The notes beneath the pieces are model-generated. The model was not told the origin of the DNA. It searched no databases and saw only the letters and a list, made by a program, of their open reading frames with translations. A DNA stretch of 64,000 nt from Mycoplasmatota bacterium. Lineage in GTDB: Bacteria > Bacillota_I > Bacilli_A > RF39 > UBA660. This document shows positions 1 through 64,000 of this stretch, piece after piece. Both the position numbers and the translations under genes were made by a program. Position 1 is the first letter of the stretch. Each line of letters begins with the position of its first letter. The stretch covers positions 124,001 to 188,000 of the forward strand of contig JALFCF010000006.1 in the NCBI GenBank assembly GCA_022771205.1, given 5' to 3'.

Positions 1-329
1 ATAGAAGAATATTTTGCTAAAAGAGACAGTTCTCCATTAGTATAATTTAAAATTCTATCATAAAAAGAACAATAGTATGTAGCAGCAGACAGTATAATAG
101 ACATCTTATGTCTTAAAAAGCGATTACTTCCATAAGGAGAATATTCTCTGTCTACATAATGCACAAATTGCATAAATGGTTTCTGCTTTTCCTCATCTAA
201 ACCAGATAAACCTTGAAAATGTTGGTGTAAAGTTTCATGCTGGGAAAAAGATAGTCTATCAATATTTTCAAAAATAATATTATAAACATCTAAAACATTG
301 TTCGCTTTATGAAAAATAAGTCCTCTCAT
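1..329 (-). CDS. Hypothetical protein, C-terminus beyond window
   Basis: A reading frame starts at ATG 329-327 and stays open to the window edge, giving about 109 residues without a stop. An AGGTGA ribosome-binding site precedes the ATG, and the gene follows ruvB by 13 bases, so it is probably co-transcribed. The visible protein begins MRGLIFHKANN and is mixed helical, with no signal peptide or membrane segment. I do not recognise the family. Real coding is likely because of the ribosome-binding site and operon position, but the function is unknown and the 3' end lies outside the window. Confidence 0.65.
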   Translation of the reverse strand, partial: MRGLIFHKANNVLDVYNIIFENIDRLSFSQHETLHQHFQGLSGLDEEKQKPFMQFVHYVDREYSPYGSNRFLRHKMSIILSAATYYCSFYDRILNYTNGELSLLAKYSS

Positions 330-342
330 AAAATTTCACCTA

Positions 343-1341
343 CTAATTTTTATCAATGCCTAATACTTCATAAGCCTTATCAGTAGCAATTCTTCCACGA
401 CTAGTTCTTTTCAATAAACCAGTCTGCAATAAATATGGTTCATAAACATCTTCAATAGTAGTAACTTCTTCACCTATAGAACTACTGAGAGCTTCAATTC
501 CAACAGGGCCACCACCAAACTTTTCAATAATGGCAAGCAATAATTCATGGTCAGTATTATCAAGTCCCATTTTATCAACTTTTAATCGTTCTAAAGCATC
601 TTCTGTAATAGACAAATCTACAACACCATTTCCTTTAACTAAAGCAAAATCTCTTACCCTTTTAAATAATCTATTAGCAATTCTAGGTGTACCTCTGCTT
701 CTTTTAGCAAGTTCTACTGCTGCACCATCATCTATCTCTACCCCAAGTACTCTAGCAGTCCTTTTAATAATATCCGTAAGCTCTTGAACAGTATAAAACT
801 GTAATTTAGAAGTAATACCAAAACGATCACGAAGAGGAGCTGATAAATCACCAGCTCTAGTTGTCGCACCAACTAATGTAAATGGAGGTAAATCAATTTT
901 AATATTACGACTATTTCCTTCACTTCCAACAATAATATCTAACGAAAAATCTTCCATCGCTGGATATAATATTTCTTCAATATATCTAGGCATACGATGA
1001 ATTTCATCAACAAACAATACATCTCCAGGCTCCAAAGAAGAAAGAATTGCAGCTAAATCACCACTTTTCTCAATACTAGGACCACTCGCAGTTTTAATAT
1101 TAGTGCCAAGTTCATGAGCAATAATAAAAGCGAGAGTAGTCTTACCTAGACCAGGAGGGCCATATAAAAGTACATGATCTAAAGGTTCATTTCTCATCTT
1201 AGCAGCTTCAACAAAGACTCTAATATTCTCTTTAACATCTTCTTGCCCAATATACTCATCAATACTTTCTGGACGAATAGTATTATCCATCAATTGATCA
1301 TCTTCCAAATGATAATTAGTAATAACACTTTCTTCTGTCAT
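343..1341 (-). CDS. ruvB: Holliday junction branch migration ATPase RuvB
   Basis: RuvB is the hexameric AAA+ motor that drives branch migration at Holliday junctions together with RuvA. The 332-aa length is normal for the family. Residues 61-68 are the Walker A motif GPPGLGKT, about 108-115 the Walker [16 protein letters not shown] is sensor I, and LRDRFG holds the arginine finger. A winged-helix C-terminus follows, ending near [16 protein letters not shown]. It lies 20 bases downstream of ruvA in the usual ruvA-ruvB order. Identification is secure. Confidence 0.97.
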
Positions 1342-1361
1342 ACTTCAACTCTCCTTCCCTT

Positions 1362-1925
1362 TTATCGTAATAATAATTTTAAAGCCTCTTTAATTTGTTC
1401 TTCGATAGATTTACTATCATCTATATGACCAATAACCTTCTTAATTTCTTTATCCTTATATCCTAAAGCAATTAAAGCTTCTTGTAATTCTTCTTGCGTT
1501 TCAACAACATCATCAGTAATACCAGTACCAATAAACTCTAGTTTACCCTTCAAATCCAAAATAATCTGTCTAGCCAATTTTTCTCCAATTTTAGGGAATT
1601 TTTTTAGATATAAAATATTTTCTCTTTCAATAGCATCCATAATTCCTTCAATTGATCCAACAGCTAAAATAGGAAGAGCCATACGACATCCCAATCCCTT
1701 AACACTAATAAGTTTTAAAAACAACTCTTTTTCTTCTCTTGTCTTAAATCCAAATAAAGCTTCTTCATCTTCCTTAACTTGTTGATAAACAAAAACTTTA
1801 TAATCTTTACTAACTTCAAAAGCATAAGGATTAGGTACATAAATCAAATACCCAATTCCATTATTATCAACTACAATAGAATTATACTTTAATTCAACTA
1901 CAGTTCCTTTTATATAATCATACAT
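1362..1925 (-). CDS. ruvA: Holliday junction DNA helicase subunit RuvA
   Basis: RuvA binds the four-way junction as a tetramer and recruits RuvB. The 187-aa protein has the N-terminal OB fold (MYDYIKGTVVELKYN, then LFGFKTREEKELFLKLISVKGLG), a central helix-hairpin-helix region (VKGLGCRMALPIL and FPKIGEKLARQIILDLKGK) and the C-terminal RuvB-binding helical domain (EALIALGYKDKEIKKVI). Length is slightly below the usual 195-205. It is first in the ruvAB pair, separated from the upstream gene at 2009 by a terminator hairpin, so ruvAB probably has its own promoter in the 83-base gap. Confidence 0.96.
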   Translation of the reverse strand: MYDYIKGTVVELKYNSIVVDNNGIGYLIYVPNPYAFEVSKDYKVFVYQQVKEDEEALFGFKTREEKELFLKLISVKGLGCRMALPILAVGSIEGIMDAIERENILYLKKFPKIGEKLARQIILDLKGKLEFIGTGITDDVVETQEELQEALIALGYKDKEIKKVIGHIDDSKSIEEQIKEALKLLLR

Positions 1926-1984
1926 TATTCTTCAACTCCAAAACTAATTATATAACAAAACAAAAAATCTAGCAATCGAACACC

Positions 1985-2010
1985 AAAATAAAAGCAACAT
2001 GCTTGTTGCT
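1985..2010 (-). terminator. Rho-independent terminator
   Basis: On the minus strand AGCAACA, a four-base loop and TGTTGCT form a 7-bp stem followed by TTTATTTT. It overlaps the stop of the gene at 2009-2533 and separates that gene from ruvAB. Confidence 0.75.
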
Positions 2011-2533
2011 ATTTTAATTTTCTTTTAATATATTGAAAAGCTTGTTGGAATCTTTCCCTTACACTAGGAATAAGCCAAGAAAAAACAATGAACAATAACC
2101 AAATACAATCTGTATATCTACCTTCAAAAAAAGACTTAATTCCAAAAATCGCTAAAAGAATAAAAAATATTCCTAATCCAAATACAATAAATAAATTAAT
2201 AATATTATTCTTTTCACTATTAGGAAAAGATTTTTTTCCTCTTCTTCTCAATAACTCTTCTGCTTGCTTTTTAAACTCTGCATATCTTAATAACACATCA
2301 TCAAATGATAATTCTGTATCACGTGAATACTCATCACCTCGCATACTAATATTACCATTTTCCAATATTTCTACATCAATTCTAGCAAAATCTTCTACAG
2401 GTAAATCAATATCATAAGTTCTTCCAAGTATTTTTATTAACTTGTTACGACAACTATTAGAAACAAAAGAAGCTTCATTAATATACACTTTTATTTCTGT
2501 ATTAATTTTTTGTAATTCCACTTCTTTATTCAT
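2009..2533 (-). CDS. Hypothetical protein with C-terminal two-segment membrane anchor
   Basis: This 174-aa protein has a cytosolic-looking, charged N-terminal half (residues 1-105, including an EELLRRRGKK stretch). Two hydrophobic segments follow, near residues 112-132 (LFIVFGLGIFFILLAIFG) and 142-156 (DCIWLLFIVFSWLI), and the tail is basic. It sits directly after yebC, 12 bases apart, and before a terminator, so it is likely the distal gene of a yebC operon. I do not recognise a named family. The tail-anchored layout is visible, the role is not. Confidence 0.75.
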   Translation of the reverse strand: MNKEVELQKINTEIKVYINEASFVSNSCRNKLIKILGRTYDIDLPVEDFARIDVEILENGNISMRGDEYSRDTELSFDDVLLRYAEFKKQAEELLRRRGKKSFPNSEKNNIINLFIVFGLGIFFILLAIFGIKSFFEGRYTDCIWLLFIVFSWLIPSVRERFQQAFQYIKRKLK

Positions 2534-2545
2534 AATATTCTCCTA

Positions 2546-3268
2546 TTAATCCTCTTTTAAATTATAATATACATCTTGTACATCATCTAAATCTTCTAAA
2601 GTATCAACTAACTTATGTACTTTTTCTGTGCCTTCTTCATCAAGTGTTACTTCCATATTTGGTATATAAGTAAGTTCACACTCTAAAAATTCTTTTACAC
2701 CATTTTCTTCTAAAGCATTTCGTACACTCGTAAAATTATCAGTATCAGTAGTAATTAAATAATTATCTTCTATCTTTTGGAAATCTTCTGCTCCAGCATC
2801 AAGCGCTACCATCATCATAGTATCTTCATCATAATCTGCAGGAATTACAATAGAACCACGACGTGAAAACATATAACTAACAGAGCCATCTGTTCCTAAA
2901 TTTCCACCAGCTTTAGTAAAAGCACTACGAACTTGTGAGGCTGTTCTATTACGGTTATCAGTTAAACAATCTACCATAAACGCAACACCACCGTGTCCAT
3001 ATCCTTCATATCTAACACTTTCATAATTCTCGGCATCTCCAGCACCAGTAGCCTTCTCAATTGCTTTATTAATATTTTCTTTTGGCATATTTTGTGCTTT
3101 TGCTTTATCAACAGCTAAACGCAAAGCTGCATTCTGATCTGGATCAGGACTACCACCCTTAGCTGCTACCATAATCTCTTTTGCTAATTTTTGAAACACT
3201 TTACCACGAGCAGCATCAATTAATCCTTTTTTACGATGAATTGTTGCCCACTTAGAATGTCCACTCAT
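2546..3268 (-). CDS. yebC: YebC/PmpR (TACO1) family protein
   Basis: 240 residues, the normal family length. It begins MSGHSKWATIHRKK, the hallmark N-terminus, and contains the KAKAQNMPKENINKAIEKA and YEGYGHGGVAFMVDCLTDN stretches. The family has been described both as a DNA-binding transcriptional regulator and, more recently, as a ribosome-associated factor that helps with difficult proline-rich sequences (YebC/TACO1). The sequence alone does not separate these roles. A strong AGGAGG ribosome-binding site precedes the ATG. Transcription is divergent from the plus-strand gene at 3364. Confidence 0.95.
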   Translation of the reverse strand: MSGHSKWATIHRKKGLIDAARGKVFQKLAKEIMVAAKGGSPDPDQNAALRLAVDKAKAQNMPKENINKAIEKATGAGDAENYESVRYEGYGHGGVAFMVDCLTDNRNRTASQVRSAFTKAGGNLGTDGSVSYMFSRRGSIVIPADYDEDTMMMVALDAGAEDFQKIEDNYLITTDTDNFTSVRNALEENGVKEFLECELTYIPNMEVTLDEEGTEKVHKLVDTLEDLDDVQDVYYNLKED

Positions 3269-3363
3269 ACTATTACCTCCTTTTCCTAATATATAATATC
3301 ACACTTAATATACTTTGTAAATGAACAAAAACATGTTAAAATATATGTGAAAGAAGGAAAAAT

Positions 3364-3732
3364 ATGTATTTACAAGTAAAAAGAAAAAAAATTAAATTAA
3401 TAGAGTTAACAAAATTCTGGGATAGATTCAAAGGCCTAAAATTTGTTTTTGAACCACTTAATTATGCAATAAGATTTCCCAAGAAAAAATTTGTAACTAC
3501 AAATTTTCTGTGTCAAAAAATAGATATTGTCTTAACTGATAAAGAAGACAATATTCTATATATGTATGAAAATATGAAAACAGAAAAATATATTTTTCCA
3601 AAACGCAAAGTTTATAATGTATATTTCTTACCACTAAATACTGTAAAAAACTTAACAAAAAATACAAAACTTAAAGTTGTACTAACAAAAAAAGATAAAC
3701 CAGAAAATAATAAAAAAAAGGATGAAAAATAA
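3364..3732 (+). CDS. DUF192-like small protein
   Basis: A 122-aa plus-strand gene divergent from yebC, preceded by GAAGGAAAAAT as ribosome-binding site. The segment KFWDRFKGLKFVFEPLNYA followed by KIDIVLTDKEDNILYMYENM and KVYNVYFLPLNTVK matches the order of the DUF192 fold (W-x-R-x-x-GL, the I-D-V-V-F-L-D strand, then E-L-P). The protein is short, very basic (Lys-rich tail) and lacks a signal peptide. DUF192 function is not settled. The assignment rests on pattern recognition of a divergent member and is moderate. Confidence 0.6.
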   Translation: MYLQVKRKKIKLIELTKFWDRFKGLKFVFEPLNYAIRFPKKKFVTTNFLCQKIDIVLTDKEDNILYMYENMKTEKYIFPKRKVYNVYFLPLNTVKNLTKNTKLKVVLTKKDKPENNKKKDEK

Positions 3733-3743
3733 TAATCCTTTTA
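3715..3743. terminator. Bidirectional terminator between convergent genes
   Basis: AAAAAGGAT, an 11-base loop and ATCCTTTT form a stem with A-rich and T-rich flanks on both sides. It can end both the plus-strand gene at 3364 and the minus-strand gene at 3744. Confidence 0.7.
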
Positions 3744-4607
3744 TTAATAATCAACTAATTTAATACTTTTCATATCAATCAATATCCAACCAAAATCACC
3801 ATTAGAAATTAAAGTATGACAATAAGAACAAACACCTTCAGAATTCAAATCTAAAACAGCACCACAATTAGGACAATTAGTTTCTTTTTCTAATAACGTA
3901 CCAATAGTTTTGACTCCATGTTTTCTAGCAAAAGTTAAAATATAAGATTGATAACTATCATCATAAATATTTTCTTTATTAATTGAAGCGCTTAAAGCAA
4001 CTATTAATATGTCTTTATCTCCTTCTATTTTAAAATCCTTCAACAAAACTCCCTTAACAGCATAATTAGAAATCTTTGCACCAGAAGCCTTAATATCTTC
4101 AAATAAAGAAACATGTCTATTATATAAATAATCACTTTCAAATCGTCGCAACATATTATAATTTTTCTTATCCAAAGAATCCAATATAATAAAATATAGA
4201 TGTTTAACCCATGCATAAAAATCAGTCTTCGAAAAATTGGAGTCAACTGCCAAAACTTTTTTTAATACTTCTTCCTCAGTTAATGGATAATATTCAGAAA
4301 TCAAAATCTTACCATCATTATCCTTATCAATCAATTCACTAGTATTTTGATCAAAAAGACCCTCAACTGTACTTTGTGAAGAATAAAGAAGATAATTTTT
4401 ATCCTTAACAGGAAGAAAGAAAGAAGTGGCACAATAAATCACCACAATATAAGCAGGTAAAGCCAATAAAAAATAATAAATAGCCTCACTCTTATATTCT
4501 CCTTCACAAGCCAAAAGAAATATCAGAAATAAAAAGAATAAAGACCCTAACAAGACTAATCCTAAAAAATGATATTTATGACGACGATATCCACCTTTTC
4601 GATTCAT
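3744..4607 (-). CDS. Tim44-like domain membrane protein with zinc ribbon
   Basis: A 287-aa protein. A basic N-terminus is followed by two membrane segments at about 15-35 (GLVLLGSLFFLFLIFLLA) and 43-65. A soluble region from about 110 has the pattern VLAVDSNFSKTDFYAWVKHL, LRRFESDYLYNRH and VKGVLLKDFKIEGD, which is the Tim44-like lipid-binding fold seen in bacterial TcpA/Tim44-like proteins. A C-terminal CPNCG-x11-CSYC zinc ribbon closes it. Function in Bacillota is unclear and membrane-associated. It is likely a single-gene unit. Confidence 0.7.
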   Translation of the reverse strand: MNRKGGYRRHKYHFLGLVLLGSLFFLFLIFLLACEGEYKSEAIYYFLLALPAYIVVIYCATSFFLPVKDKNYLLYSSQSTVEGLFDQNTSELIDKDNDGKILISEYYPLTEEEVLKKVLAVDSNFSKTDFYAWVKHLYFIILDSLDKKNYNMLRRFESDYLYNRHVSLFEDIKASGAKISNYAVKGVLLKDFKIEGDKDILIVALSASINKENIYDDSYQSYILTFARKHGVKTIGTLLEKETNCPNCGAVLDLNSEGVCSYCHTLISNGDFGWILIDMKSIKLVDY

Positions 4608-4678
4608 TTAATCACTCCCACTACTATAAAAAGTATAATAAAAAAAAAGTTTGAAAGTAAACAAAAGATTAAATATAC

Positions 4679-4708
4679 AAAAAGATGATAGCATAGCCAT
4701 CATCTTTC
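4679..4708 (-). terminator. Terminator of pheST
   Basis: AAAGATGATGGC and GCTATCATCTTT form a long stem directly after the pheT stop, followed by TTTTTG on the minus strand. Confidence 0.85.
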
Positions 4709-7081
4709 TTATTTATCACGTACTTCTACAGAATGTGTTTCTACCACTTTTTCAATAATATGATTAAATACTTGCATTACTTCATCGTCAGTCAAAGTAC
4801 GATCATCTGCCATAAATAATAAATTATAAGCAATAGATTTCATACCTTCTTTTACATGTTCCCCTTCATAAACATCAAATGCACAAATAGAACGTAACAA
4901 TCTACCTCCAGCCTTTTTAATAGTCATTTCAATATCCTTAGAAGGAACTTCTCTAGGTATAATAAAAGCAACATCTTTTGCTATAGCTGGATATTTACTT
5001 GCTTCCTTAAATTTAAGTGGTTTAACTTTTTGCATTAAAGCTTGTAAAGAAATTTCACAAACATAAACTTCATCTTTTGAAATATTAGGATGAACTTGAC
5101 CTAAAATACCAATAGGTTTTCTATCAAGTAAAATTACACATGATTTTCCTGGATGCATATCAGGAATAGTATTAACTTCAAAACTATAACGATTTTGAAA
5201 ACCAAAATAACAAAGTATATCTTCAACAAAACCCTTCATTAAATAAAAGTCTACTTTCATATTACCCTGCCATGAATTACTAGAGTAATTTCCTTTCATT
5301 AAGAAAGAAATTTTACTTTCTTCTTGATAAGCTTTATCATATGTTTTTGCAATTTCATAAATAGCAATATCATCTACTTTACGATCAACATTATATTTAT
5401 ATACATTTAATAAAGATGGAATTAACGTAGTACGAACTACACTCTTATCAATACTCATTGGATTTGGAAGAACTGCTTTTTCTTTTCCCTCATAGTCAAA
5501 CTTTTTACTCATATCAGGCGATACCAAAGTATAAGTTTTTACTTCGTTAAATCCTAAACTACGAAGTCTTTTTGACGCAGCTTTACGATATTTAACATCA
5601 CCAATATACTGTCCACGACGAATACCAACTCGTGGCAAAGTAGAAACTAATTTTTGATATCCATAAAGTCTTCCAATTTCTTCAGCAATATCATTAACAT
5701 TAGGATCTATATCCAATCTTCTCTTAGGAATTACAACCCTAAAAACTCCATCATTGATAGTATATGGGAAATCAAGCTTTTCAAGTTCATATTTCATATC
5801 TTCTTCAGTAATACGAATACCTAACATTTTATCAACTTGCTCAGGTCTAAACTCTACTACTTTTTCTGTTTTATCAACAACATCATGAGAAACCATTCCA
5901 GAAAGTACTTTAGCACCAGCATATTTCTCAAGTAAATGACAAGCACGATTCATTGCCATCAAAGTATATTCATAATTTAAGCCTTTGCCATAACGAATAC
6001 TAGCTTCGCTACGAAGATCAAGATGAGCTGCAGTATAACGAATACTAACCGCATCAAAAATAGCAGCTTCAATTAAAATGTTTTTAGTATTATCAGTAAC
6101 CTCTGTATTTTCTCCACCCATAACACCAGCGATACATACAGGCTTTTTACCATCAGTAATAACTATATCACTACTGCGTAAAATACGATTCTTACCATCA
6201 AGAGTAACAACTTCTTCTCCTTCACTAGCATCTCTTACTAGAATATGATCACCTAAAGTATCCTTATCAAAGAAATGAAGGGGTTGTCCAAACTCTAACA
6301 TAACATAATTAGAAATATCAACTACATTGTTAATTGGTCTCATACCAGCTGCAATAAGGCGTCTTTGAATAAACTCAGGAGACTCTCCTATCTTTACATC
6401 AGTAACCATTTTAGCTAAATAATAAGGACATTTTTTAGTATTAACTTCTAAAGAAAAATGGTTTTCAACTGAATCACTTTCCTCCTGATAACTACAATCA
6501 GGTAAGGTAACTTTACGATTTAAAATAGCAGCAATTTCATAAGCAAATCCAATATGATAATAGCAATCATTGTTACGATGTTTATGAATATCAAGCTCAT
6601 ATAAAGTAGATTCAAGTCCTAAATAAACAAGTGGATCTTTACCAACAGGTGCATCCTCAGATAATTCTTCAATACCACGTTGATAAGCTTCATCTGTTTT
6701 TTCTTCAAGACCAAGCTCATATAAAGCACAAATCATACCATTAGACTCTACACCACGAATCTTACTAGCCTTAATTTCAAAATTTCCTGGTAACACAGCT
6801 CCTGGCAAAGCAACAATAACTTTTAACCCTGCACGAACATTAGGCGCACCACAAACAATTTGTTGCAACTCATCGTTACCAACATCTACTTGACACAAAT
6901 GTAAATGATCACTATCAGGATGATCAACACAAGTTACTACTTTACCAATAACCAAATGATCAATATGATTAGTAATAACTTTTTCTACATTAATACCAGC
7001 TTCTGTAATTTTAACAGCTAATTGTTCTAAATCTTGATCACTAATATCAATATAATCTTTTACCCATTCCAAACTAATCAT
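4709..7081 (-). CDS. pheT: Phenylalanyl-tRNA synthetase beta subunit
   Basis: 790 residues, typical for bacterial PheT. The N-terminal EMAP/OB tRNA-binding domain is at about 40-150 (GKVVTCVDHPDSDHLHLCQV, IVCGAPNVRAG). The B3/B4 editing region is near 210-370, the B5 domain near 400-475 (RLDIDPNVNDIAEEIGRLYG), and the FDX-ACB anticodon-binding domain forms the last 90 residues (KYPAIAKDVAFIIPREV). It pairs with PheS as a heterotetramer to charge tRNA-Phe. The start overlaps the pheS stop by 8 bases, which suggests translational coupling. Both genes are under the Phe T-box at 8130-8354. Confidence 0.97.
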   Translation of the reverse strand: MISLEWVKDYIDISDQDLEQLAVKITEAGINVEKVITNHIDHLVIGKVVTCVDHPDSDHLHLCQVDVGNDELQQIVCGAPNVRAGLKVIVALPGAVLPGNFEIKASKIRGVESNGMICALYELGLEEKTDEAYQRGIEELSEDAPVGKDPLVYLGLESTLYELDIHKHRNNDCYYHIGFAYEIAAILNRKVTLPDCSYQEESDSVENHFSLEVNTKKCPYYLAKMVTDVKIGESPEFIQRRLIAAGMRPINNVVDISNYVMLEFGQPLHFFDKDTLGDHILVRDASEGEEVVTLDGKNRILRSSDIVITDGKKPVCIAGVMGGENTEVTDNTKNILIEAAIFDAVSIRYTAAHLDLRSEASIRYGKGLNYEYTLMAMNRACHLLEKYAGAKVLSGMVSHDVVDKTEKVVEFRPEQVDKMLGIRITEEDMKYELEKLDFPYTINDGVFRVVIPKRRLDIDPNVNDIAEEIGRLYGYQKLVSTLPRVGIRRGQYIGDVKYRKAASKRLRSLGFNEVKTYTLVSPDMSKKFDYEGKEKAVLPNPMSIDKSVVRTTLIPSLLNVYKYNVDRKVDDIAIYEIAKTYDKAYQEESKISFLMKGNYSSNSWQGNMKVDFYLMKGFVEDILCYFGFQNRYSFEVNTIPDMHPGKSCVILLDRKPIGILGQVHPNISKDEVYVCEISLQALMQKVKPLKFKEASKYPAIAKDVAFIIPREVPSKDIEMTIKKAGGRLLRSICAFDVYEGEHVKEGMKSIAYNLLFMADDRTLTDDEVMQVFNHIIEKVVETHSVEVRDK

Positions 7082-8123
7082 TATTCTCTAACTCCCCTCT
7101 ATCAAAATTTTTTGCTTCTCTCAAATCTGTATTATAAAATACTCTTAAGTCATTAATATCATACTTAAGCATAGCCATACGCTCAGCACCAAAGCCAAAC
7201 GCAAAACCACTCCAAACTTCTGGATCATATCCACTCATACGAAGTACATTAGGATGAACTACTCCAGCTCCAGCAATAGTAATCCAACCAGTACGTTTAC
7301 AAATATTACATCCTTTTCCTTTACAATTAAAACAGCTAATATCCACTTCAACAGAAGGTTCTGTAAATTGATAATAACTTGGTCGAAAACGGGTTTCTAC
7401 ATCTTCTCCAAACAATTTTTTAACAATAACATCAATAGTACCTTTTAAATCTGATAGTGAGATATCTTTATCAACAAGTAATCCTTCAATTTGCATAAAT
7501 TGATGAGAGTGTGTAGCATCATCATCATCACGACGATATGTCTTTCCAGGACAAATAACACGAACTGGCACCTCACCTTTTCCTTTTAACATAGTACGTA
7601 CTTGAACAGGAGAAGTTTGACTACGAAGTAAAATTTCTTCACCTTCAAGATAAAATGTATCTTGGGCATCACGAGCAGGATGCCCTTTTGGAATATTTAA
7701 CATTTCAAAGTTATACTTATCCTCTTCGATTTCTGGTCCATCAACTACATCATATCCCATAGACATAAATACTTCTTCTACTTCTTCAATCAACTTTTCT
7801 AAAATATTAGGAGAACCAATATTAACTTTAGTACTAGGTAAACTAATATCAATAGCTTCACTAGCAAGTTTCTTATTTAACTCTTCTGTTTCTAATCGAT
7901 TCTTAATTTCATCATAAGTAGATTGAAATAAAGTACGAACTTCATTTACACTCTGTCCAAAGGCTTTCTTCTCCTCATTAGGAACATTTCTAATTTCACT
8001 ATTAAGTTCAGTAATAAAACCTTTTTTTCCTAAATATTTTACTCTTAAATCATTTAAAGTTTTTAAATCATTAACTTCTTTTAAATCTTCAAGAATCATC
8101 TCTTTAACTTCTAAAACTTTCAT
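7074..8123 (-). CDS. pheS: Phenylalanyl-tRNA synthetase alpha subunit
   Basis: 349 residues with the N-terminal coiled coil (1-90) and the class II catalytic core. Visible core parts are HPARDAQDTFYL, LLRSQTSPVQVRTM (motif 2 region), CPGKTYRRDDDDATHSHQF and the C-terminal GFAFGFGAERMAMLKYDI (motif 3). A Cys cluster CFNCKGKGCNICKRTGW sits between motifs 2 and 3, as in many Bacillota PheS. The gene follows a Phe-specific T-box leader, so supply of uncharged tRNA-Phe should raise expression. Identification is secure. Confidence 0.97.
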   Translation of the reverse strand: MKVLEVKEMILEDLKEVNDLKTLNDLRVKYLGKKGFITELNSEIRNVPNEEKKAFGQSVNEVRTLFQSTYDEIKNRLETEELNKKLASEAIDISLPSTKVNIGSPNILEKLIEEVEEVFMSMGYDVVDGPEIEEDKYNFEMLNIPKGHPARDAQDTFYLEGEEILLRSQTSPVQVRTMLKGKGEVPVRVICPGKTYRRDDDDATHSHQFMQIEGLLVDKDISLSDLKGTIDVIVKKLFGEDVETRFRPSYYQFTEPSVEVDISCFNCKGKGCNICKRTGWITIAGAGVVHPNVLRMSGYDPEVWSGFAFGFGAERMAMLKYDINDLRVFYNTDLREAKNFDRGELENND

Positions 8124-8129
8124 TCAATC

Positions 8130-8354
8130 ACCCTTTCAAAATAAAAAAATAACTATAACTTAAGGGCGTATTTTAACACGGTACCACCTTAATTTATAGT
8201 TATTTAACTACCTCATTATCTTAACGCGATTAACGCCTATAATTTTGTTATAGGGACTCCTAAGACGAATTCATAAACTATTCTTACTTGTTTTCACCAA
8301 CCACAAGCTCTCTTCAAAGACTTCATTTACTACTACTTCTTAATCAACATCGAT
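8130..8354 (-). promoter_or_regulatory. Phe-specific T-box leader of pheST
   Basis: The transcript has the Stem I AG-bulge and loop pattern GAGAGCTTGTGGTTGGTG. The specifier is TTC, read from the complement of 8267-8269 and followed by a purine as expected. The antiterminator T-box AAGGTGGTACCGTG lies near 8176-8189. A terminator stem is made by the segments flanking AATACGCCCTTAAG, ending in a run of T just before pheS. The TTC codon fits the downstream pheS gene. Uncharged tRNA-Phe is expected to favour read-through. Confidence 0.9.
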
Positions 8355-8360
8355 ATGCTT

Positions 8361-8389
8361 ATTATAGCACAATAAAATTAAAATACAAA
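8361..8389 (-). promoter_or_regulatory. Promoter of pheST T-box transcript
   Basis: A perfect TATAAT box (8361-8366 on the complement) is spaced 17 bases from a weak -35 TTTGTA (8384-8389). It lies directly after the stop of the upstream surface-protein gene. Confidence 0.6.
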
Positions 8390-8396
8390 TATTTTT

Positions 8397-9221
8397 TCAA
8401 GAAACATTAAATGGATCATCCTCTGTACCTGTCCCTCCAGAAAATGTTGTACTAGACTTTAAAATAATAACTGGCCTATATACTGAACTAGTACTAACTC
8501 CAGAATTCATGAACTTATCACCATTCATTCTCCAAGCTTGCGAGTTTTTCCTAGCAACCGCTGTCATAGTCCATTGATAACCATCATTAAGCCAAGAAGA
8601 AACACTATTTCCACTAGACGTTCCACCAGAACTATCTAAAACTTCATCATTTCGAATAAGTCCAATAGGACTGTTAGTAAATGTCGATAGTATCGTAACA
8701 TTAGTTGGTCCTCCATTTTTTGAAGCTTCTGTCAAAAGCCACTCCGGATTTTGAACAATAATATCATTTAAATTACTCAAATTATTTTGATACCAAGTTT
8801 TTAAATTCGCTAATACTAAAGAACCAGCCCAGTCATAAGGAGAATTTTTATTTTCCATAAACATAGATTCTAAACTATCATCTCGATTACGTATAATTTT
8901 TATATTACCTAAAGCGTCTATTGATAAGATTCTCCAAAGATAACTATCACCAGGAATTCTAATAAAATTATTAACAACAGAATCGGAGTTTCCAACAAAA
9001 TGAGAAGATCCATCATCATCAACTATCAAACCATCATCTTGATCAACAACATTCTCAATAAAGTCTCCCCCACTAATTTGTTCACTCATAATCCTAGCTT
9101 TACCAGATACTACAACATCTTGCTTTAAAAGAGAATATGCAGAAGAAATAAAAAAAAGAAGAAAAAAACAAATAACAGAAAAAATTATAAAGTTCTTTTT
9201 CTTTTGTCTTTTTCTTCTCAT
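8397..9221 (-). CDS. Predicted SipW-processed surface protein
   Basis: The start is set at ATG 9221 because GGGGTG lies 7 bases upstream. An earlier in-frame ATG at 9236 overlaps the preceding stop. The 274-aa protein has a basic N-terminus (MRRKRQKKK), a hydrophobic segment (FIIFSVICFFLLFF) and then SSAYSLLKQDVVVSGKA. That resembles TasA/camelysin signal regions, where cleavage falls in an A-Y-A/S-L context. The extracellular part is Ser/Asn/Gly-rich and ends GGTGTEDDPFNVS, a tail seen in Bacillota surface proteins. It is last in a four-gene operon with TasA-like, SipW-like and DUF5305-like genes. The exact role is unknown. Confidence 0.7.
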   Translation of the reverse strand: MRRKRQKKKNFIIFSVICFFLLFFISSAYSLLKQDVVVSGKARIMSEQISGGDFIENVVDQDDGLIVDDDGSSHFVGNSDSVVNNFIRIPGDSYLWRILSIDALGNIKIIRNRDDSLESMFMENKNSPYDWAGSLVLANLKTWYQNNLSNLNDIIVQNPEWLLTEASKNGGPTNVTILSTFTNSPIGLIRNDEVLDSSGGTSSGNSVSSWLNDGYQWTMTAVARKNSQAWRMNGDKFMNSGVSTSSVYRPVIILKSSTTFSGGTGTEDDPFNVS

Positions 9222-9235
9222 AACACAACACCCCA

Positions 9236-10291
9236 TTATATAATTTCCTGAGAAACATCCCTCAATGTAAATCGATACATATAGTGATCCTTAATAATCA
9301 CAAAATAGCAAATTTTCGCCTTTGTCTTTTCATAGAATAATATTGGTATTCTAAGTTCTTCTTCTAAGTCAACTAACTCAGTAATACTTTTTATTTCAAA
9401 TATAGTAAATGTATTAAAATCAATAGCATTATCTATATCAACAATAATAGAACCATAATCTTTTTTTATTTTTCTTTTAATTCGTTCATATTCATTAGTA
9501 GAATAAATTTTCAATAATTTTACAACAAGTAAACCAATCAACAAAATTCCTACAATTCCTAATAAAACTAATACAATAAGAATGACATTAGAAGAAACCA
9601 ACATATTGTTTACGGTCTTTTTCTCTACAACAGAATCCTTCTTTTTATAATCAGTAGAAATTCTAAATACATCATCATCTAAAGGAATAGAAGTTGTTAA
9701 TTTACTATTTTTAGTATTGCCATCTAAATCTTGATAATTAATATCCATAACAACCTCTAATTTACCATCCACTTTTAAATGATAGGTATTTTTGAAATTA
9801 TCTAAAATATTTCTATATTGCCAATAAGATATACTAACTTGATCTTGAAGAACTAAAGAAGTGCCTACTTTAGTTTGATTATTTACAAACTTTATAGGAT
9901 ATAATTGACTCCAAATTTCAGAATTTGTACCATCTTCGTTATGATACATAGCAGAAATTTTAGCATACATTGCATAATTATAAACAACTGTAGATTGAGA
10001 TAAAAAATTAGCAGACTGCATAAAATCTATAACTATTGAATTCGTCATTGATGCAATATATTGTTGATTCATCCCAAGAGAAGTATCAGTAACAAAATTA
10101 TTAGTTGCTAAATAAACTTTATAATTAATACTGTTTTGATAAGTTGAAGTAACTCTCTTCTCAATAGAAGTAGGATTTAAAATATTAGAAGAAAATAAAA
10201 CAAGTAAAAAAATACTCATAATGATAATTACAGAGAAAACCAAATAAACTATCGGTATTTTTCTTACCATCTTATCTATCATCAATATCAC
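9236..10291 (-). CDS. DUF5305-like membrane protein
   Basis: 351 residues. An N-terminal membrane segment lies at about 13-34 (IVYLVFSVIIIMSIFLLVLF). An extracellular region of about 190 residues contains YKVYLATNNFV and YHLKVDGKLEVVMDINYQD. A second membrane segment lies at about 233-258, followed by a cytosolic domain of some 90 residues. This layout and the V-Y/Y-K-V pattern match DUF5305, which is regularly encoded beside SipW-type signal peptidases and TasA-like proteins. It overlaps sipW by four bases (ATGA) and the next gene by a TAATG junction, so the operon is translationally coupled. The role in export or assembly is inferred from context only. Confidence 0.65.
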   Translation of the reverse strand: MILMIDKMVRKIPIVYLVFSVIIIMSIFLLVLFSSNILNPTSIEKRVTSTYQNSINYKVYLATNNFVTDTSLGMNQQYIASMTNSIVIDFMQSANFLSQSTVVYNYAMYAKISAMYHNEDGTNSEIWSQLYPIKFVNNQTKVGTSLVLQDQVSISYWQYRNILDNFKNTYHLKVDGKLEVVMDINYQDLDGNTKNSKLTTSIPLDDDVFRISTDYKKKDSVVEKKTVNNMLVSSNVILIVLVLLGIVGILLIGLLVVKLLKIYSTNEYERIKRKIKKDYGSIIVDIDNAIDFNTFTIFEIKSITELVDLEEELRIPILFYEKTKAKICYFVIIKDHYMYRFTLRDVSQEII

Positions 10292-11460
10292 CTACCTACT
10301 TCTACATCTACATTCTGATCTGAATTAAAAAACTCACTAAGCCATACGCTTGGATAACCAATTTTAGGAACAGAGAATAAAACTTTGCCAACAATTTGAT
10401 CATAGGACACAGCATTTACATCCTTACTATTATTGTTATCACCCTTCAGAATAAAAAACTTTTCACCATCTTGTTTATAAAAATCTATAATTCGATGCAC
10501 TACAACAATACCATTATACTGATACTGTATAATATCCCCTTTTTTCAACTTATTCTTTTCACTTTTTGTTTCTAATTTCTCTATAACAACAATATCACCT
10601 CTAGTAAATATTGGTTCCATACTATATGTAAGAATTGCCAAAGGCTGATACTTAAAAACACCAGCAATAAACAAACTAACAAATAAAATCAAACAACAAA
10701 GAACACTATAAGAATAAGAAATCTTTTTATCTATCTTCCTAATATAAATTCTTTTAGCTTTACTTAAGTATTCATTTTGTACGAATGTATAAATAACTCC
10801 ACTAATCAATAATTGTAATAGTAAAGAATAAAACCAATCTAAGTCTACCACTATAGGAATATAATATCGTGATATTAAAGTAGGTAAAAAATAAGCATAT
10901 ACTGTACTTCTAGTTCCTGCAAAAGCTAAATATGTAAGTAAAATATTTTCTATAGCAATAGGTAAAAAAACAGAAGTAAATTGTGTAAATAGTTCTTTAT
11001 TTGTTTGAAAATAAAAAAAAGAAGAACTAAATAATTCACAAAGAATAAATATTACAGTAATAAAAATATGAGCTTGTTTATGTTTATAAAAATTAACAAA
11101 CTTTAAACGAACCTCTTCACGAAACAATAATGGTAAAATAAATATCAAACTATTATACAAAATTCCACCAAAACCAGTATCGTAAGTATTATAAGAAAAA
11201 CCTATAACGACACCAAACAAATAATATAATATAAAATAGCTACCTACAATAACTAAAATTGTTTGTGTCAATTCTCTATGGTAATTACGAGCTAACTTTT
11301 TTCCCTGAAAAAATAGAATTGAGAAAAAGCATAGAAAACCGTAAAGAATAAAATCTAAAATAGGAAGATTCACTTTTAATAAAAAGCAAAAAAACCAAAC
11401 ACACAAAAAAATTAATAAAGAAAAATAACCTATTTGTTTTTTTGTAAAATTTATATGCAT
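10288..11460 (-). CDS. sipW: SipW-like (ER-type) signal peptidase I fused to polytopic membrane domain
   Basis: The start is placed at ATG 11460, after GGTGATT. The 390-aa protein has about 270 N-terminal residues forming eight or so membrane segments, then a short membrane helix and the S26B peptidase domain. The catalytic Ser is in TYSMEPIFTRGDIVVI (about residue 280). The second catalytic residue is His, in VVVHRI (about 322), the ER/SipW type rather than the Lys of classical type I peptidases. The KGDNNNSKD loop follows. Ordinary SipW is about 190 aa, so the long membrane module is unusual. It should process the TasA-like protein encoded immediately upstream. Confidence 0.85.
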   Translation of the reverse strand: MHINFTKKQIGYFSLLIFLCVWFFCFLLKVNLPILDFILYGFLCFFSILFFQGKKLARNYHRELTQTILVIVGSYFILYYLFGVVIGFSYNTYDTGFGGILYNSLIFILPLLFREEVRLKFVNFYKHKQAHIFITVIFILCELFSSSFFYFQTNKELFTQFTSVFLPIAIENILLTYLAFAGTRSTVYAYFLPTLISRYYIPIVVDLDWFYSLLLQLLISGVIYTFVQNEYLSKAKRIYIRKIDKKISYSYSVLCCLILFVSLFIAGVFKYQPLAILTYSMEPIFTRGDIVVIEKLETKSEKNKLKKGDIIQYQYNGIVVVHRIIDFYKQDGEKFFILKGDNNNSKDVNAVSYDQIVGKVLFSVPKIGYPSVWLSEFFNSDQNVDVEVGR

Positions 11461-11509
11461 AATAATCACCAATAAAAAGTAAAAGAAGGGAGCATCATCC
11501 CCCTTTTAA

Positions 11510-12073
11510 TTAATTCTTACCGTCTTGTGCAGCATCTTGTACATAATCAAAAGTTATAGTAGCTGTTTTTTCTTTTGTTTCTGGAATAGAAGTTGCATCT
11601 TTACTCCATTGAACCATAACTGCATATTGAGCTTTCTCACCTGCAGCTAAATAACCTTTTTCTGCAGCAGTACTGCCTTCAGCATTATAAGTTAAACTAT
11701 AAATTACATCAGTTGGTTCTTGAGAATTAATTGTATCAAGTACTGGTTCTTCAGTTAATACTGCATCAATACTACCTTTGTTTTCAATAGTAATAAGATA
11801 ACCTACACCAGATCCAGGCATTGGTAATGCTGCATTAAATGTTGCAGAAGTTGCATTAAATGTTGGTTCTTCAGGAGATGTAAAAGTTGCATCCATATTT
11901 TGACCACCACTAATTGGTGATGCTTCAATACCAGTAATTTGAACATTCCAATCTGCAGTAATTTTACTATTACCATTAATAGTTAATTCTTGACTTAATA
12001 AAGCATAACCTACAGCCATAAAACAAACTATAACAGCCAAAGCAATAATAACTCTCTTCTTATTCTTTTGCAT
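11510..12073 (-). CDS. TasA/camelysin-like secreted protein
   Basis: 187 residues. The N-terminus is basic (MQKNKKR), with a hydrophobic segment (VIIALAVIVCFMAVGYALL) and then SQELTINGNSKITADWNVQITG, which matches the TasA/CotN/camelysin pattern of a SipW-type signal followed by a G-x-x-x-I/A strand. The mature part is acidic, Cys-free and beta-rich (YLITIENKGSIDAVLTEEP), consistent with a fibre-forming or surface-matrix protein. It heads the operon with sipW, the DUF5305-like gene and a second surface protein. The AGGAGG ribosome-binding site is strong, fitting high expression. Fibre formation is inferred from the family. Confidence 0.8.
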   Translation of the reverse strand: MQKNKKRVIIALAVIVCFMAVGYALLSQELTINGNSKITADWNVQITGIEASPISGGQNMDATFTSPEEPTFNATSATFNAALPMPGSGVGYLITIENKGSIDAVLTEEPVLDTINSQEPTDVIYSLTYNAEGSTAAEKGYLAAGEKAQYAVMVQWSKDATSIPETKEKTATITFDYVQDAAQDGKN

Positions 12074-12099
12074 TAAAAAATTCCTCCTATCTTATTTAA

Positions 12100-12154
12100 A
12101 AGATATCATGAAACAACAGAATTGTAAACTATATTTTGACAAAATTCGACAAAA
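12100..12154 (-). promoter_or_regulatory. Promoter and direct repeat upstream of TasA-like operon
   Basis: A -35 TTTACA (12123-12128, complement) and -10 TATCTT (12100-12105) are spaced by 17 bases. Just upstream, two close direct copies read TTTTGTCGAAT and TTTTGTCAAAA on the minus strand (12144-12154 and 12134-12144). They could be a regulator-binding pair, which is inferred only. Confidence 0.45.
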
Positions 12155-12193
12155 AAATAAAATTTTATGTACAATAAAAAAAGAGAAGAAAAA

Positions 12194-12739
12194 CTAAATT
12201 GTCATTAATTCCTGCTCTTTTTCTTTTAACATTTCATCAATTTTTTTATTATAAGTTTGTACTAAATCTTGAACATCCTTTTCCATTCCTTTTTCAATAT
12301 CCTCAGGAAGTTCTTCTGCTTCCACCATTTCCAAAGCCTCATGACGATTATTACGCACAGACACTTTAGCATCTTCTGCAATTGCCTTCACTTGCTTAGT
12401 AAGTTCACGTCGTCTTTCTTCAGTAAGTGCAGGAATCACAATACGAATCGTTTCTCCATCATTACTTGGTGTATAACCCAAATTAGCTGCAAGAATGGCC
12501 TTTTCTATAGCACCTAAACAACTTCTATCAAAAGGTTTAATTAGAAGTTGAGTAGCTTCTGGAACAGAAATAGTAGCTAATTGTTTTAATGGAGTCATAC
12601 TACCATAATATTCTGCCATAACACCATCTAAACTTGCAGGATTAGCACGTCCAGCTCTAACAGCAGAAAAACGCTTTTCTAAATTCTGTATAGTATTTTC
12701 CATACTTTCTTTGGTTAATTTGATAATATCATTATCCAT
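12194..12739 (-). CDS. frr: Ribosome recycling factor
   Basis: 181 residues with the family signature FSAVRAGRANPASLDGVMAEYYG near the N-terminus, VPEATQLLIKPFDRSCLGAIEKAI, and the C-terminal long helices EERRRELTKQVKAIAEDAKVSVRNNRHEA in short overlapping parts. The protein splits post-termination ribosomes with EF-G. Upstream lie two terminator hairpins and a thioredoxin-like lipoprotein gene. The usual upstream neighbour pyrH is missing. frr therefore probably has its own promoter in the gap 12740-12790. Confidence 0.97.
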   Translation of the reverse strand: MDNDIIKLTKESMENTIQNLEKRFSAVRAGRANPASLDGVMAEYYGSMTPLKQLATISVPEATQLLIKPFDRSCLGAIEKAILAANLGYTPSNDGETIRIVIPALTEERRRELTKQVKAIAEDAKVSVRNNRHEALEMVEAEELPEDIEKGMEKDVQDLVQTYNKKIDEMLKEKEQELMTI

Positions 12740-12790
12740 CTAATTCATCTCTCCTTGCTATAATTATAATATAAAGTTAATTGAAAAGAA

Positions 12791-12819
12791 AGAAAAAAGT
12801 AGAAATTAATCTACTTTTA
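12791..12819 (-). terminator. Second of two tandem terminator hairpins
   Basis: AAAAGTAG and CTACTTTT form a stem around a short loop, with TTTTTTCTTTCTTTT following on the minus strand. It backs up the terminator at 12838. Confidence 0.65.
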
Positions 12820-12837
12820 ATAGACACTATCAATAAT

Positions 12838-12860
12838 AAAAAGATGTCTCATCGACATCT
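12838..12860 (-). terminator. Terminator after thioredoxin-like lipoprotein gene
   Basis: AGATGTC-GATGA-GACATCT followed by TTTTTATT on the minus strand. The stem begins at the stop codon of the gene at 12860. Confidence 0.8.
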
Positions 12861-13372
12861 TAAATATATTGTGAAATCAAATTTAAATATTCATTTTCTA
12901 ATTGTTTTGTAGTTTCTTTATTAATAGTAGAATCATCATGAATAGAATAATCTACTTGATCTACAACTTTTCCATTCTTAATAACATAAACAATAGGTAA
13001 TGAAATATCATGATCTAATTCTAATAATTTTGATACTTTTTTATAATCCTTATCATTTTTATATTTGCTATCTTCTGGATTAAAATAATACACCCTATCA
13101 ATCTTTTCAGCTTTTGCTACTTTATTCAATACTTTAGCACCATAAGTAGACCATTCACAATCAGAATTCCCCAAAAACAATATAGCAGAACCATTTTTAA
13201 ATAATTCTAAAACATCAGAAGTATCAACATAATGAAATGGATTTTTCTTACTAATAGAATACTCATTAGCAAATTTTTCTGCATCGCTTAATTCATCTGT
13301 TTTCTTTATAGAACATCCACTTATCAAAAATAACATACTACAAATAACAATTAAAATTACTACTTTTTTCAT
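12860..13372 (-). CDS. Thioredoxin-fold lipoprotein lacking the CXXC pair
   Basis: 170 residues. The signal peptide ends in the lipobox LISGC at about residues 17-21, so it should be a membrane-anchored lipoprotein. The body has a thioredoxin-like order: a beta strand SAILFLGNSDCEWSTYG at the active-site position and, later, a cis-Pro loop SLPIVYVIKNGKVVD. At the redox site only one Cys is kept (C-E-W-S), so ordinary disulfide exchange is unlikely. It lies 18 bases after tsf, in the position where pyrH is normally found. A related CXXC-less protein is encoded at 38722. Function unknown. Confidence 0.75.
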   Translation of the reverse strand: MKKVVILIVICSMLFLISGCSIKKTDELSDAEKFANEYSISKKNPFHYVDTSDVLELFKNGSAILFLGNSDCEWSTYGAKVLNKVAKAEKIDRVYYFNPEDSKYKNDKDYKKVSKLLELDHDISLPIVYVIKNGKVVDQVDYSIHDDSTINKETTKQLENEYLNLISQYI

Positions 13373-13390
13373 GCCTACTCCTTAAGGAAA

Positions 13391-14272
13391 TTATGCTCCT
13401 TGAATTTGACTCATAACTTCATCAGCGAAGTTTTCTTGTTTCTTTTCAATACCTTCACCAACTGCATAACGTACCATAGAAGCAATTGTTCCTCCATTAG
13501 ATTTAACATAATCTAATACGTTAGTGTTAGAATCCTTAATAAAAGCTTGTTCTTCTAAGCAAACTTCTTTATAGAATTTATTAAGTCTACCAACCACCAT
13601 TTTTTCAGCAATATCAGCAGGTTTTCCTTCAGCCATAACTTGCTCTTTAATAACGTGAGATTCTCTTTCAACTAAATCAGCTGGAACTTCATCTCTTCTT
13701 ACAGCTGTTGGATTCATAGCAGCAACATGCATAGCCACATCTCTAGCAACTTCTTCAGTAGTGTTATCTAACACAACAACAGCAGTAATTTTTCCTCCCA
13801 TATGAGAATAAATTCCAAAAACTTGATTATCATTTTTTTCAATTCTTTCAAATCTTCTAAAACTAATTTTTTCACCAATTTTAGCAACAAAATTAACAAT
13901 AGTCTCTTCTACAGTCTCACTACCACCATCAATAGTTAATTGATTTGCTTCTTCCATAGTTGTTACATTATTATGTAATAATGTTTTAATTAAAGATGAA
14001 ACTAAAGCTTTAAAATCTTCATTTTGAGCAACGAAATCAGTTTCACAATTAACTTCTAATAATACAGCAACATTTCCTTCTACTTGAGCTTCTGTTAATC
14101 CTTCAGCTGCAATTCTACTTTCTTTTTTAGCAGCTTTACTAATTCCCTTTTCTCTTAACCAATCAATGGCATTTTCCATATTTCCATCTGTAGCTTCTAA
14201 TGCCTTTTTACAATCAAGCATACCAGCTCCAGTTCTTTCTCTTAATTCTTTAACATCACTTGCTTTAATCAT
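13391..14272 (-). CDS. tsf: Elongation factor Ts
   Basis: 293 residues. The N-terminal UBA domain KELRERTGAGMLDCKKALE is unmistakable, and NCETDFVAQNEDF is the EF-Tu contact signature. Dimerisation domain segments follow (GKITAVVVLDN, ARDVAMHVAAMNPTAVRRDEV). It is the nucleotide exchange factor for EF-Tu. It follows rpsB with a 71-base gap that contains a hairpin, which may tune expression relative to rpsB. Confidence 0.97.
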   Translation of the reverse strand: MIKASDVKELRERTGAGMLDCKKALEATDGNMENAIDWLREKGISKAAKKESRIAAEGLTEAQVEGNVAVLLEVNCETDFVAQNEDFKALVSSLIKTLLHNNVTTMEEANQLTIDGGSETVEETIVNFVAKIGEKISFRRFERIEKNDNQVFGIYSHMGGKITAVVVLDNTTEEVARDVAMHVAAMNPTAVRRDEVPADLVERESHVIKEQVMAEGKPADIAEKMVVGRLNKFYKEVCLEEQAFIKDSNTNVLDYVKSNGGTIASMVRYAVGEGIEKKQENFADEVMSQIQGA

Positions 14273-14296
14273 TTTAATCCTCCTCTTTTGTGTACA

Positions 14297-14323
14297 ATAA
14301 AAGGGTGAATACCATCCACCCTC
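14297..14323 (-). terminator. Attenuator-like hairpin between rpsB and tsf
   Basis: GGGTG-GATGGTATT-CACCC followed by TTTTATTG on the minus strand. The stem is only 5 bp, so it is probably partial: it would reduce rather than stop transcription into tsf. Confidence 0.55.
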
Positions 14324-14343
14324 CCAATACTAGTTTATCATAA

Positions 14344-15258
14344 TTATTTAGATAATACTTCAATTAATTCAGCTTTTTTCATAGCAGAATAACCTTTAAC
14401 ACCAGCATCTTTTGCCATAGTTTTTAAATCAGCTAATGTCATAGAAGAATAATCAACAGCTTCTTTTTCTTCTTTAACAACTTCTTTTACTTCTGCTATT
14501 TCTTCTTTAGCAACTTCTTTTTTAGCCTTCTTTTCAGATTTAGCTTTATCATCATCATTAACATAATCAATTACATCATTACCATTAACTTCAGCAATAG
14601 CATTAGTTAATACACCAAGTAATAATTTAACTGCACGAACTGCATCATCATTACCAGGAATAACATAATCAACTAAATCAGGATCACAGTTAGTATCTAC
14701 AACACCAAATACTGGGATACCTAAAATACGAGCTTCTTTAATTGCGTTTTCTTCTTTACGAGGATCAACAATTACTAATGCTTGAGGTAATCTCTTCATT
14801 TCACGAATACCTCTTAAGTTTTTATCTAACTTAGCATATTCTTTCTTGATTTGGATAACTTCTTTTTTAGGTAATAAATCAAATGTACCATCAGCTTCCA
14901 TTTTATCAATATCGTCCATTCTCTTAATTCTTGAACGAATAGTCTTAAAGTTAGTTAAAGTACCACCTAACCATCTTTCATTAACGAAATACATGTTAGT
15001 TCTAGTAGCACATTCTTCTGCTGCTTCTTGAGCTTGTTTCTTAGTTCCTACAAATAAAACTTTTCCACCAGCTTCAGCAATTCCTTTCATTGCTTCATAT
15101 GCTTCTTCTAACTTTTTAACAGTTTTTTGTAAATCGATAATATAAATATCATCTCTTGTAGTATAGATGAATTGCTTCATCTTTGGATTCCATCTTCTTC
15201 TTTGATGTCCAAAATGAACACCAGCTTCTAATAAATAATTCATTGATACTATAGCCAT
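14344..15258 (-). CDS. rpsB: Ribosomal protein S2 with extra C-terminal Rho_N/SAP-like domain
   Basis: The first 230 or so residues are ordinary S2 ([67 protein letters not shown]). The usual length is about 230-260. Here a Lys/Glu-rich linker (about 235-265) is followed by roughly 38 residues starting [19 protein letters not shown] and ending [12 protein letters not shown]. That is the pattern of a Rho N-terminal/SAP-type nucleic-acid-binding helix pair. Nearly the same module ends L20, encoded just upstream. The strong AAGGAG ribosome-binding site marks the start. The core assignment is secure, the domain label is pattern-based. Confidence 0.96.
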
Positions 15259-15351
15259 AAATATAATTCTCCTTTTCGTTTTATCTTCTATTAGTTTCTA
15301 ATATTTGTCACCCTAAGGCACTAGACAAATAAATTCGCTAATATGTTTATT

Positions 15352-15945
15352 TTATTTAGTTAAAGCTGCAACTAATTCTGCTTTCTTCATTGTAGAATAT
15401 CCTTCTACTTTAGCATTTTTTGCTGCTTCTTTTAATTCAGCAACTGTCATTTTAGAATAATCAACAGCTTCTTTTACTTCTTCTTTCTTTTCAGCTTTTT
15501 TTTCTTCTTTTTTAGTTTCTTTAACTTCACTCTTACCAGCAGTTACAGTAACTTCATGTCCAATAACTTCTTCTTGACGAGTAACCTTTCCTGCTTTTCC
15601 ATCACGAGCGATTTTTACAAATTCACTAAACATTTTTGGATCATTAATAGCGATTTCAGATAACATCTTACGGTTAACTTCAACACCAGCTTTAGTTAAA
15701 CCTTCGATAAATCTAGAATAACTAATATCGTTTTGACGACATGCAGCATTAATTCTAGTAATCCATAATTTTCTGAATTCTCTCTTTCTTTGCTTTCTGT
15801 CTCTAAATGCATATTGTCCAGAATGCATTAATTGTTCTTTTGCTGACTTATAAAGTCTATGTTTACTACCAAAGTAACCTTTAGCTTGTTTTAATACTTT
15901 TTTATGACGAGCTTTTGTAACTGCTCCATTCTTTACTCTTGCCAT
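15352..15945 (-). CDS. rplT: Ribosomal protein L20 with extra C-terminal Rho_N/SAP-like domain
   Basis: Residues 1-117 are a complete L20 ([77 protein letters not shown]). Normal L20 ends there at about 118 aa, but this protein is 197 aa. The extra part is a Lys/Glu-rich linker and a module [19 protein letters not shown] to [12 protein letters not shown] that closely matches the tail of S2. L20 binds 23S rRNA early in 50S assembly and in bacteria autoregulates its operon. The tail could add RNA or DNA contacts. Confidence 0.96.
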
Positions 15946-15974
15946 GTTTCTTCCTCCTTCAAATTATTACAAAA

Positions 15975-16160
15975 TTATATTATATTTTTTAATCTGTTTT
16001 GATCTGCTTTACTTAAATTAGATCCTTTTCTATTTTTTCTATTAACACTTGTAGATTTAGCTCCAGTGTTATGACGACTTCCTGGACGTCCGATTTTATA
16101 ATCATTTTTACGTGCTTTTACAACTTTTGCAGTTCCTTTATGTGTTTTAATTTTTGGCAT
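15975..16160 (-). CDS. rpmI: Ribosomal protein L35
   Basis: 61 residues, typical for L35, starting MPKIKTHKGTAKVVKARKN and ending in the basic KADQNRLKNII. It sits between infC and rplT, the conserved bacterial order, with an AGGAGG-type ribosome-binding site just upstream. Identification is secure from sequence and context. Confidence 0.96.
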   Translation of the reverse strand: MPKIKTHKGTAKVVKARKNDYKIGRPGSRHNTGAKSTSVNRKNRKGSNLSKADQNRLKNII

Positions 16161-16174
16161 AACTCTTCCTCCTA

Positions 16175-16705
16175 TTATTTATTTTTCTTTGGAACCAATA
16201 ACATAGTCATGGTTCTGCCGTCTAATTTGGGACTTTGTTCTATATCCGCAATTTCTGTAACGCGAGATGCAAATTTTTCTAAAACTTCTCGACCTAATTC
16301 TGTATGAGCCATCTGACGTCCTTTAAAACGAACAGTAAGCTTAATACGATCACCTTTTTCTAAATATTTAACAGCATTTCTAAGTTTAGTCTCGAAATCC
16401 CCAACATCGATAACAGGTGATAAACGATATTCTTTCAACTCAGACATATTAGCTTTTTGTTTCTTTAATGCTTCTTTTTCTTTTTTTCGTTTTTCATAAC
16501 GATACTTATTATAATCCATCACTTTACATACTGGTGGATTAGCATTAGGACTCATTAAAACTAAATCTAAATTTGCATAACTAGCCAAAGTAAGTGCATC
16601 TTGAATAGATTTAACTCCAACTTGTTCCCCATTAGGACCAATAACTAATACTTCTCGAGCCTTAATCTGATCGTTAATAGGTTGATTTCCCTTATTATTT
16701 GCTAT
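16175..16705 (-). CDS. infC: Translation initiation factor IF-3 with probable non-AUG start
   Basis: The protein carries INDQIKAREVLVIGPNGEQVG at its N-terminus, the linker YNKYRYEKRKKEKEALKKQ and the C-terminal core SPVIDVGDFETKLRNAVKYLEKGD, all IF-3. The nearest in-frame ATG (16720-16718) lies inside the GGAGGTG ribosome-binding site, so it cannot be the start. Downstream in frame are ATT (16708-16706) and ATA (16705-16703). ATA has the better 8-base spacing and gives 176 residues. infC genes are known for rare start codons that let IF-3 limit its own synthesis, so ATA or ATT is likely. The choice between them is open. Confidence 0.93.
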   Translation of the reverse strand: MANNKGNQPINDQIKAREVLVIGPNGEQVGVKSIQDALTLASYANLDLVLMSPNANPPVCKVMDYNKYRYEKRKKEKEALKKQKANMSELKEYRLSPVIDVGDFETKLRNAVKYLEKGDRIKLTVRFKGRQMAHTELGREVLEKFASRVTEIADIEQSPKLDGRTMTMLLVPKKNK

Positions 16706-16720
16706 AATTAACACCTCCAT

Positions 16721-16860
16721 ATATTACAAGAAAAAGAAAAGTGGATATAAAATTATATCCACTCCAAACCAAAACGTAACAAAACAAATTTTGTTGCTAG
16801 GCTTTTGACCCATCGCTAGTTGCAATCAGGTGGATATAAATCTCTTTCCTTTTTTCTCGA
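16721..16860 (-). promoter_or_regulatory. Leader and attenuator of infC-rpmI-rplT operon
   Basis: A near-perfect stem GTGGATATAA-TT-TTATATCCAC (16741-16762) is followed by TTTTCTTTTTCTT, an intrinsic terminator ahead of infC. Further upstream in the transcript TTTATATCCAC recurs (complement of 16830-16840). It can pair with the 5' arm of the terminator, giving a mutually exclusive antiterminator. Between the copies lies GCGATGGGTCAAAAGCC. L20 leaders in Bacillota sit here and respond to free L20. This one is placed by position and structure, not by a covariance search. Confidence 0.75.
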
Positions 16861-16876
16861 CTAGTAATATTTTATG

Positions 16877-18046
16877 CTAACAACTATTATTTGTCAACAC
16901 TTTTTTACTTTTTCCCTTTCTTTTTTCATATATATCTCGATTTATCTCATAAATATGCATATTATTCAGTTTACCATATGCATAATATGCTTCCGGACGA
17001 ATTCCTATTTCTTGATACCCAATAGATTCATGTAATTTTTGAGATGGCAAATTAAATTCAAAAACACTGCTAACTAAAGAATTAAACGGTCCATTTTTAA
17101 ATTGCTCATCCAAAAACAATTGTACAGCTTCAGTTCCATATCCCTTATTTTGTTCACTAACATCACCAATCATAACTTCTAAATCCGCTGTTTTATTATA
17201 TAAATCTTTTCTAAACAAATTAATATATCCAATAATATCAGAGTCTTTTTCTATCACATAATCAACAGATTCTAAATGTTTTTTAGCTCGATAGTCATTC
17301 CAGTTCGTCTTATATTCTCCAAGAGGAATAGATACCCTAGGATCATTTAAAAATGATGCCATACGTGCAATATAATCCTTCTGTCCATCATATTTACAAA
17401 GTCGAATATGTTCACCATTCAACACCTTTTGCAAATTAGCTTCATCAACAGCTAACCCATTGATAGAGCAACAACGATTGGAAAAATTCAATTTAGTAGC
17501 TTGGTTTTTCGTTCCATATAATGGTTTAGTACACTGAAATGAAACAGTACTATACAAATTTTCACCTAATCGAGACGAATATTTTCTCTCTCCCATAAAA
17601 AACAACTGCGAATTAGTACAAATATCCAAAGCTTGTTGATTAAATATAGGAACATCTACCACAACACTATGTAAATTCATAATATCAAAAGCATACTCTA
17701 ACATTAAATCTGTAGCTTGTACACCATTAAAAATCTGAGAATCGTAAGCAATATCCGTGCACATTTTAATCCACATATGACTCCTTTGATTCATTGCCTG
17801 TGTATTAGTAAATCCAGTTAATCCAATAAACTGTTCAGTATCTTTATCAATAATAGCAAATACATTTTCTATAGCCATATTATTTAACTCTTCACGTGCT
17901 TCTTCTTCAGTTAGTTGATTTTCTCGTTTATATCCTTCAAAAACTACATTAGGTGCATTTACCCATTGCATATATTCTTTAGCATCATCTAAATTAATAG
18001 ATGCTAAATATATAGTATCTCCTTCTATTTTTTTATAATAACTCAT
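16877..18046 (-). CDS. Tandem GNAT (RimJ/RimL-type) acetyltransferase
   Basis: 389 residues made of two GNAT units. The first (about 1-180) has YLASINLDDAKEYMQWVN, FAIIDKDTEQFIGLTGF and VVVDVPIFNQQALDICTNS. The second (about 205-370) has IRLCKYDGQKDYIARMASF, DSDIIGYINLFRKD, the acetyl-CoA loop-like EQNKGYGTEAVQLFLDEQ and FEFNLPSQKLHESIGYQEIG. The second unit has the better Q-x-x-G-x-G/A loop, so it is probably the active one. Substrate unknown. It is a single gene between the infC leader and a terminator. Confidence 0.85.
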   Translation of the reverse strand: MSYYKKIEGDTIYLASINLDDAKEYMQWVNAPNVVFEGYKRENQLTEEEAREELNNMAIENVFAIIDKDTEQFIGLTGFTNTQAMNQRSHMWIKMCTDIAYDSQIFNGVQATDLMLEYAFDIMNLHSVVVDVPIFNQQALDICTNSQLFFMGERKYSSRLGENLYSTVSFQCTKPLYGTKNQATKLNFSNRCCSINGLAVDEANLQKVLNGEHIRLCKYDGQKDYIARMASFLNDPRVSIPLGEYKTNWNDYRAKKHLESVDYVIEKDSDIIGYINLFRKDLYNKTADLEVMIGDVSEQNKGYGTEAVQLFLDEQFKNGPFNSLVSSVFEFNLPSQKLHESIGYQEIGIRPEAYYAYGKLNNMHIYEINRDIYEKRKGKSKKVLTNNSC

Positions 18047-18060
18047 ATATCCCCCTAAAA

Positions 18061-18088
18061 CAAAAGGAACCTATCTAGATTCCCTTTA
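18061..18088 (-). terminator. Terminator after YfiH-like gene
   Basis: AAAGGGAATC-TAGATA-GGTTCCTTTT followed by GTTTTAG on the minus strand. It is an imperfect but long stem, in the gap between the YfiH-like and GNAT genes. Confidence 0.5.
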
Positions 18089-18154
18089 ATCTCAATTTGA
18101 ATTCAATAAAACTATAAAGAATAACTAATTGCTCATACAACAATTGCATCATAA

Positions 18155-19012
18155 TTATCTAGACTTTGCTTTTCTTTCTTTTTGATAAACAGCACCAATA
18201 AATTGACGACCAAATTTTGAAGCATCATTTAAGCCAGAAGCACTAGCAGCACTATTAGAATAATAATTAGGATCAGTAATTGTATCTGTTGGATCAAAAA
18301 AGACATGAGATATATTTCTTTCTTCTAACTGTTTTGAAATAACAGTTCTTAAATCAATGTGGAAAAGACCATTATCATCCACAACAATACCATCTTCCCA
18401 AACTGTACTATCAGTAGCCCACTTAGGCCAAGTATCGTAAGTCCAGCTGTTTCCTGCACAAGCACTAACATAAGCTGAAATATCTTCTTCTTTACTACCA
18501 TATCCATTAACTAAAACATCAGCAATCTTCATAGGCATCTTCTTATCAATAAGTTCAGCACTACAATGACCAACTGCAGTTACACCTTTTGTTTTATCTT
18601 CCATAATAACAACTGGACAATCAGCAACCGGATGACCAACAACCACACCAGGATTCTTATCTGTAATAACTAATATATCTTCATTAATATCAGTCCATCC
18701 ATTAGGATTTTGCTTAGTATACTCTTCAGTAATTTCAAAATAACTACCATTTTTATCTACTTGATCAGCCATAAACATTTTATGCCAATCAAATTGTTCT
18801 TCTTCAGCAAACATTTTACGATGAATTGTAAATATTTTCTTCTTATCAGCTGGTGTAAAAGCATAATTCTGTAATTCTTCACTCGTTAACCCATTTTCAT
18901 CAGCTAACATCTTCTTATCACTTTCTGTAATATTAGTTAGTCTAATAGTACCACCATTCATAGTACCATAAATATTTTTAGAATCAACAATTTTTAATCT
19001 CACTTTTTCCAT
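18155..19012 (-). CDS. YfiH/laccase-domain (purine nucleoside) family protein
   Basis: 285 residues. Family landmarks are a His-containing segment GVVVGHPVADCPVVIMED (the H and the C of ADC are metal ligands) and TAVGHCSAELIDK (the second ligand His). A C-terminal ACAGNSWTYDTWPKWA and HVFFDPTDTITDPNYYSNSAAS match the end of YfiH/YlmD proteins. Members have been described as zinc-dependent purine nucleoside phosphorylase/adenosine deaminase-like enzymes and earlier as polyphenol oxidases. The GHPV and HCSA spellings differ from the usual V-H-x-G-W pattern, so activity is not certain. Confidence 0.8.
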   Translation of the reverse strand: MEKVRLKIVDSKNIYGTMNGGTIRLTNITESDKKMLADENGLTSEELQNYAFTPADKKKIFTIHRKMFAEEEQFDWHKMFMADQVDKNGSYFEITEEYTKQNPNGWTDINEDILVITDKNPGVVVGHPVADCPVVIMEDKTKGVTAVGHCSAELIDKKMPMKIADVLVNGYGSKEEDISAYVSACAGNSWTYDTWPKWATDSTVWEDGIVVDDNGLFHIDLRTVISKQLEERNISHVFFDPTDTITDPNYYSNSAASASGLNDASKFGRQFIGAVYQKERKAKSR

Positions 19013-19076
19013 AAACTTCTCCCCCTCATTTTATGTGCATATTATACCATAATTAAACAAAAAAGTCAAATTAAAC

Positions 19077-19664
19077 TTACTTTTTTGCCTTTACAAACAC
19101 TTGACCCTTTCCTACAAAAGCCGAATTTGTTTCAATATCCACAGTGGAAAGTAACATCATATCTTGTACAACCCTTTTAGCTTCATCCGTCAAATCATTA
19201 TCAGAAGTCATTCCTTGTTGTAAAGATTTAACATCATCTAAATACCCTCCAACACCAGAATCAGGAGTATACTCTTGCTCATCAAGTTCAACAACAGCAG
19301 AAGAATTTTTATAAGATACATATAAATTTTTAACCTGATCTTCCGGATTATCTTCTTTTAATCTCTGCGAAAAATACATATAAGAAGTATCTACTAATTC
19401 TTGATAATCTGTACTTAAATCCTCATTTATAACCTTTGCAACACAATCACTATCTAAAAACTCACTTGCTTCCTCACTAATCGAAATGTCCATGTTTTCT
19501 TCTAAAGCTGTACTAACAGACTGAGTATTGGATATAAACATATTTTCTATCTTTGAAAGATTAGCACTAACAACATTCAAAGAATCATCTTTAGAACAAG
19601 CAACTAAAGAAGTCATTAAAATACCAACAGTTAGAAAAACTATAAAATTTCTAACTATTTTCAT
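19077..19664 (-). CDS. Putative lipoprotein
   Basis: 195 residues. The N-terminus MKIVRNFIVFLTVGILMTSLVACSKDD has a classical signal peptide and a lipobox (L-V-A-C, Cys near residue 23), shown here only to mark the site. The mature part is acidic and mostly helical with SVDIETNSAFVGKGQVFVKAKK at the end in a beta pattern. I do not recognise a domain. It has its own AGGTTGC-like ribosome-binding region and small gaps on both sides. Function unknown. Confidence 0.75.
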   Translation of the reverse strand: MKIVRNFIVFLTVGILMTSLVACSKDDSLNVVSANLSKIENMFISNTQSVSTALEENMDISISEEASEFLDSDCVAKVINEDLSTDYQELVDTSYMYFSQRLKEDNPEDQVKNLYVSYKNSSAVVELDEQEYTPDSGVGGYLDDVKSLQQGMTSDNDLTDEAKRVVQDMMLLSTVDIETNSAFVGKGQVFVKAKK

Positions 19665-19720
19665 AAAGCAACCTCCAAAATTAAATAGTGCAATTTAGTA
19701 TATCACAAATATTAAAAAAA

Positions 19721-20461
19721 TTAAATATCAACCGCTTCCAAAGCTTTCTTTGACATTTGCTTAACTTTAGCATAATAAATAAAAGTATCTATTATCTTTC
19801 TAGAATTATCATCAAAATCATAACTAATTTCCGGATGCCACTGAACACCTAAATTAAATGCATCACCAGGATATTCAAGTGCCTCTATTTGACCATCAGG
19901 ACTAGTTGCAACAGTTCGATAAACATGATTGCTCGTCGCATGATAATTATGAAAACTATTAACTTTTATTTTTTCTTCACCTACAATTTCATACAATTTA
20001 CTATCTTTTAATATTGTAACCTCATGAACTAAAGAAAAATCATCATCCTCTTGATTATGCAAAATATTACTTGTATTACTTTCTAATTTTACTTCTTCAT
20101 CATAGCAACTCATCATTTGCATACCAAGACAAACAGCTAAGACCGGTATCTTCATCTCTATTGCAACTTCTAAAAGATATCTATCATATGGTGTTATTTT
20201 AACTCCTCCCGGAAAAAACAAACCATCACAACATTCTAAGTTTCTATGAATCAACTTTTTCTCTTCTTCTGTCAATTGAGGAAATTCATTCCCTTTTGTA
20301 TTAATATAATCTACATCTTGTACAGGGGTAATAGAAAACACAAATCCGCCTGCTTTCTGAAAAGTTCTTCTAACTTTCTCACCAATATATAAAATTGGCC
20401 TTTCATCATTCATATGAGTATATCTCAAAGGAACTCCTATTACTGGTCTCATAAACATCAT
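19721..20461 (-). CDS. Class I glutamine amidotransferase-like (PuuD/peptidase C26) protein
   Basis: 246 residues. IGVPLRYTHMNDERPILYIG at the N-terminus, DGLFFPGGVKITPYDRY, the nucleophile elbow PVLAVCLGMQMM (Cys near 118) and the catalytic His in GVQWHPEISYD match gamma-glutamyl-GABA hydrolase-like proteins of the peptidase C26 family. The usual motif is G-x-C-x-G. Substrate cannot be told from sequence. It follows glyS by about 70 bases on the same strand. Confidence 0.85.
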   Translation of the reverse strand: MMFMRPVIGVPLRYTHMNDERPILYIGEKVRRTFQKAGGFVFSITPVQDVDYINTKGNEFPQLTEEEKKLIHRNLECCDGLFFPGGVKITPYDRYLLEVAIEMKIPVLAVCLGMQMMSCYDEEVKLESNTSNILHNQEDDDFSLVHEVTILKDSKLYEIVGEEKIKVNSFHNYHATSNHVYRTVATSPDGQIEALEYPGDAFNLGVQWHPEISYDFDDNSRKIIDTFIYYAKVKQMSKKALEAVDI

Positions 20462-20531
20462 CCTCCAATCATTAATTAAAACAAATATAACAAAAAGAAA
20501 GAAAATTTACCAGAAACACAAAAAGAAAGAA

Positions 20532-21920
20532 TTAAAATTTAATTCTTTCTTCTACGTAATTAACCACTTCTTCTAAAGGTAATACTATTTGTTCCATAGT
20601 ATCTCTATCTCTCAAAGTAACAGTACCATTATTTAAAGTATCATCATCAACAGTAACAGCAAATGGTGTACCGATGGCATCACATCTTCTATATCTCTTA
20701 CCAATAGATGCAGTCTCATCATAACTAGTTACAAAATGACTAGCTAACGTACTATAAACCTCTCTAGCCTTTTCACCATGATATTTTTTATTTAATGGTA
20801 AAACTGCTACTTTATATGGAGCAAGCGCAGGATGAAATCTCATAACCTCACGACTATCTCCACTTTCCAATACTTCTTCATCATAAGCTTCACATAGAAA
20901 TGCTAAAATCACACGATCTAAACCAAGTGCTGGTTCAATACAATATGGAATAAACTCTTCATTAGTTTCAGGATCAACACATTTAAAATCCTCACCACTA
21001 CCTTCCATATGATTCTTTAAATCATGATCTGTTCTATTAGCAATTCCCCATAATTCATCAAAACCAAATGGATATAAATATTCAATATCAGTAGTGGCTT
21101 TACTGTAATGAGCAAGTTCTTCTTTCTTTTGATCATAAAAATGTAAATGTTCATTTTTCATACCTAAAGAAGTTAAAAAATTCATACAGTAATTTTTCCA
21201 ATAAAGGAACCATTCTTCATCTTCTCCTGGCTTACAGAAAAATTCTAACTCCATTTGTTCAAACTCACGAGTACGGAAAGTAAAATTACCAGGTGTAATT
21301 TCGTTACGGAAACTTTTACCAGTTTGTCCAATACCAAAAGGAAGTTTAGCTCTCATACTTCTTTGAACATTCAAAAAGTTTACAAACATACCTTGAGCAG
21401 TTTCAGGTCTAAGATAAATTGTACTTTTTTTATCTTCAGTAACACCTTGGAAAGTCTTAAACATAATATTAAAATCACGAATATCAGTAAAGTTTTCACT
21501 TCCACAATTAGGACACTTAATATGCTTTTCTTTAATAAAATTTTCTAATTGTTCATGAGACCAACCATCTGCATGCTCATCACTCTCATGATCTTTCAAA
21601 TACTGATTAACAATTTTATCAGCACGAAATCTTTCTTTACAATCTTTACAATCCATAAGTGGATCAGTAGCCATTTTCACATGTCCTGATACCTCCCATG
21701 TTTTAGGATTCATCAAAATAGCTGACTGAATACCATAATTATATGGACTTTCCTGAATGAATTTCTTCCACCAAGCTCTACGAATATTTTCTTTTAGCTC
21801 AACACCTAAAGGACCATAATCCCATGTATTGGCAAGTCCTCCATAAATTTCACTTCCCTGAAAGATAAATCCATATTGTTTACAATAATTAGTTAATTTT
21901 TCCATTGTTAATTTTTCCAT
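20532..21920 (-). CDS. glyS: Glycyl-tRNA synthetase, single-chain class II type
   Basis: 462 residues, the length of the alpha2 GlyRS found in many Bacillota, archaea and eukaryotes. It begins with [20 protein letters not shown] and [20 protein letters not shown] (motif 1 region). Motif 2 is [14 protein letters not shown], and motif 3 is in [20 protein letters not shown] zinc-ribbon-like [17 protein letters not shown] pair lies within the insertion, and an anticodon-binding domain closes the protein. Expression is probably set by the T-box-like leader at 22042-22170, with a 21-codon ORF lying between leader and gene. Confidence 0.97.
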
Positions 21921-21964
21921 AATATTTCTCCTTTTCTATATAATAATTATTCTAAAACTACAAA

Positions 21965-22030
21965 TTAAATCCCTCGGTAATCTCCCGAATAAGTAATAGA
22001 TAGAATAAAAATTAACATACGATAATCCAT
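21965..22030 (-). CDS. Short ORF between T-box leader and glyS
   Basis: A 21-codon frame begins MDYRMLIFILSITYSGDYRG and ends at TAA 21967-21965. It has a clear AGAGGTG ribosome-binding site 7 bases ahead of the ATG, as strong as that of glyS. It lies between the T-box terminator and glyS, 44 bases before glyS. It could be a leader peptide or an accidental frame. A small hairpin TCGG-GAGATTA-CCGA lies near its end. Confidence 0.4.
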   Translation of the reverse strand: MDYRMLIFILSITYSGDYRGI

Positions 22031-22041
22031 AATTATTCACC

Positions 22042-22170
22042 TCTTTGTAAATAAAAAAATCTAGAATATGTAAGGACGAGTCTCCCCGCGGTTCCACCTT
22101 ACTTATTCTAGACGAATCAGCTTTAACTTATACTGCTCACGGCTTTCCACACCGGTCATCACACTTATTA
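22042..22170 (-). promoter_or_regulatory. Unusually short T-box-like leader of glyS
   Basis: The 3' half is a clear T-box: antiterminator AAGGTGGAACCGCGGGG followed by a terminator made of TCTAGAATA(AGTAAGG) and CCTTACATATTCTAGA with a run of T (complement of about 22050-22110). From the predicted start the transcript has only some 60 bases before the antiterminator, and no AG-bulge or GGTTGGTG loop as seen in the other three T-boxes of this window. Instead a compact three-way fold is possible: GAC, CGG-loop-CCG, CAG-loop-CTG, GTC. The loop GTGTGGAAAG holds a possible GGA glycine specifier. Glycine specificity is inferred from glyS. Confidence 0.7.
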
Positions 22171-22175
22171 CATAT

Positions 22176-22204
22176 AATATACAAAACTAAAAAAATTATG
22201 TCAA
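22176..22204 (-). promoter_or_regulatory. Promoter of glyS leader transcript
   Basis: A consensus -35 TTGACA (complement of 22199-22204), a 17-base spacer and -10 TATATT (22176-22181). This fixes the leader 5' end at about 22169. Upstream, 22205-22390 holds no convincing gene; a 32-codon frame at 22224-22322 has only a weak ribosome-binding site. Confidence 0.8.
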
Positions 22205-22390
22205 GAATTTTTATAATTCTATTTTACCAAATCAAATATTGATATTTCATAATAGAAACTGGTGAAGAAGAATATTTTTTTACTTTCTTTCTTCCCAAAA
22301 AGCTCTTGATTTTAATCAACATACAACCATCCCCTAAAATGTGCACATATTATAACACATAAGAAGAAAAAAGTCAATTGCACTATGAAC

Positions 22391-22630
22391 CTAAACGTGA
22401 ATAGTTCTAATAGAATATTTAATAACTCTTTGTTTTTTAGAATAAGAAATTAAATTTTCTAAAAACTCTACCATTTGAAATACAGTATAAATAAAAAGTA
22501 AACCAAATACCACTAAAAAATAAATATCAACCTGTACTAATACTAACATTAAAATACAAACAGCAACCAAAGAAATAAAAAATCCTAAAGTATCTAAAAT
22601 TTTTAATAGCATTTCTTTTCTTCTAAGCAT
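22391..22630 (-). CDS. Small membrane protein
   Basis: 79 residues with two hydrophobic segments, about 14-32 (LGFFISLVAVCILMLVLVQ) and 34-54 (IYFLVVFGLLFIYTVFQMV), flanked by basic ends. It lies 42 bases after recO with a GGGGG-type ribosome-binding site (AGGGGGTATT). No family recognised. It may belong to the era-recO operon end. Confidence 0.65.
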   Translation of the reverse strand: MLRRKEMLLKILDTLGFFISLVAVCILMLVLVQVDIYFLVVFGLLFIYTVFQMVEFLENLISYSKKQRVIKYSIRTIHV

Positions 22631-22671
22631 AAATAATACCCCCTAAAATTAGTGGATATTATACCATAAAA

Positions 22672-23421
22672 TTAACTTTGCGTCAATTTATTTATTTGCC
22701 TAATAAATTCCTTACTTTTCAAATACACACCAGTGTATCTATCATAATAATCATCTAAAAAACGGTTTATTTCTAATACTACCATATCACTAACTTCTAA
22801 TTTAGAAATATTCTTAATATCAACATAATAAAATAAACGTAATAATTTAATAGTCTTATCCGAAACGATTGGTTCATTATGATAACAATTACGACATAAA
22901 TAACCACCAGCATTAGAATCAATAGTAACAATACCTTTATCACTACCACATATACTACAAGAATCAATATTAGGACTAACACCTAAAAAATTCAAAAGTT
23001 TAAGTTCTAAAATCTCAGTAAGCACCATTGGAGAGAAACCATCTTCCATTTTTTTTAAAGTATCTGTTAATAATTCCAAAATCATAGAATCATCATTTTC
23101 TCTTAATACCTGTGATGTAAGTTCCAATAAAAAAGATGCATAACTTACTTTTTCTAAGTCTGTAAGTAGTTTAGAATAAGACTCTATAACATCTACTGCC
23201 TTTAAAGTAGAAACACCATCTTTTTTATAATAAATATGAAATTTACCATACAACAATTTACGACTAACACCTCGTAATTTACATTTTAAATTACGGCATC
23301 CTTTAGACATAATACCAATAAGGCCATGTTCTTTAGTAAAAACATTCAAAATTTTGCTAGATTCACTATAATTTGTCTCACTTAAAACAATACCTTCAAC
23401 ACATTCTAACTTCAAAACCAT
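22672..23421 (-). CDS. recO: DNA repair protein RecO
   Basis: 249 residues starting at ATG 23421, which shares its A with the stop of yqzL (TGATG). The N-terminal OB fold is EGIVLSETNYSESSKILNVF then GLIGIMSKGCRN. The helical C-terminal domain contains the zinc-site cysteines SCSICG and YLCRNCYHNEP. RecO loads RecA with RecR in gap repair. The order era-yqzL-recO-glyS is standard in Bacillota, which strengthens the call. Confidence 0.95.
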   Translation of the reverse strand: MVLKLECVEGIVLSETNYSESSKILNVFTKEHGLIGIMSKGCRNLKCKLRGVSRKLLYGKFHIYYKKDGVSTLKAVDVIESYSKLLTDLEKVSYASFLLELTSQVLRENDDSMILELLTDTLKKMEDGFSPMVLTEILELKLLNFLGVSPNIDSCSICGSDKGIVTIDSNAGGYLCRNCYHNEPIVSDKTIKLLRLFYYVDIKNISKLEVSDMVVLEINRFLDDYYDRYTGVYLKSKEFIRQINKLTQS

Positions 23422-23507
23422 CACTTCTTCTTCATAACTGCTTGATACAAACGATAATATTTAATTTCTCCAGTTTTTTTAAATAATTCCCATAAAATAT
23501 TTTCCAT
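23421..23507 (-). CDS. yqzL: YqzL-like small protein
   Basis: A 28-residue frame with a strong GAGGTGATTTTTA ribosome-binding site. It begins MENILWELFKKTGEIKYYRL, matching the YqzL pattern of a W-x-x-F-x-x-T-G-x-x-x-x-Y-L-x-Y core. Its place between era and recO is the normal yqzL locus, and its stop overlaps the recO start. Function in the family is not established. Confidence 0.85.
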   Translation of the reverse strand: MENILWELFKKTGEIKYYRLYQAVMKKK

Positions 23508-23564
23508 TAAAAATCACCTCTATATTTTTATAGTGATGATTTTTTTTATTTTTTATTCAAAATT

Positions 23565-24455
23565 TTATTCATCTTCATCTTTCAGTCCAAGCTCCAAGAA
23601 ATATCTCTCTTCATCTCGCCAATTTTTTAAAGTTTTAACATAAGTTTCTAAATAAACCTTTTTCCCTAAAAACTCTTCCATATCGTGTCGAGCTCTACTT
23701 CCAATTTCTTTTAGCATAGCTCCACCTTTACCAATAACAATCTTTTTTATATTGTCACGATCCACTACAACTAATACTTGAATATGGACAACATTTTCAT
23801 CCTCTTCATAATTTTCCACATAGCAAGTAACACTATGAGGGATTTCTTGCCTTGTAAGTTCTAAAACTTTTTCCCGAACAAACTCAGCCATAATAAATCT
23901 TGTAGAAACATTAGTAAGGTCTTCATCTGAATAAATTTTATCCATATTTGGCAAATAGTTTTTTAAACAAGAAATTAAACTATCCAAATTACTTTTTTTC
24001 TTAGCAGAAATAGGAATAATTTCTGCAAAATCATATTTTTCTTTTAAATGATTAATTTTCTCTAATAAAACTGTTTTATCTTTAAATTGATCAACTTTAT
24101 TTAAGAGTAAAAACACTGGAACACCATGATTCTTTATTTTTTCTAAAATAAATTCATCACCCTTACCAAAGCCTTTATAAATATCAACTAAAAATAAAAT
24201 AACATCTACACCTTCAGTATTATTATAAGCTTTTTTATTCATTAAACTTCCTAATTTATGAGTTGGTTTATGAATCCCAGGTGTATCAATAAAAATAATT
24301 TGAGAATCTTTATCATTGTAAATTCCTTGAATAACATTACGAGTAGTCCCACTAACATTAGATGTGATTGCAAGCTTCATTCCAAGTAAACTGTTAAGTA
24401 ATGTACTCTTACCAACATTAGGGCGGCCAACTAAACTAACAAATCCACACTTCAT
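23565..24455 (-). CDS. era: GTPase Era
   Basis: 296 residues. G1 is GRPNVGKSTLLN (about 10-18), G2 region SGTTRNVIQG, G3 IDTPGIHKP, G4 NKVD, and G5 ISAKK, followed by the KH domain (VVVDRDNIKKIVIGKGGAML). Era binds the 3' end of 16S rRNA in 30S assembly. The start overlaps the cdd stop by four bases (ATGA). It sits within the ybeY-dgkA-cdd-era-yqzL-recO chain. Confidence 0.97.
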   Translation of the reverse strand: MKCGFVSLVGRPNVGKSTLLNSLLGMKLAITSNVSGTTRNVIQGIYNDKDSQIIFIDTPGIHKPTHKLGSLMNKKAYNNTEGVDVILFLVDIYKGFGKGDEFILEKIKNHGVPVFLLLNKVDQFKDKTVLLEKINHLKEKYDFAEIIPISAKKKSNLDSLISCLKNYLPNMDKIYSDEDLTNVSTRFIMAEFVREKVLELTRQEIPHSVTCYVENYEEDENVVHIQVLVVVDRDNIKKIVIGKGGAMLKEIGSRARHDMEEFLGKKVYLETYVKTLKNWRDEERYFLELGLKDEDE

Positions 24456-24838
24456 ACTAAATCATCCTCTCCAAAGGGATATGGACACAACTCATGAACT
24501 GTATGTTTTACTACATCCCCATCTGTAGAATAACAATAAACAAAACAATCTTCACCAAACACTTCAGAAATCATCTGTCTGCAAACAAAACATGGCATTC
24601 CAATTTTTCCACTAGAGACCATAACATGAAGTTCTTTAAACTCACCTTTTTTTACACCAGCCGTAATAGCATTAAATATTGCAGTTCTCTCTGCACAAGT
24701 GCCTGCTCTCGTACTAGCATCTTCTACATTAACTCCAAAAAACTCCCTCCCATCGCTTGTAACTACGCAAGCAGAAACAGGAAAGTTTGAAATTGGAACA
24801 TAACTATTTTTATGTAATTCTAACAACTTTTCTTTCAT
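24452..24838 (-). CDS. cdd: Cytidine deaminase
   Basis: 128 residues, tetrameric-type CDA. Zinc and catalytic residues are in GTCAERTAIFNAI (Cys and Glu of C-A-E) and GMPCFVCRQMISEVFG (P-C-x-x-C). The N-terminal YVPISNFPVSACVVTSDGR is also typical. The enzyme deaminates cytidine and deoxycytidine in pyrimidine salvage. It overlaps dgkA and era by four bases each, so the cluster is translationally coupled. Confidence 0.95.
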   Translation of the reverse strand: MKEKLLELHKNSYVPISNFPVSACVVTSDGREFFGVNVEDASTRAGTCAERTAIFNAITAGVKKGEFKELHVMVSSGKIGMPCFVCRQMISEVFGEDCFVYCYSTDGDVVKHTVHELCPYPFGEDDLV

Positions 24839-25245
24839 AATATACCTCTCATAAATTCTATAATTTCAGGAACAAAAATAATAAGACCTATAATAGCAGA
24901 GATAATAGCCATCATAAGAACTCCTGCACTTGCTGTATCTTTAGCTAATTTTGCTAAAGGATGTATATCAGGAGAAGCTAAATCTACAACAAATTCAATT
25001 GCCGTATTAAAAAATTCAGCCATCAAAACCAAACCTATTAAAACTAAGCAAACTAACCACTCAGTATAACTGATTTGAAAAACAAAACCAAAAATAACAA
25101 CCAAAATAGCAATAACAGTATGAATCTTTAAATTTTGTTCTCCTTTATATGCCTCAACAATACCACAAGATGCATAGCGAAAACTATCAACTAATCTTTT
25201 TTCATCCAGAAGTTTTTTCTTCTTATCTTTCGATGTTGCACTCAT
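24835..25245 (-). CDS. dgkA: Diacylglycerol/undecaprenol kinase
   Basis: 136 residues. A cytosolic basic N-terminus is followed by VDSFRYASCGIVEAYKGEQN, LKIHTVIAILVVIFG, the signature LVLMAEFFNTAIEFVVDLAS and DTASAGVLMMAIISAIIG, all of the DgkA family with three membrane helices. Gram-positive members phosphorylate undecaprenol rather than diacylglycerol, a family inference. It starts inside the ybeY end (23-base overlap) behind GAGGAGG. Confidence 0.93.
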   Translation of the reverse strand: MSATSKDKKKKLLDEKRLVDSFRYASCGIVEAYKGEQNLKIHTVIAILVVIFGFVFQISYTEWLVCLVLIGLVLMAEFFNTAIEFVVDLASPDIHPLAKLAKDTASAGVLMMAIISAIIGLIIFVPEIIEFMRGIL

Positions 25246-25672
25246 GTAATACCTCCTCTTGCTTAGAAAACATAATTTCTTCCTCTTCTTTGGTCATATG
25301 ATCATATCCTAGCAAATGATAAAAACCATGTACAGCTAAGAAAGTAAGTTCTCTAAGTAATGAATGACCATACTCTTTTGCCTGACTTTTAGCCTTATCA
25401 ATAGAAATATAAATATCTCCTAACACTCGTTCACCATCAGGAACAACCATATCTTTCTCATCTTCCAAAGCAAAAGTAATAACATCAGTTTCTCTATCAA
25501 TATGACGATAATCTCTATTAAGTACATGAATATAATTATTATCAACAATAATAACATTAAAAATAACATTTTCTAATTTTTCTTTTTTGATTGCATAATT
25601 TAAAACGCTTTTCACAGTTTCTAATTCATCAATTTCTTCATCTGTTTGATTAAAAATTTCTAATTCACTCAT
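25223..25672 (-). CDS. ybeY: Endoribonuclease YbeY
   Basis: 149 residues. The metal-binding motif HGFYHLLGYDH (H-x3-H-x5-H) is near residues 115-125. Upstream are LNRDYRHIDRETDVITFAL and LGDIYISIDKAKSQAKEYG. YbeY acts in 16S rRNA 3'-end maturation and ribosome quality control. In most Bacillota phoH and pgpH precede it; here a VanZ-like gene does. Confidence 0.95.
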   Translation of the reverse strand: MSELEIFNQTDEEIDELETVKSVLNYAIKKEKLENVIFNVIIVDNNYIHVLNRDYRHIDRETDVITFALEDEKDMVVPDGERVLGDIYISIDKAKSQAKEYGHSLLRELTFLAVHGFYHLLGYDHMTKEEEEIMFSKQEEVLHECNIER

Positions 25673-25682
25673 TCTACCACCT

Positions 25683-26282
25683 CTATATCAATGTAATTAA
25701 CCCAATTAGTAAGATAATCGCTATTATATTTAAAAACATTTCACTTTTCAACACATCTGGAAGTTTTTTCGCAAATTTAGATAATAGGTAATAGCAAAAA
25801 AAGCCTAACATACCACCACACAAATTTAAAATAATATCATCAATATCAAATACTCTCCCAATAATCATTTGAACAGTTTCAATAGAACAAGAAGCAATCA
25901 AAGTAAGAATTACAGGAAGCCAAGCCTTTTCACATTTTAAATAATAACTAATAAAAAAACCAAACGGTAAAAATAAAATCATATTACCAAGAACATTTTT
26001 CACAAATAATCGGCTTCCAAAATCATATCGAAAAATCTCCTTAAATGGAATAAAATTATTACTCGACCAACTTACTGTATCTTGAAAAGTAACAACTTGG
26101 AACAAACAAAGGACATAAATAATAAAACATAGCATTAATAAATCTTGATATAAAACAAATTTAGAATGATTTTTCAAAACATAAGCCACACGAAAAGAAA
26201 CAATAATAATTGTTGAAATAAGTACCATAGGCCAGGTAAAGTTAACAACCCCTTGAATTGTAGACGAAAGCGGTTCAAACAT
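25683..26282 (-). CDS. VanZ-like family membrane protein
   Basis: 199 residues with five or so membrane segments. The VanZ pattern is visible: VSWSSNNFIPFKEIFRYDFG, the conserved NMILFLPFGFFISYYLK, and FDIDDIILNLCGGMLGFFCYY. VanZ in vancomycin clusters gives low teicoplanin resistance, but chromosomal homologues are common and of unknown role. It lies between yqfD and ybeY, where phoH and pgpH normally stand, behind an AGGAGG ribosome-binding site placed over the yqfD stop. Confidence 0.85.
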   Translation of the reverse strand: MFEPLSSTIQGVVNFTWPMVLISTIIIVSFRVAYVLKNHSKFVLYQDLLMLCFIIYVLCLFQVVTFQDTVSWSSNNFIPFKEIFRYDFGSRLFVKNVLGNMILFLPFGFFISYYLKCEKAWLPVILTLIASCSIETVQMIIGRVFDIDDIILNLCGGMLGFFCYYLLSKFAKKLPDVLKSEMFLNIIAIILLIGLITLI

Positions 26283-26284
26283 GT

Positions 26285-27454
26285 CTACTCCTCCTCTTGT
26301 TGGTTCTCCTTCGTAATATCAATATTAGAAATATCAACAAAATCTGTAATATCCTCTTTTACTCTAAAGAACACTTCTACCTCTATTTTACTATCTTTTT
26401 CATACTTTTTCAAAATTTTTTTAGAAATAATCTCATCTTCTTCGGAAAGTTTATCAAGAAGTTTATTAGTTGCTAATTCATAAGCCATTGAGTCAATATT
26501 TTCTAAATTGTATTTCTTATCAACAACATCTGTTTCTAAATAAGTAGAAAATAAAAACCTGATTGGTAAAATTCTGGAAGCAAGAATAGCTATACTTTGT
26601 TTCCGATAACTTTTATAATGAGAAAACAAATGATAAGTAGAATCTAAAAATTCTATTTCTAACTGGCTCTTTTTATCACCAGTAACTTTTTCTTCATGAT
26701 AACGTTTAGGAATAGATAAATTAACTTGATACCAAACTTCTCCAAAAACTTTACCTATAGCACACCTTTTAGCGACAATATCTTCTTTATTATAAATAAG
26801 ACCACTAATAATAATATCTCCTTTTTTCACATAATCTAGCCTTTTTTTTATAACTTCCCCTTCTTCTGCCTGAATATCCAAAATCATAGCATCTTTTTTT
26901 GCTACAATATTTCTTGGAGAACATTCCTCTTTTTCTTTATTCTTCTTTCTTTCTTCTACATGTACAACATATTTAGTACCAACTTCCTCAATTTCAAGCC
27001 ATTCAATTTTCTCAGTTTCCTTTTTTAATATTTTTTGTACTATTTCCTCTTTTTCCTCATAACTTACTTTAAAATTAAATTTTTCAATTCCAAATTTTTT
27101 TAAATCCTGATAAATAATTGAACGAATTTCATAATTAGAATGAATAACTTCCACACTAAATATTAAATGACTAAGAAAAAATAAAATCATAAAAAAGAAA
27201 ATTAATCCAAACAAAAAAACAAAATATTTAGAAAATAAATATTGCAACTTCAAAAATCCATAACGATTTAAAACTATAATTTTATAACTGGTTTTTATAG
27301 CTGTAATTTTTTGATAATCTTTTTCGTTAATCTCTAAAATTAGACCAGTTGGTGATTCTTCCTTGTGATAAATAGAAATATGCATACTAATCAACAATGA
27401 AAGAAAATAAGAAGGATTTTTTCCTTTAATCAGAATACGATAATGGTTATTCAT
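26285..27454 (-). CDS. yqfD: Sporulation protein YqfD
   Basis: 389 residues. N-terminal domain of about 85 residues, a membrane segment at about 77-100 (FVFLFGLIFFFMILFFLSHLIFSV), then the family segment WLEIEEVGTKYVVHVEERK and a repeat-like extracytosolic region (GEVWYQVNLSIPKRYHEEK). YqfD is required at engulfment/later stages of sporulation in Bacillus. It overlaps yqfC by eight bases. Together with yqfC it argues that the genome comes from a sporulating lineage. Confidence 0.9.
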   Translation of the reverse strand: MNNHYRILIKGKNPSYFLSLLISMHISIYHKEESPTGLILEINEKDYQKITAIKTSYKIIVLNRYGFLKLQYLFSKYFVFLFGLIFFFMILFFLSHLIFSVEVIHSNYEIRSIIYQDLKKFGIEKFNFKVSYEEKEEIVQKILKKETEKIEWLEIEEVGTKYVVHVEERKKNKEKEECSPRNIVAKKDAMILDIQAEEGEVIKKRLDYVKKGDIIISGLIYNKEDIVAKRCAIGKVFGEVWYQVNLSIPKRYHEEKVTGDKKSQLEIEFLDSTYHLFSHYKSYRKQSIAILASRILPIRFLFSTYLETDVVDKKYNLENIDSMAYELATNKLLDKLSEEDEIISKKILKKYEKDSKIEVEVFFRVKEDITDFVDISNIDITKENQQEEE

Positions 27455-27686
27455 AAAACACCTCTATCCCTTCTACTTCACCACCAATTAAAACCTCATC
27501 TTCTAATAGCCGTTGCAATACAAATTTTTTTCCCTTAACAACCAACCTTCCATAAGAAGTCAAAAAAGAGATACGAGTTTCTTCCAAAGATAAAATCTTA
27601 GAGAAATTAACTGCAAAAAAACGATGTTCCAACAACGTAAGACGAAATTCTTGATCTAAAATATAATCTTTTACTCTGGATAACAT
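27447..27686 (-). CDS. yqfC: Sporulation protein YqfC
   Basis: The start is set at ATG 27686, where AGGTGAT lies 3-8 bases upstream. A longer frame reaches to 27767 but lacks a site and crosses the yqeY terminator. The 79-aa product (MLSRVKDYILDQEFRLTLLE, then RLVVKGKKFVLQRLLEDEVLIGG) is a YabP/YqfC family protein. It precedes yqfD, as in Bacillus. Confidence 0.88.
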   Translation of the reverse strand: MLSRVKDYILDQEFRLTLLEHRFFAVNFSKILSLEETRISFLTSYGRLVVKGKKFVLQRLLEDEVLIGGEVEGIEVFYE

Positions 27687-27709
27687 ACTATCACCTAATA
27701 AAAGATATG

Positions 27710-27736
27710 AAAAAAAAAGACTTTTTAGTCTTTTAT
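27710..27736 (-). terminator. Terminator of yqeY
   Basis: AAAAGACT-AAAA-AGTCTTTT followed by TTTTTC on the minus strand, directly after the yqeY stop. It separates yqeY from the yqfC operon. Confidence 0.85.
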
Positions 27737-27738
27737 TA

Positions 27739-28176
27739 TTATTGTAATTTAGCCTTAATAATTTCACTAACTTCTTTCATATCAGCACGGCCTTTCAACT
27801 TTGGTTGTACTTCTTTCATTATTTTACCCATATCACGTGGACCTTCTGGATTTACTATTTGAAAAGCTTCATCTATAATAGAAACAATTTCTTCTTCTGA
27901 TAATTGAGCAGGTAAATAGCTTTGTAAAATTTCAAGTTCAGCCTGTGTTTTTTGAATTAAATCATCTCTGCCACCTTTTTCAAACTCAACAATAGAATCT
28001 TTTCTTTGTTTAATTCCACGATTCACAACCTCAATCAACAAATCATCATTAATTTCACGTTTTTTATCAATATGTTCTTTATCCAAATCACCTTTAATCA
28101 TACGAATTGTAGTTAAACGATCCTTATCTTTTGCCTTCATGGCAGCAATCATATCTTGTTTTAATTTTTCTACCAT
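27739..28176 (-). CDS. yqeY: GatB/YqeY domain protein
   Basis: 145 residues: KQDMIAAMKAKDKDRLTTIRM, KQRKDSIVEFEKGGRDDLIQK, EILQSYLPAQLSEEEIVSII and a C-terminal GRADMKEVSEIIKAKL, which is the YqeY family resembling the tail domain of the GatB amidotransferase subunit. Its role is not firmly established. Position after rpsU is conserved in Bacillota, here with one gene between. Confidence 0.95.
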   Translation of the reverse strand: MVEKLKQDMIAAMKAKDKDRLTTIRMIKGDLDKEHIDKKREINDDLLIEVVNRGIKQRKDSIVEFEKGGRDDLIQKTQAELEILQSYLPAQLSEEEIVSIIDEAFQIVNPEGPRDMGKIMKEVQPKLKGRADMKEVSEIIKAKLQ

Positions 28177-28228
28177 ATTTTCATCTCCTTAATCTTATTA
28201 TAATCAATTATAAAAATTTTGCCAAATA

Positions 28229-29146
28229 TTACATTAAAATTCTCTTCACTAAACCACGGGCTTTATCCCTATTAGCATAAAAATTATTACTCGGTGAAAA
28301 AAACATCTGATCCAAAGTGTTAGACAATTCATCAAATGTTCCTTGGGAAGACTTCCTATCTACTTCTTCTCTAATAAAAGAAACTTCACCATTTAATCTT
28401 CCTTGTTTAAATACATGATGTAACCTATCATCTTCATATATTGGAAGAATGATTGGAACAAAATCTGGATAACCTTTAGGACGCATTGGAAATTTTACTG
28501 CATAAGATACATTTTCTAGTGCTGATGATATCACTGGATCATAAATTTTAAATCTACTAAAATTTATAATTTCTTTCACAATTTCATTAGTCTGTAAAAC
28601 ATTAATAGATTCTTCAATTATACAATTCTTTTTATTTCCATTCAAACCAAGAAGATATAATCCAGTTCTCAAATAATTTTTTCCATTCATTTCTAAAAAA
28701 GCATTCTTAACAGAATTAACTATATGATTTACTTCATGACAAGTTATTACCAATGTGTCTAATGATAACGGATGATCGGACGTACTAACAAACAAATCAT
28801 ACATTCTTTTATAATTACCATTAGAATCAACCAGTACTTGTGGTGTAACAAAAGCTTTAGCAACTTTTTTGATAGCTTCCAAATCCTTATTTGAAACATC
28901 ATGATAATTTTTCTCTATAATTTCTTCTACTGATAAATTAGAAATATGAAAATTCATCAATTTAAAAGCTTCATAAATAACAGTAACATTATCAAGTCCA
29001 TAATAAGAAAGCATACCAGCAAATATTAAATATTGTTTGCTTTTTTCCTTTAAACCATAATGCACTCCTTTTTCTCTTTCTACTTGATCAACTAATATTT
29101 TACTATAATCCAACACTTGATTAACCATTTCTTCACTTTGAAACAT
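28229..29146 (-). CDS. Uncharacterised HExxH-motif (zincin-like) protein
   Basis: 305 residues, no signal peptide. LVITCHEVNHIVNSVKNAF (about 155-175) contains H-E-x-x-H, the zinc-binding core of zincin metallopeptidases. A conserved-looking Glu follows about 35 residues later in KNCIIEESINVLQTNEIV and could be the third ligand. The rest is helical. I do not recognise the family. It sits between rpsU and yqeY, an unusual place in an otherwise conserved block, with a GGGGAG ribosome-binding site. A second HExxH protein of unrelated sequence is at 47494. Confidence 0.75.
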   Translation of the reverse strand: MFQSEEMVNQVLDYSKILVDQVEREKGVHYGLKEKSKQYLIFAGMLSYYGLDNVTVIYEAFKLMNFHISNLSVEEIIEKNYHDVSNKDLEAIKKVAKAFVTPQVLVDSNGNYKRMYDLFVSTSDHPLSLDTLVITCHEVNHIVNSVKNAFLEMNGKNYLRTGLYLLGLNGNKKNCIIEESINVLQTNEIVKEIINFSRFKIYDPVISSALENVSYAVKFPMRPKGYPDFVPIILPIYEDDRLHHVFKQGRLNGEVSFIREEVDRKSSQGTFDELSNTLDQMFFSPSNNFYANRDKARGLVKRILM

Positions 29147-29200
29147 CTAATCTCCCCTCCTTAGTAGGCATATTATAAACCAAATAATTAAAAAAAGCAA

Positions 29201-29223
29201 AAAAAAAGAAACCTTAGTCTCTA
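29201..29223 (-). terminator. Terminator of rpsU
   Basis: AGAGAC-TAAG-GTTTCT (one G-T pair) followed by TTTTTTT on the minus strand, starting over the rpsU stop. Confidence 0.7.
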
Positions 29224-29414
29224 TTGTCTTTACGATTTCTTTTCTTTGAATTTTTAATTCCTTCTTTTTTAGCTGCTCTTCTAGCTACTCCTGGTTTAAT
29301 ATAAGATTCACGTTTTTTGCACTCTGAAGGGACACCGTCTCTAGCTACTTTTTGTTTGAATTTTCTTAGTGCTAAATCCAAATTACCATTTTTTACAGTT
29401 ACTTGTGTTGCCAT
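29214..29414 (-). CDS. rpsU: Ribosomal protein S21
   Basis: 66 residues starting at ATG 29414 behind GGGAGGG. It contains GNLDLALRKFKQKVARDGVP, KKRESYIKPGVARRAAKKEG and a basic tail. Identification is clear. It opens the conserved rpsU-yqeY region and has a strong promoter at 29448-29476. Confidence 0.95.
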   Translation of the reverse strand: MATQVTVKNGNLDLALRKFKQKVARDGVPSECKKRESYIKPGVARRAAKKEGIKNSKKRNRKDNRD

Positions 29415-29447
29415 CAATTATCCCTCCCTTCGCTTTAACTACAATGA

Positions 29448-29476
29448 ATTATATCAAACCTTTCCTTATATTTCAA
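29448..29476 (-). promoter_or_regulatory. rpsU promoter
   Basis: -35 TTGAAA (complement of 29471-29476), 17-base spacer, -10 TATAAT (29448-29453). The gap above it to 29569 holds a hairpin TTACAATA-loop-TATTGTAA near 29501-29525 without a T-run on the minus strand. Confidence 0.8.
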
Positions 29477-29569
29477 CATTTTTTGTAAACTTTTTTACAA
29501 TAAGGTCTAAATATTGTAATAAATTAGCCCTAAAAATACTTATTTGCTACAAATAAAGCAGAAAAATTA

Positions 29570-29740
29570 TTACTTTAATGGGCACAAATTATCCTCACTT
29601 ACTCTTCTAATAGAACTTCCAAGACTCCTACCAGCATCCATTAATAATTTAATAATATTAGTAAAAGCATTGATTACAGTACCAGAAATACTATCTCCTC
29701 CAACAACAAAATCTAATTCACAGTTATCAACTTTTTTCAT
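29570..29740 (-). CDS. Double-glycine leader peptide B (bacteriocin or signal precursor)
   Basis: A 56-codon frame, starting MKKVDNCELDFVVGG, which is a 15-residue leader with the E-L-D-x-V-x-G-G pattern cleaved by C39 peptidases. The predicted 41-residue core is DSISGTVINAF then an amphipathic stretch NIIKLLMDAGRSLG, with a basic RR and a single Cys near the end (NLCPLK). Its ATG overlaps the TGA of peptide A (ATGA), with no strong ribosome-binding site of its own, so coupled translation at a fixed ratio is likely. It lies just downstream of a C39-type exporter. Assignment as a bacteriocin is inferred; a pheromone is possible. Confidence 0.82.
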   Translation of the reverse strand: MKKVDNCELDFVVGGDSISGTVINAFTNIIKLLMDAGRSLGSSIRRVSEDNLCPLK

Positions 29741-29877
29741 TTATGACAAGGGTTAGGGCTAGTAATACCATCAAAAACTCCAGCAAGAAAAACTACTACT
29801 GCCGCAATTCCTACTATAACCCACCCAGATACACCTCCTCTCACTTTATCCAATTCCAAATAATTAACACTTTGCAT
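29737..29877 (-). CDS. Double-glycine leader peptide A (bacteriocin or signal precursor)
   Basis: A 46-codon frame directly following the accessory gene (TGA then ATG, no gap), with GGGGAGGAG as ribosome-binding site. It starts MQSVNYLELDKVRGG, a textbook double-glycine leader of 15 residues. The 31-residue core starts VSGWVIVGIAAVVVFLAGVF, strongly hydrophobic with a small-residue pattern, and ends in S-P-N-P-C-H-K with one Cys. The leader matches that of peptide B in length and key positions, so both are likely substrates of the same exporter. A hydrophobic peptide paired with an amphipathic one is the usual makeup of two-peptide class II bacteriocins. Confidence 0.85.
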   Translation of the reverse strand: MQSVNYLELDKVRGGVSGWVIVGIAAVVVFLAGVFDGITSPNPCHK

Positions 29878-30273
29878 TCAATCTCCTCCCCACATATCAA
29901 AAAAAACAGACAAAAAAGACACTTTCTCATGTAACAAACCAATAGAAATAGAACTATTGATAGAATATCCTTTAGTAGAAATTGATAAAAACACTTGATA
30001 TTTCTTTTTATCAATAATGAGTTTACGATCCACAGAAAATTTGACTTTTTTACCATTAATCAAAAGAATCTGATTATGATAAAGCCATTTTAATTGCTCA
30101 TTAGACACAAACACCATTACTTGATTTCTAGATGACACTAATCCTGTTATCATTTGATATTTTCGGATATTAGAAGTAGAAAAACTATAAATAAATATTC
30201 CAACAAACAAAAAAGCAAAAAGAAAGAATAAAATCCAAATAGAACAAAAAGATTCATAACTTTTAGAATTCAT
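29878..30273 (-). CDS. Short accessory membrane protein of peptide exporter
   Basis: 131 residues: a short cytosolic start, one membrane segment at about 10-32 (IWILFFLFAFLFVGIFIYSF) and about 95 outside residues of beta character (QVMVFVSNEQLKWLYHNQ, KVKFSVDRKLIIDKKKYQVF). Its place, overlapping the exporter gene end by 11 bases and preceding the peptides, is that of an HlyD-like accessory protein. It is far shorter than the usual 400-500 residues and lacks the coiled-coil hairpin. It could be a minimal adaptor or an immunity protein. Confidence 0.7.
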   Translation of the reverse strand: MNSKSYESFCSIWILFFLFAFLFVGIFIYSFSTSNIRKYQMITGLVSSRNQVMVFVSNEQLKWLYHNQILLINGKKVKFSVDRKLIIDKKKYQVFLSISTKGYSINSSISIGLLHEKVSFLSVFFDMWGGD

Positions 30274-32335
30274 TGAGCAATCCTTTCTCTAAACGATATT
30301 TCTTATCATACAATTCCAAATGTTGTAGTCTGTGGCTAATAACTATTATAGTTTTCCCATCTAAATAAGAAAAAATATTTTTGAGAATAATTTTTTCCTG
30401 TTCCATATCAATCTGATGAAAGGCTTCATCAAAAATATAAATATCACTATTTTTAATCAAGGCTCTAGCAAGTAATATTTTTTGTCTCTCACCACTACTA
30501 AAATTAAACCCATTCTCCTCAACTATACTATGATACCCCAAAGGAAGTTTTTCAATTAAATCATCTAATAATATTAATCTACAAATCTCCTTAACTTTTT
30601 CTTTATCCACATCTCGATTTAAAATTATATTATATAAGAGAGTATTAGAAAACAGCAATTCTTCTCCAGTAACATAGGATATTCTTTGACGTAAAACATC
30701 TAAATGTATATGATTAATGTCAAAATCACCAATTTTTACCATACCATATGGTACATCTAAATACCTCATAAGTATTTTAACCAAACTGCTTTTTCCGCTA
30801 CCAGACTTACCAGTCAAAAGAACTTTCTGTCCAGAATATATAACAAAAGAAAAATCTGAAAACAAATTTCTGCTAGAATAAGAAAAAGAAAGATGTGAAA
30901 ATACAATATTACCAGATAATTGCATAAATTGATAATAACTACCACCATCAAAGTTTTCTCTAGATAAAGAAAATAAATCTTGAACTCTAGAAATCAATAG
31001 AGGTATCTGATAGCTCTCAAATAAAAAAGAAAAAAATTCATCACAATATTTTGTTAAATAATTAAAAATATACTGACAAACAAAGAACTCCCCAATAGTT
31101 AAATGATTATAAATTAACATATATGAACCAATAATATAAAAAGTAATTAAGATAACATAAAATAGAATTTGTTTAACATGATTTTCTAATAATAAGACTT
31201 TTTCTAAATTATAATTTTTAACTAAAAAGTTATCATACTCATTATGAAACTGCTCTAAAAATAAATATTCCAAATGTAGCCCTTTTACAGTATCAACATT
31301 CTGAAAAGTTTCCACTAATAAAGACTGAATAAAATCCCATTTAGATAAAATCTTTTTTTGACGTTTCTTTTTTATTTTAAATAAAGAAAAACTAAAACAT
31401 AAAGAAAGAAAAATATAACAAAAGAGTAAAACTACAAACAACCAATGGACTTTAAAAAGTAGCCATAAAAATACAACGAAAAAGAAAAATTTAATAATAA
31501 ATGAAGAAAATAATCGTAAAATAAAATTTTTGACTTTTATAACATCTTGTAAACGTTCTAGTACTTCTCCTAAAGTTCTATTCTTAAAAAATAAATACGG
31601 AAGTAGAAGAATTTGCTTATAAACATAAAAAATTAATTCTTTATCAAAAATTAAACTAATTTTAGTCAAAAGAAAGTTTTTTAAATAATTAAAGCATAAT
31701 AAATTTAAGTAAAATAAAGAAAGAAAAAAACTAAATTTCAATGCAAATGAAAAAACTGAATAAGTAATTGCATAATCAAATAAATATTGAAAATGAAAAG
31801 CGATAATTAATTCACACCATAAACAAATAATTGAACTAACTAAAACTAGAAAAAAGTATAATTTATAACATTTACAAAAATGTCTAATAAATAAAGACAA
31901 GGTCTTCTTTTCATAAAAAACAGGTAACGTTTTTATTGGAGTTAAATATAGAAAATAACCACTAGACAACATAATAAATTCAGAAAAAGGCAAAATCACT
32001 TTTCCTTTAGCAGGATCCATCAATACAATTTCTCTTTTATTTACATCCAATTCATATATTACAACAAAATGCTGATACTTTTTCTGATAAATGATATGTG
32101 CAATACACGGAAGTCGAGAATGATCTAAAAAAGAGATTTCTCCTTTTACACCTTCACAAGAAAAACCCAAAAAAGTGGCGGCTTCTAATAATTGATAAAA
32201 AGAAACTCCTGTTTTAGTAGTGCCTGTTAACTCACGTAAATATTCTTTCGATACATCTCCCCCGTAATATCGAATGATAGAAAGTAAACAACAAACACCA
32301 CAATCTTTATTACCATCTTGTAATGCTACCTTCAA
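30263..32335 (-). CDS. C39-peptidase ABC exporter for double-glycine peptides
   Basis: The start is placed at TTG 32335, which gives MKVALQDGNKDCGVCCLLSI, the normal C39 N-terminus; an upstream ATG at 32398 would add 21 atypical residues. Peptidase: Cys in D-C-G-V-C-C, His in YQHFVVIYEL, Asp in LMDPAKG. About six membrane helices follow (about 145-400). The ATPase has Walker A LLTGKSGSGKSSLV, signature FSSGERQKILLARAL, Walker B IYIFDEAFHQID and switch VISHRLQHL. It should cleave at GG and export peptides A and B encoded downstream in the same operon. All three peptidase residues are kept. Confidence 0.92.
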   Translation of the reverse strand: MKVALQDGNKDCGVCCLLSIIRYYGGDVSKEYLRELTGTTKTGVSFYQLLEAATFLGFSCEGVKGEISFLDHSRLPCIAHIIYQKKYQHFVVIYELDVNKREIVLMDPAKGKVILPFSEFIMLSSGYFLYLTPIKTLPVFYEKKTLSLFIRHFCKCYKLYFFLVLVSSIICLWCELIIAFHFQYLFDYAITYSVFSFALKFSFFLSLFYLNLLCFNYLKNFLLTKISLIFDKELIFYVYKQILLLPYLFFKNRTLGEVLERLQDVIKVKNFILRLFSSFIIKFFFFVVFLWLLFKVHWLFVVLLFCYIFLSLCFSFSLFKIKKKRQKKILSKWDFIQSLLVETFQNVDTVKGLHLEYLFLEQFHNEYDNFLVKNYNLEKVLLLENHVKQILFYVILITFYIIGSYMLIYNHLTIGEFFVCQYIFNYLTKYCDEFFSFLFESYQIPLLISRVQDLFSLSRENFDGGSYYQFMQLSGNIVFSHLSFSYSSRNLFSDFSFVIYSGQKVLLTGKSGSGKSSLVKILMRYLDVPYGMVKIGDFDINHIHLDVLRQRISYVTGEELLFSNTLLYNIILNRDVDKEKVKEICRLILLDDLIEKLPLGYHSIVEENGFNFSSGERQKILLARALIKNSDIYIFDEAFHQIDMEQEKIILKNIFSYLDGKTIIVISHRLQHLELYDKKYRLEKGLLNEF

Positions 32336-32437
32336 TAATTCTTCCACCTCCACTTTTATTATTAGAGAACTAGCAGACATTCTTGGTAAAATTGACAAAA
32401 AAATAAATTTTTTTTATACTGAAAGAAAGGATGACCA

Positions 32438-33007
32438 ATGATGAAAGAAGAAAAAAAACAAATTACAGAAGAAGAATATCAAGAAATACTAAGGCGTCTA
32501 AATGAAATAGAAGCAATAAAAGAAAGCTTAAAATTAGCAGTAAAAGTTCAAAAATATAAAGCACATTTTCCACTTGCAGGGAATTTTGAAGAATTACTAA
32601 TTAATTTAACTAGAAATAATCACGAGATTGATGCAAAACTCAATTTAGTAATTAAACAATTCTTAAATAGCATAACTGCCAACAAAGAAATAAAAAAGGA
32701 AATTGGTATGATTATTACTACCCAACGAGAAATGTTAGAAGCAAAAAAGGAAGTACAAGTTACTGAAATGCCAGCCGAATTTGCATCTATCACTGCTCAT
32801 TATCCAGGTTTTCAACAACTATATACAACAATACAAGATGAAATAAACAAAAAACACGCAAATAACTACCTAATAGAAAAAGTAGAAATTTTACAAAGTC
32901 AATTTGATACACTACTAGGCAAAAAAATACAATATGAAAAACAAAATAAAGGAAAAACTACACAAAAAAGAAAAATATTTTCCTTTATCAAGCAAAAAAA
33001 AGAATGA
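32438..33007 (+). CDS. Hypothetical coiled-coil protein
   Basis: 189 residues, Lys/Glu/Gln-rich, predicted mostly helical with likely coiled coil (ITEEEYQEILRRLNEIEAIK, EINKKHANNYLIEKVEILQS) and a basic tail. It has a GAAAGGATG ribosome-binding site and overlaps the HD-domain gene downstream by four bases (ATGA). Divergent from the exporter operon, sharing a 102-base intergenic gap. No family recognised. A link to the peptide cassette is possible only by position. Confidence 0.7.
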   Translation: MMKEEKKQITEEEYQEILRRLNEIEAIKESLKLAVKVQKYKAHFPLAGNFEELLINLTRNNHEIDAKLNLVIKQFLNSITANKEIKKEIGMIITTQREMLEAKKEVQVTEMPAEFASITAHYPGFQQLYTTIQDEINKKHANNYLIEKVEILQSQFDTLLGKKIQYEKQNKGKTTQKRKIFSFIKQKKE

Positions 33008-33750
33008 AAGGATTGAATAAATTGAAAATTAAAAGTGAAAATCAACAACTGTTAAACAACATATTAAATAAATTTAAATTAAGTGAAGAGGAAAAAAAAG
33101 AATTTTTAGAAATTGCTATTCCCATTGTGAAACACGAAGAATTTCAAAAAAGAATGAATTCAGATATCTTTCCTCATCATGCAAAAGTAAGTCTTGGAGA
33201 GCATATACTTAGTGATGCTATTCTAACCTATAAATTAGCAAAAAAAAAGAAATGGAAAAAAGAAAATCGAGAAAGAGCCATAAGAATAGCCTTATTTCAT
33301 GATTTATACGAACTTCCTTGGCAAAATAACGACTATAAGAAAAATTTTTTTAATAAACATGGTTTCACCCACCCAATAGAAGCTGCAATCAATGCAGCTA
33401 CATGGTACCCAGAATTATTTAAAGAAGAAGTAGAAAGAGAAATTATATTAGATGGAATTATTCATCACATGTTTCCTTTCCCCGTACGTGCTTTAAATGA
33501 AAAAGATGCTGAGCTACATAATCAAGAAAAATTCGAAAAATTACCAACACATATAAAGAAAAATATTATAAACTCTAGTAAAAGAAAAAGAATAAAAGCA
33601 GTAGCCTTTTCTAGAAGCAGATATAAAGAAGGAAGAATAGTAAGTAAAGCCGATAAAAAAGTTGCAATTGGAAAAGAATTAAAATCTTTCCATGCACTAT
33701 TAGCCTGTATTACTGGACATAATTCAAAATTACAAAAAAAAGACAAATAA
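33004..33750 (+). CDS. HD-domain hydrolase
   Basis: 248 residues. HD superfamily pattern: SLGEHILSDAILTYKLA (first His), ALFHDLYELPW (the H-D pair), GFTHPIEAAINAATW, DGIIHHMFPFPVRALNEKD and a late Asp in SKADKKVAIGK. Such proteins are metal-dependent phosphohydrolases; the substrate is not readable. It is co-transcribed with the coiled-coil gene upstream and ends at a bidirectional terminator. Confidence 0.85.
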   Translation: MKGLNKLKIKSENQQLLNNILNKFKLSEEEKKEFLEIAIPIVKHEEFQKRMNSDIFPHHAKVSLGEHILSDAILTYKLAKKKKWKKENRERAIRIALFHDLYELPWQNNDYKKNFFNKHGFTHPIEAAINAATWYPELFKEEVEREIILDGIIHHMFPFPVRALNEKDAELHNQEKFEKLPTHIKKNIINSSKRKRIKAVAFSRSRYKEGRIVSKADKKVAIGKELKSFHALLACITGHNSKLQKKDK

Positions 33751-33770
33751 ATATTAAATTGTCTTTTTTT
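33734..33770. terminator. Bidirectional terminator
   Basis: AAAAGACAA, a 12-base loop and TTGTCTTTTTTT between convergent genes (HD hydrolase on plus, tRNA-binding protein on minus). T-runs exist on both strands. Confidence 0.85.
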
Positions 33771-34107
33771 AATTCACTCTAGTCCCACCAGGAAAATCTT
33801 TAGTAATTGTTAATAATTCAACATCTTCATCATTATCTAAAGATGCACATACAAGCATACCATCAGAATCCATTCCTCTAAATTTAGCTTTCTTTAAATT
33901 TGTAACTACTACTACTCTTTTGCCAATAACTTCTTCTGGGGAATAAAACTCTGCTATACTAGAAATAATTTGACGAGGTTTTTCTTCACCAACATCAATA
34001 CGAAACACTAATAAACGATCAGCATTAGGATGCTTTTCACACTCCAAAATAACTCCTATTTTAAACTCAATTTTACTAAAATCACTATATTCAATCTTTT
34101 CTTTCAT
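33769..34107 (-). CDS. tRNA-binding (EMAP/Trbp111/CsaA-type) domain protein
   Basis: 112 residues starting at ATG 34107 behind GAGGTG. It is one OB fold: FKIGVILECEKHPNADRLLVF, RQIISSIAEFYSPEEVIGKR, VVVVTNLKKAKFRGMDSDGM and LLTITKDFPGGTRVN. The same fold forms the C-terminus of many MetRS proteins and the stand-alone Trbp111/CsaA. Stand-alone forms bind tRNA elbow structure as dimers. It may act in trans with MetRS or as a chaperone-like protein. Confidence 0.88.
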   Translation of the reverse strand: MKEKIEYSDFSKIEFKIGVILECEKHPNADRLLVFRIDVGEEKPRQIISSIAEFYSPEEVIGKRVVVVTNLKKAKFRGMDSDGMLVCASLDNDEDVELLTITKDFPGGTRVN

Positions 34108-34132
34108 ATATTTCACCTCACTCTTATTATAA

Positions 34133-34161
34133 CAAAAAAAAGACCTAATACCTAGGTCTTT
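34133..34161 (-). terminator. Terminator of tRNA-Arg
   Basis: AGACCTA-GGTAT-TAGGTCT followed by TTTTTTTTG on the minus strand, 11 bases after the tRNA 3' end. Confidence 0.85.
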
Positions 34162-34171
34162 ATTTTTATAA

Positions 34172-34248
34172 TGGTGTCCGCGAGGCGACTCGAACGCCTG
34201 ACCGATCGCTTAGAAGGCGATTGCTCTATCCAGCTGAGCTACGCAGAC
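34172..34248 (-). tRNA. tRNA-Arg (anticodon UCU), CCA encoded
   Basis: The complement reads GTCTGCG (acceptor) ... CTTCTAA (anticodon loop, TCT) ... GTTCGAG (T loop) ... CGCGGAC-A-CCA. The acceptor, D, anticodon (ATCGC/GCGAT) and T stems all pair, with one T-G in the acceptor. It reads AGA/AGG, the dominant arginine codons in such AT-rich genomes. CCA is present in the gene. Confidence 0.97.
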
Positions 34249-34311
34249 ATAACCAACTGACAACAATGATTATACAATAATTTTTCTTTTGTTGCAAGTG
34301 TTTTTTTGAAG

Positions 34312-34338
34312 AAAAAAAAGAGAAATATTTATTTCTCT
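34312..34338 (-). terminator. Terminator of gerM
   Basis: GAGAAAT-AAAT-ATTTCTC followed by TTTTTTTTC on the minus strand, overlapping the gerM stop. Confidence 0.85.
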
Positions 34339-35285
34339 TCAATAATACCATTTCTAGAAACTTGACCTACATATTGATTATCAACTTCAAACATAACCAT
34401 AGAGACATCATAATTATCAAATACCGAATAGGAAATACTATATAAAACTTCTTCTAACACTTTATCTTCACTGTCAAACAAAAACTTATTAAAATTTAAA
34501 AACAACACGTTTTCTTGCTCATAATAATCCAATAATTCAACTTTACTATGTAAAAAACTCATTAAATTAGGTTCATAAATATAACTAGTAGAAAGCTCAT
34601 CTATAATAATTTTTATCTTATCTCTAGAATCATTTAAATATTTTGTAACAGGAACATAATACATCTCATCATTAATTCTAGATAAATAATAAATTACCAC
34701 TTTGGAAACATCTTCTCGAGAAGTAAGTTCATATTCCTGATTAATTCCTATATTTTTATTCAATGGACTAGACAATTTTTCTTTAGTATTAGGATACTCA
34801 CTCAAAATCGTACCTTCAACCAATATAATAACTTCTTCTATATCATCCAAATCTAAAATACTAAAAACAATACCAGAGATAATCTGTTTTTCCTCATGAA
34901 CATCCATATCTAAAAATTGCGAAGAAAAATCAACCGTTACTTTCCCTTCACCACACAATACATTTAAAACTTTTGTATTTTTAGGGATATAGGCAAAAAG
35001 TCCTTTAGGAAAATGATTATCATCCGAAATTATCAATTGCTCTAAAATTTCTTTTATCTTATCTTCTAATGTTGTACCTTCTAATAACACTCGACTCTTA
35101 ACCAAATACCCATCTTCGTTTAATAAATAAATATTATCAGTTGCAAGACCAGTTGTACTCTCAATTTCTAAATTAGTTCTTAAAACATAAGAGTCATCTA
35201 ATGTTGGTAAAGAATACACAAATAAAAAAATAAACAATGACAATGTAGTAATAAATATTTTACGTATAGCTTTAGATTTAAGCAT
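34329..35285 (-). CDS. gerM: GerMN-domain sporulation/germination protein GerM
   Basis: 318 residues from ATG 35285. An N-terminal membrane anchor (IFITTLSLFIFLFVYSLP) is followed by two GerMN repeats. Each has the pattern of a long helix then V-x-V-x-F-S: GEGKVTVDFSSQFLDMDVHE with KQIISGIVFSILDLDDIEE, and later ENVLFLNFNKFLFDSEDK with EEVLYSISYSVFDNYDVSMV. GerM acts in spore envelope assembly/germination in Bacillus and interacts with SpoIIIA-channel functions. gerE is encoded just upstream, a neighbourhood also known from Bacillus. Confidence 0.87.
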   Translation of the reverse strand: MLKSKAIRKIFITTLSLFIFLFVYSLPTLDDSYVLRTNLEIESTTGLATDNIYLLNEDGYLVKSRVLLEGTTLEDKIKEILEQLIISDDNHFPKGLFAYIPKNTKVLNVLCGEGKVTVDFSSQFLDMDVHEEKQIISGIVFSILDLDDIEEVIILVEGTILSEYPNTKEKLSSPLNKNIGINQEYELTSREDVSKVVIYYLSRINDEMYYVPVTKYLNDSRDKIKIIIDELSTSYIYEPNLMSFLHSKVELLDYYEQENVLFLNFNKFLFDSEDKVLEEVLYSISYSVFDNYDVSMVMFEVDNQYVGQVSRNGIIEEK

Positions 35286-35307
35286 CATATCACCTAAAAC
35301 AATATAT

Positions 35308-35335
35308 GAAAAACCGTACTATTTTAGTACGGTTT
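35308..35335 (-). terminator. Terminator of gerE
   Basis: AACCGTACT-AAAAT-AGTACGGTT then TTTC on the minus strand, a 9-bp GC-containing stem over the gerE stop. Confidence 0.88.
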
Positions 35336-35540
35336 ATAAAGATAACTCATTTAATTTTAACAATTCTACAACCGCAGCTGCTCTACCATTAACCCCTAAT
35401 TTTTGCATTGTATTAGAAATATGATTACGAATTGTTTTCTCACTAATTTTTAATTTTTCAGCTATTTCCTTTGTAGTCATATTTTGAATCAACAACTCAA
35501 AAATTTCTCTTTCTCTAGCAGTTAGTATTCCATTCGCCAT
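35334..35540 (-). CDS. gerE: Spore coat transcription regulator GerE (LuxR-type HTH)
   Basis: 68 residues, a stand-alone LuxR/GerE DNA-binding domain: LTAREREIFELLIQNMTTKE, IAEKLKISEKTIRNHISNTM, QKLGVNGRAAAVVELLKL. Bacillus GerE is 74 aa and controls late mother-cell coat genes with sigma-K. The size and the adjacent gerM support GerE rather than a general LuxR regulator. The upstream spoIIIAH gene adds to a local sporulation cluster. Confidence 0.88.
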   Translation of the reverse strand: MANGILTAREREIFELLIQNMTTKEIAEKLKISEKTIRNHISNTMQKLGVNGRAAAVVELLKLNELSL

Positions 35541-35596
35541 ATCAGCACCACCTAAAGTATTCTATGTAAGAAGAATACTTTGTTGTATGCATTTAC

Positions 35597-36103
35597 CTAA
35601 GCTTTTTGAAACTTAACAGTAATATACATCTTATCTTCATATCCCGATTGAATAAGTCTCATAACACTATTAGCAAGACTATTATCATGTTTAGAGGAAA
35701 CGCAAACAACTGAAATATTAGTATTATCAATTTTTACAAAAGAATCTAATTTTAATTCTTTCTTTATCTGCTTTTCTAACTCCTCTTCCTTACTCTGCAA
35801 CGTATTCAAATATTTCAACTGCTCATAAGCATTATTTTTTTCTTCACTACTAATAGTATCACTCGTCAACTGCTCCTGTAAATCATCCATCATTCCCTGA
35901 CGTTCTTCTTCTAGACTAACTCTCATTGCAGTAAGAGAAGAAATTTCTTCTACTGTTTCTTTTACTTTCTCATTCTTATTACTCTTTTCTTCTGTAGATG
36001 CCACTTGGCTAAATAAATCATTAGGCATGGTAATATAGTAAACGCTAAGTACTAAAATCAAACTAAATAATGTTAAAAACCACATGTTTTGTTTATTTAT
36101 CAT
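35597..36103 (-). CDS. spoIIIAH: Stage III sporulation protein AH-like
   Basis: 168 residues. MINKQNMWFLTLFSLILVLS is the typical N-terminal anchor (N/K-x-x-W-x-L-T-x-x-S-L-x-x-V-L-S-V-Y-Y). A helical stalk rich in Glu/Lys follows, then a C-terminal ring-building fold (FVKIDNTNISVVCVSSKHD, NSVMRLIQSGYEDKMYITV) of the SpoIIIAH/YscJ type. SpoIIIAH pairs with SpoIIQ across the forespore membranes. The other spoIIIA genes are not beside it in this window. Confidence 0.88.
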   Translation of the reverse strand: MINKQNMWFLTLFSLILVLSVYYITMPNDLFSQVASTEEKSNKNEKVKETVEEISSLTAMRVSLEEERQGMMDDLQEQLTSDTISSEEKNNAYEQLKYLNTLQSKEEELEKQIKKELKLDSFVKIDNTNISVVCVSSKHDNSLANSVMRLIQSGYEDKMYITVKFQKA

Positions 36104-36138
36104 ACGACTCCTCCTTAGTCCTAATAAAATATATGAAG

Positions 36139-36171
36139 AAAAAAAAGAATTATGAACAAATCATAATTCTT
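36139..36171 (-). terminator. Terminator after DUF5684-like gene
   Basis: AGAATTATGA-TTTGT-TCATAATTCT followed by TTTTTTTTC on the minus strand. Its stem covers the stop codon. Confidence 0.85.
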
Positions 36172-36688
36172 TACCACACTTAGGACAATACTTTGCTTGT
36201 AAATCTACTTTTGCACCACAGCTAGAACAATACATATTTTCACTAGAAAAGTGATGAAACACTATATCGTCCATAGGCCTAGCTCCCAAATACTTACTAT
36301 CCCCTAGCCCAATAATCATATAAAAAATAAAAGGTAAAAAATAAATTCCAATAGCATATATATCTTCTTTACCAAAACTACGTGCTACGCTAACTGCCAA
36401 TAAAACACCAAAATAAATACTAATGACAGAAGCTAAAATACTTAAAATAGGTACTAAACCAGCAACTAAACCTGAAATAATAGATAATGCTAACCACCAT
36501 GGACTAACACCAGTAATTATACATAATATATATGTATTATAAATGGGTATTAAAGCATGCCATCCAGGTCTATCTGTTTTTTGAAACATCCCCCATAATC
36601 CGATAACCGACAAAATATATGTAATTAATATTATCCCTAAAAATATTAGTAGAAAACTAAAAAACAACGTTAACAACACAATAATCAC
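36161..36688 (-). CDS. DUF5684-like membrane protein with C-terminal zinc ribbon
   Basis: 175 residues. An N-terminal membrane helix is followed by WGMFQKTDRPGWHALIPIYN, the characteristic amphipathic loop of DUF5684 proteins, then helices at about 60-100 and 110-125. The tail MYCSSCGAKVDLQAKYCPKCG is a zinc ribbon (CxxC-x11-CxxC). Family function unknown. It follows the PLP enzyme gene with no gap. Confidence 0.75.
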   Translation of the reverse strand: MIIVLLTLFFSFLLIFLGIILITYILSVIGLWGMFQKTDRPGWHALIPIYNTYILCIITGVSPWWLALSIISGLVAGLVPILSILASVISIYFGVLLAVSVARSFGKEDIYAIGIYFLPFIFYMIIGLGDSKYLGARPMDDIVFHHFSSENMYCSSCGAKVDLQAKYCPKCGKEL

Positions 36689-37945
36689 CTACTTATTTAA
36701 TAAAAGTTCTATTGCTTTCATAAGTCCTAATTTACCATAATCATAAGTTAAGCTTCCTTGCATATAAGCGATATAAGGAGGTCTAACAGGTCCATCACAA
36801 GAAAGTTCAATAGAAGACCCTTGAGTAAAAGAACCACTAGCCATAATAACTTTGTCAGTATATCCTGGCATATCCCAAGCTTCCACAACCGCATTAGAAT
36901 CAATAGGAGACCCTTGCTGAATACCACGAGTAAAACGAATCAATTTCTCAGGATCACGAAAAATAATATTTTGAACAATATCAACACGTTCATCTTGATA
37001 TTTTGGTTCAACATCATATCCTAGTTTTTCTAACACTCGGCTAGTAAGAACCGCTGTCTTTAAAGCAGATGATACAACACTAGGAGCCATAAAAATACCT
37101 TGTAAAAGTTGCTTATTAATGCCAAGAGTAGGTCCGACTTCAGCACCTTCCCCAGGCAATGTTAAACGTTCAGCACATAATTCAATTAAATCATGTCGTC
37201 CAACAATATAGGCACCATTAGGAGCAATACCTCCACCCAAATTTTTAATTAAAGATCCTACCATAACATCAGCCCCAACTTCAGTAGGTTCTTTGGTACC
37301 AACCATTTCACAATAACAATTATCAACCATCACAATAATATTACTATCTATCTTTTTAATTAAAGAAATTACTTTTTCTACCTTTTCAATAGAAATACTT
37401 TTTCTAGTAGAATATCCCTTACTTCTTTGAATTTCTATTACTTTAACTTTATGAGTTTTTAAATATTCTTCTATAGCACCATAATTAAAATCATCATCAA
37501 CTAAATCAATTTGATCATATTTTACACCAAAACTTTTTAAAGAACTAGGATTATCTACAATACCAATAACTTCATCTAAAGTATCATACGGCTTTCCACT
37601 AATACTCAAAAGTAAATCACCAGGACGAAGTAAAGCAAAAAAGCAAACATTTAATGCATGTGATCCTGAAATAAGCTGACTTCGAACTAGAGCACTTTCT
37701 GCTCCTAAAACATCACTAAAAACTTTTTCTATTCCATCTCTTCCTAAATCATTATAACCATATCCTGTAGTAGAATTAAAATGTGATTCTGTAATTTCAT
37801 TTTTATGAAAACTAGACAACACTTTTAAACTATTAATATAACCATTATTATCTATTTTTAAAAACTCCTCACGACAATCTTTTTCTGCTTCCTCTACAAG
37901 TTTTACAACTTCATCACTAATTCCCAATGTCTTATACATAATCAT
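36689..37945 (-). CDS. YnbB-like PLP enzyme (methionine gamma-lyase/aluminium resistance family)
   Basis: 418 residues from ATG 37945 (GTG 37951 is an alternative). The PLP lysine is in VGSLIKNLGGGIAPNGAYI. Upstream, NSTTGYGYNDLGRDGIEKVF, RSQLISGSHALNVCFFALLR, VMVDNCYCEMVGTKEP and the C-terminal ELSCDGPVRPPYIAYMQGSL identify the PF06838-type fold-I family known as YnbB, annotated as methionine gamma-lyase or aluminium resistance protein. True substrate is not settled. It follows the SDR gene closely, likely one operon. Confidence 0.9.
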   Translation of the reverse strand: MIMYKTLGISDEVVKLVEEAEKDCREEFLKIDNNGYINSLKVLSSFHKNEITESHFNSTTGYGYNDLGRDGIEKVFSDVLGAESALVRSQLISGSHALNVCFFALLRPGDLLLSISGKPYDTLDEVIGIVDNPSSLKSFGVKYDQIDLVDDDFNYGAIEEYLKTHKVKVIEIQRSKGYSTRKSISIEKVEKVISLIKKIDSNIIVMVDNCYCEMVGTKEPTEVGADVMVGSLIKNLGGGIAPNGAYIVGRHDLIELCAERLTLPGEGAEVGPTLGINKQLLQGIFMAPSVVSSALKTAVLTSRVLEKLGYDVEPKYQDERVDIVQNIIFRDPEKLIRFTRGIQQGSPIDSNAVVEAWDMPGYTDKVIMASGSFTQGSSIELSCDGPVRPPYIAYMQGSLTYDYGKLGLMKAIELLLNK

Positions 37946-37969
37946 TCTCACTCCTCTTTCTTAAATTTA

Positions 37970-38713
37970 TTAACCATTAAATTTGCCACCATCTACACGA
38001 ATAATAGAATCATTAATATAACTAGCCTTAGAACTAGCTAAAAAAACTACAACCTTTGCTATTTCTTCTGGTTCAGCAAAACGATGTAACAAAATCTTAT
38101 TTTCTTCTTCGCGAATTTGTTCAATGGAAAGTTCCTCATTCATATCTGTTTTTACCCATCCAGGACATACACAATTAACAGAAATATCTGGTGAAAACTC
38201 ACGAGCTAAATTATGAGTAAGAGAAATAACCCCAGCTTTAGATGCATCATAATCACAAGATTCTGGATAATAAGTATCAATAGCGTTAGTAGAAGCAATA
38301 TTGATAATTTTCCCTCCACCACGATCAAGCATAACCTTAGCAACATACTTACTACACAAAAAAGTACCAATTAAGTTGACATCCAAAATTCTACGAAAAT
38401 TAGGAACTGATTTATCAAGTAGTAAACTATCATTACAAATTCCTGCATTATTAACTAAAATGTCAATTTTGCCAAAAGTATCCACCGCCTGATTTACCAT
38501 TGCTTCAACTTCTTCCTCATTGGAAACATCTGCTTTAATACATAAAACATCAACATCATATTTTTCTCTAATCTTATCTGCTATTTTTTCAGCCATCAAA
38601 CAATGTCTATTATAATTTAAGATAACATTGACACCAGCTCTAGCAAATTCCATAGCAATACTTTCACCAATACCACGACTTGCTCCAGTTATTAAAGCAA
38701 CAACATTAGCCAT
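37970..38713 (-). CDS. SDR oxidoreductase, FabG-like
   Basis: 247 residues. NAD(P) motif ITGASRGIGESIAMEFARAG, DILVNNAGICND, catalytic triad Ser in INIASTNAID, Tyr/Lys in CDYDASKAG, and VNCVCPGWVKTDMNEELS. Closest to 3-oxoacyl-ACP reductase (FabG), but no other fatty-acid genes are near, so another substrate is possible. Eight bases separate it from the upstream thioredoxin-like gene, so they are co-transcribed. Confidence 0.88.
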   Translation of the reverse strand: MANVVALITGASRGIGESIAMEFARAGVNVILNYNRHCLMAEKIADKIREKYDVDVLCIKADVSNEEEVEAMVNQAVDTFGKIDILVNNAGICNDSLLLDKSVPNFRRILDVNLIGTFLCSKYVAKVMLDRGGGKIINIASTNAIDTYYPESCDYDASKAGVISLTHNLAREFSPDISVNCVCPGWVKTDMNEELSIEQIREEENKILLHRFAEPEEIAKVVVFLASSKASYINDSIIRVDGGKFNG

Positions 38714-38721
38714 AAAATCAC

Positions 38722-39156
38722 CTAACCTTCTTCATTTATAAGAGAAAGAATATTATTGTTTTGAATAAAATCACTTACTGTTTTTTCATCTTTTATATCT
38801 GTAATATTAAAAGAAACTTCACCGTTAGTAAGTACATAAATGGCTGGTAACTTTACTTCATAATCTACTTTCATCTTATTTAATACACTTTGATAACTAG
38901 AAGATTTTACATTAAAATTATAATAAGTCACTCCTAAATCATTAAGTTCTTGCTGTACTAAAGTCCCCTTTTTACTGTCATCAGTAAACAAAACAACAAA
39001 AGTCTCCTTATTACGTAATGCTTTTGTTACCGCATCTACATCACTACCAAATCGATTAAAAATAAGTAAAACCCCTATTGCAACAACAAAAACAAATACA
39101 ATAACACACAATATTATTTTTTGTTTTAATTCTTCTACCTCTTCATTCTTATACAT
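38722..39156 (-). CDS. Membrane-anchored thioredoxin-fold protein without CXXC
   Basis: 144 residues. A single N-terminal membrane helix (IILCVIVFVFVVAIGVLLIF) is followed by a thioredoxin-like order: ETFVVLFTDDSKKGTLVQQE at the usual active site but with no cysteine, and a cis-Pro loop KLPAIYVLTNGEVSFNITD. It resembles the lipoprotein at 12860 in layout. A redox role is unlikely without cysteines; a binding or scaffolding role is possible. Confidence 0.72.
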   Translation of the reverse strand: MYKNEEVEELKQKIILCVIVFVFVVAIGVLLIFNRFGSDVDAVTKALRNKETFVVLFTDDSKKGTLVQQELNDLGVTYYNFNVKSSSYQSVLNKMKVDYEVKLPAIYVLTNGEVSFNITDIKDEKTVSDFIQNNNILSLINEEG

Positions 39157-39199
39157 GGCTATTCCCCTTTTCTATTCCTATTATATCAAAAAACAAAAA

Positions 39200-39231
39200 A
39201 GAACAAAAGAAAAGAGACAAATTTGTCTCTA
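39200..39231 (-). terminator. Terminator after gene at 39229
   Basis: Perfect palindrome AGAGACAAATTTGTCTCT followed by TTTCTTTTGTTCTTTTTT on the minus strand. Confidence 0.8.
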
Positions 39232-39864
39232 TCGATTATACTTAGAATTTTTTTGACTATCAATATACCTTTGATGCCAAGATAAAAATAAAGGATTTTT
39301 ATATACTCTATGATCGTCAGAGTCATATAAATGCTCTTTTTCACTTCTTATTAAAGCTTCTTCAAATGTAGTATTTATACGTTCGGAATTTACTTTTGGA
39401 ATTAAGCTATAAGTAACTGGGTCAATATCATATCCTCCACCAATAGTCTTATATTCCATTAAAAACTCTTCTTCACTTTGATATCGAATAGGTAAAACAT
39501 CTTGAATTTGAAAAACACTAGCAAGTTGAGTTAACATCAGTTTATCTCGAACACTTGTGCCAGAAACTCTAATACCATAAGCATCACGATCAAAAGAATA
39601 AAAATATCTAGTATCAACATTCATTAAATCCTGAAATCTTTTCATGTTATCAGAAGATAAATCCATAAGCAAAACATAAAAATAATTATCATCCAAATTA
39701 CTACACATAAAAGTTTCAATATTTTTACTCCAAAGTTCCTGGCAAGCAGGTAAACACCCTGGAATAATATACTCATTAGGATTTTCAATAACTGTAGGCA
39801 AATCAACATAACTATATTGATAAGGAGAGGGTTGAAAATCTACTATCTTAACTTTTTCTTCCAT
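39229..39864 (-). CDS. Hypothetical protein downstream of ileS
   Basis: 211 residues, soluble, no signal. Recognisable bits are NEYIIPGCLPACQELWSKNI, DNYFYVLLMDLSSDNMKRF and a G-G-G-Y-D segment KTIGGGYDIDPVTYSLIPK. I do not recognise a family. It starts 3 bases after the ileS stop with ribosome-binding signals inside ileS, so it is the last gene of the CaCA-ileS operon. Confidence 0.7.
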   Translation of the reverse strand: MEEKVKIVDFQPSPYQYSYVDLPTVIENPNEYIIPGCLPACQELWSKNIETFMCSNLDDNYFYVLLMDLSSDNMKRFQDLMNVDTRYFYSFDRDAYGIRVSGTSVRDKLMLTQLASVFQIQDVLPIRYQSEEEFLMEYKTIGGGYDIDPVTYSLIPKVNSERINTTFEEALIRSEKEHLYDSDDHRVYKNPLFLSWHQRYIDSQKNSKYNR

Positions 39865-39867
39865 AGA

Positions 39868-42800
39868 TTAGATTCTTTCAACTTTAATAGCCACTTCTTC
39901 ATCATTTAATTTGTCATCAAAAACCAAACTATCATCAACAATTAATTTATCTCCAAGAACTTCTCCCATAACATAATCATAATATTTATCAAGCATAGCT
40001 TGAATTTTCTCACTACCATGATATGTAACAATAATATGATCAGTAATTACAAAATCAGCTTCTTTTCGTAGACTTTGTACTTTACGAACAAATTCACGAG
40101 CAAGACCTTCTAAAATTAAATCCTCTGTAAGTTCAGTATCTAAAACAACACAAGTACGATTATTACTACTTGATGCATAACCATCCTTTTGTTTTAAAGA
40201 AATTAAAACCATTTCATTAGTTAATGTAAATTCTTCACCATCTAAGTTAACAACCAATTCTTTATTTTGAAGTTTTTCAATTTGTTCTGTAGTTAAATTA
40301 TTCAAAATTTCACTAAGTAATTTTACTTTTGGACCAAGTACCTTACCTAATACTTTAAAATTAGGTTTTACAATATATTCAAGATATTCACTCATATCTT
40401 CTCTAAATTCAACATCTTTAACATTTAACTCTTCTGTAATAACAGAAAGTAAATCTCCAATAATTACTTCATCACTCTTAGGCAAGATTAATTGTGAAAT
40501 TGGTTGACGAACTTTGATATTTGCTTCTTCTCTAGCAAATCTACCTAAAGAGCAAACATCTCTTACTAAATCCATTCTCTCTTCTACTCCATCATTAATT
40601 AAATCTGTATTTTCAACTGGCATATCTGCAAGATGTACAGAATCTTCACCAGTTAATCTTTGATAGATTTCTTCTGTAATAAATGGTGTGATCGGAGCAC
40701 ATAACTTACATAATATAACTAGCACTTCATAAGTAGTTAAATAAACTGCTTTTTTAGATTCTGTTAATTCACTATCCCAGAATCTTCTACGATTACTTCT
40801 AATATACCAATTAGATAAATCATCATTTAAGAATGGAACAATTAACTTTGTAACTTTATTTAAATCATATTCTTGATAAGCCTTTTGTACCCCTTGTACA
40901 AGACGATTTAGTTTAGATAAAATCCAACGATCAATTAACTCACGTTTTTCTACTGGAATATCATATTCTCTTGGATCTATATGATCAGCATTTGCATACA
41001 TTTCAAAGAATGAATAAGCATTTCTAAATGTAGAAATATATTTAGAATAAACTTCTTTTACTCCTTCTTCATCAAACTTTAATGGTGTCCAAACAGGAGA
41101 TGCATACATCATATAAAAACGAATAGTATCTGCACCATACTGCGTCATAATCTTAATTGGATCAATAATATTACCTATTGACTTACTCATCTTTTTACCA
41201 TAAGCATCAAGCATCATATCATTAACAACAACATTTTTAAAACTACTCTTTCCACTAATTAAAGTAGATAAAACAATTAATACATAAAACCATCCACGAG
41301 TTTGATCAACTCCTTCAGCAATAAAATCTGCTGGAAATTGTGATTCAAACAATTCTTTATTTTCAAAAGGATAATGAAATTGAGCATATGGCATCGCACC
41401 AGAGTCAAACCAAACATCTAATACATCACTAACACGACTCATTTCTTTGCCACATTTAGGACATTTAATATGAATACGGTCAACATATGGACGATGAAGT
41501 TCTAAATTATCAACATCAATATCTTCCATAGACTTTTCTTTTAATTCTTGACGAGAGCCAATACTTTCAAAATGGCCACAATCACAAGTCCAAATTGGAA
41601 GTGGACATCCCCAATAACGATTTCTAGAAATTCCCCAATCAATCATATTTTCAAGCCAATTATGAAATCTCTTTTCACCAACATAATCAGGATACCAATT
41701 AACTTTCTTATTAGCTTCAATTATTTCATCTTTATAAGCGGTAGTTTTTACATACCAAGCAGGTTTTGCATAGTAAATTAAAGGTTGTTTACATCTCCAA
41801 CAATGTGGATAATCATGAACCATCTTTTGTTTCTTAAATAACTTATCATTTTCTTTTAGCCACTTAATAATAGTAATTTCAAGATCAGAATCTGTAACTA
41901 AAGTTCCTTCCCATGGACCAACTGTATAACACCCATCTTTACCAACTGGATTAACAAAACCAACACCATTTTCACGACAAACACGACTATCATCTTCACC
42001 AAATGCAGGAGCAATATGAACAATTCCAGTACCATCACTATCTGTAACATAGTTATCAGCAAGAACTTCAAATGCTTTTCCTTCTACATCTACAAAAGGC
42101 ATTAATTGCTCATATTTAATTCCAACTAAATCAGTTCCCTTATAAGTGTCAATAACTTCATAATCTTCCCCTAATACAGCATCAGCTAAGCTCTTTCCTA
42201 CATAAAATGTATAACCACGAGAGTTAACTTTTAAATATTCTAAATCTGGATTAACACATAAAGCAACATTAGCAATTAAAGTCCATGGTGTTGTTGTCCA
42301 TACTAAGAAGTATTCATCTTTATCTACTACTTTAAATGGAACAATAACAGTATTAACACTTACTTCCTTATAACCTTGAGAAACTTCATGAGAAGCAAGC
42401 TCTGTACCACATCGAGGACAATAAGGTAAAACTTTATTTCCATGATAAATTAAACCCTTTTTATTAAGTTCATTAACAATCCACCATTCAGACTCAATAT
42501 AATCATTACTACAAGTAACATATGGGTGATCACAATCAATAAATTGTCCCATCATATCAGTAACTTTCTTTACTTCATCTATATTACTATCAGTTTCAAC
42601 TTTACATTCCTCACAGAACTTTTCAATTCCAAGTTTTTCAATATCATTTTTATTTTTAAAACCAAGTTTTTTCTCAACATTAACCTCAATTGGAAGGCCA
42701 TGTGTATCAAGACCAATCTTTCTTAAAACTCGATAACCTGACATAGTCTTATACTTACAAAAAGCATCCTTAATCGTTTTAGCAAAAACATGATGAATTC

Positions 42801-42969
42801 CAGGTTTTGCATTAGCATAAATTGGTCCATCATAAAAAACGAAATCTTCACTATCCTTACGATTCTCGATAGTTTTAGTTAAAATAGCCTTTTCTTTCCA
42901 TTCTTTCACATACTTTGATTCTACTTCATGAATAGAACCACTTTCTAATTTTTTAAATTCCATAACCAT
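39868..42969 (-). CDS. ileS: Isoleucyl-tRNA synthetase, eukaryote-like (IleS2) type
   Basis: 1033 residues. HIGH-type motif PGIHHVFAKTIKDAF near residue 57, KMSKS in YGKKMSKSIGNII, zinc sites CPRCGTELASHE and CPKCGKEMSRV. Segments HDYPHCWRCKQPLIYYAKPA and MIDWGISRNRYWGCPLPIW and the 1030-plus length mark the archaeal/eukaryote-like clade, whose members include mupirocin-resistant enzymes, unlike the roughly 920-aa classical bacterial type. The start may be ATG 42963, which fits TAGGGA spacing. An Ile T-box lies upstream but is separated by two genes. Confidence 0.96.
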   Translation of the reverse strand: MVMEFKKLESGSIHEVESKYVKEWKEKAILTKTIENRKDSEDFVFYDGPIYANAKPGIHHVFAKTIKDAFCKYKTMSGYRVLRKIGLDTHGLPIEVNVEKKLGFKNKNDIEKLGIEKFCEECKVETDSNIDEVKKVTDMMGQFIDCDHPYVTCSNDYIESEWWIVNELNKKGLIYHGNKVLPYCPRCGTELASHEVSQGYKEVSVNTVIVPFKVVDKDEYFLVWTTTPWTLIANVALCVNPDLEYLKVNSRGYTFYVGKSLADAVLGEDYEVIDTYKGTDLVGIKYEQLMPFVDVEGKAFEVLADNYVTDSDGTGIVHIAPAFGEDDSRVCRENGVGFVNPVGKDGCYTVGPWEGTLVTDSDLEITIIKWLKENDKLFKKQKMVHDYPHCWRCKQPLIYYAKPAWYVKTTAYKDEIIEANKKVNWYPDYVGEKRFHNWLENMIDWGISRNRYWGCPLPIWTCDCGHFESIGSRQELKEKSMEDIDVDNLELHRPYVDRIHIKCPKCGKEMSRVSDVLDVWFDSGAMPYAQFHYPFENKELFESQFPADFIAEGVDQTRGWFYVLIVLSTLISGKSSFKNVVVNDMMLDAYGKKMSKSIGNIIDPIKIMTQYGADTIRFYMMYASPVWTPLKFDEEGVKEVYSKYISTFRNAYSFFEMYANADHIDPREYDIPVEKRELIDRWILSKLNRLVQGVQKAYQEYDLNKVTKLIVPFLNDDLSNWYIRSNRRRFWDSELTESKKAVYLTTYEVLVILCKLCAPITPFITEEIYQRLTGEDSVHLADMPVENTDLINDGVEERMDLVRDVCSLGRFAREEANIKVRQPISQLILPKSDEVIIGDLLSVITEELNVKDVEFREDMSEYLEYIVKPNFKVLGKVLGPKVKLLSEILNNLTTEQIEKLQNKELVVNLDGEEFTLTNEMVLISLKQKDGYASSSNNRTCVVLDTELTEDLILEGLAREFVRKVQSLRKEADFVITDHIIVTYHGSEKIQAMLDKYYDYVMGEVLGDKLIVDDSLVFDDKLNDEEVAIKVERI

Positions 42970-42971
42970 CC

Positions 42972-43133
42972 CTACTTTCTTTTAGCTTTATAAAATTTAC
43001 TATTATTACTTTGTAACCTTGAGTCTAAAATAGCTCCTCGTTTAATTTTATCTTGAAAAGGATGTGTAACATAATGCACCCCTCTAGATACAGAAATAAT
43101 AAAATCATTAAGATAAAACATCAATTTATTCAT
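42972..43133 (-). CDS. Small basic protein between CaCA antiporter and ileS
   Basis: 53 codons beginning MNKLMFYLNDFIISVSRGVH, with a strong ATAGGAGATGATTTT ribosome-binding site. The product ends in a basic tail (KFYKAKRK) and its stop lies 3 bases before the ileS GTG/ATG region. It is between the antiporter and ileS in the operon. No known family recognised. Confidence 0.7.
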   Translation of the reverse strand: MNKLMFYLNDFIISVSRGVHYVTHPFQDKIKRGAILDSRLQSNNSKFYKAKRK

Positions 43134-43144
43134 AAAATCATCTC

Positions 43145-44095
43145 CTATCCTATAATTACATATGAATAATACACTACAAATAATATCAAAAAGACAATTC
43201 CTTCTTTTCTACTAATCTTATAATCTCTAAATGAAAACAAGAATAACAGTAGTGCTGCAACAAACATTACAATCAAGTCAATATAACTAAAAGCAATTCG
43301 ACTAATACCACCAAACATAGCAACAGGAAGTCCAATAACAATACCTATATTAAATATGTTACTTCCAACAGCATTTCCAATAGCAATATCATATTCACCT
43401 TTTCTAGTAGCCATAACTGAAGTTACAAGTTCAGGAAGAGATGTTCCAAGTGCAATAATAGTTAATGAAATCATTCTCTCACTAACACCTAGTTCTTCTG
43501 CAATAAAAGAAGCACTATCTACAACAAAATTACTTCCAACAACAATAGCCACTAAACCAAGAATAGTAAATACTATTGATTTTAATAAAGACATTTTTGG
43601 AGCTTCTTCATCCACATCAATTTTTCTTCTCATCATAGCAATTAAATAATAAATAAAAACTAAAAAGAATAACAACAAAACAACTCCATCACTTCTAGTA
43701 AAACTATTAGGTAAACTAGTGTCAAAAAAATGATCTGACAAAAGTACAGCAAATAATGAAGTAATTAATAAAGTAATTGGTAGTTCTTTCTTTACTGTAT
43801 TGTTTTTAACAGTTAAAGAATGAATTGTAGCAGCTACACCCAAAATTAATAAAATATTTAAAATATTACTACCAATAACATTCCCTAAAACCATATCACC
43901 ACTACCACTAAGAAGTGCTTTAATACTAACCGCAAATTCAGGTGCACTAGTACCAAATGCCACAATAGTAAGACCTATCAACATTTTAGAAACTTTAAAA
44001 TTCTGTGCAGTAGAACTAGCACCATCTACAAAGAAATCTGCCCCCTTAATTAAAACTATAAAGCCCACAATCAATAAGATAATTTGTAATAACAT
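43145..44095 (-). CDS. CaCA-family cation (Ca2+ or K+-linked Na+/Ca2+) antiporter
   Basis: 316 residues from ATG 44095 behind GAGAGGGGAA. An in-frame extension to 44158 translates the T-box terminator and is not real. Two alpha repeats are clear: IGLTIVAFGTSAPEFAVSIK with LGNVIGSNILNILLILG, and ISLTIIALGTSLPELVTSVM with IGNAVGSNIFNIGIVIG. Each carries the G-(T/S)-S-x-P-E acidic ion site. About ten membrane helices, YrbG-like. The gene directly follows an isoleucine T-box, while ileS comes after it. Confidence 0.92.
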   Translation of the reverse strand: MLLQIILLIVGFIVLIKGADFFVDGASSTAQNFKVSKMLIGLTIVAFGTSAPEFAVSIKALLSGSGDMVLGNVIGSNILNILLILGVAATIHSLTVKNNTVKKELPITLLITSLFAVLLSDHFFDTSLPNSFTRSDGVVLLLFFLVFIYYLIAMMRRKIDVDEEAPKMSLLKSIVFTILGLVAIVVGSNFVVDSASFIAEELGVSERMISLTIIALGTSLPELVTSVMATRKGEYDIAIGNAVGSNIFNIGIVIGLPVAMFGGISRIAFSYIDLIVMFVAALLLFLFSFRDYKISRKEGIVFLILFVVYYSYVIIG

Positions 44096-44111
44096 AATAT
44101 TCCCCTCTCTA

Positions 44112-44324
44112 AAACAAAAAAACAATTCACCCAAAGGACGAATTGTTCGTGGTACCACCTTAGTTCATAGAAAATCTATCTCTAATACTATAACGCGTTA
44201 CCGTATTTATCTTATCCATAAATCGCAACTTGAAAGTGATCTAAATGTTTCTTTATAACTTGTTTCCACCAACCACAAGCTCTCTATTTACTCCAAAACA
44301 TTCCGTCTTTCGCACATGCTTTCC
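44112..44324 (-). promoter_or_regulatory. Ile-specific T-box leader ahead of CaCA-ileS operon
   Basis: Stem I AG-bulge/loop AGAGAGCTTGTGGTTGGTG, specifier ATC (complement of 44238-44240) followed by A, antiterminator AAGGTGGTACCACGAAC, and terminator ACAATTCGTCC-TTTGG-GTGAATTGTTTTTTTG (near 44118-44150). ATC fits the isoleucine gene ileS, located beyond the antiporter and a 53-aa ORF. In Bacillus the order is divIVA, T-box, ileS, so the leader is in its ancestral place and the genes between were added. Confidence 0.88.
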
Positions 44325-44329
44325 AACTA

Positions 44330-44358
44330 AATATAACACACTTTTTAAATATCTGCAA
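44330..44358 (-). promoter_or_regulatory. Promoter of Ile T-box transcript
   Basis: -35 TTGCAG (complement of 44353-44358), 17-base spacer, -10 TATATT (44330-44335). Confidence 0.7.
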
Positions 44359-44417
44359 ACATTTTATGTTCTATATTTAACGTTTTTTCTTTTATATTAC
44401 CTAAAGTACATCATAAT

Positions 44418-44440
44418 AAAAAAGATCCTACCTAGGATCT
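44418..44440 (-). terminator. Terminator of divIVA
   Basis: AGATCCTAGG-TAGGATCT followed by TTTTTTATT on the minus strand. The divIVA stop TAG lies inside the stem. Confidence 0.8.
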
Positions 44441-44865
44441 AATTCCAACAATTCAATTTCATCAACAACAGCCATTTGTTGCTCCATAATAACTTTTAGT
44501 TTACGTTTAAATATTTTCATATTCTTTTCTAATGTATCAGCATGATTTTCAATTCTTTCAGCTTTAAGCAAAGCTTCATTAACAATACGACTAGCATTAT
44601 TTTTTGCATCACGAACAATCATCTCATGTTCTTCCCTAGCCATTCTCTTAATATTATCACCAGTCTCTTCAGCTTTCAGAATTGCCGTTTGCAATGTAGT
44701 TTCCATACGTTTATAATGTTCAAGCTCTACCTTTAATTTATCCAAAGCTTCTCCTTGAGCTCTACACTTTTTAATAATACCTTCTGTCTGTGCAATGACA
44801 TCATTAACAAACTGATTTACCTCCTGGCGATTATATCCATTAGCTTCATAACTAAATTTTTCCAT
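44428..44865 (-). CDS. divIVA: Cell-division protein DivIVA
   Basis: 145 residues: FSYEANGYNRQEVNQFVNDV is the conserved lipid-binding N-terminal pattern (G-Y-x-x-x-E-V-D/N-x-F), then a coiled coil through the rest (ELEHYKRMETTLQTAILKAE, RIVNEALLKAERIENHADTL). It targets the septum and curved membranes. Next to sepF and upstream of the ileS T-box, the standard Bacillota neighbourhood. Confidence 0.93.
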   Translation of the reverse strand: MEKFSYEANGYNRQEVNQFVNDVIAQTEGIIKKCRAQGEALDKLKVELEHYKRMETTLQTAILKAEETGDNIKRMAREEHEMIVRDAKNNASRIVNEALLKAERIENHADTLEKNMKIFKRKLKVIMEQQMAVVDEIELLELDPR

Positions 44866-44888
44866 ATAATCACCTCAGAACACATTAA

Positions 44889-45317
44889 CTAAAAATCAAA
44901 ATCATCATCTTTTTCTTTTTTATTACTCTTAGTGGATTTAGCAGAATTTGCATCATCACTAATTTTGCCTTCAACATTTACATTATTAGGAGTACATAAG
45001 AAAATACCGCCACCTAATTTCTGTAAATCACCACCAATTGCATAAATAGTGCCGCTTAAAAAATCTACAATTCGCTTTGCTTGATCAGGTGTTACTCTCT
45101 TTAGATTAACAACAACAGCAGAACGGCTCTTTAAATAATCAGCAATCTGCTGACTTTCAGAATAAGCACGTGGCTCCAATAGCATCATTTTACTACCGGC
45201 AACACCATTTTCTTCATGATATTCTTCACGAGAAGTAGAGTAAAATTCTTCATCTGTACCCTCTTCAATTGCATCCTCTTCCCCACCAAATAAATTTTTT
45301 AATTTATCTAAAGCCAT
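44889..45317 (-). CDS. sepF: Cell-division protein SepF
   Basis: The start is ATG 45317 with GGAGG 8 bases upstream, giving [12 protein letters not shown], the membrane-binding helix. The 142-aa protein carries the SepF fold [40 protein letters not shown] and [11 protein letters not shown]. SepF forms rings that organise FtsZ. A Ser/Lys/Asp-rich tail ends the protein. ylmG and ylmH, usually between sepF and divIVA, are absent. Confidence 0.93.
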
Positions 45318-45388
45318 TTTCGTATCCTCCATTTTTATCTTAACTAAATATCATTTTATCACAGATTTTCCAAAAGGAAAAGTATAAA

Positions 45389-47398
45389 TTAAGCATTTGT
45401 AGATGCTTGCTGCATCTGTATAAATCTATTATGCTCTGAAACAGTTTGATCTGCTACAGTTGGCATGCCACTACCAGGACTCATAGTTTGAGATGAACCA
45501 GCACTAATTCCAGCAACTTGCTGAGGTTGAACTGTTCCTTGTACTGGCATAAAATTAGCAGTTTGAACAGATGGTGTACCACTAACATTACTAGAAGCAA
45601 CAGACTGATTAATTAAAGTACTAGAATTATTTTGATACCAAACAACTTTCAAATCAACGTTATTAGAAAGAGGACGTGGATTCGGAAGATCTATATACAT
45701 AGAAGTAGGAACTTGAAAAGCACTACCAAAAGCAATACAGTTACCAGGCTTCAAGTTTTTAAGTTGTAATACAATTTCTGAAGAAACATTAGGTACCATT
45801 TCCTTAATATATTGTAAGTCAGTTGGATGAAGAGTTCTCAAAATAACGAAATTCATACACTGCGAAACACAAGTATCTGAAAGCTCACTAGGTCTTTGTG
45901 TAATAAGGCCTAAAAAAGCACCATACTTACGACCTTCTTTAGAAATTCTTTCAAAAATATTATAACCAAGTAAACTAACGTCACTATCATGTTGAACATA
46001 ACGATGAGCTTCTTCAATAATAATATGATAAGCAATAGAACCACGAGGTTTTAATGTACTAGCTCTAAGGAAAAGCATTCTTGATAAAATCTTAGTAATA
46101 ACCTTAGCTAAACGATCATCAATATAGTTAATATTAAAGTTAATAATTTGACATCTTGAATTAGTTTTAGAATCAATCATCAAAGAATCAATATACTGAT
46201 CTCTAGTCACATATCTAGGATATTCAAAATAATGTCTATTATCACCAGTTGCTAAAGTATGAAGACGAACACTCATAACATTAGCTGTATCAAATACTTT
46301 ATCACTTTTCAAAATACCTTCACTAATAAGAGCAAACTCCATAGCTTGTTCCAAATCTGTAAGATTATAAAATTTATTCATTTCTTCTTCTTTTATTTCC
46401 TCTTGTTCTTCACTAATATATCCACGAATAAATTCAACAACAAGCTCCATTTCTTGCATCTTTCCAGTTTTATCAACATATAAACATTGCTTTAATGTTC
46501 TTACATAACCAGGTTGAGCAATTGTAGTTTCCAAATTAAGTTCTGGTGTATTAAACTTAGTAAGTACTGCTATCACTTGGTCACGGATTTTAGTAGAATC
46601 ATTACCACTAAGCAAAATATCTTGTAACGCTCTAGCAATAATATCATTCTTTCTCTTAATAACACCAGCAGAATTTCCAGTTAAAATCGGAACTAATTTT
46701 AAAGTTTTTTCCAAAATTGGAAGTTGAGCCGCAGTATTAGCATCTAATAGTAACGCCAAATCATCTACATCAAGTAACCAAGTAGGAATCCTTAATATCT
46801 CGCAATCAGGATCAATTACATTAGTAGTATAGGCCTTATAATTAAGAGATGGATTTTTTTCATGTAACGAACTAAAAGCATGCGTATATTCACCATAAGC
46901 ATCAAAAAAGAATAAAGCTGAATTTACCGGTGCTGTTGGACTACTGGTATATAACTTCTGAAGAATAGATGCAACTGTACAGCTCTTACCAGCACCAGAG
47001 TTTCCAAGAATAGCAAAATGAGCATTAAAAAACTCATTAATAGGAACATTTATTCTATATCCTTCATAAACATTACTTGTACCAAAATTAGTAAAACCAA
47101 AAGCTGTTTCCTGTTTACCAAATAACAATTCCAACTCTTCCATTGTAATCAAACGAACATTTGATCTGAATGTTGGTTTAGAACTAGAACCAGGAGTAAA
47201 CCTTCCATCATTAATTTCACCAACGACATTGGCATACATTCTAGTTTGATTAACATTTGCTATTTCAGCAACAACTTTTTTACTACTACCATCCTCAAAC
47301 ACAACATGTAAATTAACCAAATTAGGTTGTTCATTAATATTAATAGCTAATTTTATAGTTACACTATTATCAATAATTTCCTCTATTTTTCCTATCAC
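45389..47398 (-). CDS. HerA-like (DUF87) hexameric ATPase
   Basis: 669 residues. N-terminal HAS-like barrel (about 1-100), Walker A AILGNSGAGKS (about 132-139), ATPase with Walker B HIIIEEAHRYV, sensor-type LGLITQRPSELSDTCVSQC and the HerA C-terminal motif FVILRTLHPTDLQYIKEMVP. The last 80 residues are Ser/Gln/Thr-rich and disordered. HerA-family ATPases pump DNA with NurA nuclease in archaea or with partner nucleases in bacterial defence. No NurA or known partner is adjacent here. It stands upstream of sepF. Confidence 0.88.
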   Translation of the reverse strand: MIGKIEEIIDNSVTIKLAININEQPNLVNLHVVFEDGSSKKVVAEIANVNQTRMYANVVGEINDGRFTPGSSSKPTFRSNVRLITMEELELLFGKQETAFGFTNFGTSNVYEGYRINVPINEFFNAHFAILGNSGAGKSCTVASILQKLYTSSPTAPVNSALFFFDAYGEYTHAFSSLHEKNPSLNYKAYTTNVIDPDCEILRIPTWLLDVDDLALLLDANTAAQLPILEKTLKLVPILTGNSAGVIKRKNDIIARALQDILLSGNDSTKIRDQVIAVLTKFNTPELNLETTIAQPGYVRTLKQCLYVDKTGKMQEMELVVEFIRGYISEEQEEIKEEEMNKFYNLTDLEQAMEFALISEGILKSDKVFDTANVMSVRLHTLATGDNRHYFEYPRYVTRDQYIDSLMIDSKTNSRCQIINFNINYIDDRLAKVITKILSRMLFLRASTLKPRGSIAYHIIIEEAHRYVQHDSDVSLLGYNIFERISKEGRKYGAFLGLITQRPSELSDTCVSQCMNFVILRTLHPTDLQYIKEMVPNVSSEIVLQLKNLKPGNCIAFGSAFQVPTSMYIDLPNPRPLSNNVDLKVVWYQNNSSTLINQSVASSNVSGTPSVQTANFMPVQGTVQPQQVAGISAGSSQTMSPGSGMPTVADQTVSEHNRFIQMQQASTNA

Positions 47399-47493
47399 GC
47401 TAACACCCTCTATTCTATCATAAAATAATTATAACTTTTTTTATATCCATTTACAAGATTAAAAAAAAGAAAAAGAGCGACAAAATATAAACT

Positions 47494-48489
47494 TTAAATT
47501 ATTTTTGCCTCTTTCTCTAATCTCCGTTCTCTAACATTAGCTCGCTGAATCAATTCGAGATATAAATCATCTTTTGAATCATCACTTAAACATATAAGCT
47601 CATCAATTAATTCTTCACTAGTTTTCCAACGAATTTCATCACCATCTCTAACAAATTCATAGTGAAATTGTGGAAAATGATCATAAAGATCAGATTCATC
47701 ATTTAATATAGTTAAGACTTCTTCTTCCACTTCTACTTCTTTTCCTTCAATAACACGAGAAGTATCGTTCTCCAACATTAAATAATAGTCAAATCCGTAC
47801 TGCATTCTAGAATCATACGGCATAGTTAATCCAAATAATCCTAAAAAGGATTCTTCAACACTATATCCTATCATTCTAACATCTATTTCTGCAAACTGTC
47901 TAAAATAATTATCATCGTAAACTCCACTTCGCCTTGAATTAACAATTTGATCATACGTCATAAATAAATCATATTTATTTTCTACAATATTTCGAATTCT
48001 TTTATAATTTTGATATATATGACGAGCCTCATGCCCTATTGTATTAATTATTGAAGAACCTCCATTAGCAACAAAATCTTGAACATCATCCTCAGAAATA
48101 ATAGCTTGTTCATAACCAGCAGCACCATGTATATTTTTACCTAAACCTTTAATATCTATTTCACAATTTTTTACCCATGGCTTCAAATTTTGATAAAAAA
48201 ATTGATATAAAGCCCCAACTACCACCTCATAAGGATATTGTTTTTGTTGCATAACTGTTTCAATTAATATCTTATTTTGAATAGAAATAGCTGCTTGATC
48301 TTGATACATTTGTGAACCATCAAATAAATTAAAGATAGCCGCATAATCTTCTATAGTAATTTCTTCGGCTAAAATTTTATCAGCCCAAGCTAGATAAGCT
48401 TCATCAACTTCTTCAGGCGTAAAAGATGAAACAAATCGCAAATTATTACCAAGTTTTTTTAAAGAAACAACTACAAAAGAATCATCCAA
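47494..48489 (-). CDS. Zincin-like HEARH protein, N-terminus probably longer
   Basis: 331 residues if TTG 48489 is used. INTIGHEARHIYQNYKRI (about 155-170) holds H-E-x-x-H; FAEIDVRMIGYSVEE about 45 residues on may supply the third ligand, as in zincin peptidases. The frame is open upstream to a TGA at 48660 and encodes KFCNCTSC and FECSYC, a zinc-ribbon pair that looks native to this protein. So the TTG is probably internal and the real start is lost to a frame change (see the feature at 48490). Function unknown. Confidence 0.68.
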   Translation of the reverse strand: MDDSFVVVSLKKLGNNLRFVSSFTPEEVDEAYLAWADKILAEEITIEDYAAIFNLFDGSQMYQDQAAISIQNKILIETVMQQKQYPYEVVVGALYQFFYQNLKPWVKNCEIDIKGLGKNIHGAAGYEQAIISEDDVQDFVANGGSSIINTIGHEARHIYQNYKRIRNIVENKYDLFMTYDQIVNSRRSGVYDDNYFRQFAEIDVRMIGYSVEESFLGLFGLTMPYDSRMQYGFDYYLMLENDTSRVIEGKEVEVEEEVLTILNDESDLYDHFPQFHYEFVRDGDEIRWKTSEELIDELICLSDDSKDDLYLELIQRANVRERRLEKEAKII

Positions 48490-48650
48490 CTGATTTTCTG
48501 AATATTCACTTAAAGTTTGAGAAAACGTTCCTATTTCTTCTTTTAGTCTCTCATTCGCATTCCTACAATAAGAACATTCAAAATCATTATTAAACTCATT
48601 AGAACTACAAGAAGTACAATTACAAAATTTTCTAATTCGCTGTAAACCAT
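48490..48650 (-). pseudogene. Displaced N-terminal zinc-ribbon part of HEARH protein
   Basis: In the same frame as the downstream gene this stretch encodes LQRIRKFCNCTSC, FECSYCRNANERLKEE and QTLSEYSENQ with no stop until 48660, but it has no usable start. An ATG at 48650, overlapping the previous TAA (TAATG), is one frame off. Adding one T to the TTT run at about 48644-48646 would join that ATG to the zinc ribbon. The coding looks intact apart from one base. Either an assembly indel or decay. Confidence 0.55.
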
Positions 48651-48807
48651 TAATTATTCATTCTTCTCAATTCATCTCTAACATTTATCAATTCCTCTAT
48701 TTCTTTAATTTCCTTTAAAATAATTTTACGAATATTTTCATCCTTCTCATCACAATACATTCTTTTAAGAATTTCCAGTTTTTTTCAAATGATATTTTTA
48801 AATTCAT
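48650..48807 (-). pseudogene. Frameshifted small coiled-coil ORF
   Basis: ATG 48807 opens MNLKISFEK and then runs out of frame at a 7-base A run (complement of 48779-48785). One more A would give a 52-residue acidic/basic helix (KLEILKRMYCDEKDENI, then IEELINVRDELRRMNN) that stops at TAA overlapping the next ATG. Operon-like overlap and a coherent helix argue that this was a real gene. Region 48808-48883 holds nothing else I can support. Confidence 0.5.
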
Positions 48808-48876
48808 ATATTATCCCATCCTAGTATTCTTATTTAAAACAAATATAACACAAAAAAATTCAAACTCAACACGACC

Positions 48877-48907
48877 AAAATAAAAAGAGACCATAATAAT
48901 CTCTTTT
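48877..48907 (-). terminator. Terminator of lipoprotein gene
   Basis: AAAGAG-ATTATTATGGT-CTCTTT followed by TTATTTTGG on the minus strand, starting at the stop of the gene at 48906. Confidence 0.65.
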
Positions 48908-49517
48908 ACCCTTCATATAATCCATGAATTTTTTGTAAATCTAAATCTGTAATATTTTGTAATTGCCACTCACCATTTTTCTTAGTCAAATAGAAAGTAA
49001 TATTATAAGTAGTAGTATCACTGACATTTTGTAATTCTTTTAACTTATAATCTATATATGCAGCACTATTTTCAATAGCTTCTTCACTACCTTCAACAGC
49101 ATCCTCTAAAAGATTGTCATTATCAGATTGTTCCTTTTCATTAGAAGATTCTATCTCTTCTTTATGCTCCTCATAATACTTTTTAGCATCCCGAATAGTT
49201 GTAGCATAATCCAACACTTCTATTTCTACATCAACAGTTGCTTCCTCACCATTAATTTCTTCATTTTCAATCTTATAAGATAAGTTTTGATATTGTTTTT
49301 CTAAAATCGAACGATACTTATCTTTTTGTTCTGCAGTCATCGTATCATCTTTTGAAAGGACTTCGTCTAACTGAACAGAAACATCATCATCCATCTTTTG
49401 ATATTTACCTAAAAATTCTTCCACTTTACTAGTAGGAGTATTCATAGAAGTACTACAACCAGCTAAAAAGATTAATAAAAAACCAATACAAACAATAACT
49501 TTTCCAAATTTATTCAT
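48906..49517 (-). CDS. Putative lipoprotein
   Basis: 203 residues. Signal peptide with lipobox LIFLAGC (Cys near 21), then an acidic mature domain: SKVEEFLGKYQKMDDDVSVQ, EEATVDVEIEVLDYATTIRD and a C-terminal YNITFYLTKKNGEWQLQNIT. The last segment resembles the cystatin-like fold of DUF4878-type lipoproteins. It follows the PP2C gene by 53 bases. Role unknown, perhaps envelope. Confidence 0.75.
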   Translation of the reverse strand: MNKFGKVIVCIGFLLIFLAGCSTSMNTPTSKVEEFLGKYQKMDDDVSVQLDEVLSKDDTMTAEQKDKYRSILEKQYQNLSYKIENEEINGEEATVDVEIEVLDYATTIRDAKKYYEEHKEEIESSNEKEQSDNDNLLEDAVEGSEEAIENSAAYIDYKLKELQNVSDTTTYNITFYLTKKNGEWQLQNITDLDLQKIHGLYEG

Positions 49518-49570
49518 TATCCATTCCTCCTATTAATAGAATGAACAATAATGAAAAAAATATTCAAAAT

Positions 49571-50404
49571 TTATATTTTTGAAAATAAAACAACACTAGC
49601 ATTATCTCTCCCACGAACAGGAACTAAATAATGATCATATGAATATTTTTTTAAATCACTTGGAATAAAAAGATGTTGATCAACAAAAATAGCTTCATCA
49701 ATAATTTTACGAGAAACAAAGTTTATATCAGTATCACGTAAGATTTTTTGTAATTTAGAATCAGTTATTAAATCAGTAACACCATCTGTAGTAAGCAACA
49801 ATGATTTATAACTATCATTAGGAAAAATATAAATATGTGGTCTACAAAGATTTAAAGAAATACCTATACAATTATTAATAATATTACTAGTAGAAAAATA
49901 ACGTAACCATTCTTTGTTTAAATGCTGATATTTATAATATAACCAAACATCACTGTCATCTTCTGTAACTTGTCGAATTTCTCCCTTCTTATAAAAATAA
50001 CAACGAGAATCTCCCAAATGAACAATAATAGTATCTTCTTCTAATACAAGAGCAAGTGTTAATGTAGTTCCTACCTGTTCACTACCATAAGTTGAAATAA
50101 AATAATTATTACAATCCATCACAAGATTAGTAAGTCTTTCTTTTAACTCTATAACATCAGAAAAAGATGATAGTGACTGTTCTAAAAACCAATAACCAAA
50201 TTTCTCTAAAACATAATTGGCAGCAATGTCACCATAATGTTTACCACCCATACCATCCGCAACAGCAAGTAACTTAATTCTATCGTCCTGTGGATGTACT
50301 AAGACCATAACAGCATCTTCTTGACTCGGTCTAAGCAAACCAATATGTGATTCTTTCTGTAAAATATAATCATAAATTCGTTCCATGGAATCCCTCTTTT
50401 GCAA
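49571..50404 (-). CDS. PP2C-family Ser/Thr phosphatase
   Basis: 277 residues. Metal-binding motifs: GLLRPSQEDAVMVLV, LLAVADGMGGKHYGDIAANY (the D-G-M-G-G core), IIVHLGDSRCYFYKKGEI, LLTTDGVTDLI and GRDNASVVLF with the final Asp. Typically PP2C in Bacillota is paired with a PASTA kinase (PrkC/PrpC); no kinase gene is adjacent. One or two internal segments are diverged (TSNIINNCIGISLN). Confidence 0.9.
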   Translation of the reverse strand: MQKRDSMERIYDYILQKESHIGLLRPSQEDAVMVLVHPQDDRIKLLAVADGMGGKHYGDIAANYVLEKFGYWFLEQSLSSFSDVIELKERLTNLVMDCNNYFISTYGSEQVGTTLTLALVLEEDTIIVHLGDSRCYFYKKGEIRQVTEDDSDVWLYYKYQHLNKEWLRYFSTSNIINNCIGISLNLCRPHIYIFPNDSYKSLLLTTDGVTDLITDSKLQKILRDTDINFVSRKIIDEAIFVDQHLFIPSDLKKYSYDHYLVPVRGRDNASVVLFSKI

Positions 50405-50443
50405 AAGTTAGTATATCACAACAAGAAAAAAAGAAAAGAAAAA

Positions 50444-50475
50444 CAAAAAAAGTTTACAGTATACTCTGTAAACTT
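50444..50475 (-). terminator. Terminator of asnB-asnS
   Basis: AGTTTACAG-AGTATA-CTGTAAACT followed by TTTTTTTG on the minus strand, immediately after asnS. Confidence 0.88.
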
Positions 50476-51856
50476 AAAAATCACAATTTCCTGGAGTTCT
50501 AGGATATGGAATAACATCACGAATATTTTCAACTCCTGTTAAATAGATTAATAAACGTTCAAATCCCATACCAAATCCAGAATGAACGCATCCACCAAAC
50601 TTACGAAGGTTAATATACCAATCTAATTCACTCATATCCATATTCAATTCTTTCATACGTGAAACAAGTTTATCATAATCTTCTTCTCTTTGGCTTCCAC
50701 CCATTATTTCACCAGCTCCTGGAACTTCAAGATCAACAGCTGCGACAGTCTCACCATCAGAGTTTTGTTTCATATAGAAAGCTTTTATATCTTTTGGCCA
50801 ATCAGTAATAAATACTGGACCTCCAAAATATTCTGTAATGTATTTCTCATGTTCTTTCGCAATATCTTCTCCTTGAATTGGCTCAAACTCCCATTTGACA
50901 TCTGCTTTTTGTAAAATATCAATAACTTCTTTATGAGTAACGCGAGTAAACTTAGATTTTACTAACTTAGTAAGTTTGTCAAGTAAACCTTTCTCTACAA
51001 ATTTATCTAAGAAAGTCATCTCATCTTTACAATGTTCTAAAACATAACCAACAACATATTTTAACATTTCTTCCATGATTTCCATATCTTGATCTAAATC
51101 ACAAAAAGCAATTTCTGGTTCAATCATCCAAAATTCGTTAGCATGTACTTTTGTATTTGAGTTTTCTGCCCTAAAAGTTGGTCCAAAAGTATAAGTCTTT
51201 TTATAAGCTAAAGCAAATGTTTCTGCTTCAAGTTGTCCTGATACCGTTAAGGAAGCAGGTTTTTGAAACATATCTTTACTATAATCTACAGCTCCATCTA
51301 CTTTAGGAATATCTTCTAAATCCATACAAGTAACATGAAACATTTCTCCTGCTCCTTCGCAATCACTAGCAGTAATTAATGGAGCATGAAAATATACATA
51401 TCCTCTATCTTGAAAATATTTATGAATCGCATAAGCAGCAACACTTCTTACACGGAACACAGCTTGAAACAAGTTAGTTCTAGGTCTCAAATACGCTTGT
51501 TCTCTTAAAAATTCTCTAGAATGTTTCTTTGGTTGAATTGGATAATCCTCTGGACAATCCCCTAACAATTTAACTTCTTTCGCCTGAATCTCAAAAGCTT
51601 GACCTTCTTTAGGAGATTCTACTACTTTTCCAACAACTTCAATAGCACTACCCACATGATATTTTTGAATTTCTAAAAAATCATCTAATTTATCATCATA
51701 GACAACTTGAATATGACTAAAACAAGTTCCATCAGAAAAATCAATAAAACCAAATTCCTTTTGTTTACGATGATTACGAATCCACCCCTGTATTGTAACT
51801 TCTTGATCCATAAATTCATCTATTTTTTCATATAATTCTTTCGCATCAATTATCAT
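50474..51856 (-). CDS. asnS: Asparaginyl-tRNA synthetase
   Basis: 460 residues, class IIb. N-terminal OB fold VTIQGWIRNHRKQKEFGFID, motif 2 FRAENSNTKVHANEFWMIEP, motif 3 SGFGMGFERLLIYLTGVENI and the Asn-type GPVFITDWPKDIKAFYMKQ. It follows asnB by 28 bases behind AGGAGG, so both respond to the Asn T-box. This links synthesis and charging of asparagine. Confidence 0.96.
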   Translation of the reverse strand: MIIDAKELYEKIDEFMDQEVTIQGWIRNHRKQKEFGFIDFSDGTCFSHIQVVYDDKLDDFLEIQKYHVGSAIEVVGKVVESPKEGQAFEIQAKEVKLLGDCPEDYPIQPKKHSREFLREQAYLRPRTNLFQAVFRVRSVAAYAIHKYFQDRGYVYFHAPLITASDCEGAGEMFHVTCMDLEDIPKVDGAVDYSKDMFQKPASLTVSGQLEAETFALAYKKTYTFGPTFRAENSNTKVHANEFWMIEPEIAFCDLDQDMEIMEEMLKYVVGYVLEHCKDEMTFLDKFVEKGLLDKLTKLVKSKFTRVTHKEVIDILQKADVKWEFEPIQGEDIAKEHEKYITEYFGGPVFITDWPKDIKAFYMKQNSDGETVAAVDLEVPGAGEIMGGSQREEDYDKLVSRMKELNMDMSELDWYINLRKFGGCVHSGFGMGFERLLIYLTGVENIRDVIPYPRTPGNCDF

Positions 51857-51884
51857 AATTATTCCTCCTCTATTAGTATATCAT

Positions 51885-53468
51885 TTATTTTCCACTATCT
51901 CCATAGTTTGATAAAACTCTGGCACTAGGATCATCCACTTGACAACCATCCCACTCTTTGTTAGGCATCCAATAATCAACTATAAAATCACTATAGCCAG
52001 GATAAAACTCTTCAAATATCTCTCGATATAATAAAGACTCTTTAGTAAATGGTGTATGTTTAGGATATTTCTTTATTTTTTCTTCATATTCTAAATCAGT
52101 ATACAAACTTTCAGCATACTCTTTTAAATCATCAACCAAAGAATGACCAACCGCATCACTAAAAGCTGCCTTCTCTCTATACAAAATAGAATGTGGCAAA
52201 TAATCTTCCTCAAAAGATTTACGAAGTAAATACTTTCCTTGACCATATTTATTCATTTTTAGTTCAGGATCAATACTCATTACATAAGAAACAAAATCCA
52301 AATCTGCAAACGGAACACGTGCCTCTAACGAACAACTAGAAATACATCTATCAGCACGTAACACATCATACATATAAAGTTCACGAATTCTCTTTTCGCT
52401 TTCTTTTTGAAATTCTTCTGCACTAGGAGCAAAATCAGTATATTTATATCCAAATAATTCATCACTAACTTCACCAGTTAAAAGTACTCGAATATCAGTA
52501 TGTTCTCTTATCCATTTAGAAAGTAAATACATTCCTATAGATGCTCGAATTGTTGTAATATCCCAAGTTTCTAATCGATAAATAACATCACGCAATGCAT
52601 TAATTACATCATCTCGAGTAATAATAACTTCAGTATGATCACTACCGATATACTCAGCTACTTGCTTTGCATATTTTAAATCAATTGCATCAATATCCAT
52701 ACCGATTGCAAATGTTCGAATTGGTTTATCAGAAAGCTTCGCAGCAATACTACAAACCAAACTAGAATCAAGCCCACCACTTAACAAAAATCCAACCGGC
52801 ATATCAGAATCAAGTCTTTTCTTAACTCCTTCTACTAATCTCTTATGAATTTCTGGATAAATTTTTTCTAAATCATCTGAAATAAACTTATCAACCTTTG
52901 TCATATCCCTATATAAATGAAACTCCCCATCAGCATAATAATATCCTGGTGGAAATGGATAGACTTCACTACATAAATCTACTAAAGCTTTAGCTTCACT
53001 CGCAAACATAATAGAATGACTAACTTTAGAATATCCATAAAACATTGCTCTTATTCCAATCGGATCTCTTGCAGCAATAAAATCTTTTCTTTTAGAATCA
53101 TAAAATACTAAAGCAAATTCACCATCTAACATATGAAACAAATCTAAACCATACTTTTCATACATCGGAAGTAAAACTTCACAATCACTCTCACTACTAA
53201 ATTTTATTCCATCCTGTTCCAATTCTTCCTTTATTTTATGAAATCCAAAAATCTCACCGTTGCATACTAGAACACTACCATCTCTTTCAAAAGGCTGCAT
53301 TCCACTAACTTCTGGTCCCATAATAGATAATCTATGAAACCCAAAAATTCCAAAGTCATATTCTTTGATACGACTCATATCAGGTCCTCTATATTGTATT
53401 TTAGAAAACCCTTTCATAAATTCTTCTTTACTTACATCTGTCTTTGTATAGACTGTAAATCCACACAT
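51885..53468 (-). CDS. asnB: Glutamine-dependent asparagine synthetase
   Basis: The start is ATG 53468 behind AGGAGTG, giving M-C-G-F with Cys2 as the amidotransferase nucleophile; the longer frame to 53516 reads through the T-box terminator. 527 residues. The class II glutaminase part has FSKIQYRGPDMSR and FGFHRLSIMGPE, and the synthetase part has MPVGFLLSGGLDSSLVCSI (PP-loop) and LLTGEVSDELFGYKY. It makes Asn from Asp, Gln and ATP. The Asn T-box upstream fits this role. Confidence 0.95.
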   Translation of the reverse strand: MCGFTVYTKTDVSKEEFMKGFSKIQYRGPDMSRIKEYDFGIFGFHRLSIMGPEVSGMQPFERDGSVLVCNGEIFGFHKIKEELEQDGIKFSSESDCEVLLPMYEKYGLDLFHMLDGEFALVFYDSKRKDFIAARDPIGIRAMFYGYSKVSHSIMFASEAKALVDLCSEVYPFPPGYYYADGEFHLYRDMTKVDKFISDDLEKIYPEIHKRLVEGVKKRLDSDMPVGFLLSGGLDSSLVCSIAAKLSDKPIRTFAIGMDIDAIDLKYAKQVAEYIGSDHTEVIITRDDVINALRDVIYRLETWDITTIRASIGMYLLSKWIREHTDIRVLLTGEVSDELFGYKYTDFAPSAEEFQKESEKRIRELYMYDVLRADRCISSCSLEARVPFADLDFVSYVMSIDPELKMNKYGQGKYLLRKSFEEDYLPHSILYREKAAFSDAVGHSLVDDLKEYAESLYTDLEYEEKIKKYPKHTPFTKESLLYREIFEEFYPGYSDFIVDYWMPNKEWDGCQVDDPSARVLSNYGDSGK

Positions 53469-53489
53469 AATGATCACTCCTTTAAATAA

Positions 53490-53781
53490 TAAATGAAAAA
53501 GACTAGTCTGTACCATAATACTTATTAGTACTATGGGACGAAACTAGTCTTCCGCGGTGCCACCCAATTTATTATAAAGGTTATTAATATCTCTATAATC
53601 ACTTTTTCGATTCTATCAAATCTAGCAAATATAACGGTCTGCTCCCGGCTTAGTCTACTTTATTCTTTAAGCACTCAGAAATGTTATTCACCATTCGCTT
53701 TTATTCGTTTTCACCAATCACGAACTCTCTACAAAAAGTTGAGAACAGCTACTTCTTTTCTTCAACATTTTAAAATTGATA
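53490..53781 (-). promoter_or_regulatory. Asn-specific T-box leader of asnB-asnS
   Basis: Stem I pattern GTAGAGAGTTCGTGATTGGTG, specifier AAC (complement of 53683-53685) followed by A, antiterminator TGGGTGGCACCGCGGAAG, and terminator GACTAGTTTCGTCCC with GTACAGACTAGTC plus TTTTTC. Stem II-like AAGCCGGGAGCAGACC is also present. Full-length, unlike the glyS leader. The specificity fits both asnB and asnS. Confidence 0.9.
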
Positions 53782-53786
53782 TACAC

Positions 53787-53815
53787 ATATTACCATATTT
53801 ATATTTATTTGTCAA
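53787..53815 (-). promoter_or_regulatory. Promoter of asnB-asnS T-box transcript
   Basis: Consensus -35 TTGACA (complement of 53810-53815), 17-base spacer, -10 TAATAT (53787-53792). It begins right after the rluA-type gene stop. Confidence 0.85.
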
Positions 53816-53819
53816 ATTT

Positions 53820-54674
53820 TTATGCATCATGATCCATAAACTTCTTAAATTCATTGGGAATAGAAGTTTCAAACAAAATATCTTTTTTAATAGCAGGATA
53901 ATATATTTTCAAACGATTAGCATGTAAAAACAAACGATTTACTTTATTTTTATCACCATACTTTTTATCTCCTACAATAGGCATTTTTTTACTAGAAAAA
54001 GCAACACGAATCTGATTTTTACGACCAGTTTCAATAGTAACTTTTAACATAGAAAAATTATTACTAGATTTTAATACTGAATAATTAGTAATAGCTTTTT
54101 TTCCATCCTCATGACGAGATACATAAACTAAATTCGTCTTTGTTTCTTTTAAATACTGAACAAGCTGTCCAGATTCTTCTTTCGGATGACCAGAAACAAT
54201 TGCAGTATATTCACGTAAAGATACATATTCATTCCAATTTTCTTGCAATTGATTTTTTGTTTTTTCATCTTTAGCAAATAAAACAATTCCACTAGTATCT
54301 TTATCTAAACGATGAACAATAAAAATACGCCCTTTTGGATTTTTAGAAATCACATAATCTCGAACAATATGATACAAAGTTCTTTCTTTCTCTTTTTCAG
54401 TAGCAATTGTAAGTAAACCACTAGGCTTATTAACAACTATTAAATGATCATCTTCGAATAATACTTCAAAAGGTATTTTCTTAATATTCTTACTATTAGT
54501 ATCAATAGTAATTTTCATTCCCGCAATGAGAGGATAATTATATTGAGTAACTCTTTCTTCACCAACATACACAGAACCATGCACTAAATATTGTTTAACT
54601 CTTTTTTTTGGCATATCCAAATTTTCATACAAATATTCCAATAATTCACTATTTTTATTAACTATTAACTTCAT
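53820..54674 (-). CDS. RluA-family pseudouridine synthase
   Basis: 284 residues from ATG 54674 (a GTG start at 54689 is possible). An S4-like N-terminal segment (MPKKRVKQYLVHGSVYVGEE) precedes the catalytic domain with VHRLDKDTSGIVLFAKD (catalytic Asp), EDDHLIVVNKPSGLLTIATE and TGRKNQIRVAFSSKKMPIVG. It converts uridines in rRNA or tRNA; which ones cannot be told. Stand-alone gene between the ASST terminator and the asnB promoter. Confidence 0.93.
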   Translation of the reverse strand: MKLIVNKNSELLEYLYENLDMPKKRVKQYLVHGSVYVGEERVTQYNYPLIAGMKITIDTNSKNIKKIPFEVLFEDDHLIVVNKPSGLLTIATEKEKERTLYHIVRDYVISKNPKGRIFIVHRLDKDTSGIVLFAKDEKTKNQLQENWNEYVSLREYTAIVSGHPKEESGQLVQYLKETKTNLVYVSRHEDGKKAITNYSVLKSSNNFSMLKVTIETGRKNQIRVAFSSKKMPIVGDKKYGDKNKVNRLFLHANRLKIYYPAIKKDILFETSIPNEFKKFMDHDA

Positions 54675-54709
54675 AAGTTCTTCACCCACTTAATTATAAT
54701 ATAAAAACA

Positions 54710-54734
54710 AAAAAAAGGCTAGTAATACTAGCCC
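54710..54734 (-). terminator. Terminator of ASST gene
   Basis: GGCTAGTATTACTAGCC followed by TTTTTTTG on the minus strand, covering the stop codon. Confidence 0.88.
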
Positions 54735-56467
54735 TCAAACCAAAAATCATCAAATGTATATTTAAATACACGATAGACCATATATTTATTTAGCTTTGCA
54801 GTAAATTGCCTAATTAATTTATGATTTTCATCATACTCTCCAAATACTCCTGCAGTACCAGAATCTACAATTACATTACCATTTTCCATAGGTTGTACAC
54901 TAGAAACAATACCAGAATATGTAACATCAAAGCTATCAACTAGTTCAAATGTCTTTTTATTTTCATCTACTTTATAAACATAATAATAAGATTTGGTACC
55001 ATCAAAAGCGTTATTATTCTCTATACCTAATTTAGAATAATCAAAATCCGGTTGTGAATTTGCTTTACCATAATTATTATCAAAGAATGTAAAATAATAA
55101 ATACCCTCTTCATCAGTTGCTTCATAATTTAAACTATGTTGACCAGCCTGAATTTTAAATTCTCCCTTTTTATCATATACATAACTTTCAAATTCAGTAC
55201 CTTCCCATATTTTCTTATCAGCAAGTAAATATACAAGTTCTGGATCTTCTTCAATATTATTAACTCTCAAAATAGAACTAGTCTCTCGACTGCTTAGTAT
55301 AACATCTCCGCCTTCTAACCATACAATGGAGTTTAAATGTAACCAGTCAAGACCATCTTCTCCTTCATCTCTAAAGTTAGAATCATCAAGCTTACATGTT
55401 TTAACATAAGATTTAAACATATCTTCAAAATCAATTACTTCAGTAACAGCTTTTGTATCTAAATCAATTTTAATAATACAGTCCTCTTCTGTTTCTTTTT
55501 CTGTATTATTAGCAAGGATTATCAAATTACCTTCATCATCAAATGTATAATCATGATGTAATTGATAATGACCTGTACGATAAATTTCAGTTACTTGCCC
55601 TAATGAATTCACTTCTGCAATTCGAGTTTGTGATACAGAATAATACATTTTTTCATCTTTAAATAAAATTCTATGTGCACGATATCCAATAATTTCTGTT
55701 TCCATACGAAGAATACCGTCATTATCATAAAGTGCTAAATAATCTTGATTATCAGAATCATTACCAAGCATAGAGTAAAGACCATTAGTAAGCTCTTCTT
55801 TACTGTCACCATCTTTTACCTCTAATTTCTGCTGCCCATTAGCCTTAACATCACTAAGATCCAAAGTAAATTCTTTACTAGCAATTTTTTTACCATTCTT
55901 ATCCAAAAGCTCTAATGTTACATCATTCTTTTCCCCAGCAATAAAACCAATTAATTGATATTGATGATTAGTCGTAAGGTTATCTTTTTCACCATTTGAT
56001 AAAGTTCTAGAAAAATCATTAATATCTTTATCATCTACATGAATTGTATAACGCATTTCTGCCACTTCATCAGTAGTAAAATAAATATTCAATCCTAATA
56101 TATTAGTACCATAAGGATTATAAATCATAAGTGGTTTGTCAAAAGTATAATCATTTTCCAATAAATCATCTAACTTATCTTGTATTACTTCTTGATAAAT
56201 CATATCATATGGTTCATATCCTTCTGGATTATTAACTGAATAAATATTATTACCTAACTGATTATTTTTAGTAATAGTAATATTTTCAGTCAACCAATCT
56301 TCATCATTCAAATGAGCTTCCATCACTTTTTCATTAATATGTTTAACCGCAATCACTACACCATAAGAAATACCACAAATAACTAGTAAAAATAGAACTA
56401 CTAACCCTATTTTCTTAACCATCCCCCAATCTTTCTTATCGTGATTTAATCTCTTTTTTCTTTTCAT
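54728..56467 (-). CDS. Arylsulfate sulfotransferase (ASST)
   Basis: 579 residues. Basic N-terminus and membrane/signal segment (about 20-40), N-terminal beta-sandwich (about 60-210), then a beta-propeller. ASST active-site residues can be placed by order: His in LHHDYTFDDEGNL, His in DWLHLNSIVWLEGG, Arg in SSRETSSILRV, and His in GQHSLNYEATDEEG. The last is the sulfated nucleophile in the E. coli enzyme. ASST moves sulfate from phenyl sulfates to phenols, without PAPS. No DsbA/DsbB-type partner is adjacent. Confidence 0.9.
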   Translation of the reverse strand: MKRKKRLNHDKKDWGMVKKIGLVVLFLLVICGISYGVVIAVKHINEKVMEAHLNDEDWLTENITITKNNQLGNNIYSVNNPEGYEPYDMIYQEVIQDKLDDLLENDYTFDKPLMIYNPYGTNILGLNIYFTTDEVAEMRYTIHVDDKDINDFSRTLSNGEKDNLTTNHQYQLIGFIAGEKNDVTLELLDKNGKKIASKEFTLDLSDVKANGQQKLEVKDGDSKEELTNGLYSMLGNDSDNQDYLALYDNDGILRMETEIIGYRAHRILFKDEKMYYSVSQTRIAEVNSLGQVTEIYRTGHYQLHHDYTFDDEGNLIILANNTEKETEEDCIIKIDLDTKAVTEVIDFEDMFKSYVKTCKLDDSNFRDEGEDGLDWLHLNSIVWLEGGDVILSSRETSSILRVNNIEEDPELVYLLADKKIWEGTEFESYVYDKKGEFKIQAGQHSLNYEATDEEGIYYFTFFDNNYGKANSQPDFDYSKLGIENNNAFDGTKSYYYVYKVDENKKTFELVDSFDVTYSGIVSSVQPMENGNVIVDSGTAGVFGEYDENHKLIRQFTAKLNKYMVYRVFKYTFDDFWFEG

Positions 56468-56519
56468 AAAATCCTCCTACTGAAAGTGTATCTAGTATAT
56501 GTGAAATTATTGTGAAAAT

Positions 56520-57302
56520 TTAAAATAATTTTTTCATAACCTTTTCAACACCCTTTGTTTCATTAGAACTGGTTTGTATACTAGCAACTTGTTTTAACTT
56601 TTTAGAACCATTAGCAACTGCAGCACTAAAACCAGTTGACAAAAAAATTGGCAAATCATCTTCATTATCACCTACACAAACAACTTCATCTAAAGAAATA
56701 TGAATTGCTTTACAAACTCTCTCTAAACCTTTAGCTTTATTTACATCACTCGCAACAATTTCTAACAAAAAATCCTTTTTTCCTTCTTTCATCTTAACAA
56801 CATTAGCATTAATTCCTAATTCATGAATTTCATCATAAGCACTATCTCGCTCTTTTTGTGTCTTAAAATGAACTTCTATCTTATAAATATCATTTCTATT
56901 TTTTTGATAAAATTCATCAAAGGTAATATTTTTATCATTTTGTTCACAATATACAGTATTCTTACTGCATAAATTCAATTCCTGGACTGTACAAAAATAA
57001 ATATCTTTATCATGATACAATTTTTTTATTTTTTTAATAATAGAACCACCCAAAGCTTTCTTAGATAATACTTTATGATGGACAACATCATAAACATAAG
57101 CACCATCACAAGCAATTATATAATCTAAAAAAGGAAAATCACGATTATAATCCAAAATCGACTTTAAAATTCTACCAGTTGCAATACAAAACTTTACTCC
57201 AAGTTTACGAATACGATCTATTTCTACCATTGTAGAAAGAGGAATCGCCTCTTCTGAATTAATCAAAGTACCATCGAAGTCACTCACAAACAATTTATAC
57301 AT
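56520..57302 (-). CDS. HAD-superfamily (Cof-type) phosphatase
   Basis: 260 residues. Motif I VSDFDGTLINSEE (D-x-D), motif II FCIATGR, motif III Lys in DVNKAKGLERV, motif IV VCVGDNEDDLPIF, with a C2B-type cap between. Cof proteins dephosphorylate sugar phosphates or cofactor precursors; the substrate cannot be told. It abuts the PAP2 gene by 3 bases and belongs to the pgi operon. Confidence 0.92.
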   Translation of the reverse strand: MYKLFVSDFDGTLINSEEAIPLSTMVEIDRIRKLGVKFCIATGRILKSILDYNRDFPFLDYIIACDGAYVYDVVHHKVLSKKALGGSIIKKIKKLYHDKDIYFCTVQELNLCSKNTVYCEQNDKNITFDEFYQKNRNDIYKIEVHFKTQKERDSAYDEIHELGINANVVKMKEGKKDFLLEIVASDVNKAKGLERVCKAIHISLDEVVCVGDNEDDLPIFLSTGFSAAVANGSKKLKQVASIQTSSNETKGVEKVMKKLF

Positions 57303-57305
57303 ACC

Positions 57306-57917
57306 TTACCCTCTTTTCAAATAAAATTTTTCTTCTACTTCAATCAAAAACAATAAATAGCAACACCCCAATAAATAACCAGCTAAAACATCACTAGCAA
57401 AATGAACACCTACATAGATACGACTAACTCCTATACTTAAAATAACCAAAAGCAAAAGACTTGATACACTATATCGTAAAATTTTATTTTTTATTTTAGT
57501 AATTGCCAAATAAAATAAATATCCATAAATACATACAGAAAACATAGTATGACCACTAGGAAAAGAATAACCACCTTGTTCGATCAACTTTAATACATTA
57601 GGTCTATTTCTACCAATCAAATATTTAAAAATTGTAGTAAGTAAAAGACAATCAATACTACTAACAATCAAAAATAAAGAATGACGATTTCGAAAAATAA
57701 GAGCAAAAAATATTACTACAAAAATAATAGTTAATGTATTAGCTAATTTAGTAATGGTAATAAAATAGCAATCAAGTACTGAATTCCTAAAAGAAATAAC
57801 TGTATTATATACTAGATGATCAAAATTACTTGTTTTACCTAATATAACCAACAACATAACTAAGAAAAATAATATACCAAAGAAAATAGATAATCTTACT
57901 TTTTTACTCTTCAACAT
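57306..57917 (-). CDS. PAP2-family membrane phosphatase
   Basis: 203 residues, five or six membrane helices. The acid phosphatase motifs are KYLIGRNRPN, PSGHTM and SRIYVGVHFASDVLAG. Gram-positive members often act on undecaprenyl pyrophosphate (BcrC-like) or phosphatidylglycerol phosphate. It overlaps the pgi stop by one base, so the pgi-PAP2-HAD genes form one operon. Confidence 0.92.
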   Translation of the reverse strand: MLKSKKVRLSIFFGILFFLVMLLVILGKTSNFDHLVYNTVISFRNSVLDCYFITITKLANTLTIIFVVIFFALIFRNRHSLFLIVSSIDCLLLTTIFKYLIGRNRPNVLKLIEQGGYSFPSGHTMFSVCIYGYLFYLAITKIKNKILRYSVSSLLLLVILSIGVSRIYVGVHFASDVLAGYLLGCCYLLFLIEVEEKFYLKRG

Positions 57918-59098
57918 TACCCTAATCGCCTTTTTACTTCTGCTTTATAAACTTCAACTCCTGGTTGATCAAATGGATTAATATCAAACAAATAACCACT
58001 ATAAGCTGCAACTAAAAAGAAAAACGCCGATAATCTTCCCATACTTCTAGGGCTTATGTCATCAAGTTCAATAACAATACAAGGTACTCCACCAGAAACA
58101 TGAGCAGAAATAACAGAATCCTCAACAATCAAATTAACTTTGTGTAAATCTTTTCCATCAATATCACAAATAGGCATGTTGTTAATTTTAAAAAATGTTT
58201 CATAAATAATTTTATTACCTTCTTGAACAAATTGACCTAAAGAATGTAAATCTCTCGTATGAATCATAGAAATAGGTAAAATACCTTTTCCATCCTTACC
58301 TTCTGTTTCACCAAACAATTGCTTTAGCCATTCTAAATAGTAATACCAATTATTCTCATAAGTGACAAAGTTTTCTACTACTTTACCTAAATCAAATAAA
58401 CTACGACGACAAACAGAATAAGAGAAAGCATCATCTTGTAAACAAACACCCTCTTTATATCCTAAAATAAGTTCTTTAACATCTATACAAAAAGAAAGCG
58501 GAAATAAATGAGCTGCAGTAAGTAAAGAATAGCGACCACCAATATTATCTGGAATAATAAAAGAACGATACCCTTCTCTATTTACTTCATCACGTAAAGT
58601 TCCTTTTACGGGATCTGTAGTTACAATAATATGTTTTTTTACTTCTTCTGGTCTGTATTTTCTTTCTAATAACTTTTTAAGTGCAGAATAAGTAAGTGCC
58701 GTTTCTCGTGTAGTACCACTCTTACTAATAACATTAACAGTAAAATCAATAGTTTCTAAATACTCCAACAATTCTTTCATATAAGTACTAGATAAGGTAG
58801 TACCAGCAAAAATTATAGGAAAATCATTTTTCTTAAAATATGGAGTAAATAACTCATAGAAAGATTTTGCACCTAAAAAACTTCCACCAATCCCTACAAC
58901 AACTAGACATTTAGAATGACTTAAAACTTCATCACGTACTTCTAAAATTTGATCAACGAAAGAAACATCAGGATTAAGCCATCCATTCATATTAGCTTGA
59001 TTTAATTTTTGAAAAATTTCATCTTTGCGATTACTATATTTTTCTACTAATTTAGAATCTAAAAACTTATCCATATATGTACTAACATCTATCTTCAT
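57917..59098 (-). CDS. pgi: Glucose-6-phosphate isomerase
   Basis: 393 residues, shorter than the usual 440-450 of Bacillota. Conserved parts are present: VVVGIGGSFLGAKSFYELF, VNVISKSGTTRETALTYSAL (sugar-phosphate site), NIGGRYSLLTAAHLFPLSF and the C-terminal signature FDINPFDQPGVEVYK. The N-terminal region is compact. It interconverts G6P and F6P in glycolysis. First gene of a three-gene operon. Confidence 0.95.
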   Translation of the reverse strand: MKIDVSTYMDKFLDSKLVEKYSNRKDEIFQKLNQANMNGWLNPDVSFVDQILEVRDEVLSHSKCLVVVGIGGSFLGAKSFYELFTPYFKKNDFPIIFAGTTLSSTYMKELLEYLETIDFTVNVISKSGTTRETALTYSALKKLLERKYRPEEVKKHIIVTTDPVKGTLRDEVNREGYRSFIIPDNIGGRYSLLTAAHLFPLSFCIDVKELILGYKEGVCLQDDAFSYSVCRRSLFDLGKVVENFVTYENNWYYYLEWLKQLFGETEGKDGKGILPISMIHTRDLHSLGQFVQEGNKIIYETFFKINNMPICDIDGKDLHKVNLIVEDSVISAHVSGGVPCIVIELDDISPRSMGRLSAFFFLVAAYSGYLFDINPFDQPGVEVYKAEVKRRLG

Positions 59099-59146
59099 AA
59101 CATACCTTCTTTCTAATTATTAAAAGTATAACATAAAATAAAAAAT

Positions 59147-59174
59147 AAAAAAACATCTTAGACTTCTCTAAGAT
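59147..59174 (-). terminator. Terminator after 59176 ORF
   Basis: ATCTTAGA-GAAG-TCTAAGAT followed by GTTTTTTTATTTTTT on the minus strand. Confidence 0.85.
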
Positions 59175-59175
59175 A

Positions 59176-59412
59176 TTATTCAATAACTATAGTATCTATT
59201 AATTCTAATATATATTTTCTATCTACTCTAGCATCCTTAGTCATAAATGCAAGCCCATATTCTTTAGCATCAAGTAACTTAGTAAGAACAGAATAAGACT
59301 CTTTATTTTCTATCAATTTCATAAACTTTTGATAAAAAGAATTAGCATCAGAAGTATCATATTGATACAAAAAATAACTCTTATAAGAAAAATAGCCCAA
59401 AACAATTACCAC
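59176..59412 (-). pseudogene. Small membrane protein ORF with displaced start
   Basis: 78 codons from GTG 59412. A hydrophobic segment (VFIILIVVIVLGYFSYKS) extends upstream of that GTG in the same frame to a TGA at about 59445, so the GTG is probably internal. An ATG 1-2 bases off frame (59444 area) opens M-S-L and would join this segment if one G of GGG were absent. The remainder (NSFYQKFMKLIENKESYSVL, then RVDRKYILELIDTIVIE) is acidic and soluble. It ends at a good terminator. A once-functional gene, an indel, or a rare start; unresolved. Confidence 0.45.
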
Positions 59413-59768
59413 TATTAAAATTATAAAGACTACAACCCAAACTCATTTTTTATATTATTCTCCAATATCCAATACTCTCTCTAACAACTATAACAAAAAA
59501 GCAGATTGGTTACAACACCTTTCTGCCCTTTTACAATACATCAGTATTGCATACTTATCTATGTTAAAAAATAATAAAACAAACTAGATTAAACTAAAAA
59601 TAAAATATAAATGAAAATACAAATATAAATTATAAACCACCACATAGCGCTATGAAAGCAATCTGACCGATATACTATGCCCCAAAAAAACAAACATAGA
59701 TAAGTGATTATGGGCTAACAATTTGTATTGTTATTTAACTTATAACATAACTTAATAAGACCCATGTA
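59413..59768. other. Structured 356-bp non-coding gap
   Basis: No gene longer than about 20 codons is supported. Visible structure: a 13-base inverted repeat ACTTATCTATGTT (59553-59565) and AACATAGATAAGT (59693-59705); inside it a 12-base perfect palindrome CATAGCGCTATG (59643-59654). To the left is a terminator-like hairpin GCAGA-AAGGTGTTGTAACCAA-TCTGC with a T-run on the minus strand (59494-59526). Together this could be a small non-coding RNA, or a MITE-like remnant with terminal repeats. Confidence 0.5.
59494..59526 (-). terminator. Terminator-like hairpin in the gap
   Basis: GCAGA/TCTGC outer stem with inner GGT/ACC, followed by TTTTTTG on the minus strand. It lies about 245 bases after the DIP1984-like gene and may end that transcript or a small RNA from the gap. 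Confidence 0.6.
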
Positions 59769-60275
59769 TTAAATATTAATTTCAAATATCTGTGAATTTA
59801 ATTTAGATATTTCTAAATCTGTCTGTTGAATTTTATCTTTAATATCTTCTAGTTTTTTTCTTATTTCTTCTGTATCAAAATTAATATTTTTACATTCAAA
59901 ATAAGAGTTATTAACTTCAGTACATCTAGTCTTTGTACTACGAAAATTTAGAATATAATCATAGTTATTTTCTAAAAAGCTCAAATTACTGTTATCAACA
60001 ATAGCAGATTGAATAGTTCTACCATCACTTAAATGAAAAGAATTATTCTTTTTATATAAAATTGTCTTTAACTGAGTTAATTTGAAAATTTTATCTTCTA
60101 ACTCTGTCATATCCCTTGTAAAATTTTCTTTATTCTCATCTATAACATTAACAGTTCCATTCAATTCCTGAATAGAAACACTATAGACTTCGTTTTTTAT
60201 TTTAAAGGATAAAGCATTAATCTGTTTATCATATTCACTAATCATAGACATTAACCCAGAAATATTAATTTTCAT
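59769..60275 (-). CDS. DIP1984-like coiled-coil protein
   Basis: 168 residues, helical throughout: MISEYDKQINALSFKIKNEV, DMTELEDKIFKLTQLKTIL, YKKNNSFHLSDGRTIQSAIV, DNSNLSFLENNYDYIL and a C-terminal coiled coil. The order L-x-x-R/E-N-D-x-x-I-x-x-x-N-x-x-T-x-x-x-D-G-R-T-I resembles the DIP1984 family. The family is uncharacterised. Cys content (two) and base use resemble accessory genes. The ribosome-binding site AAGGAGGAGATAAT is strong. Confidence 0.6.
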   Translation of the reverse strand: MKINISGLMSMISEYDKQINALSFKIKNEVYSVSIQELNGTVNVIDENKENFTRDMTELEDKIFKLTQLKTILYKKNNSFHLSDGRTIQSAIVDNSNLSFLENNYDYILNFRSTKTRCTEVNNSYFECKNINFDTEEIRKKLEDIKDKIQQTDLEISKLNSQIFEINI

Positions 60276-60343
60276 ATATTATCTCCTCCTTACACACCAA
60301 ATATAGCATAATAAAATATATAAATGGTCTCTTGCAAAGAGAC

Positions 60344-60373
60344 AAAAAAAGATACTGTTTAATCTAAAACAGT
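60344..60373 (-). terminator. Terminator after the amber-interrupted gene
   Basis: ACTGTTT-TAGATT-AAACAGT then ATCTTTTTTTG on the minus strand. It overlaps the second stop (TAA at 60359) of the gene at 60359-60733, not the internal TAG. Confidence 0.78.
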
Positions 60374-60733
60374 ACCAGTGTAAGAGTCTAAATAGGAATT
60401 AATTAAATCTATATCATAAATTTTCTTTTCAATAAAATAACAAATTATTAAATCAAAATTATCATTTCTAATAAACTAATATCCAGCACTAGATAATAAT
60501 TTATTAGTCTCATCCATATCCAAAGATAAAGATAAACATAATTTAATAACATTATTTTTCTTAGGAATATAATGAGGAATACATCTAATTTTAGAAAATA
60601 TTTTTCTATCTATTCCGACTCTTTTATAAACTTCAGAATCATTTAAATTTTTTTCATCAATAAATGAAAATAATAAACTTTTAAATTCTGAAGTTTTATT
60701 TTGCTCTAAATATTTATTTATTTCATCTTTCAT
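60359..60733 (-). pseudogene. Helix-turn-helix-like small gene interrupted by an in-frame amber codon
   Basis: From ATG 60733 (ribosome-binding site AGGAGGATAAT) the first 85 codons give LLFSFIDEKNLNDSEVYKRV, GIDRKIFSKIRCIPHYIPKK and ETNKLLSSAGY, a family common in gut Bacillota. A TAG (60478-60476) ends it, but the same frame continues as FIRNDNFDLIICYFIEKKIY then DIDLINSYLDSYTGTVLD to TAA 60359. That is the normal C-terminal half of the family (A-G-Y, then F-D-L-I-x-x-Y-F-I-E, I-Y-D-I, I-N). The terminator sits at the second stop. So either a recent nonsense mutation or amber read-through. Confidence 0.75.
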
Positions 60734-60819
60734 ATTATCCTCCTAGATCCCAAATCTAGTGATTAATATTAAATATTTAAAGCAAAGACATTGTAATACA
60801 AACTAATAAAAATAGCAGC

Positions 60820-60852
60820 AAAAAACGACTAAACCAAGTCTAGTCGTTTTTT
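60820..60852 (-). terminator. Terminator of the GH94 gene
   Basis: AACGACTA-GACTTGG-TTTAGTCGTT then TTTTGCTG on the minus strand, immediately after the stop. Confidence 0.85.
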
Positions 60853-63800
60853 AACCAGCAATAAAATGCACTATAACTTCATGTTCTTTTTTATCATTTA
60901 CAAGTGGAATAATGCCAACAGTACATTTCTTACCATCTAAAGTAACTACTTCTTTCTTAGATTTAATTACTTCCACATGATAAATAGTATCCATATATGT
61001 GTAATCTAACTTAAATGAATCCCAAGCAATTGGTATATTAGGATTAAATACTAAGGTATCTCCTAATTTCTTTAACCCCAAGATTTCTTGAATTCCAACA
61101 TAATAATACCAACCAGCAGTACCTGTATACCAGGTCCATCCACCTCTGCCAGGATATTTTAAAGCAGAATATATATCAGCTGCTACAACATATGGTTCAA
61201 CAACATACTTATTTACCCATTCAGAATCTAAACTACGATTTACAGGATTAATCATTTGATAGTAACGATATGCTCTATCATAATACCCTGTCTGAATTAA
61301 AGCCATAATATACCAAGAAGTAGCATGAGTGTATTGACCACCATTCTCACGAAGTCCCTTAGGATAGTTCATGATATATCCAGGATTATTCAATGACTTT
61401 TCAAATGCTGGTGTAAGAAGTTTAATAATTTTATTTTTATCATCTACTAAATTTTCCTCAACAGCAGTAATCACTTTTTGAATCCTATCTTTTGGAGCAA
61501 CACCACTTAATATTGAAAAACTTTGTGAAATTAAATCAATTTTACACTCTTTGTTCTCATGACTTCCTAACTTATCTCCGTTATCAAAGTAAGCTCTTAA
61601 ATAATATTTACCATCCCAAGCTTTCTTATTTAAATTATCTTTTAATCTTTCATTAAATTCTTTAAACTCTTTTAATTTAAATTTCTTATTATAAACTTTT
61701 GTGAAATCCATAAATTGATTAATCACTTGATATAAGAAGAAGCCAAGCCAAACACTCTCTCCTTTACCCTTAATACCAACTTTATTCATTCCATCATTCC
61801 AGTCTCCACCACCCATTAATGGTAAACCATGACTTCCCATAGAATCCATTGCTAAATGAAGTGATTTCAAACAATGTTCAAATAAAGTTTCTTTATTTTC
61901 AGAGTAAGTAAACACCATTCCTTTTTCATGTTCATAATGACTAAGTTCAGGACCAACAACATATGGAACCATCTCATCTAAAATAGAATAATCATTAGTA
62001 ATTTCAATATATCTACTAGTTGCATAGACAAGCCACAAATAATCATCTTTATAACGGCTTCTTAATCCAAAACGATTTTTCTCATGCCACCAGTGTAAAA
62101 CGTCACCTTGCTCAAATTGATGAGCAGCATTTACCAAAATTTGATGTTTAGCTTGATCTGGGCGAACTAAAGCAATATTCATAGAATCTTGTAATTGATC
62201 ACGATAACCAAAAGCACCACTAACTTGATAAAAACCAGCTCTAGCTAAAATACGAGAAGCCAGTGCCTGATACAAATACCACCCATTAACCATATAATTA
62301 AAGCTCTCATCAGGACTTTCAACATGAACAACTCCCAATGTTTTTTTCCAATAATCCTTAACTGATTTTAGTTCTGCTTTTGCTGCTTTAACATTTGCAA
62401 AGCGAGAAAGAATATCAGGAATTGATTCGCTATCCATGCTACTTCCAAGCACAAATACACAAGTGTTGGAAGCCCCAGCATCTAAATGTAATTTAGTATG
62501 AACACTTTTAACTAAAATCTTATCATTAACAGTAGAATCAATTTTTAAGTCTGTAGACATAAATACACAAACATCAGCATAAGTAACACTATAAACATTT
62601 CTAAGTTTTAAATAATTATCATTACCCATAAACTCAGTTAAAATATATCTTGCTGTTTTTTCTTCAAAATTACCAAAAACTGGATTGATCCAAAAATCAA
62701 TATCTACATCTGCTGCTTTCTTTAATTTATTTGTAAGTTTAACTAAATAAAATTTAACAGTATCCTCTTTTGCAACAAATTCTGTAATTTCTTTCTTTAA
62801 TTCATCATTTTCACTTTCTAAAATACTATACCCAAAACCATGAGTACATTTAATTGGATCAAATAATCGTCCATTAAATTTAAATCCTTCAGATTTATCA
62901 TTAGCAACCATATCATTAGACCAAGAAGTAATCTTAAACTCTCCAGAATTATAAGCATAAGTATAACCACAACCATTATTAGTAACAATAGTACCAAAAT
63001 TTTTATTAGCAATAATATTACTCCATGGAGCTGGTGTATCAGGATTATAAACGACATACTCACTTCCGTGATTTTTGAATCCACCATAACCATTATCAAA
63101 AGTTAATTTATCCTTAGATACTTGTTCAGTATGAGTTTCCACCTCAACAACCTCATAGTTACTGACCTTATTTTTTTTCTGTAATTCTTCTACTTCTTCT
63201 TGTAAAGAATGATGCTCTTTAATAGCAAATGCAAGTCTAGCAACCATATAAAGTAAACTCTTCTCTTCTCTAGAAATTTCATTTCCATTAACTACAGTAA
63301 CAGAGCCAGGAATATGATAAAAACTATTTAATGTATACATACGATAAAGTTCATCATCTATTTCCTTTTTAATAATTTTTGCATATTGACTAGATTCACT
63401 ATTAATAATAACAACATCAACAAAAATAGAATTATTTTTATAATATTCAAAGGCTTTCAACACTTCATAAACAAAAGTCAAATCAGCAATATCAAAAATT
63501 TCCACTAAAATAATAGGACGATCACCACTAACACCAAACTTCCAAAGTCCAGATTGTCCTAAGGCATTACGTCGAAGAAGATCCATTCTCTCATCAGTAA
63601 CGGAAAGCTTTGTTGTTTGATATAAATAGTTAAGCATGATATTAAAGATTCTCATATCTTTACCAGTAATATTCATATTTTTAGTATTAATAACATTCAT
63701 TAAAGTAGAAACCTTAAATGCTTTTTCAATAGAGCTTTCATCATTATAAGAAGCAATAATATCATGAATTTGCTCCATACTACGACCAAATCCATTAATA

Positions 63801-64000
63801 ATATAAGCAGTAGCTGAACTATTAGGTAATATTTCAATTGTATTTCGAATACTTAAAATAGGATCTAAATTAGTTCCATCTGTATTACTTAATGAAACAT
63901 GCATACCCCTAGGGTTTTGCATAGTCTGATTACGTCCTAAGAAATTTTTTCTTTCAGTCTCATAACTATATTCCCCCATTGGTTCTTCAAGTAATAATCT
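60851..64000 (-). CDS. Cyclic beta-glucan synthase-like GH94 protein, N-terminus beyond window
   Basis: The frame is open to the window edge: before the ATG at 63979 it still reads RLLLEEP, so the protein is cut. At least 1049 residues are visible. SYETERKNFLGRNQTMQNP opens the segment that follows the GT84 part in NdvB-like proteins. The GH94 catalytic domain has YRDQLQDSMNIALVRPDQAK, HWWHEKNRFGLRSRYKDDYL and the acid-bearing LMGGGDWNDGMNKVG, with YTHATSWYIMALIQTGYYDR at the end. GH94 phosphorolyses or trims beta-glucosides; in cyclic glucan synthases it sets chain length. The missing N-terminus decides between these. Confidence 0.88.
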   Translation of the reverse strand, partial: RLLLEEPMGEYSYETERKNFLGRNQTMQNPRGMHVSLSNTDGTNLDPILSIRNTIEILPNSSATAYIINGFGRSMEQIHDIIASYNDESSIEKAFKVSTLMNVINTKNMNITGKDMRIFNIMLNYLYQTTKLSVTDERMDLLRRNALGQSGLWKFGVSGDRPIILVEIFDIADLTFVYEVLKAFEYYKNNSIFVDVVIINSESSQYAKIIKKEIDDELYRMYTLNSFYHIPGSVTVVNGNEISREEKSLLYMVARLAFAIKEHHSLQEEVEELQKKNKVSNYEVVEVETHTEQVSKDKLTFDNGYGGFKNHGSEYVVYNPDTPAPWSNIIANKNFGTIVTNNGCGYTYAYNSGEFKITSWSNDMVANDKSEGFKFNGRLFDPIKCTHGFGYSILESENDELKKEITEFVAKEDTVKFYLVKLTNKLKKAADVDIDFWINPVFGNFEEKTARYILTEFMGNDNYLKLRNVYSVTYADVCVFMSTDLKIDSTVNDKILVKSVHTKLHLDAGASNTCVFVLGSSMDSESIPDILSRFANVKAAKAELKSVKDYWKKTLGVVHVESPDESFNYMVNGWYLYQALASRILARAGFYQVSGAFGYRDQLQDSMNIALVRPDQAKHQILVNAAHQFEQGDVLHWWHEKNRFGLRSRYKDDYLWLVYATSRYIEITNDYSILDEMVPYVVGPELSHYEHEKGMVFTYSENKETLFEHCLKSLHLAMDSMGSHGLPLMGGGDWNDGMNKVGIKGKGESVWLGFFLYQVINQFMDFTKVYNKKFKLKEFKEFNERLKDNLNKKAWDGKYYLRAYFDNGDKLGSHENKECKIDLISQSFSILSGVAPKDRIQKVITAVEENLVDDKNKIIKLLTPAFEKSLNNPGYIMNYPKGLRENGGQYTHATSWYIMALIQTGYYDRAYRYYQMINPVNRSLDSEWVNKYVVEPYVVAADIYSALKYPGRGGWTWYTGTAGWYYYVGIQEILGLKKLGDTLVFNPNIPIAWDSFKLDYTYMDTIYHVEVIKSKKEVVTLDGKKCTVGIIPLVNDKKEHEVIVHFIAG

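Follow-up and report, generated by a model that had tools for sequence, protein, structure and literature searches.

A putative glycine T-box with an ultrashort Stem I ahead of glyS in a family of uncultured small-genome bacteria

The glyS locus and its leader

The window, by which we mean the whole 64,000-nucleotide stretch of DNA analysed here, carries on its minus strand the glyS gene for glycyl-tRNA synthetase (462 aa, 20532..21920), and ahead of it a leader (~22169-22053, minus strand) with the layout of a T-box of the transcription-attenuation type. Judged by comparison with its relatives, this leader is very probably a T-box that senses tRNA-Gly and controls glyS transcription. A near-consensus promoter, TTGACA-17 nt-TATATT (22204-22176, minus), places the predicted start near 22169, about 66 nt ahead of the antiterminator helix (22102), close to the roughly 60 bases of the original prediction. 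Upstream of the leader there is a second promoter-like site (22377-22349, minus), which would serve an ORF of ~32 codons (22224-22322, minus) that stands just ahead of the leader and has a similar counterpart in L016. Between the terminator and glyS lies a 21-codon ORF, MDYRMLIFILSITYSGDYRGI, with a Shine-Dalgarno sequence (21965-22030, minus); it is kept in L016 and L017, and may encode a leader peptide or belong to a further step of control.

The link to glyS holds well beyond the window. In 119 of 124 leaders (101 model matches plus 24 more, minus L023:4141, which is another gene's T-box), glyS follows downstream on the same strand. The remaining five comprise L318, L319 and L320, in which glyS comes later in the gene run (behind proS in L318), and L191 and L269, which end near contig ends. 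The L318 leader, a short glycine T-box, heads the run proS - ORF - glyS - further gene, such that a glycine tRNA might also control prolyl-tRNA synthetase there. A small gene intervenes between T-box and glyS in L018, L031, L034, L041, L320 and L322, as in many relatives; by eye, its product resembles LOG/lysine-decarboxylase-like proteins. Two loci of one genus, L015 and L031, encode two types of GlyS that are 66% identical behind nearly the same leader, as if glyS had been replaced under a kept switch.

Comparative fold of Stem I and the glycine specifier

GlyS matches were present in 60 of 60 genomes searched; 80 named contigs were kept of 591 confirmed, 30 glyS loci were fetched, and the short leader was recognised by eye in 26 of these. 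For the seed alignment (A2), 22 leaders were aligned by MAFFT from sequence only, leaving out L022 and L026, which misaligned, L017, which is nearly the same as L016, and L045, which lies outside the seed. Applied to this alignment, RNAalifold predicted Stem III and the antiterminator downstream of a Stem I made of the basal helix and a 4-pair upper helix; of the 23 pairs in this fold, 12 show two-sided changes. A 21-pair structure over the same 22 relatives is paired in 98.3% of cells and has a covariation score of 0.307. Shuffles gave 0.136 +/- 0.012, none of the 500 reaching the observed value, and slid partners gave 0.035-0.070. The share of paired cells is again 98.3% in the alignment of all 101 model matches (A3; 97 distinct rows), which was fitted to the model and still holds L023:4141, and there 17 of the 21 pairs show two-sided change. 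Labels of long and short leaders assigned by regular expression were wrong in some cases and enter none of our counts. Covariance across the glyS leaders of relatives, proposed originally as a check on the short Stem I, thus backs it and not another fold.

This Stem I, supported by covariation and by RNAalifold, spans only ~30 nt (22134..22163, minus). Its basal helix pairs 22163-22161 with 22136-22134 (minus), and its upper helix pairs 22154-22151 with 22143-22140 (minus). Between them lies what we take, from knowledge of the motif, to be a K-turn, with a GAU bulge at 22160-22158 and GA/GA pairs formed by 22157-22156 with 22138-22137 (minus). Two-sided changes occur in the outer basal pair and in all 4 pairs of the upper helix. 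The apical loop is GUGGAAA (22144..22150, minus), with the specifier GGA at 22148-22146. Stem I has about this length in the 124 leaders too, and neither there nor in the window's Stem I was a distal tRNA-elbow domain (double T-loop) found. Covariation, over the 22 leaders and then the 101 matches, therefore bears out the original suggestion of an ultrashort Stem I with GGA in its apical loop, while comparison does not support the compact three-way fold offered alongside it: the GGA hairpin stands, the downstream hairpin turns out to be an ordinary Stem III (AUUC/GAAU), and the second predicted hairpin falls away. That second hairpin, which appears in the minimum fold of the single sequence (GAGCAG...GCUGAUUC), was dropped because comparison backs AUUC/GAAU. 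An S-turn made from the loop GAA and the AGUA after Stem I was likewise set aside, since many relatives have UAUA at the latter place.

The codon in the loop is nearly invariant in kind. With one flanking base on each side it reads TGGAA in 105 of the 124 leaders, TGGCA in 15, and TGGCG, TGGTA and AGGCA in one each, with one leader unparsed; GGN is therefore found in the loop of 123, N being A in 105, C in 17 and U in 1, glycine codons throughout. The base after the specifier is A or G, and the U before and the A after the codon are nearly constant, a context that would resemble the anticodon loop of a tRNA. Counted by model columns, the loop has 7 nt in 89 leaders, 8 in 22, 6 in 8, 9 in 3, and 11 and 5 in one each; counted by at least 3 contiguous pairs, it has 7 in 39, 8 in 29, 9 in 20, 6 in 14 and 5 in 8, with no such loop in 14. 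Seven is the commonest loop size, not a rule. The codon helix itself is 3-4 bp long, with imperfections in some leaders. A run of 3 or more contiguous pairs closes the loop in 110 of 124, against a mean of 90 and a maximum of 101 when the two sides are exchanged between leaders, a loose test that carries little weight.

Suitable partners for both ends of such a switch are encoded in the genome, which has genes for tRNA-Gly(UCC) and tRNA-Gly(GCC), both with T as discriminator base before CCA (U73). The specifier GGA fits the anticodon UCC without wobble, and UGGA in the bulge of the antiterminator fits the tRNA end UCCA. In the accessible text of the TBDB paper, glycine specifiers are GGC at 0.77 and GGA at 0.17 (PMC7778990), so GGA itself is already known; a GGA-bearing hairpin of the present type is not described in the literature covered, which includes the accessible portion of that source.

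Canonical T-boxes with the same K-turn function in vitro without a protein helper. This background speaks against the idea that tRNA-Gly sensing here needs such a helper, for instance a K-turn-binding protein of the L7Ae family, to make up for the missing contacts. In that idea's favour, the K-turn bases are among the most conserved in the leader, and YbxF is named as a possible helper of T-box K-turns in the available text of PMC7583486. We consider dependence on a helper unlikely, although it is the rival to which we give most room.

Promoters close to the K-turn bear on whether the short Stem I could be the remnant of a misplaced start. Among 122 leaders with at least 70 nt of upstream sequence, 112 reach a promoter score of 9 or more, as do 44 of 122 base-shuffled sequences, and in those 112 the distance from the -10 element to the GAUGA of the K-turn has a median of 15 nt and is most often 13-15 nt. 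A promoter so near the K-turn leaves no room for a normal Stem I. The original prediction named a start further upstream, yielding a normal Stem I, as the result that would undo it; such a start would make a longer RNA, and the promoter-like site at 22377-22349 may indeed produce some longer transcripts. However, the near-consensus promoter occupies the would-be site of a longer Stem I, both here and in the other promoter-bearing leaders, and two loci of one genus (L015 and L019) differ in sequence upstream of the leader. We therefore regard a true start further upstream as the least credible of the alternatives and continue with a leader that begins near 22169.

Antiterminator and a predicted terminator around it

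Where Stem II would be expected, Stem I is followed by a linker of 16 nt (22118..22133, minus), whose last part, next to Stem III, is a purine motif. A Stem II with S-turn and a IIA/B pseudoknot are absent, and the linker leaves no room for them. Stem III, AUUC-GUCUA-GAAU followed by AA (22105..22117, minus), is preceded by a purine-rich string, and the AA after it is present in 122 of 124 leaders. The antiterminator consists of helix A1 (22102-22097 with 22075-22070, minus), the T-box bulge UGGAACC (22096-22090, minus) and helix A2 (22089-22085 with 22080-22076, minus), its core being TGGAACCGCG (22096-22087, minus); a bulge UGGN-ACC between two helices is a defining feature of T-boxes, and the part of the leader matched by Rfam RF00230 is this antiterminator together with Stem III. 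The original prediction of a clear antiterminator and terminator is upheld, with a hairpin downstream of the core and then seven T at 22059-22053 (minus). Four short glycine leaders (L315, L316, L317 and L281) lack an ordinary Stem III and form the nested terminator described below directly; they may represent a still more reduced T-box or one in decay.

The predicted terminator pairs UCUAGAAUA, made up of the loop and 3' arm of Stem III, with UAUUCUAGA, and so closes around the whole antiterminator (22060..22112, minus) ahead of the U tract (22053..22059, minus). Its 3' strand could not be aligned by MAFFT, and pairing was accordingly tested leader by leader. In 116 of 119 parsed leaders (five being unparsed) at least 8 pairs of the predicted hairpin enclose the antiterminator, and a U tract follows the hairpin in 118 of 119; L236 and L251 have no nested terminator, and L273 has no clear U tract. 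The 3' arm of Stem III is re-paired almost entirely in 96 of 122 leaders. In 111 of 118 leaders (six of the 124 being unparsed in this test) the Stem III loop matches its own terminator strand, compared with a mean of 73.3 when strands are exchanged between leaders; among leaders with unusual loops the values are 46 of 51 against a mean of 24.6 and a maximum of 31. For the window's leader, the predicted energy of Stem III plus antiterminator is -13.2 kcal/mol and that of the terminator -22.2 kcal/mol.

The switch therefore appears, from these pairings, to be one of Stem III against the terminator. In the textbook model, as given in the accessible text of PMC7583486 and PMC10907184, the terminator forms from the 3' strands of A1 and A2 once they have left the antiterminator. 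Here, by contrast, both strands stay in place, and A1 is extended by the Stem III loop and 3' arm pairing with the downstream strand. Predicted folds give the same nested arrangement in five other T-boxes of the window's genome (L003, L004, L006, L009 and L011), which means that it is not tied to a short Stem I, while others in the genome look ordinary in their predicted folds. A terminator enclosing the antiterminator is not described in the open literature within our coverage, outside of which key older papers lie. It would be a second departure from the textbook T-box.

An action on translation, like that of the ultrashort ileS T-boxes of Actinobacteria, seems very unlikely in view of these predicted terminators. 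Short Stem I elements are described mainly in translational T-boxes (accessible parts of PMC7583486 and PMC10482949), but the near-universal U tract after the hairpin speaks against it here, and the probable ribosome-binding sites, that of the small ORF as well as that of glyS, fall outside the hairpin.

In the mechanism that we propose, the anticodon of uncharged tRNA-Gly(UCC) would pair with GGA in the apical loop of the ~30-nt, K-turned Stem I, and the UCCA end of the tRNA with UGGA in the antiterminator bulge. With the tRNA charged or unbound, downstream sequence would instead pair with Stem III's loop and 3' arm, lengthening A1 into a terminator around the antiterminator, so that transcription would stop. 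The binding of tRNA, the sensing of its charging and the direction of the switch are what we infer from the fold and its partners.

Distribution, known T-box classes and meaning

A strict search pattern requires GATGA, then TGGNA 3-9 bases on, then TGGAACCG a further 38-68 bases on. Of the 386 genomes of the window's family it occurs in 206, spread over 104 of 150 genera, and is absent from the other 180; a few places are plainly chance or coding (e.g. G075, G202), and the reversed control pattern is present in one genome (G019) among the rows examined. Model R1 at E <= 0.001 matches 378 of the 386 family genomes, a count that includes weak matches to ordinary T-boxes, and has no match whatever in 8. 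Searched across the class at E <= 1e-6, it hits 29 of 247 genomes, 23 of the family itself and six others, whose matches (L205-L210) have a long or intermediate Stem I; one of these, L206:220-337 from another family, is a T-box with an intermediate Stem I, a possible specifier GAC and a bulge UGGC. As far as sampled, the short form thus looks confined to the window's family. A wide pattern run across the phylum gave mostly chance and coding matches and supports nothing.

Rfam is nearly blind to the short form. The RF00230 scan suggested in the original prediction gives the window's glyS leader 36.4 bits against a cutoff of 93, its 5' half being spent on promoter sequence, whereas two other leaders in the window reach 125.2 and 118.5. 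Across the genome RF00230 has 14 matches, 9 of them passing, with the glyS leader the lowest; on 16 short leaders it passes none, with a best score of 45.6 and no match in two, and on long-form controls it scores 107.1, 105.2, 85 and 72.1, so that two pass. A score this far under the cutoff might be read as the mark of a relic, a leader whose codon hairpin no longer decodes and whose terminator merely fixes the level of glyS, and a short Stem I alone binds weakly according to the available text of PMC7583486. We think this very unlikely: the helix is kept by two-sided changes, GGN and the K-turn are fixed, the form recurs across the genera found by the strict pattern, and conservation extends to the bulge, to Stem III with its purines and to the alternative terminator.

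A working T-box, our preferred reading, may have arisen within the family by trimming. The L021/L321 leader, from the same family and another genus, has a long Stem I with a distal loop, the same specifier context and a nested terminator. In a GlyS tree made by a quick method and poorly resolved, L021 falls inside the family among short forms; the named members of the tree are mostly uncultured Bacilli MAGs. The short form seems to have lost the upper part of Stem I by deletion, in one event or several, although it is possible that a long Stem I was regained in L021.

The fold, the conservation of the specifier, the tRNA partners, the alternative terminator and the linkage to glyS are each seen in the sequence, and by every sequence feature tested the leader is a T-box, yet it belongs to none of the four published classes. 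In these classes, according to the accessible text of PMC10482949, codon pairing gets help from the elbow domain, from Stem II or from the two together; a leader with neither would be a fifth combination. The same text provides the two closest comparisons. Class II, the Bacillus subtilis glyQS type, is likewise glycine-specific and transcriptional, with a linker for Stem II, a Stem III, an antiterminator and a UGGA bulge; its Stem I, however, has an internal specifier loop and a distal elbow-binding domain, both of which the present leader lacks, carrying its specifier in the apical loop and enclosing the antiterminator in the terminator. Class III, the Nocardia farcinica ileS type, shares the short Stem I, the K-turn, the apical-loop specifier and the lack of an elbow domain, but needs Stem II, is mostly translational, and serves isoleucine in Actinobacteria with a loop of 5-6 nt, whereas the present leader has no Stem II, ends in a terminator and serves glycine in Bacillota with a loop mostly of 7 nt. 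RF00230 is alike in its antiterminator and Stem III. For a short Stem I without Stem II, no description was found in the open literature, including the accessible parts of PMC2494555 and PMC10651847, key older papers lying outside that coverage.

We give somewhat better than even odds to a fifth class of T-box, with a short Stem I, no Stem II and transcriptional action, in which a loop of mostly seven bases and of the form N-U-GGN-A-N would imitate an anticodon loop (like U33-anticodon-A37), contacts with the codon and with UCCA would be enough, and Stem III, not the antiterminator, would compete with the terminator. The accessible text of PMC7583486 offers two counterpoints: a shortened Stem I has hardly any affinity for tRNA unless Stem II is there as well, and T-boxes that act on transcription depend as a rule on the elbow contact or a long Stem I.

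The original prediction had missed the absence of Stem II, the nested terminator and the family-wide spread of the short form. If the reading is true, a conserved, family-wide T-box with neither elbow domain nor Stem II would show the minimum for reading a tRNA, and the question of that minimum would become testable on an RNA of ~115 nt. Searches based on RF00230 would then be missing an entire T-box group in uncultured bacteria. Taken together, glyS control in a large family of uncultured bacteria with small genomes appears to rest on a stripped-down, tRNA-reading hairpin switch.

Follow-up and report, generated by a model that had tools for sequence, protein, structure and literature searches.

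Double-glycine peptide pairs normally act as strain-level weapons or signals. In the window (the whole 64,000-nucleotide stretch analysed here), four genes packed on the minus strand at 29570–32335 encode such a pair together with an exporter, and the preliminary description had proposed a two-peptide bacteriocin or a signalling system. Could either role account for a peptide pair that almost an entire bacterial lineage carries?

Architecture of the operon and its peptides

The open reading frames follow the order exporter, accessory, pepA and pepB, and the four-gene cassette stands as first noted. The exporter (30263–32335, minus strand; 690 residues) starts at a TTG codon behind the Shine-Dalgarno sequence GGAGGTG and belongs to the PCAT type of C39-peptidase ABC exporters. 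It has C39 (PF03412), ABC_membrane (PF00664) and ABC_tran (PF00005) domains, all above the Pfam cut-offs, and the nucleotide-binding domain has the Walker and signature motifs. The TIGR01193 profile matched at 9e-91, yet under its family cut-off. The closest solved structure is PCAT1 (4ry2, E 2.8e-81), and the alignment with it placed the catalytic Cys in QDGNKDCG, the His in QHFVVIY and the Asp in LMDPAKG, so the three residues are indeed intact as had been claimed.

The accessory gene (29878–30273, minus strand; 131 residues) was characterised with the NF045999 profile and an AF2 model (pLDDT 91.7), in which an N-terminal transmembrane helix (residues 8–33) precedes an extracytoplasmic beta-barrel-like domain. 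A Foldseek search with this model, in which a membrane-fusion-protein fold was considered, gave nothing at E<0.001, only weak MFP/HAS-barrel-like matches. The 3' end of the gene contains the Shine-Dalgarno sequence of pepA, and the conserved W-K-G-G C-terminal end of the protein coincides with that site; conservation of the accessory end may therefore act at the DNA level.

The pepA precursor (29737–29877, minus strand; 46 residues) consists of a leader (29833–29877) and a core (29740–29832), MQSVNYLELDKVRGG / VSGWVIVGIAAVVVFLAGVFDGITSPNPCHK, and the pepB precursor (29570–29740, minus strand; 56 residues) likewise of a leader (29696–29740) and a core (29573–29695), MKKVDNCELDFVVGG / DSISGTVINAFTNIIKLLMDAGRSLGSSIRRVSEDNLCPLK. 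The two genes overlap by 4 nucleotides at an ATGA junction. Both leaders are 15 residues long and end in GG. The reading as a double-glycine system of two peptides served by a dedicated C39 exporter holds. The leader pattern occurs in the genome at the pepA and pepB sites and in three further matches, which are probably due to chance.

The predicted mature peptides have 31 (A) and 41 (B) residues. The pepA core is a hydrophobic helix with GxxxG and PxxC, and the pepB core an amphipathic basic helix with GxxxG, RR and a C-terminal Cys, modelled by AF2 as a long helix with low confidence. The single cysteine ascribed to each peptide applies to the mature parts, since the pepB leader carries a second one. 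Across 40 genera, A cores have 30–35 residues and are transmembrane-like (GRAVY 1.07), and B cores have 36–42 residues with a mean net charge of +3.2 and an amphipathic moment of 0.74. GxxxG is found in 40/40 pepB and 38/40 pepA sequences, and the C-terminal Cys in all. The distance from the last GxxxG glycine to this Cys is exactly 12 in B (40/40) and 7 in A (38/38). Such fixed spacing argues for a defined A–B (or A–A/B–B) geometry with a disulphide, and suggests that A and B might form a helix pair, perhaps disulphide-linked. The single-Cys peptides could instead form homodimers, or their cysteines could remain reduced under anaerobic conditions.

Some genomes have extra pepB-like or tandem GG-leader matches beside the pair, such as a second B-like frame at one locus (L121) and a third GG frame at another (L117). 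These are either local duplications or pepA picked up by the pepB profile.

Profile searches of Pfam, NCBIfam and PHROGs assigned neither core to a curated family above cut-off, in line with the earlier remark that neither core was recognised as a described bacteriocin. An ordinary class IIb bacteriocin against other bacteria, with immunity provided by the accessory or by a gene elsewhere, could nevertheless be envisaged: two adjacent, differing double-glycine precursors share a dedicated C39 exporter, both mature peptides have a GxxxG(-like) motif, and a hydrophobic peptide accompanies a cationic one. The weak match of pepA members to Bacteriocin_IIc (PF10439; best E 8.7e-5) would point the same way, but its best score of 22.9 bits lies under the cut-off of 27.1, and the match is largely leader-driven. 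The LcnG-beta and cerein 7B profiles stayed under cut-off for the peptides scored.

Conservation and chromosomal setting

Within the genus, 15 of 16 genomes have a strong exporter match, the sixteenth (G001) showing generic ABC matches only, and pepA and pepB follow the exporter in all 15. We then sampled 288 genomes from 102 genera of one GTDB family, using a pepB profile built from 40 genera. PepB was found in 270/288 genomes and 97/102 genera, and C39 in 275/288 genomes. The presence of both peptides beside the exporter in all 15 genus members and the pepB count in the wider sample indicate that the cassette is more than a chance arrangement. PepB never occurred without a C39 peptidase (13/13 C39-less genomes also lacked pepB); five genomes had a C39 match and no pepB, one of these matches being weak (G040). 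Because the genes are adjacent, part of this co-absence reflects contig loss. Loss of the short frames from relatives that keep the exporter had been named as a refuting outcome, and the frames proved to be conserved.

In a class-wide sample searched with an earlier profile (A3), pepB occurred in 51/54 genomes of the family, and elsewhere only leader-type partial matches appeared. The named contigs that matched, in a scan using a narrower alignment than the family-wide one, were metagenome-assembled genomes labelled uncultured Bacilli, Tenericutes, Mollicutes or Bacillales, plus two labelled Clostridia. The sampled group, made up of small, AT-rich, sporulating Bacilli, probably belongs to the GTDB order RF39 (PMC10868615).

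We read 54 loci in detail, 14 from the genus and 40 from other genera. PepB with an adjacent pepA lies downstream of the exporter in 54/54, which bears out both the exporter-first gene order and the conservation of leader–core pairs near C39 exporters. A script picked up the accessory in most of these loci, and each genome has one locus. Downstream of the pair, usually immediately, most genera have rpsU and yqeY (yqfC, yqfD), and upstream of the operon many have spoIIIAH, a gerE-like gene and gerM. The names gerM (Germane) and yqfD come from Pfam matches; the other upstream neighbours we take to be spoIIIAH and gerE-like from reading their sequences.

Two variable elements flank the operon in the window. 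Between rpsU and yqeY, a 305-residue frame (28229–29146) with the HExxH-like motif CHEVNHIV has counterparts of 25–34% identity in some relatives and is absent in others, as variable cargo. Upstream, a divergent two-gene insertion (32438–33750), which encodes a 189-residue protein of unknown family and an HD-domain protein, occurs in part of the genus.

Codon analysis across the genus gave mean pairwise identities of 0.85 for the B core, 0.82 for the A core, 0.63 and 0.57 for the leaders, 0.66 for the exporter and 0.42 for the accessory. The dN values were 0.127 for the A core and 0.093 for the B core, 0.31/0.26 for their leaders, 0.26 for the exporter and 0.55 for the accessory, with 0.098, 0.11 and 0.069 for the housekeeping genes yqeY, ybeY and era. 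Thus, the cores evolve at the pace of housekeeping genes and slower than their leaders, the exporter and the accessory; with dS near 1, the low core dN indicates strong purifying selection. Bacteriocins usually follow the opposite pattern, the core being less conserved than its own exporter.

Searches for the peptides on plasmids, on phages and in viral contigs were all negative, and a mobile-element origin was rejected. The bacteriocin label of the preliminary description is therefore not upheld: the distribution is vertical and near-universal rather than patchy, the cores are the most conserved parts, mobile-element relatives were not found, and the operon has no conserved immunity gene, as rpsU–yqeY usually follows and the operon has no additional gene beyond the accessory, itself similar to a mycoplasma exporter partner. 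On these grounds, with one locus per genome, we consider a class IIb bacteriocin aimed at other bacteria unlikely.

The same extreme core conservation, the absence of an immunity gene and the sporulation-gene neighbours would suit structural or protective envelope peptides of the producer, surface- or spore-related, in parallel with MAM of Faecalibacterium, which has a GG leader and lies near sporulation genes and, in some strains, near a PCAT (PMC8836110). Two paired GxxxG helices look membrane-active, however, and MAM is a larger, single protein; we regard such an envelope role as quite unlikely.

Upstream of the exporter, an element at 32357–32386 (minus strand) corresponds in position to the sigma-H-like promoter of relatives, whose consensus is weak in the window, with a degenerate −35 (CAAGAAT) and the −10 CTAATAAT. 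GGA(A/T/C) lies 29–38 nucleotides before the exporter Shine-Dalgarno sequence in 29/44 loci, compared with no more than one locus in any other upstream bin that was listed. The pattern AGGA-N17/18-nAAT occurs in 10/44 loci against a shuffle mean of 0.9 and a maximum of 5, rows from one genus not being independent. Controls before rpsU, yqeY, gerM, yqfD and spoIIIAH gave 0–1 occurrences each of a related pattern with a slightly different spacing range. The published SigH motif is AGGA-17/18-GAAT (PMC12456013). The nearest relatives of the window likewise have a degenerate −35, and their −10 is nAAT, rarely GAAT; a scan of the window for AGGAWWW-N11/12-RNNGAAT gave two matches, at chance level and neither at the operon.

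A sigma-H-like element lies upstream of the exporter in many genera, and because the −35 of the window is degenerate, sigma-H control would apply at the level of the lineage. The genome carries Spo0A, SpoIVA and a SigH-like gene in an mrnC-rlmB-sigH context (58 bits, far under the family cut-off of 294.8). Co-loss gave no sign that the pair depends on sporulation: of the 15 metagenome-assembled genomes that lack Spo0A, 2 also lack pepB, where about 1 would be expected.

The signalling half of the preliminary proposal has a low probability, and the operon has no receptor gene. The sigma-H-like promoter recalls that of the B. subtilis phr genes, and pheromones are secreted by C39 exporters such as ComA, which the exporter matches; a pair of pheromones signalling cell density or development would be compatible with both. 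An operon without a kinase or regulator argues against it, two long helical membrane-type peptides with a fixed GxxxG/Cys geometry would be atypical, and pheromones usually diverge between species. We regard a pheromone pair, too, as quite unlikely.

A candidate function for the secreted pair

The explanation we favour, at about an even chance of being right, is a core, vertically inherited, transition-phase, self-directed, membrane-active two-peptide secretion operon. Sigma-H would turn the operon on at the transition between growth and sporulation, and the coupled genes would yield A and B in matched amounts. The exporter would cleave both precursors after GG and export the hydrophobic A and the amphipathic basic B. 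Outside the cell, A and B might pair via their GxxxG faces into one membrane-active heterodimer, with a disulphide that probably joins their C-terminal cysteines and holds it together. The pair might target mainly the producer's own kind, by lysing siblings during the transition or by reshaping the producer's own envelope, and would not chiefly be an optional weapon against rivals. On the best reading, the system is structurally like a class IIb pair and evolutionarily like a housekeeping trait; being kept almost unchanged by nearly all members, it is probably part of the basic biology of the group.

A near-unchanged pair in about 100 genera of abundant uncultured gut bacteria with genomes of about 1.3 Mb implies that its secreted function is essential or nearly so. 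The pair could also serve as a marker and, made synthetically, as a test in a lineage that is hard to approach by experiment, and the operon suggests where an unexplained mycoplasma exporter came from. More tentatively, and with somewhat less than an even chance, this might be the first double-glycine two-peptide system that is obligate, under developmental control and present throughout a lineage. It would be a heterodimer joined by a disulphide and core to the life cycle of an uncultured order of Bacilli, and its exporter would persist in mycoplasmas as the orphan Mbov_0121/MAG1140 pair.

Comparison with known systems

The exporter is homologous to PCAT1 and ComA over its full length and shares the catalytic triad, and the PCAT1 substrate leader (7s5j) resembles the leaders here in a weak match; unlike those systems, the operon adds an accessory partner and two-peptide substrates.

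The Mycoplasma pair Mbov_0121 and MAG1140 (NF045998/NF045999) similarly consists of a peptidase-ABC exporter followed by a short accessory with one transmembrane helix. Mbov_0121 is about 25% identical to the exporter, and the accessories are linked by profile only, at 21.4 bits (E 2.1e-4, residues 12–125) with the cut-off of 35 bits not reached. Full-length NF045999 matches at the equivalent chromosomal position of several genera, together with this below-cut-off match, support the accessory as a distant MAG1140 homologue. Both systems lie upstream of ybeY-cdd-era: the window has the order exporter-accessory-A-B-rpsU...yqfD...ybeY-dgkA-cdd-era, whereas exporter-MAG1140-ybeY-cdd-era, in which ybeY follows the accessory without intervening peptide genes, was found in 7/7 genomes with a MAG1140 homologue that we read (L156–L162). 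Since the sites correspond, the simplest reading is that the orphan mycoplasma pair is probably a relict of the operon after losing the peptides and rpsU–yqfD. Leader-only matches in frames of 70–140 residues occur in three mycoplasma-like genomes (G303, G455 and G460), which could be GG-exported substrates.

MAM of Faecalibacterium prausnitzii is likewise a GG-leader product of a gut commensal. Its gene lies close to sporulation genes in every genome examined, and some strains also have a PCAT nearby (PMC8836110), but it varies within the species. Class IIb systems (lactococcin G, plantaricins, CibAB/CabAB) share the paired GG precursors, the C39 exporter and GxxxG, and differ in their profile-unrelated cores, while the pair described here has an invariant C-terminal Cys in each peptide and no immunity gene. 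Induction of pneumococcal CibAB and S. mitis CabAB occurs under an alternative sigma factor, that of competence; all S. pneumoniae have CibAB, and cibABC occurs in only 26.9% of S. mitis (PMC13059744). CibAB is conserved within one species, whereas the peptide pair described here is conserved across about 100 genera.
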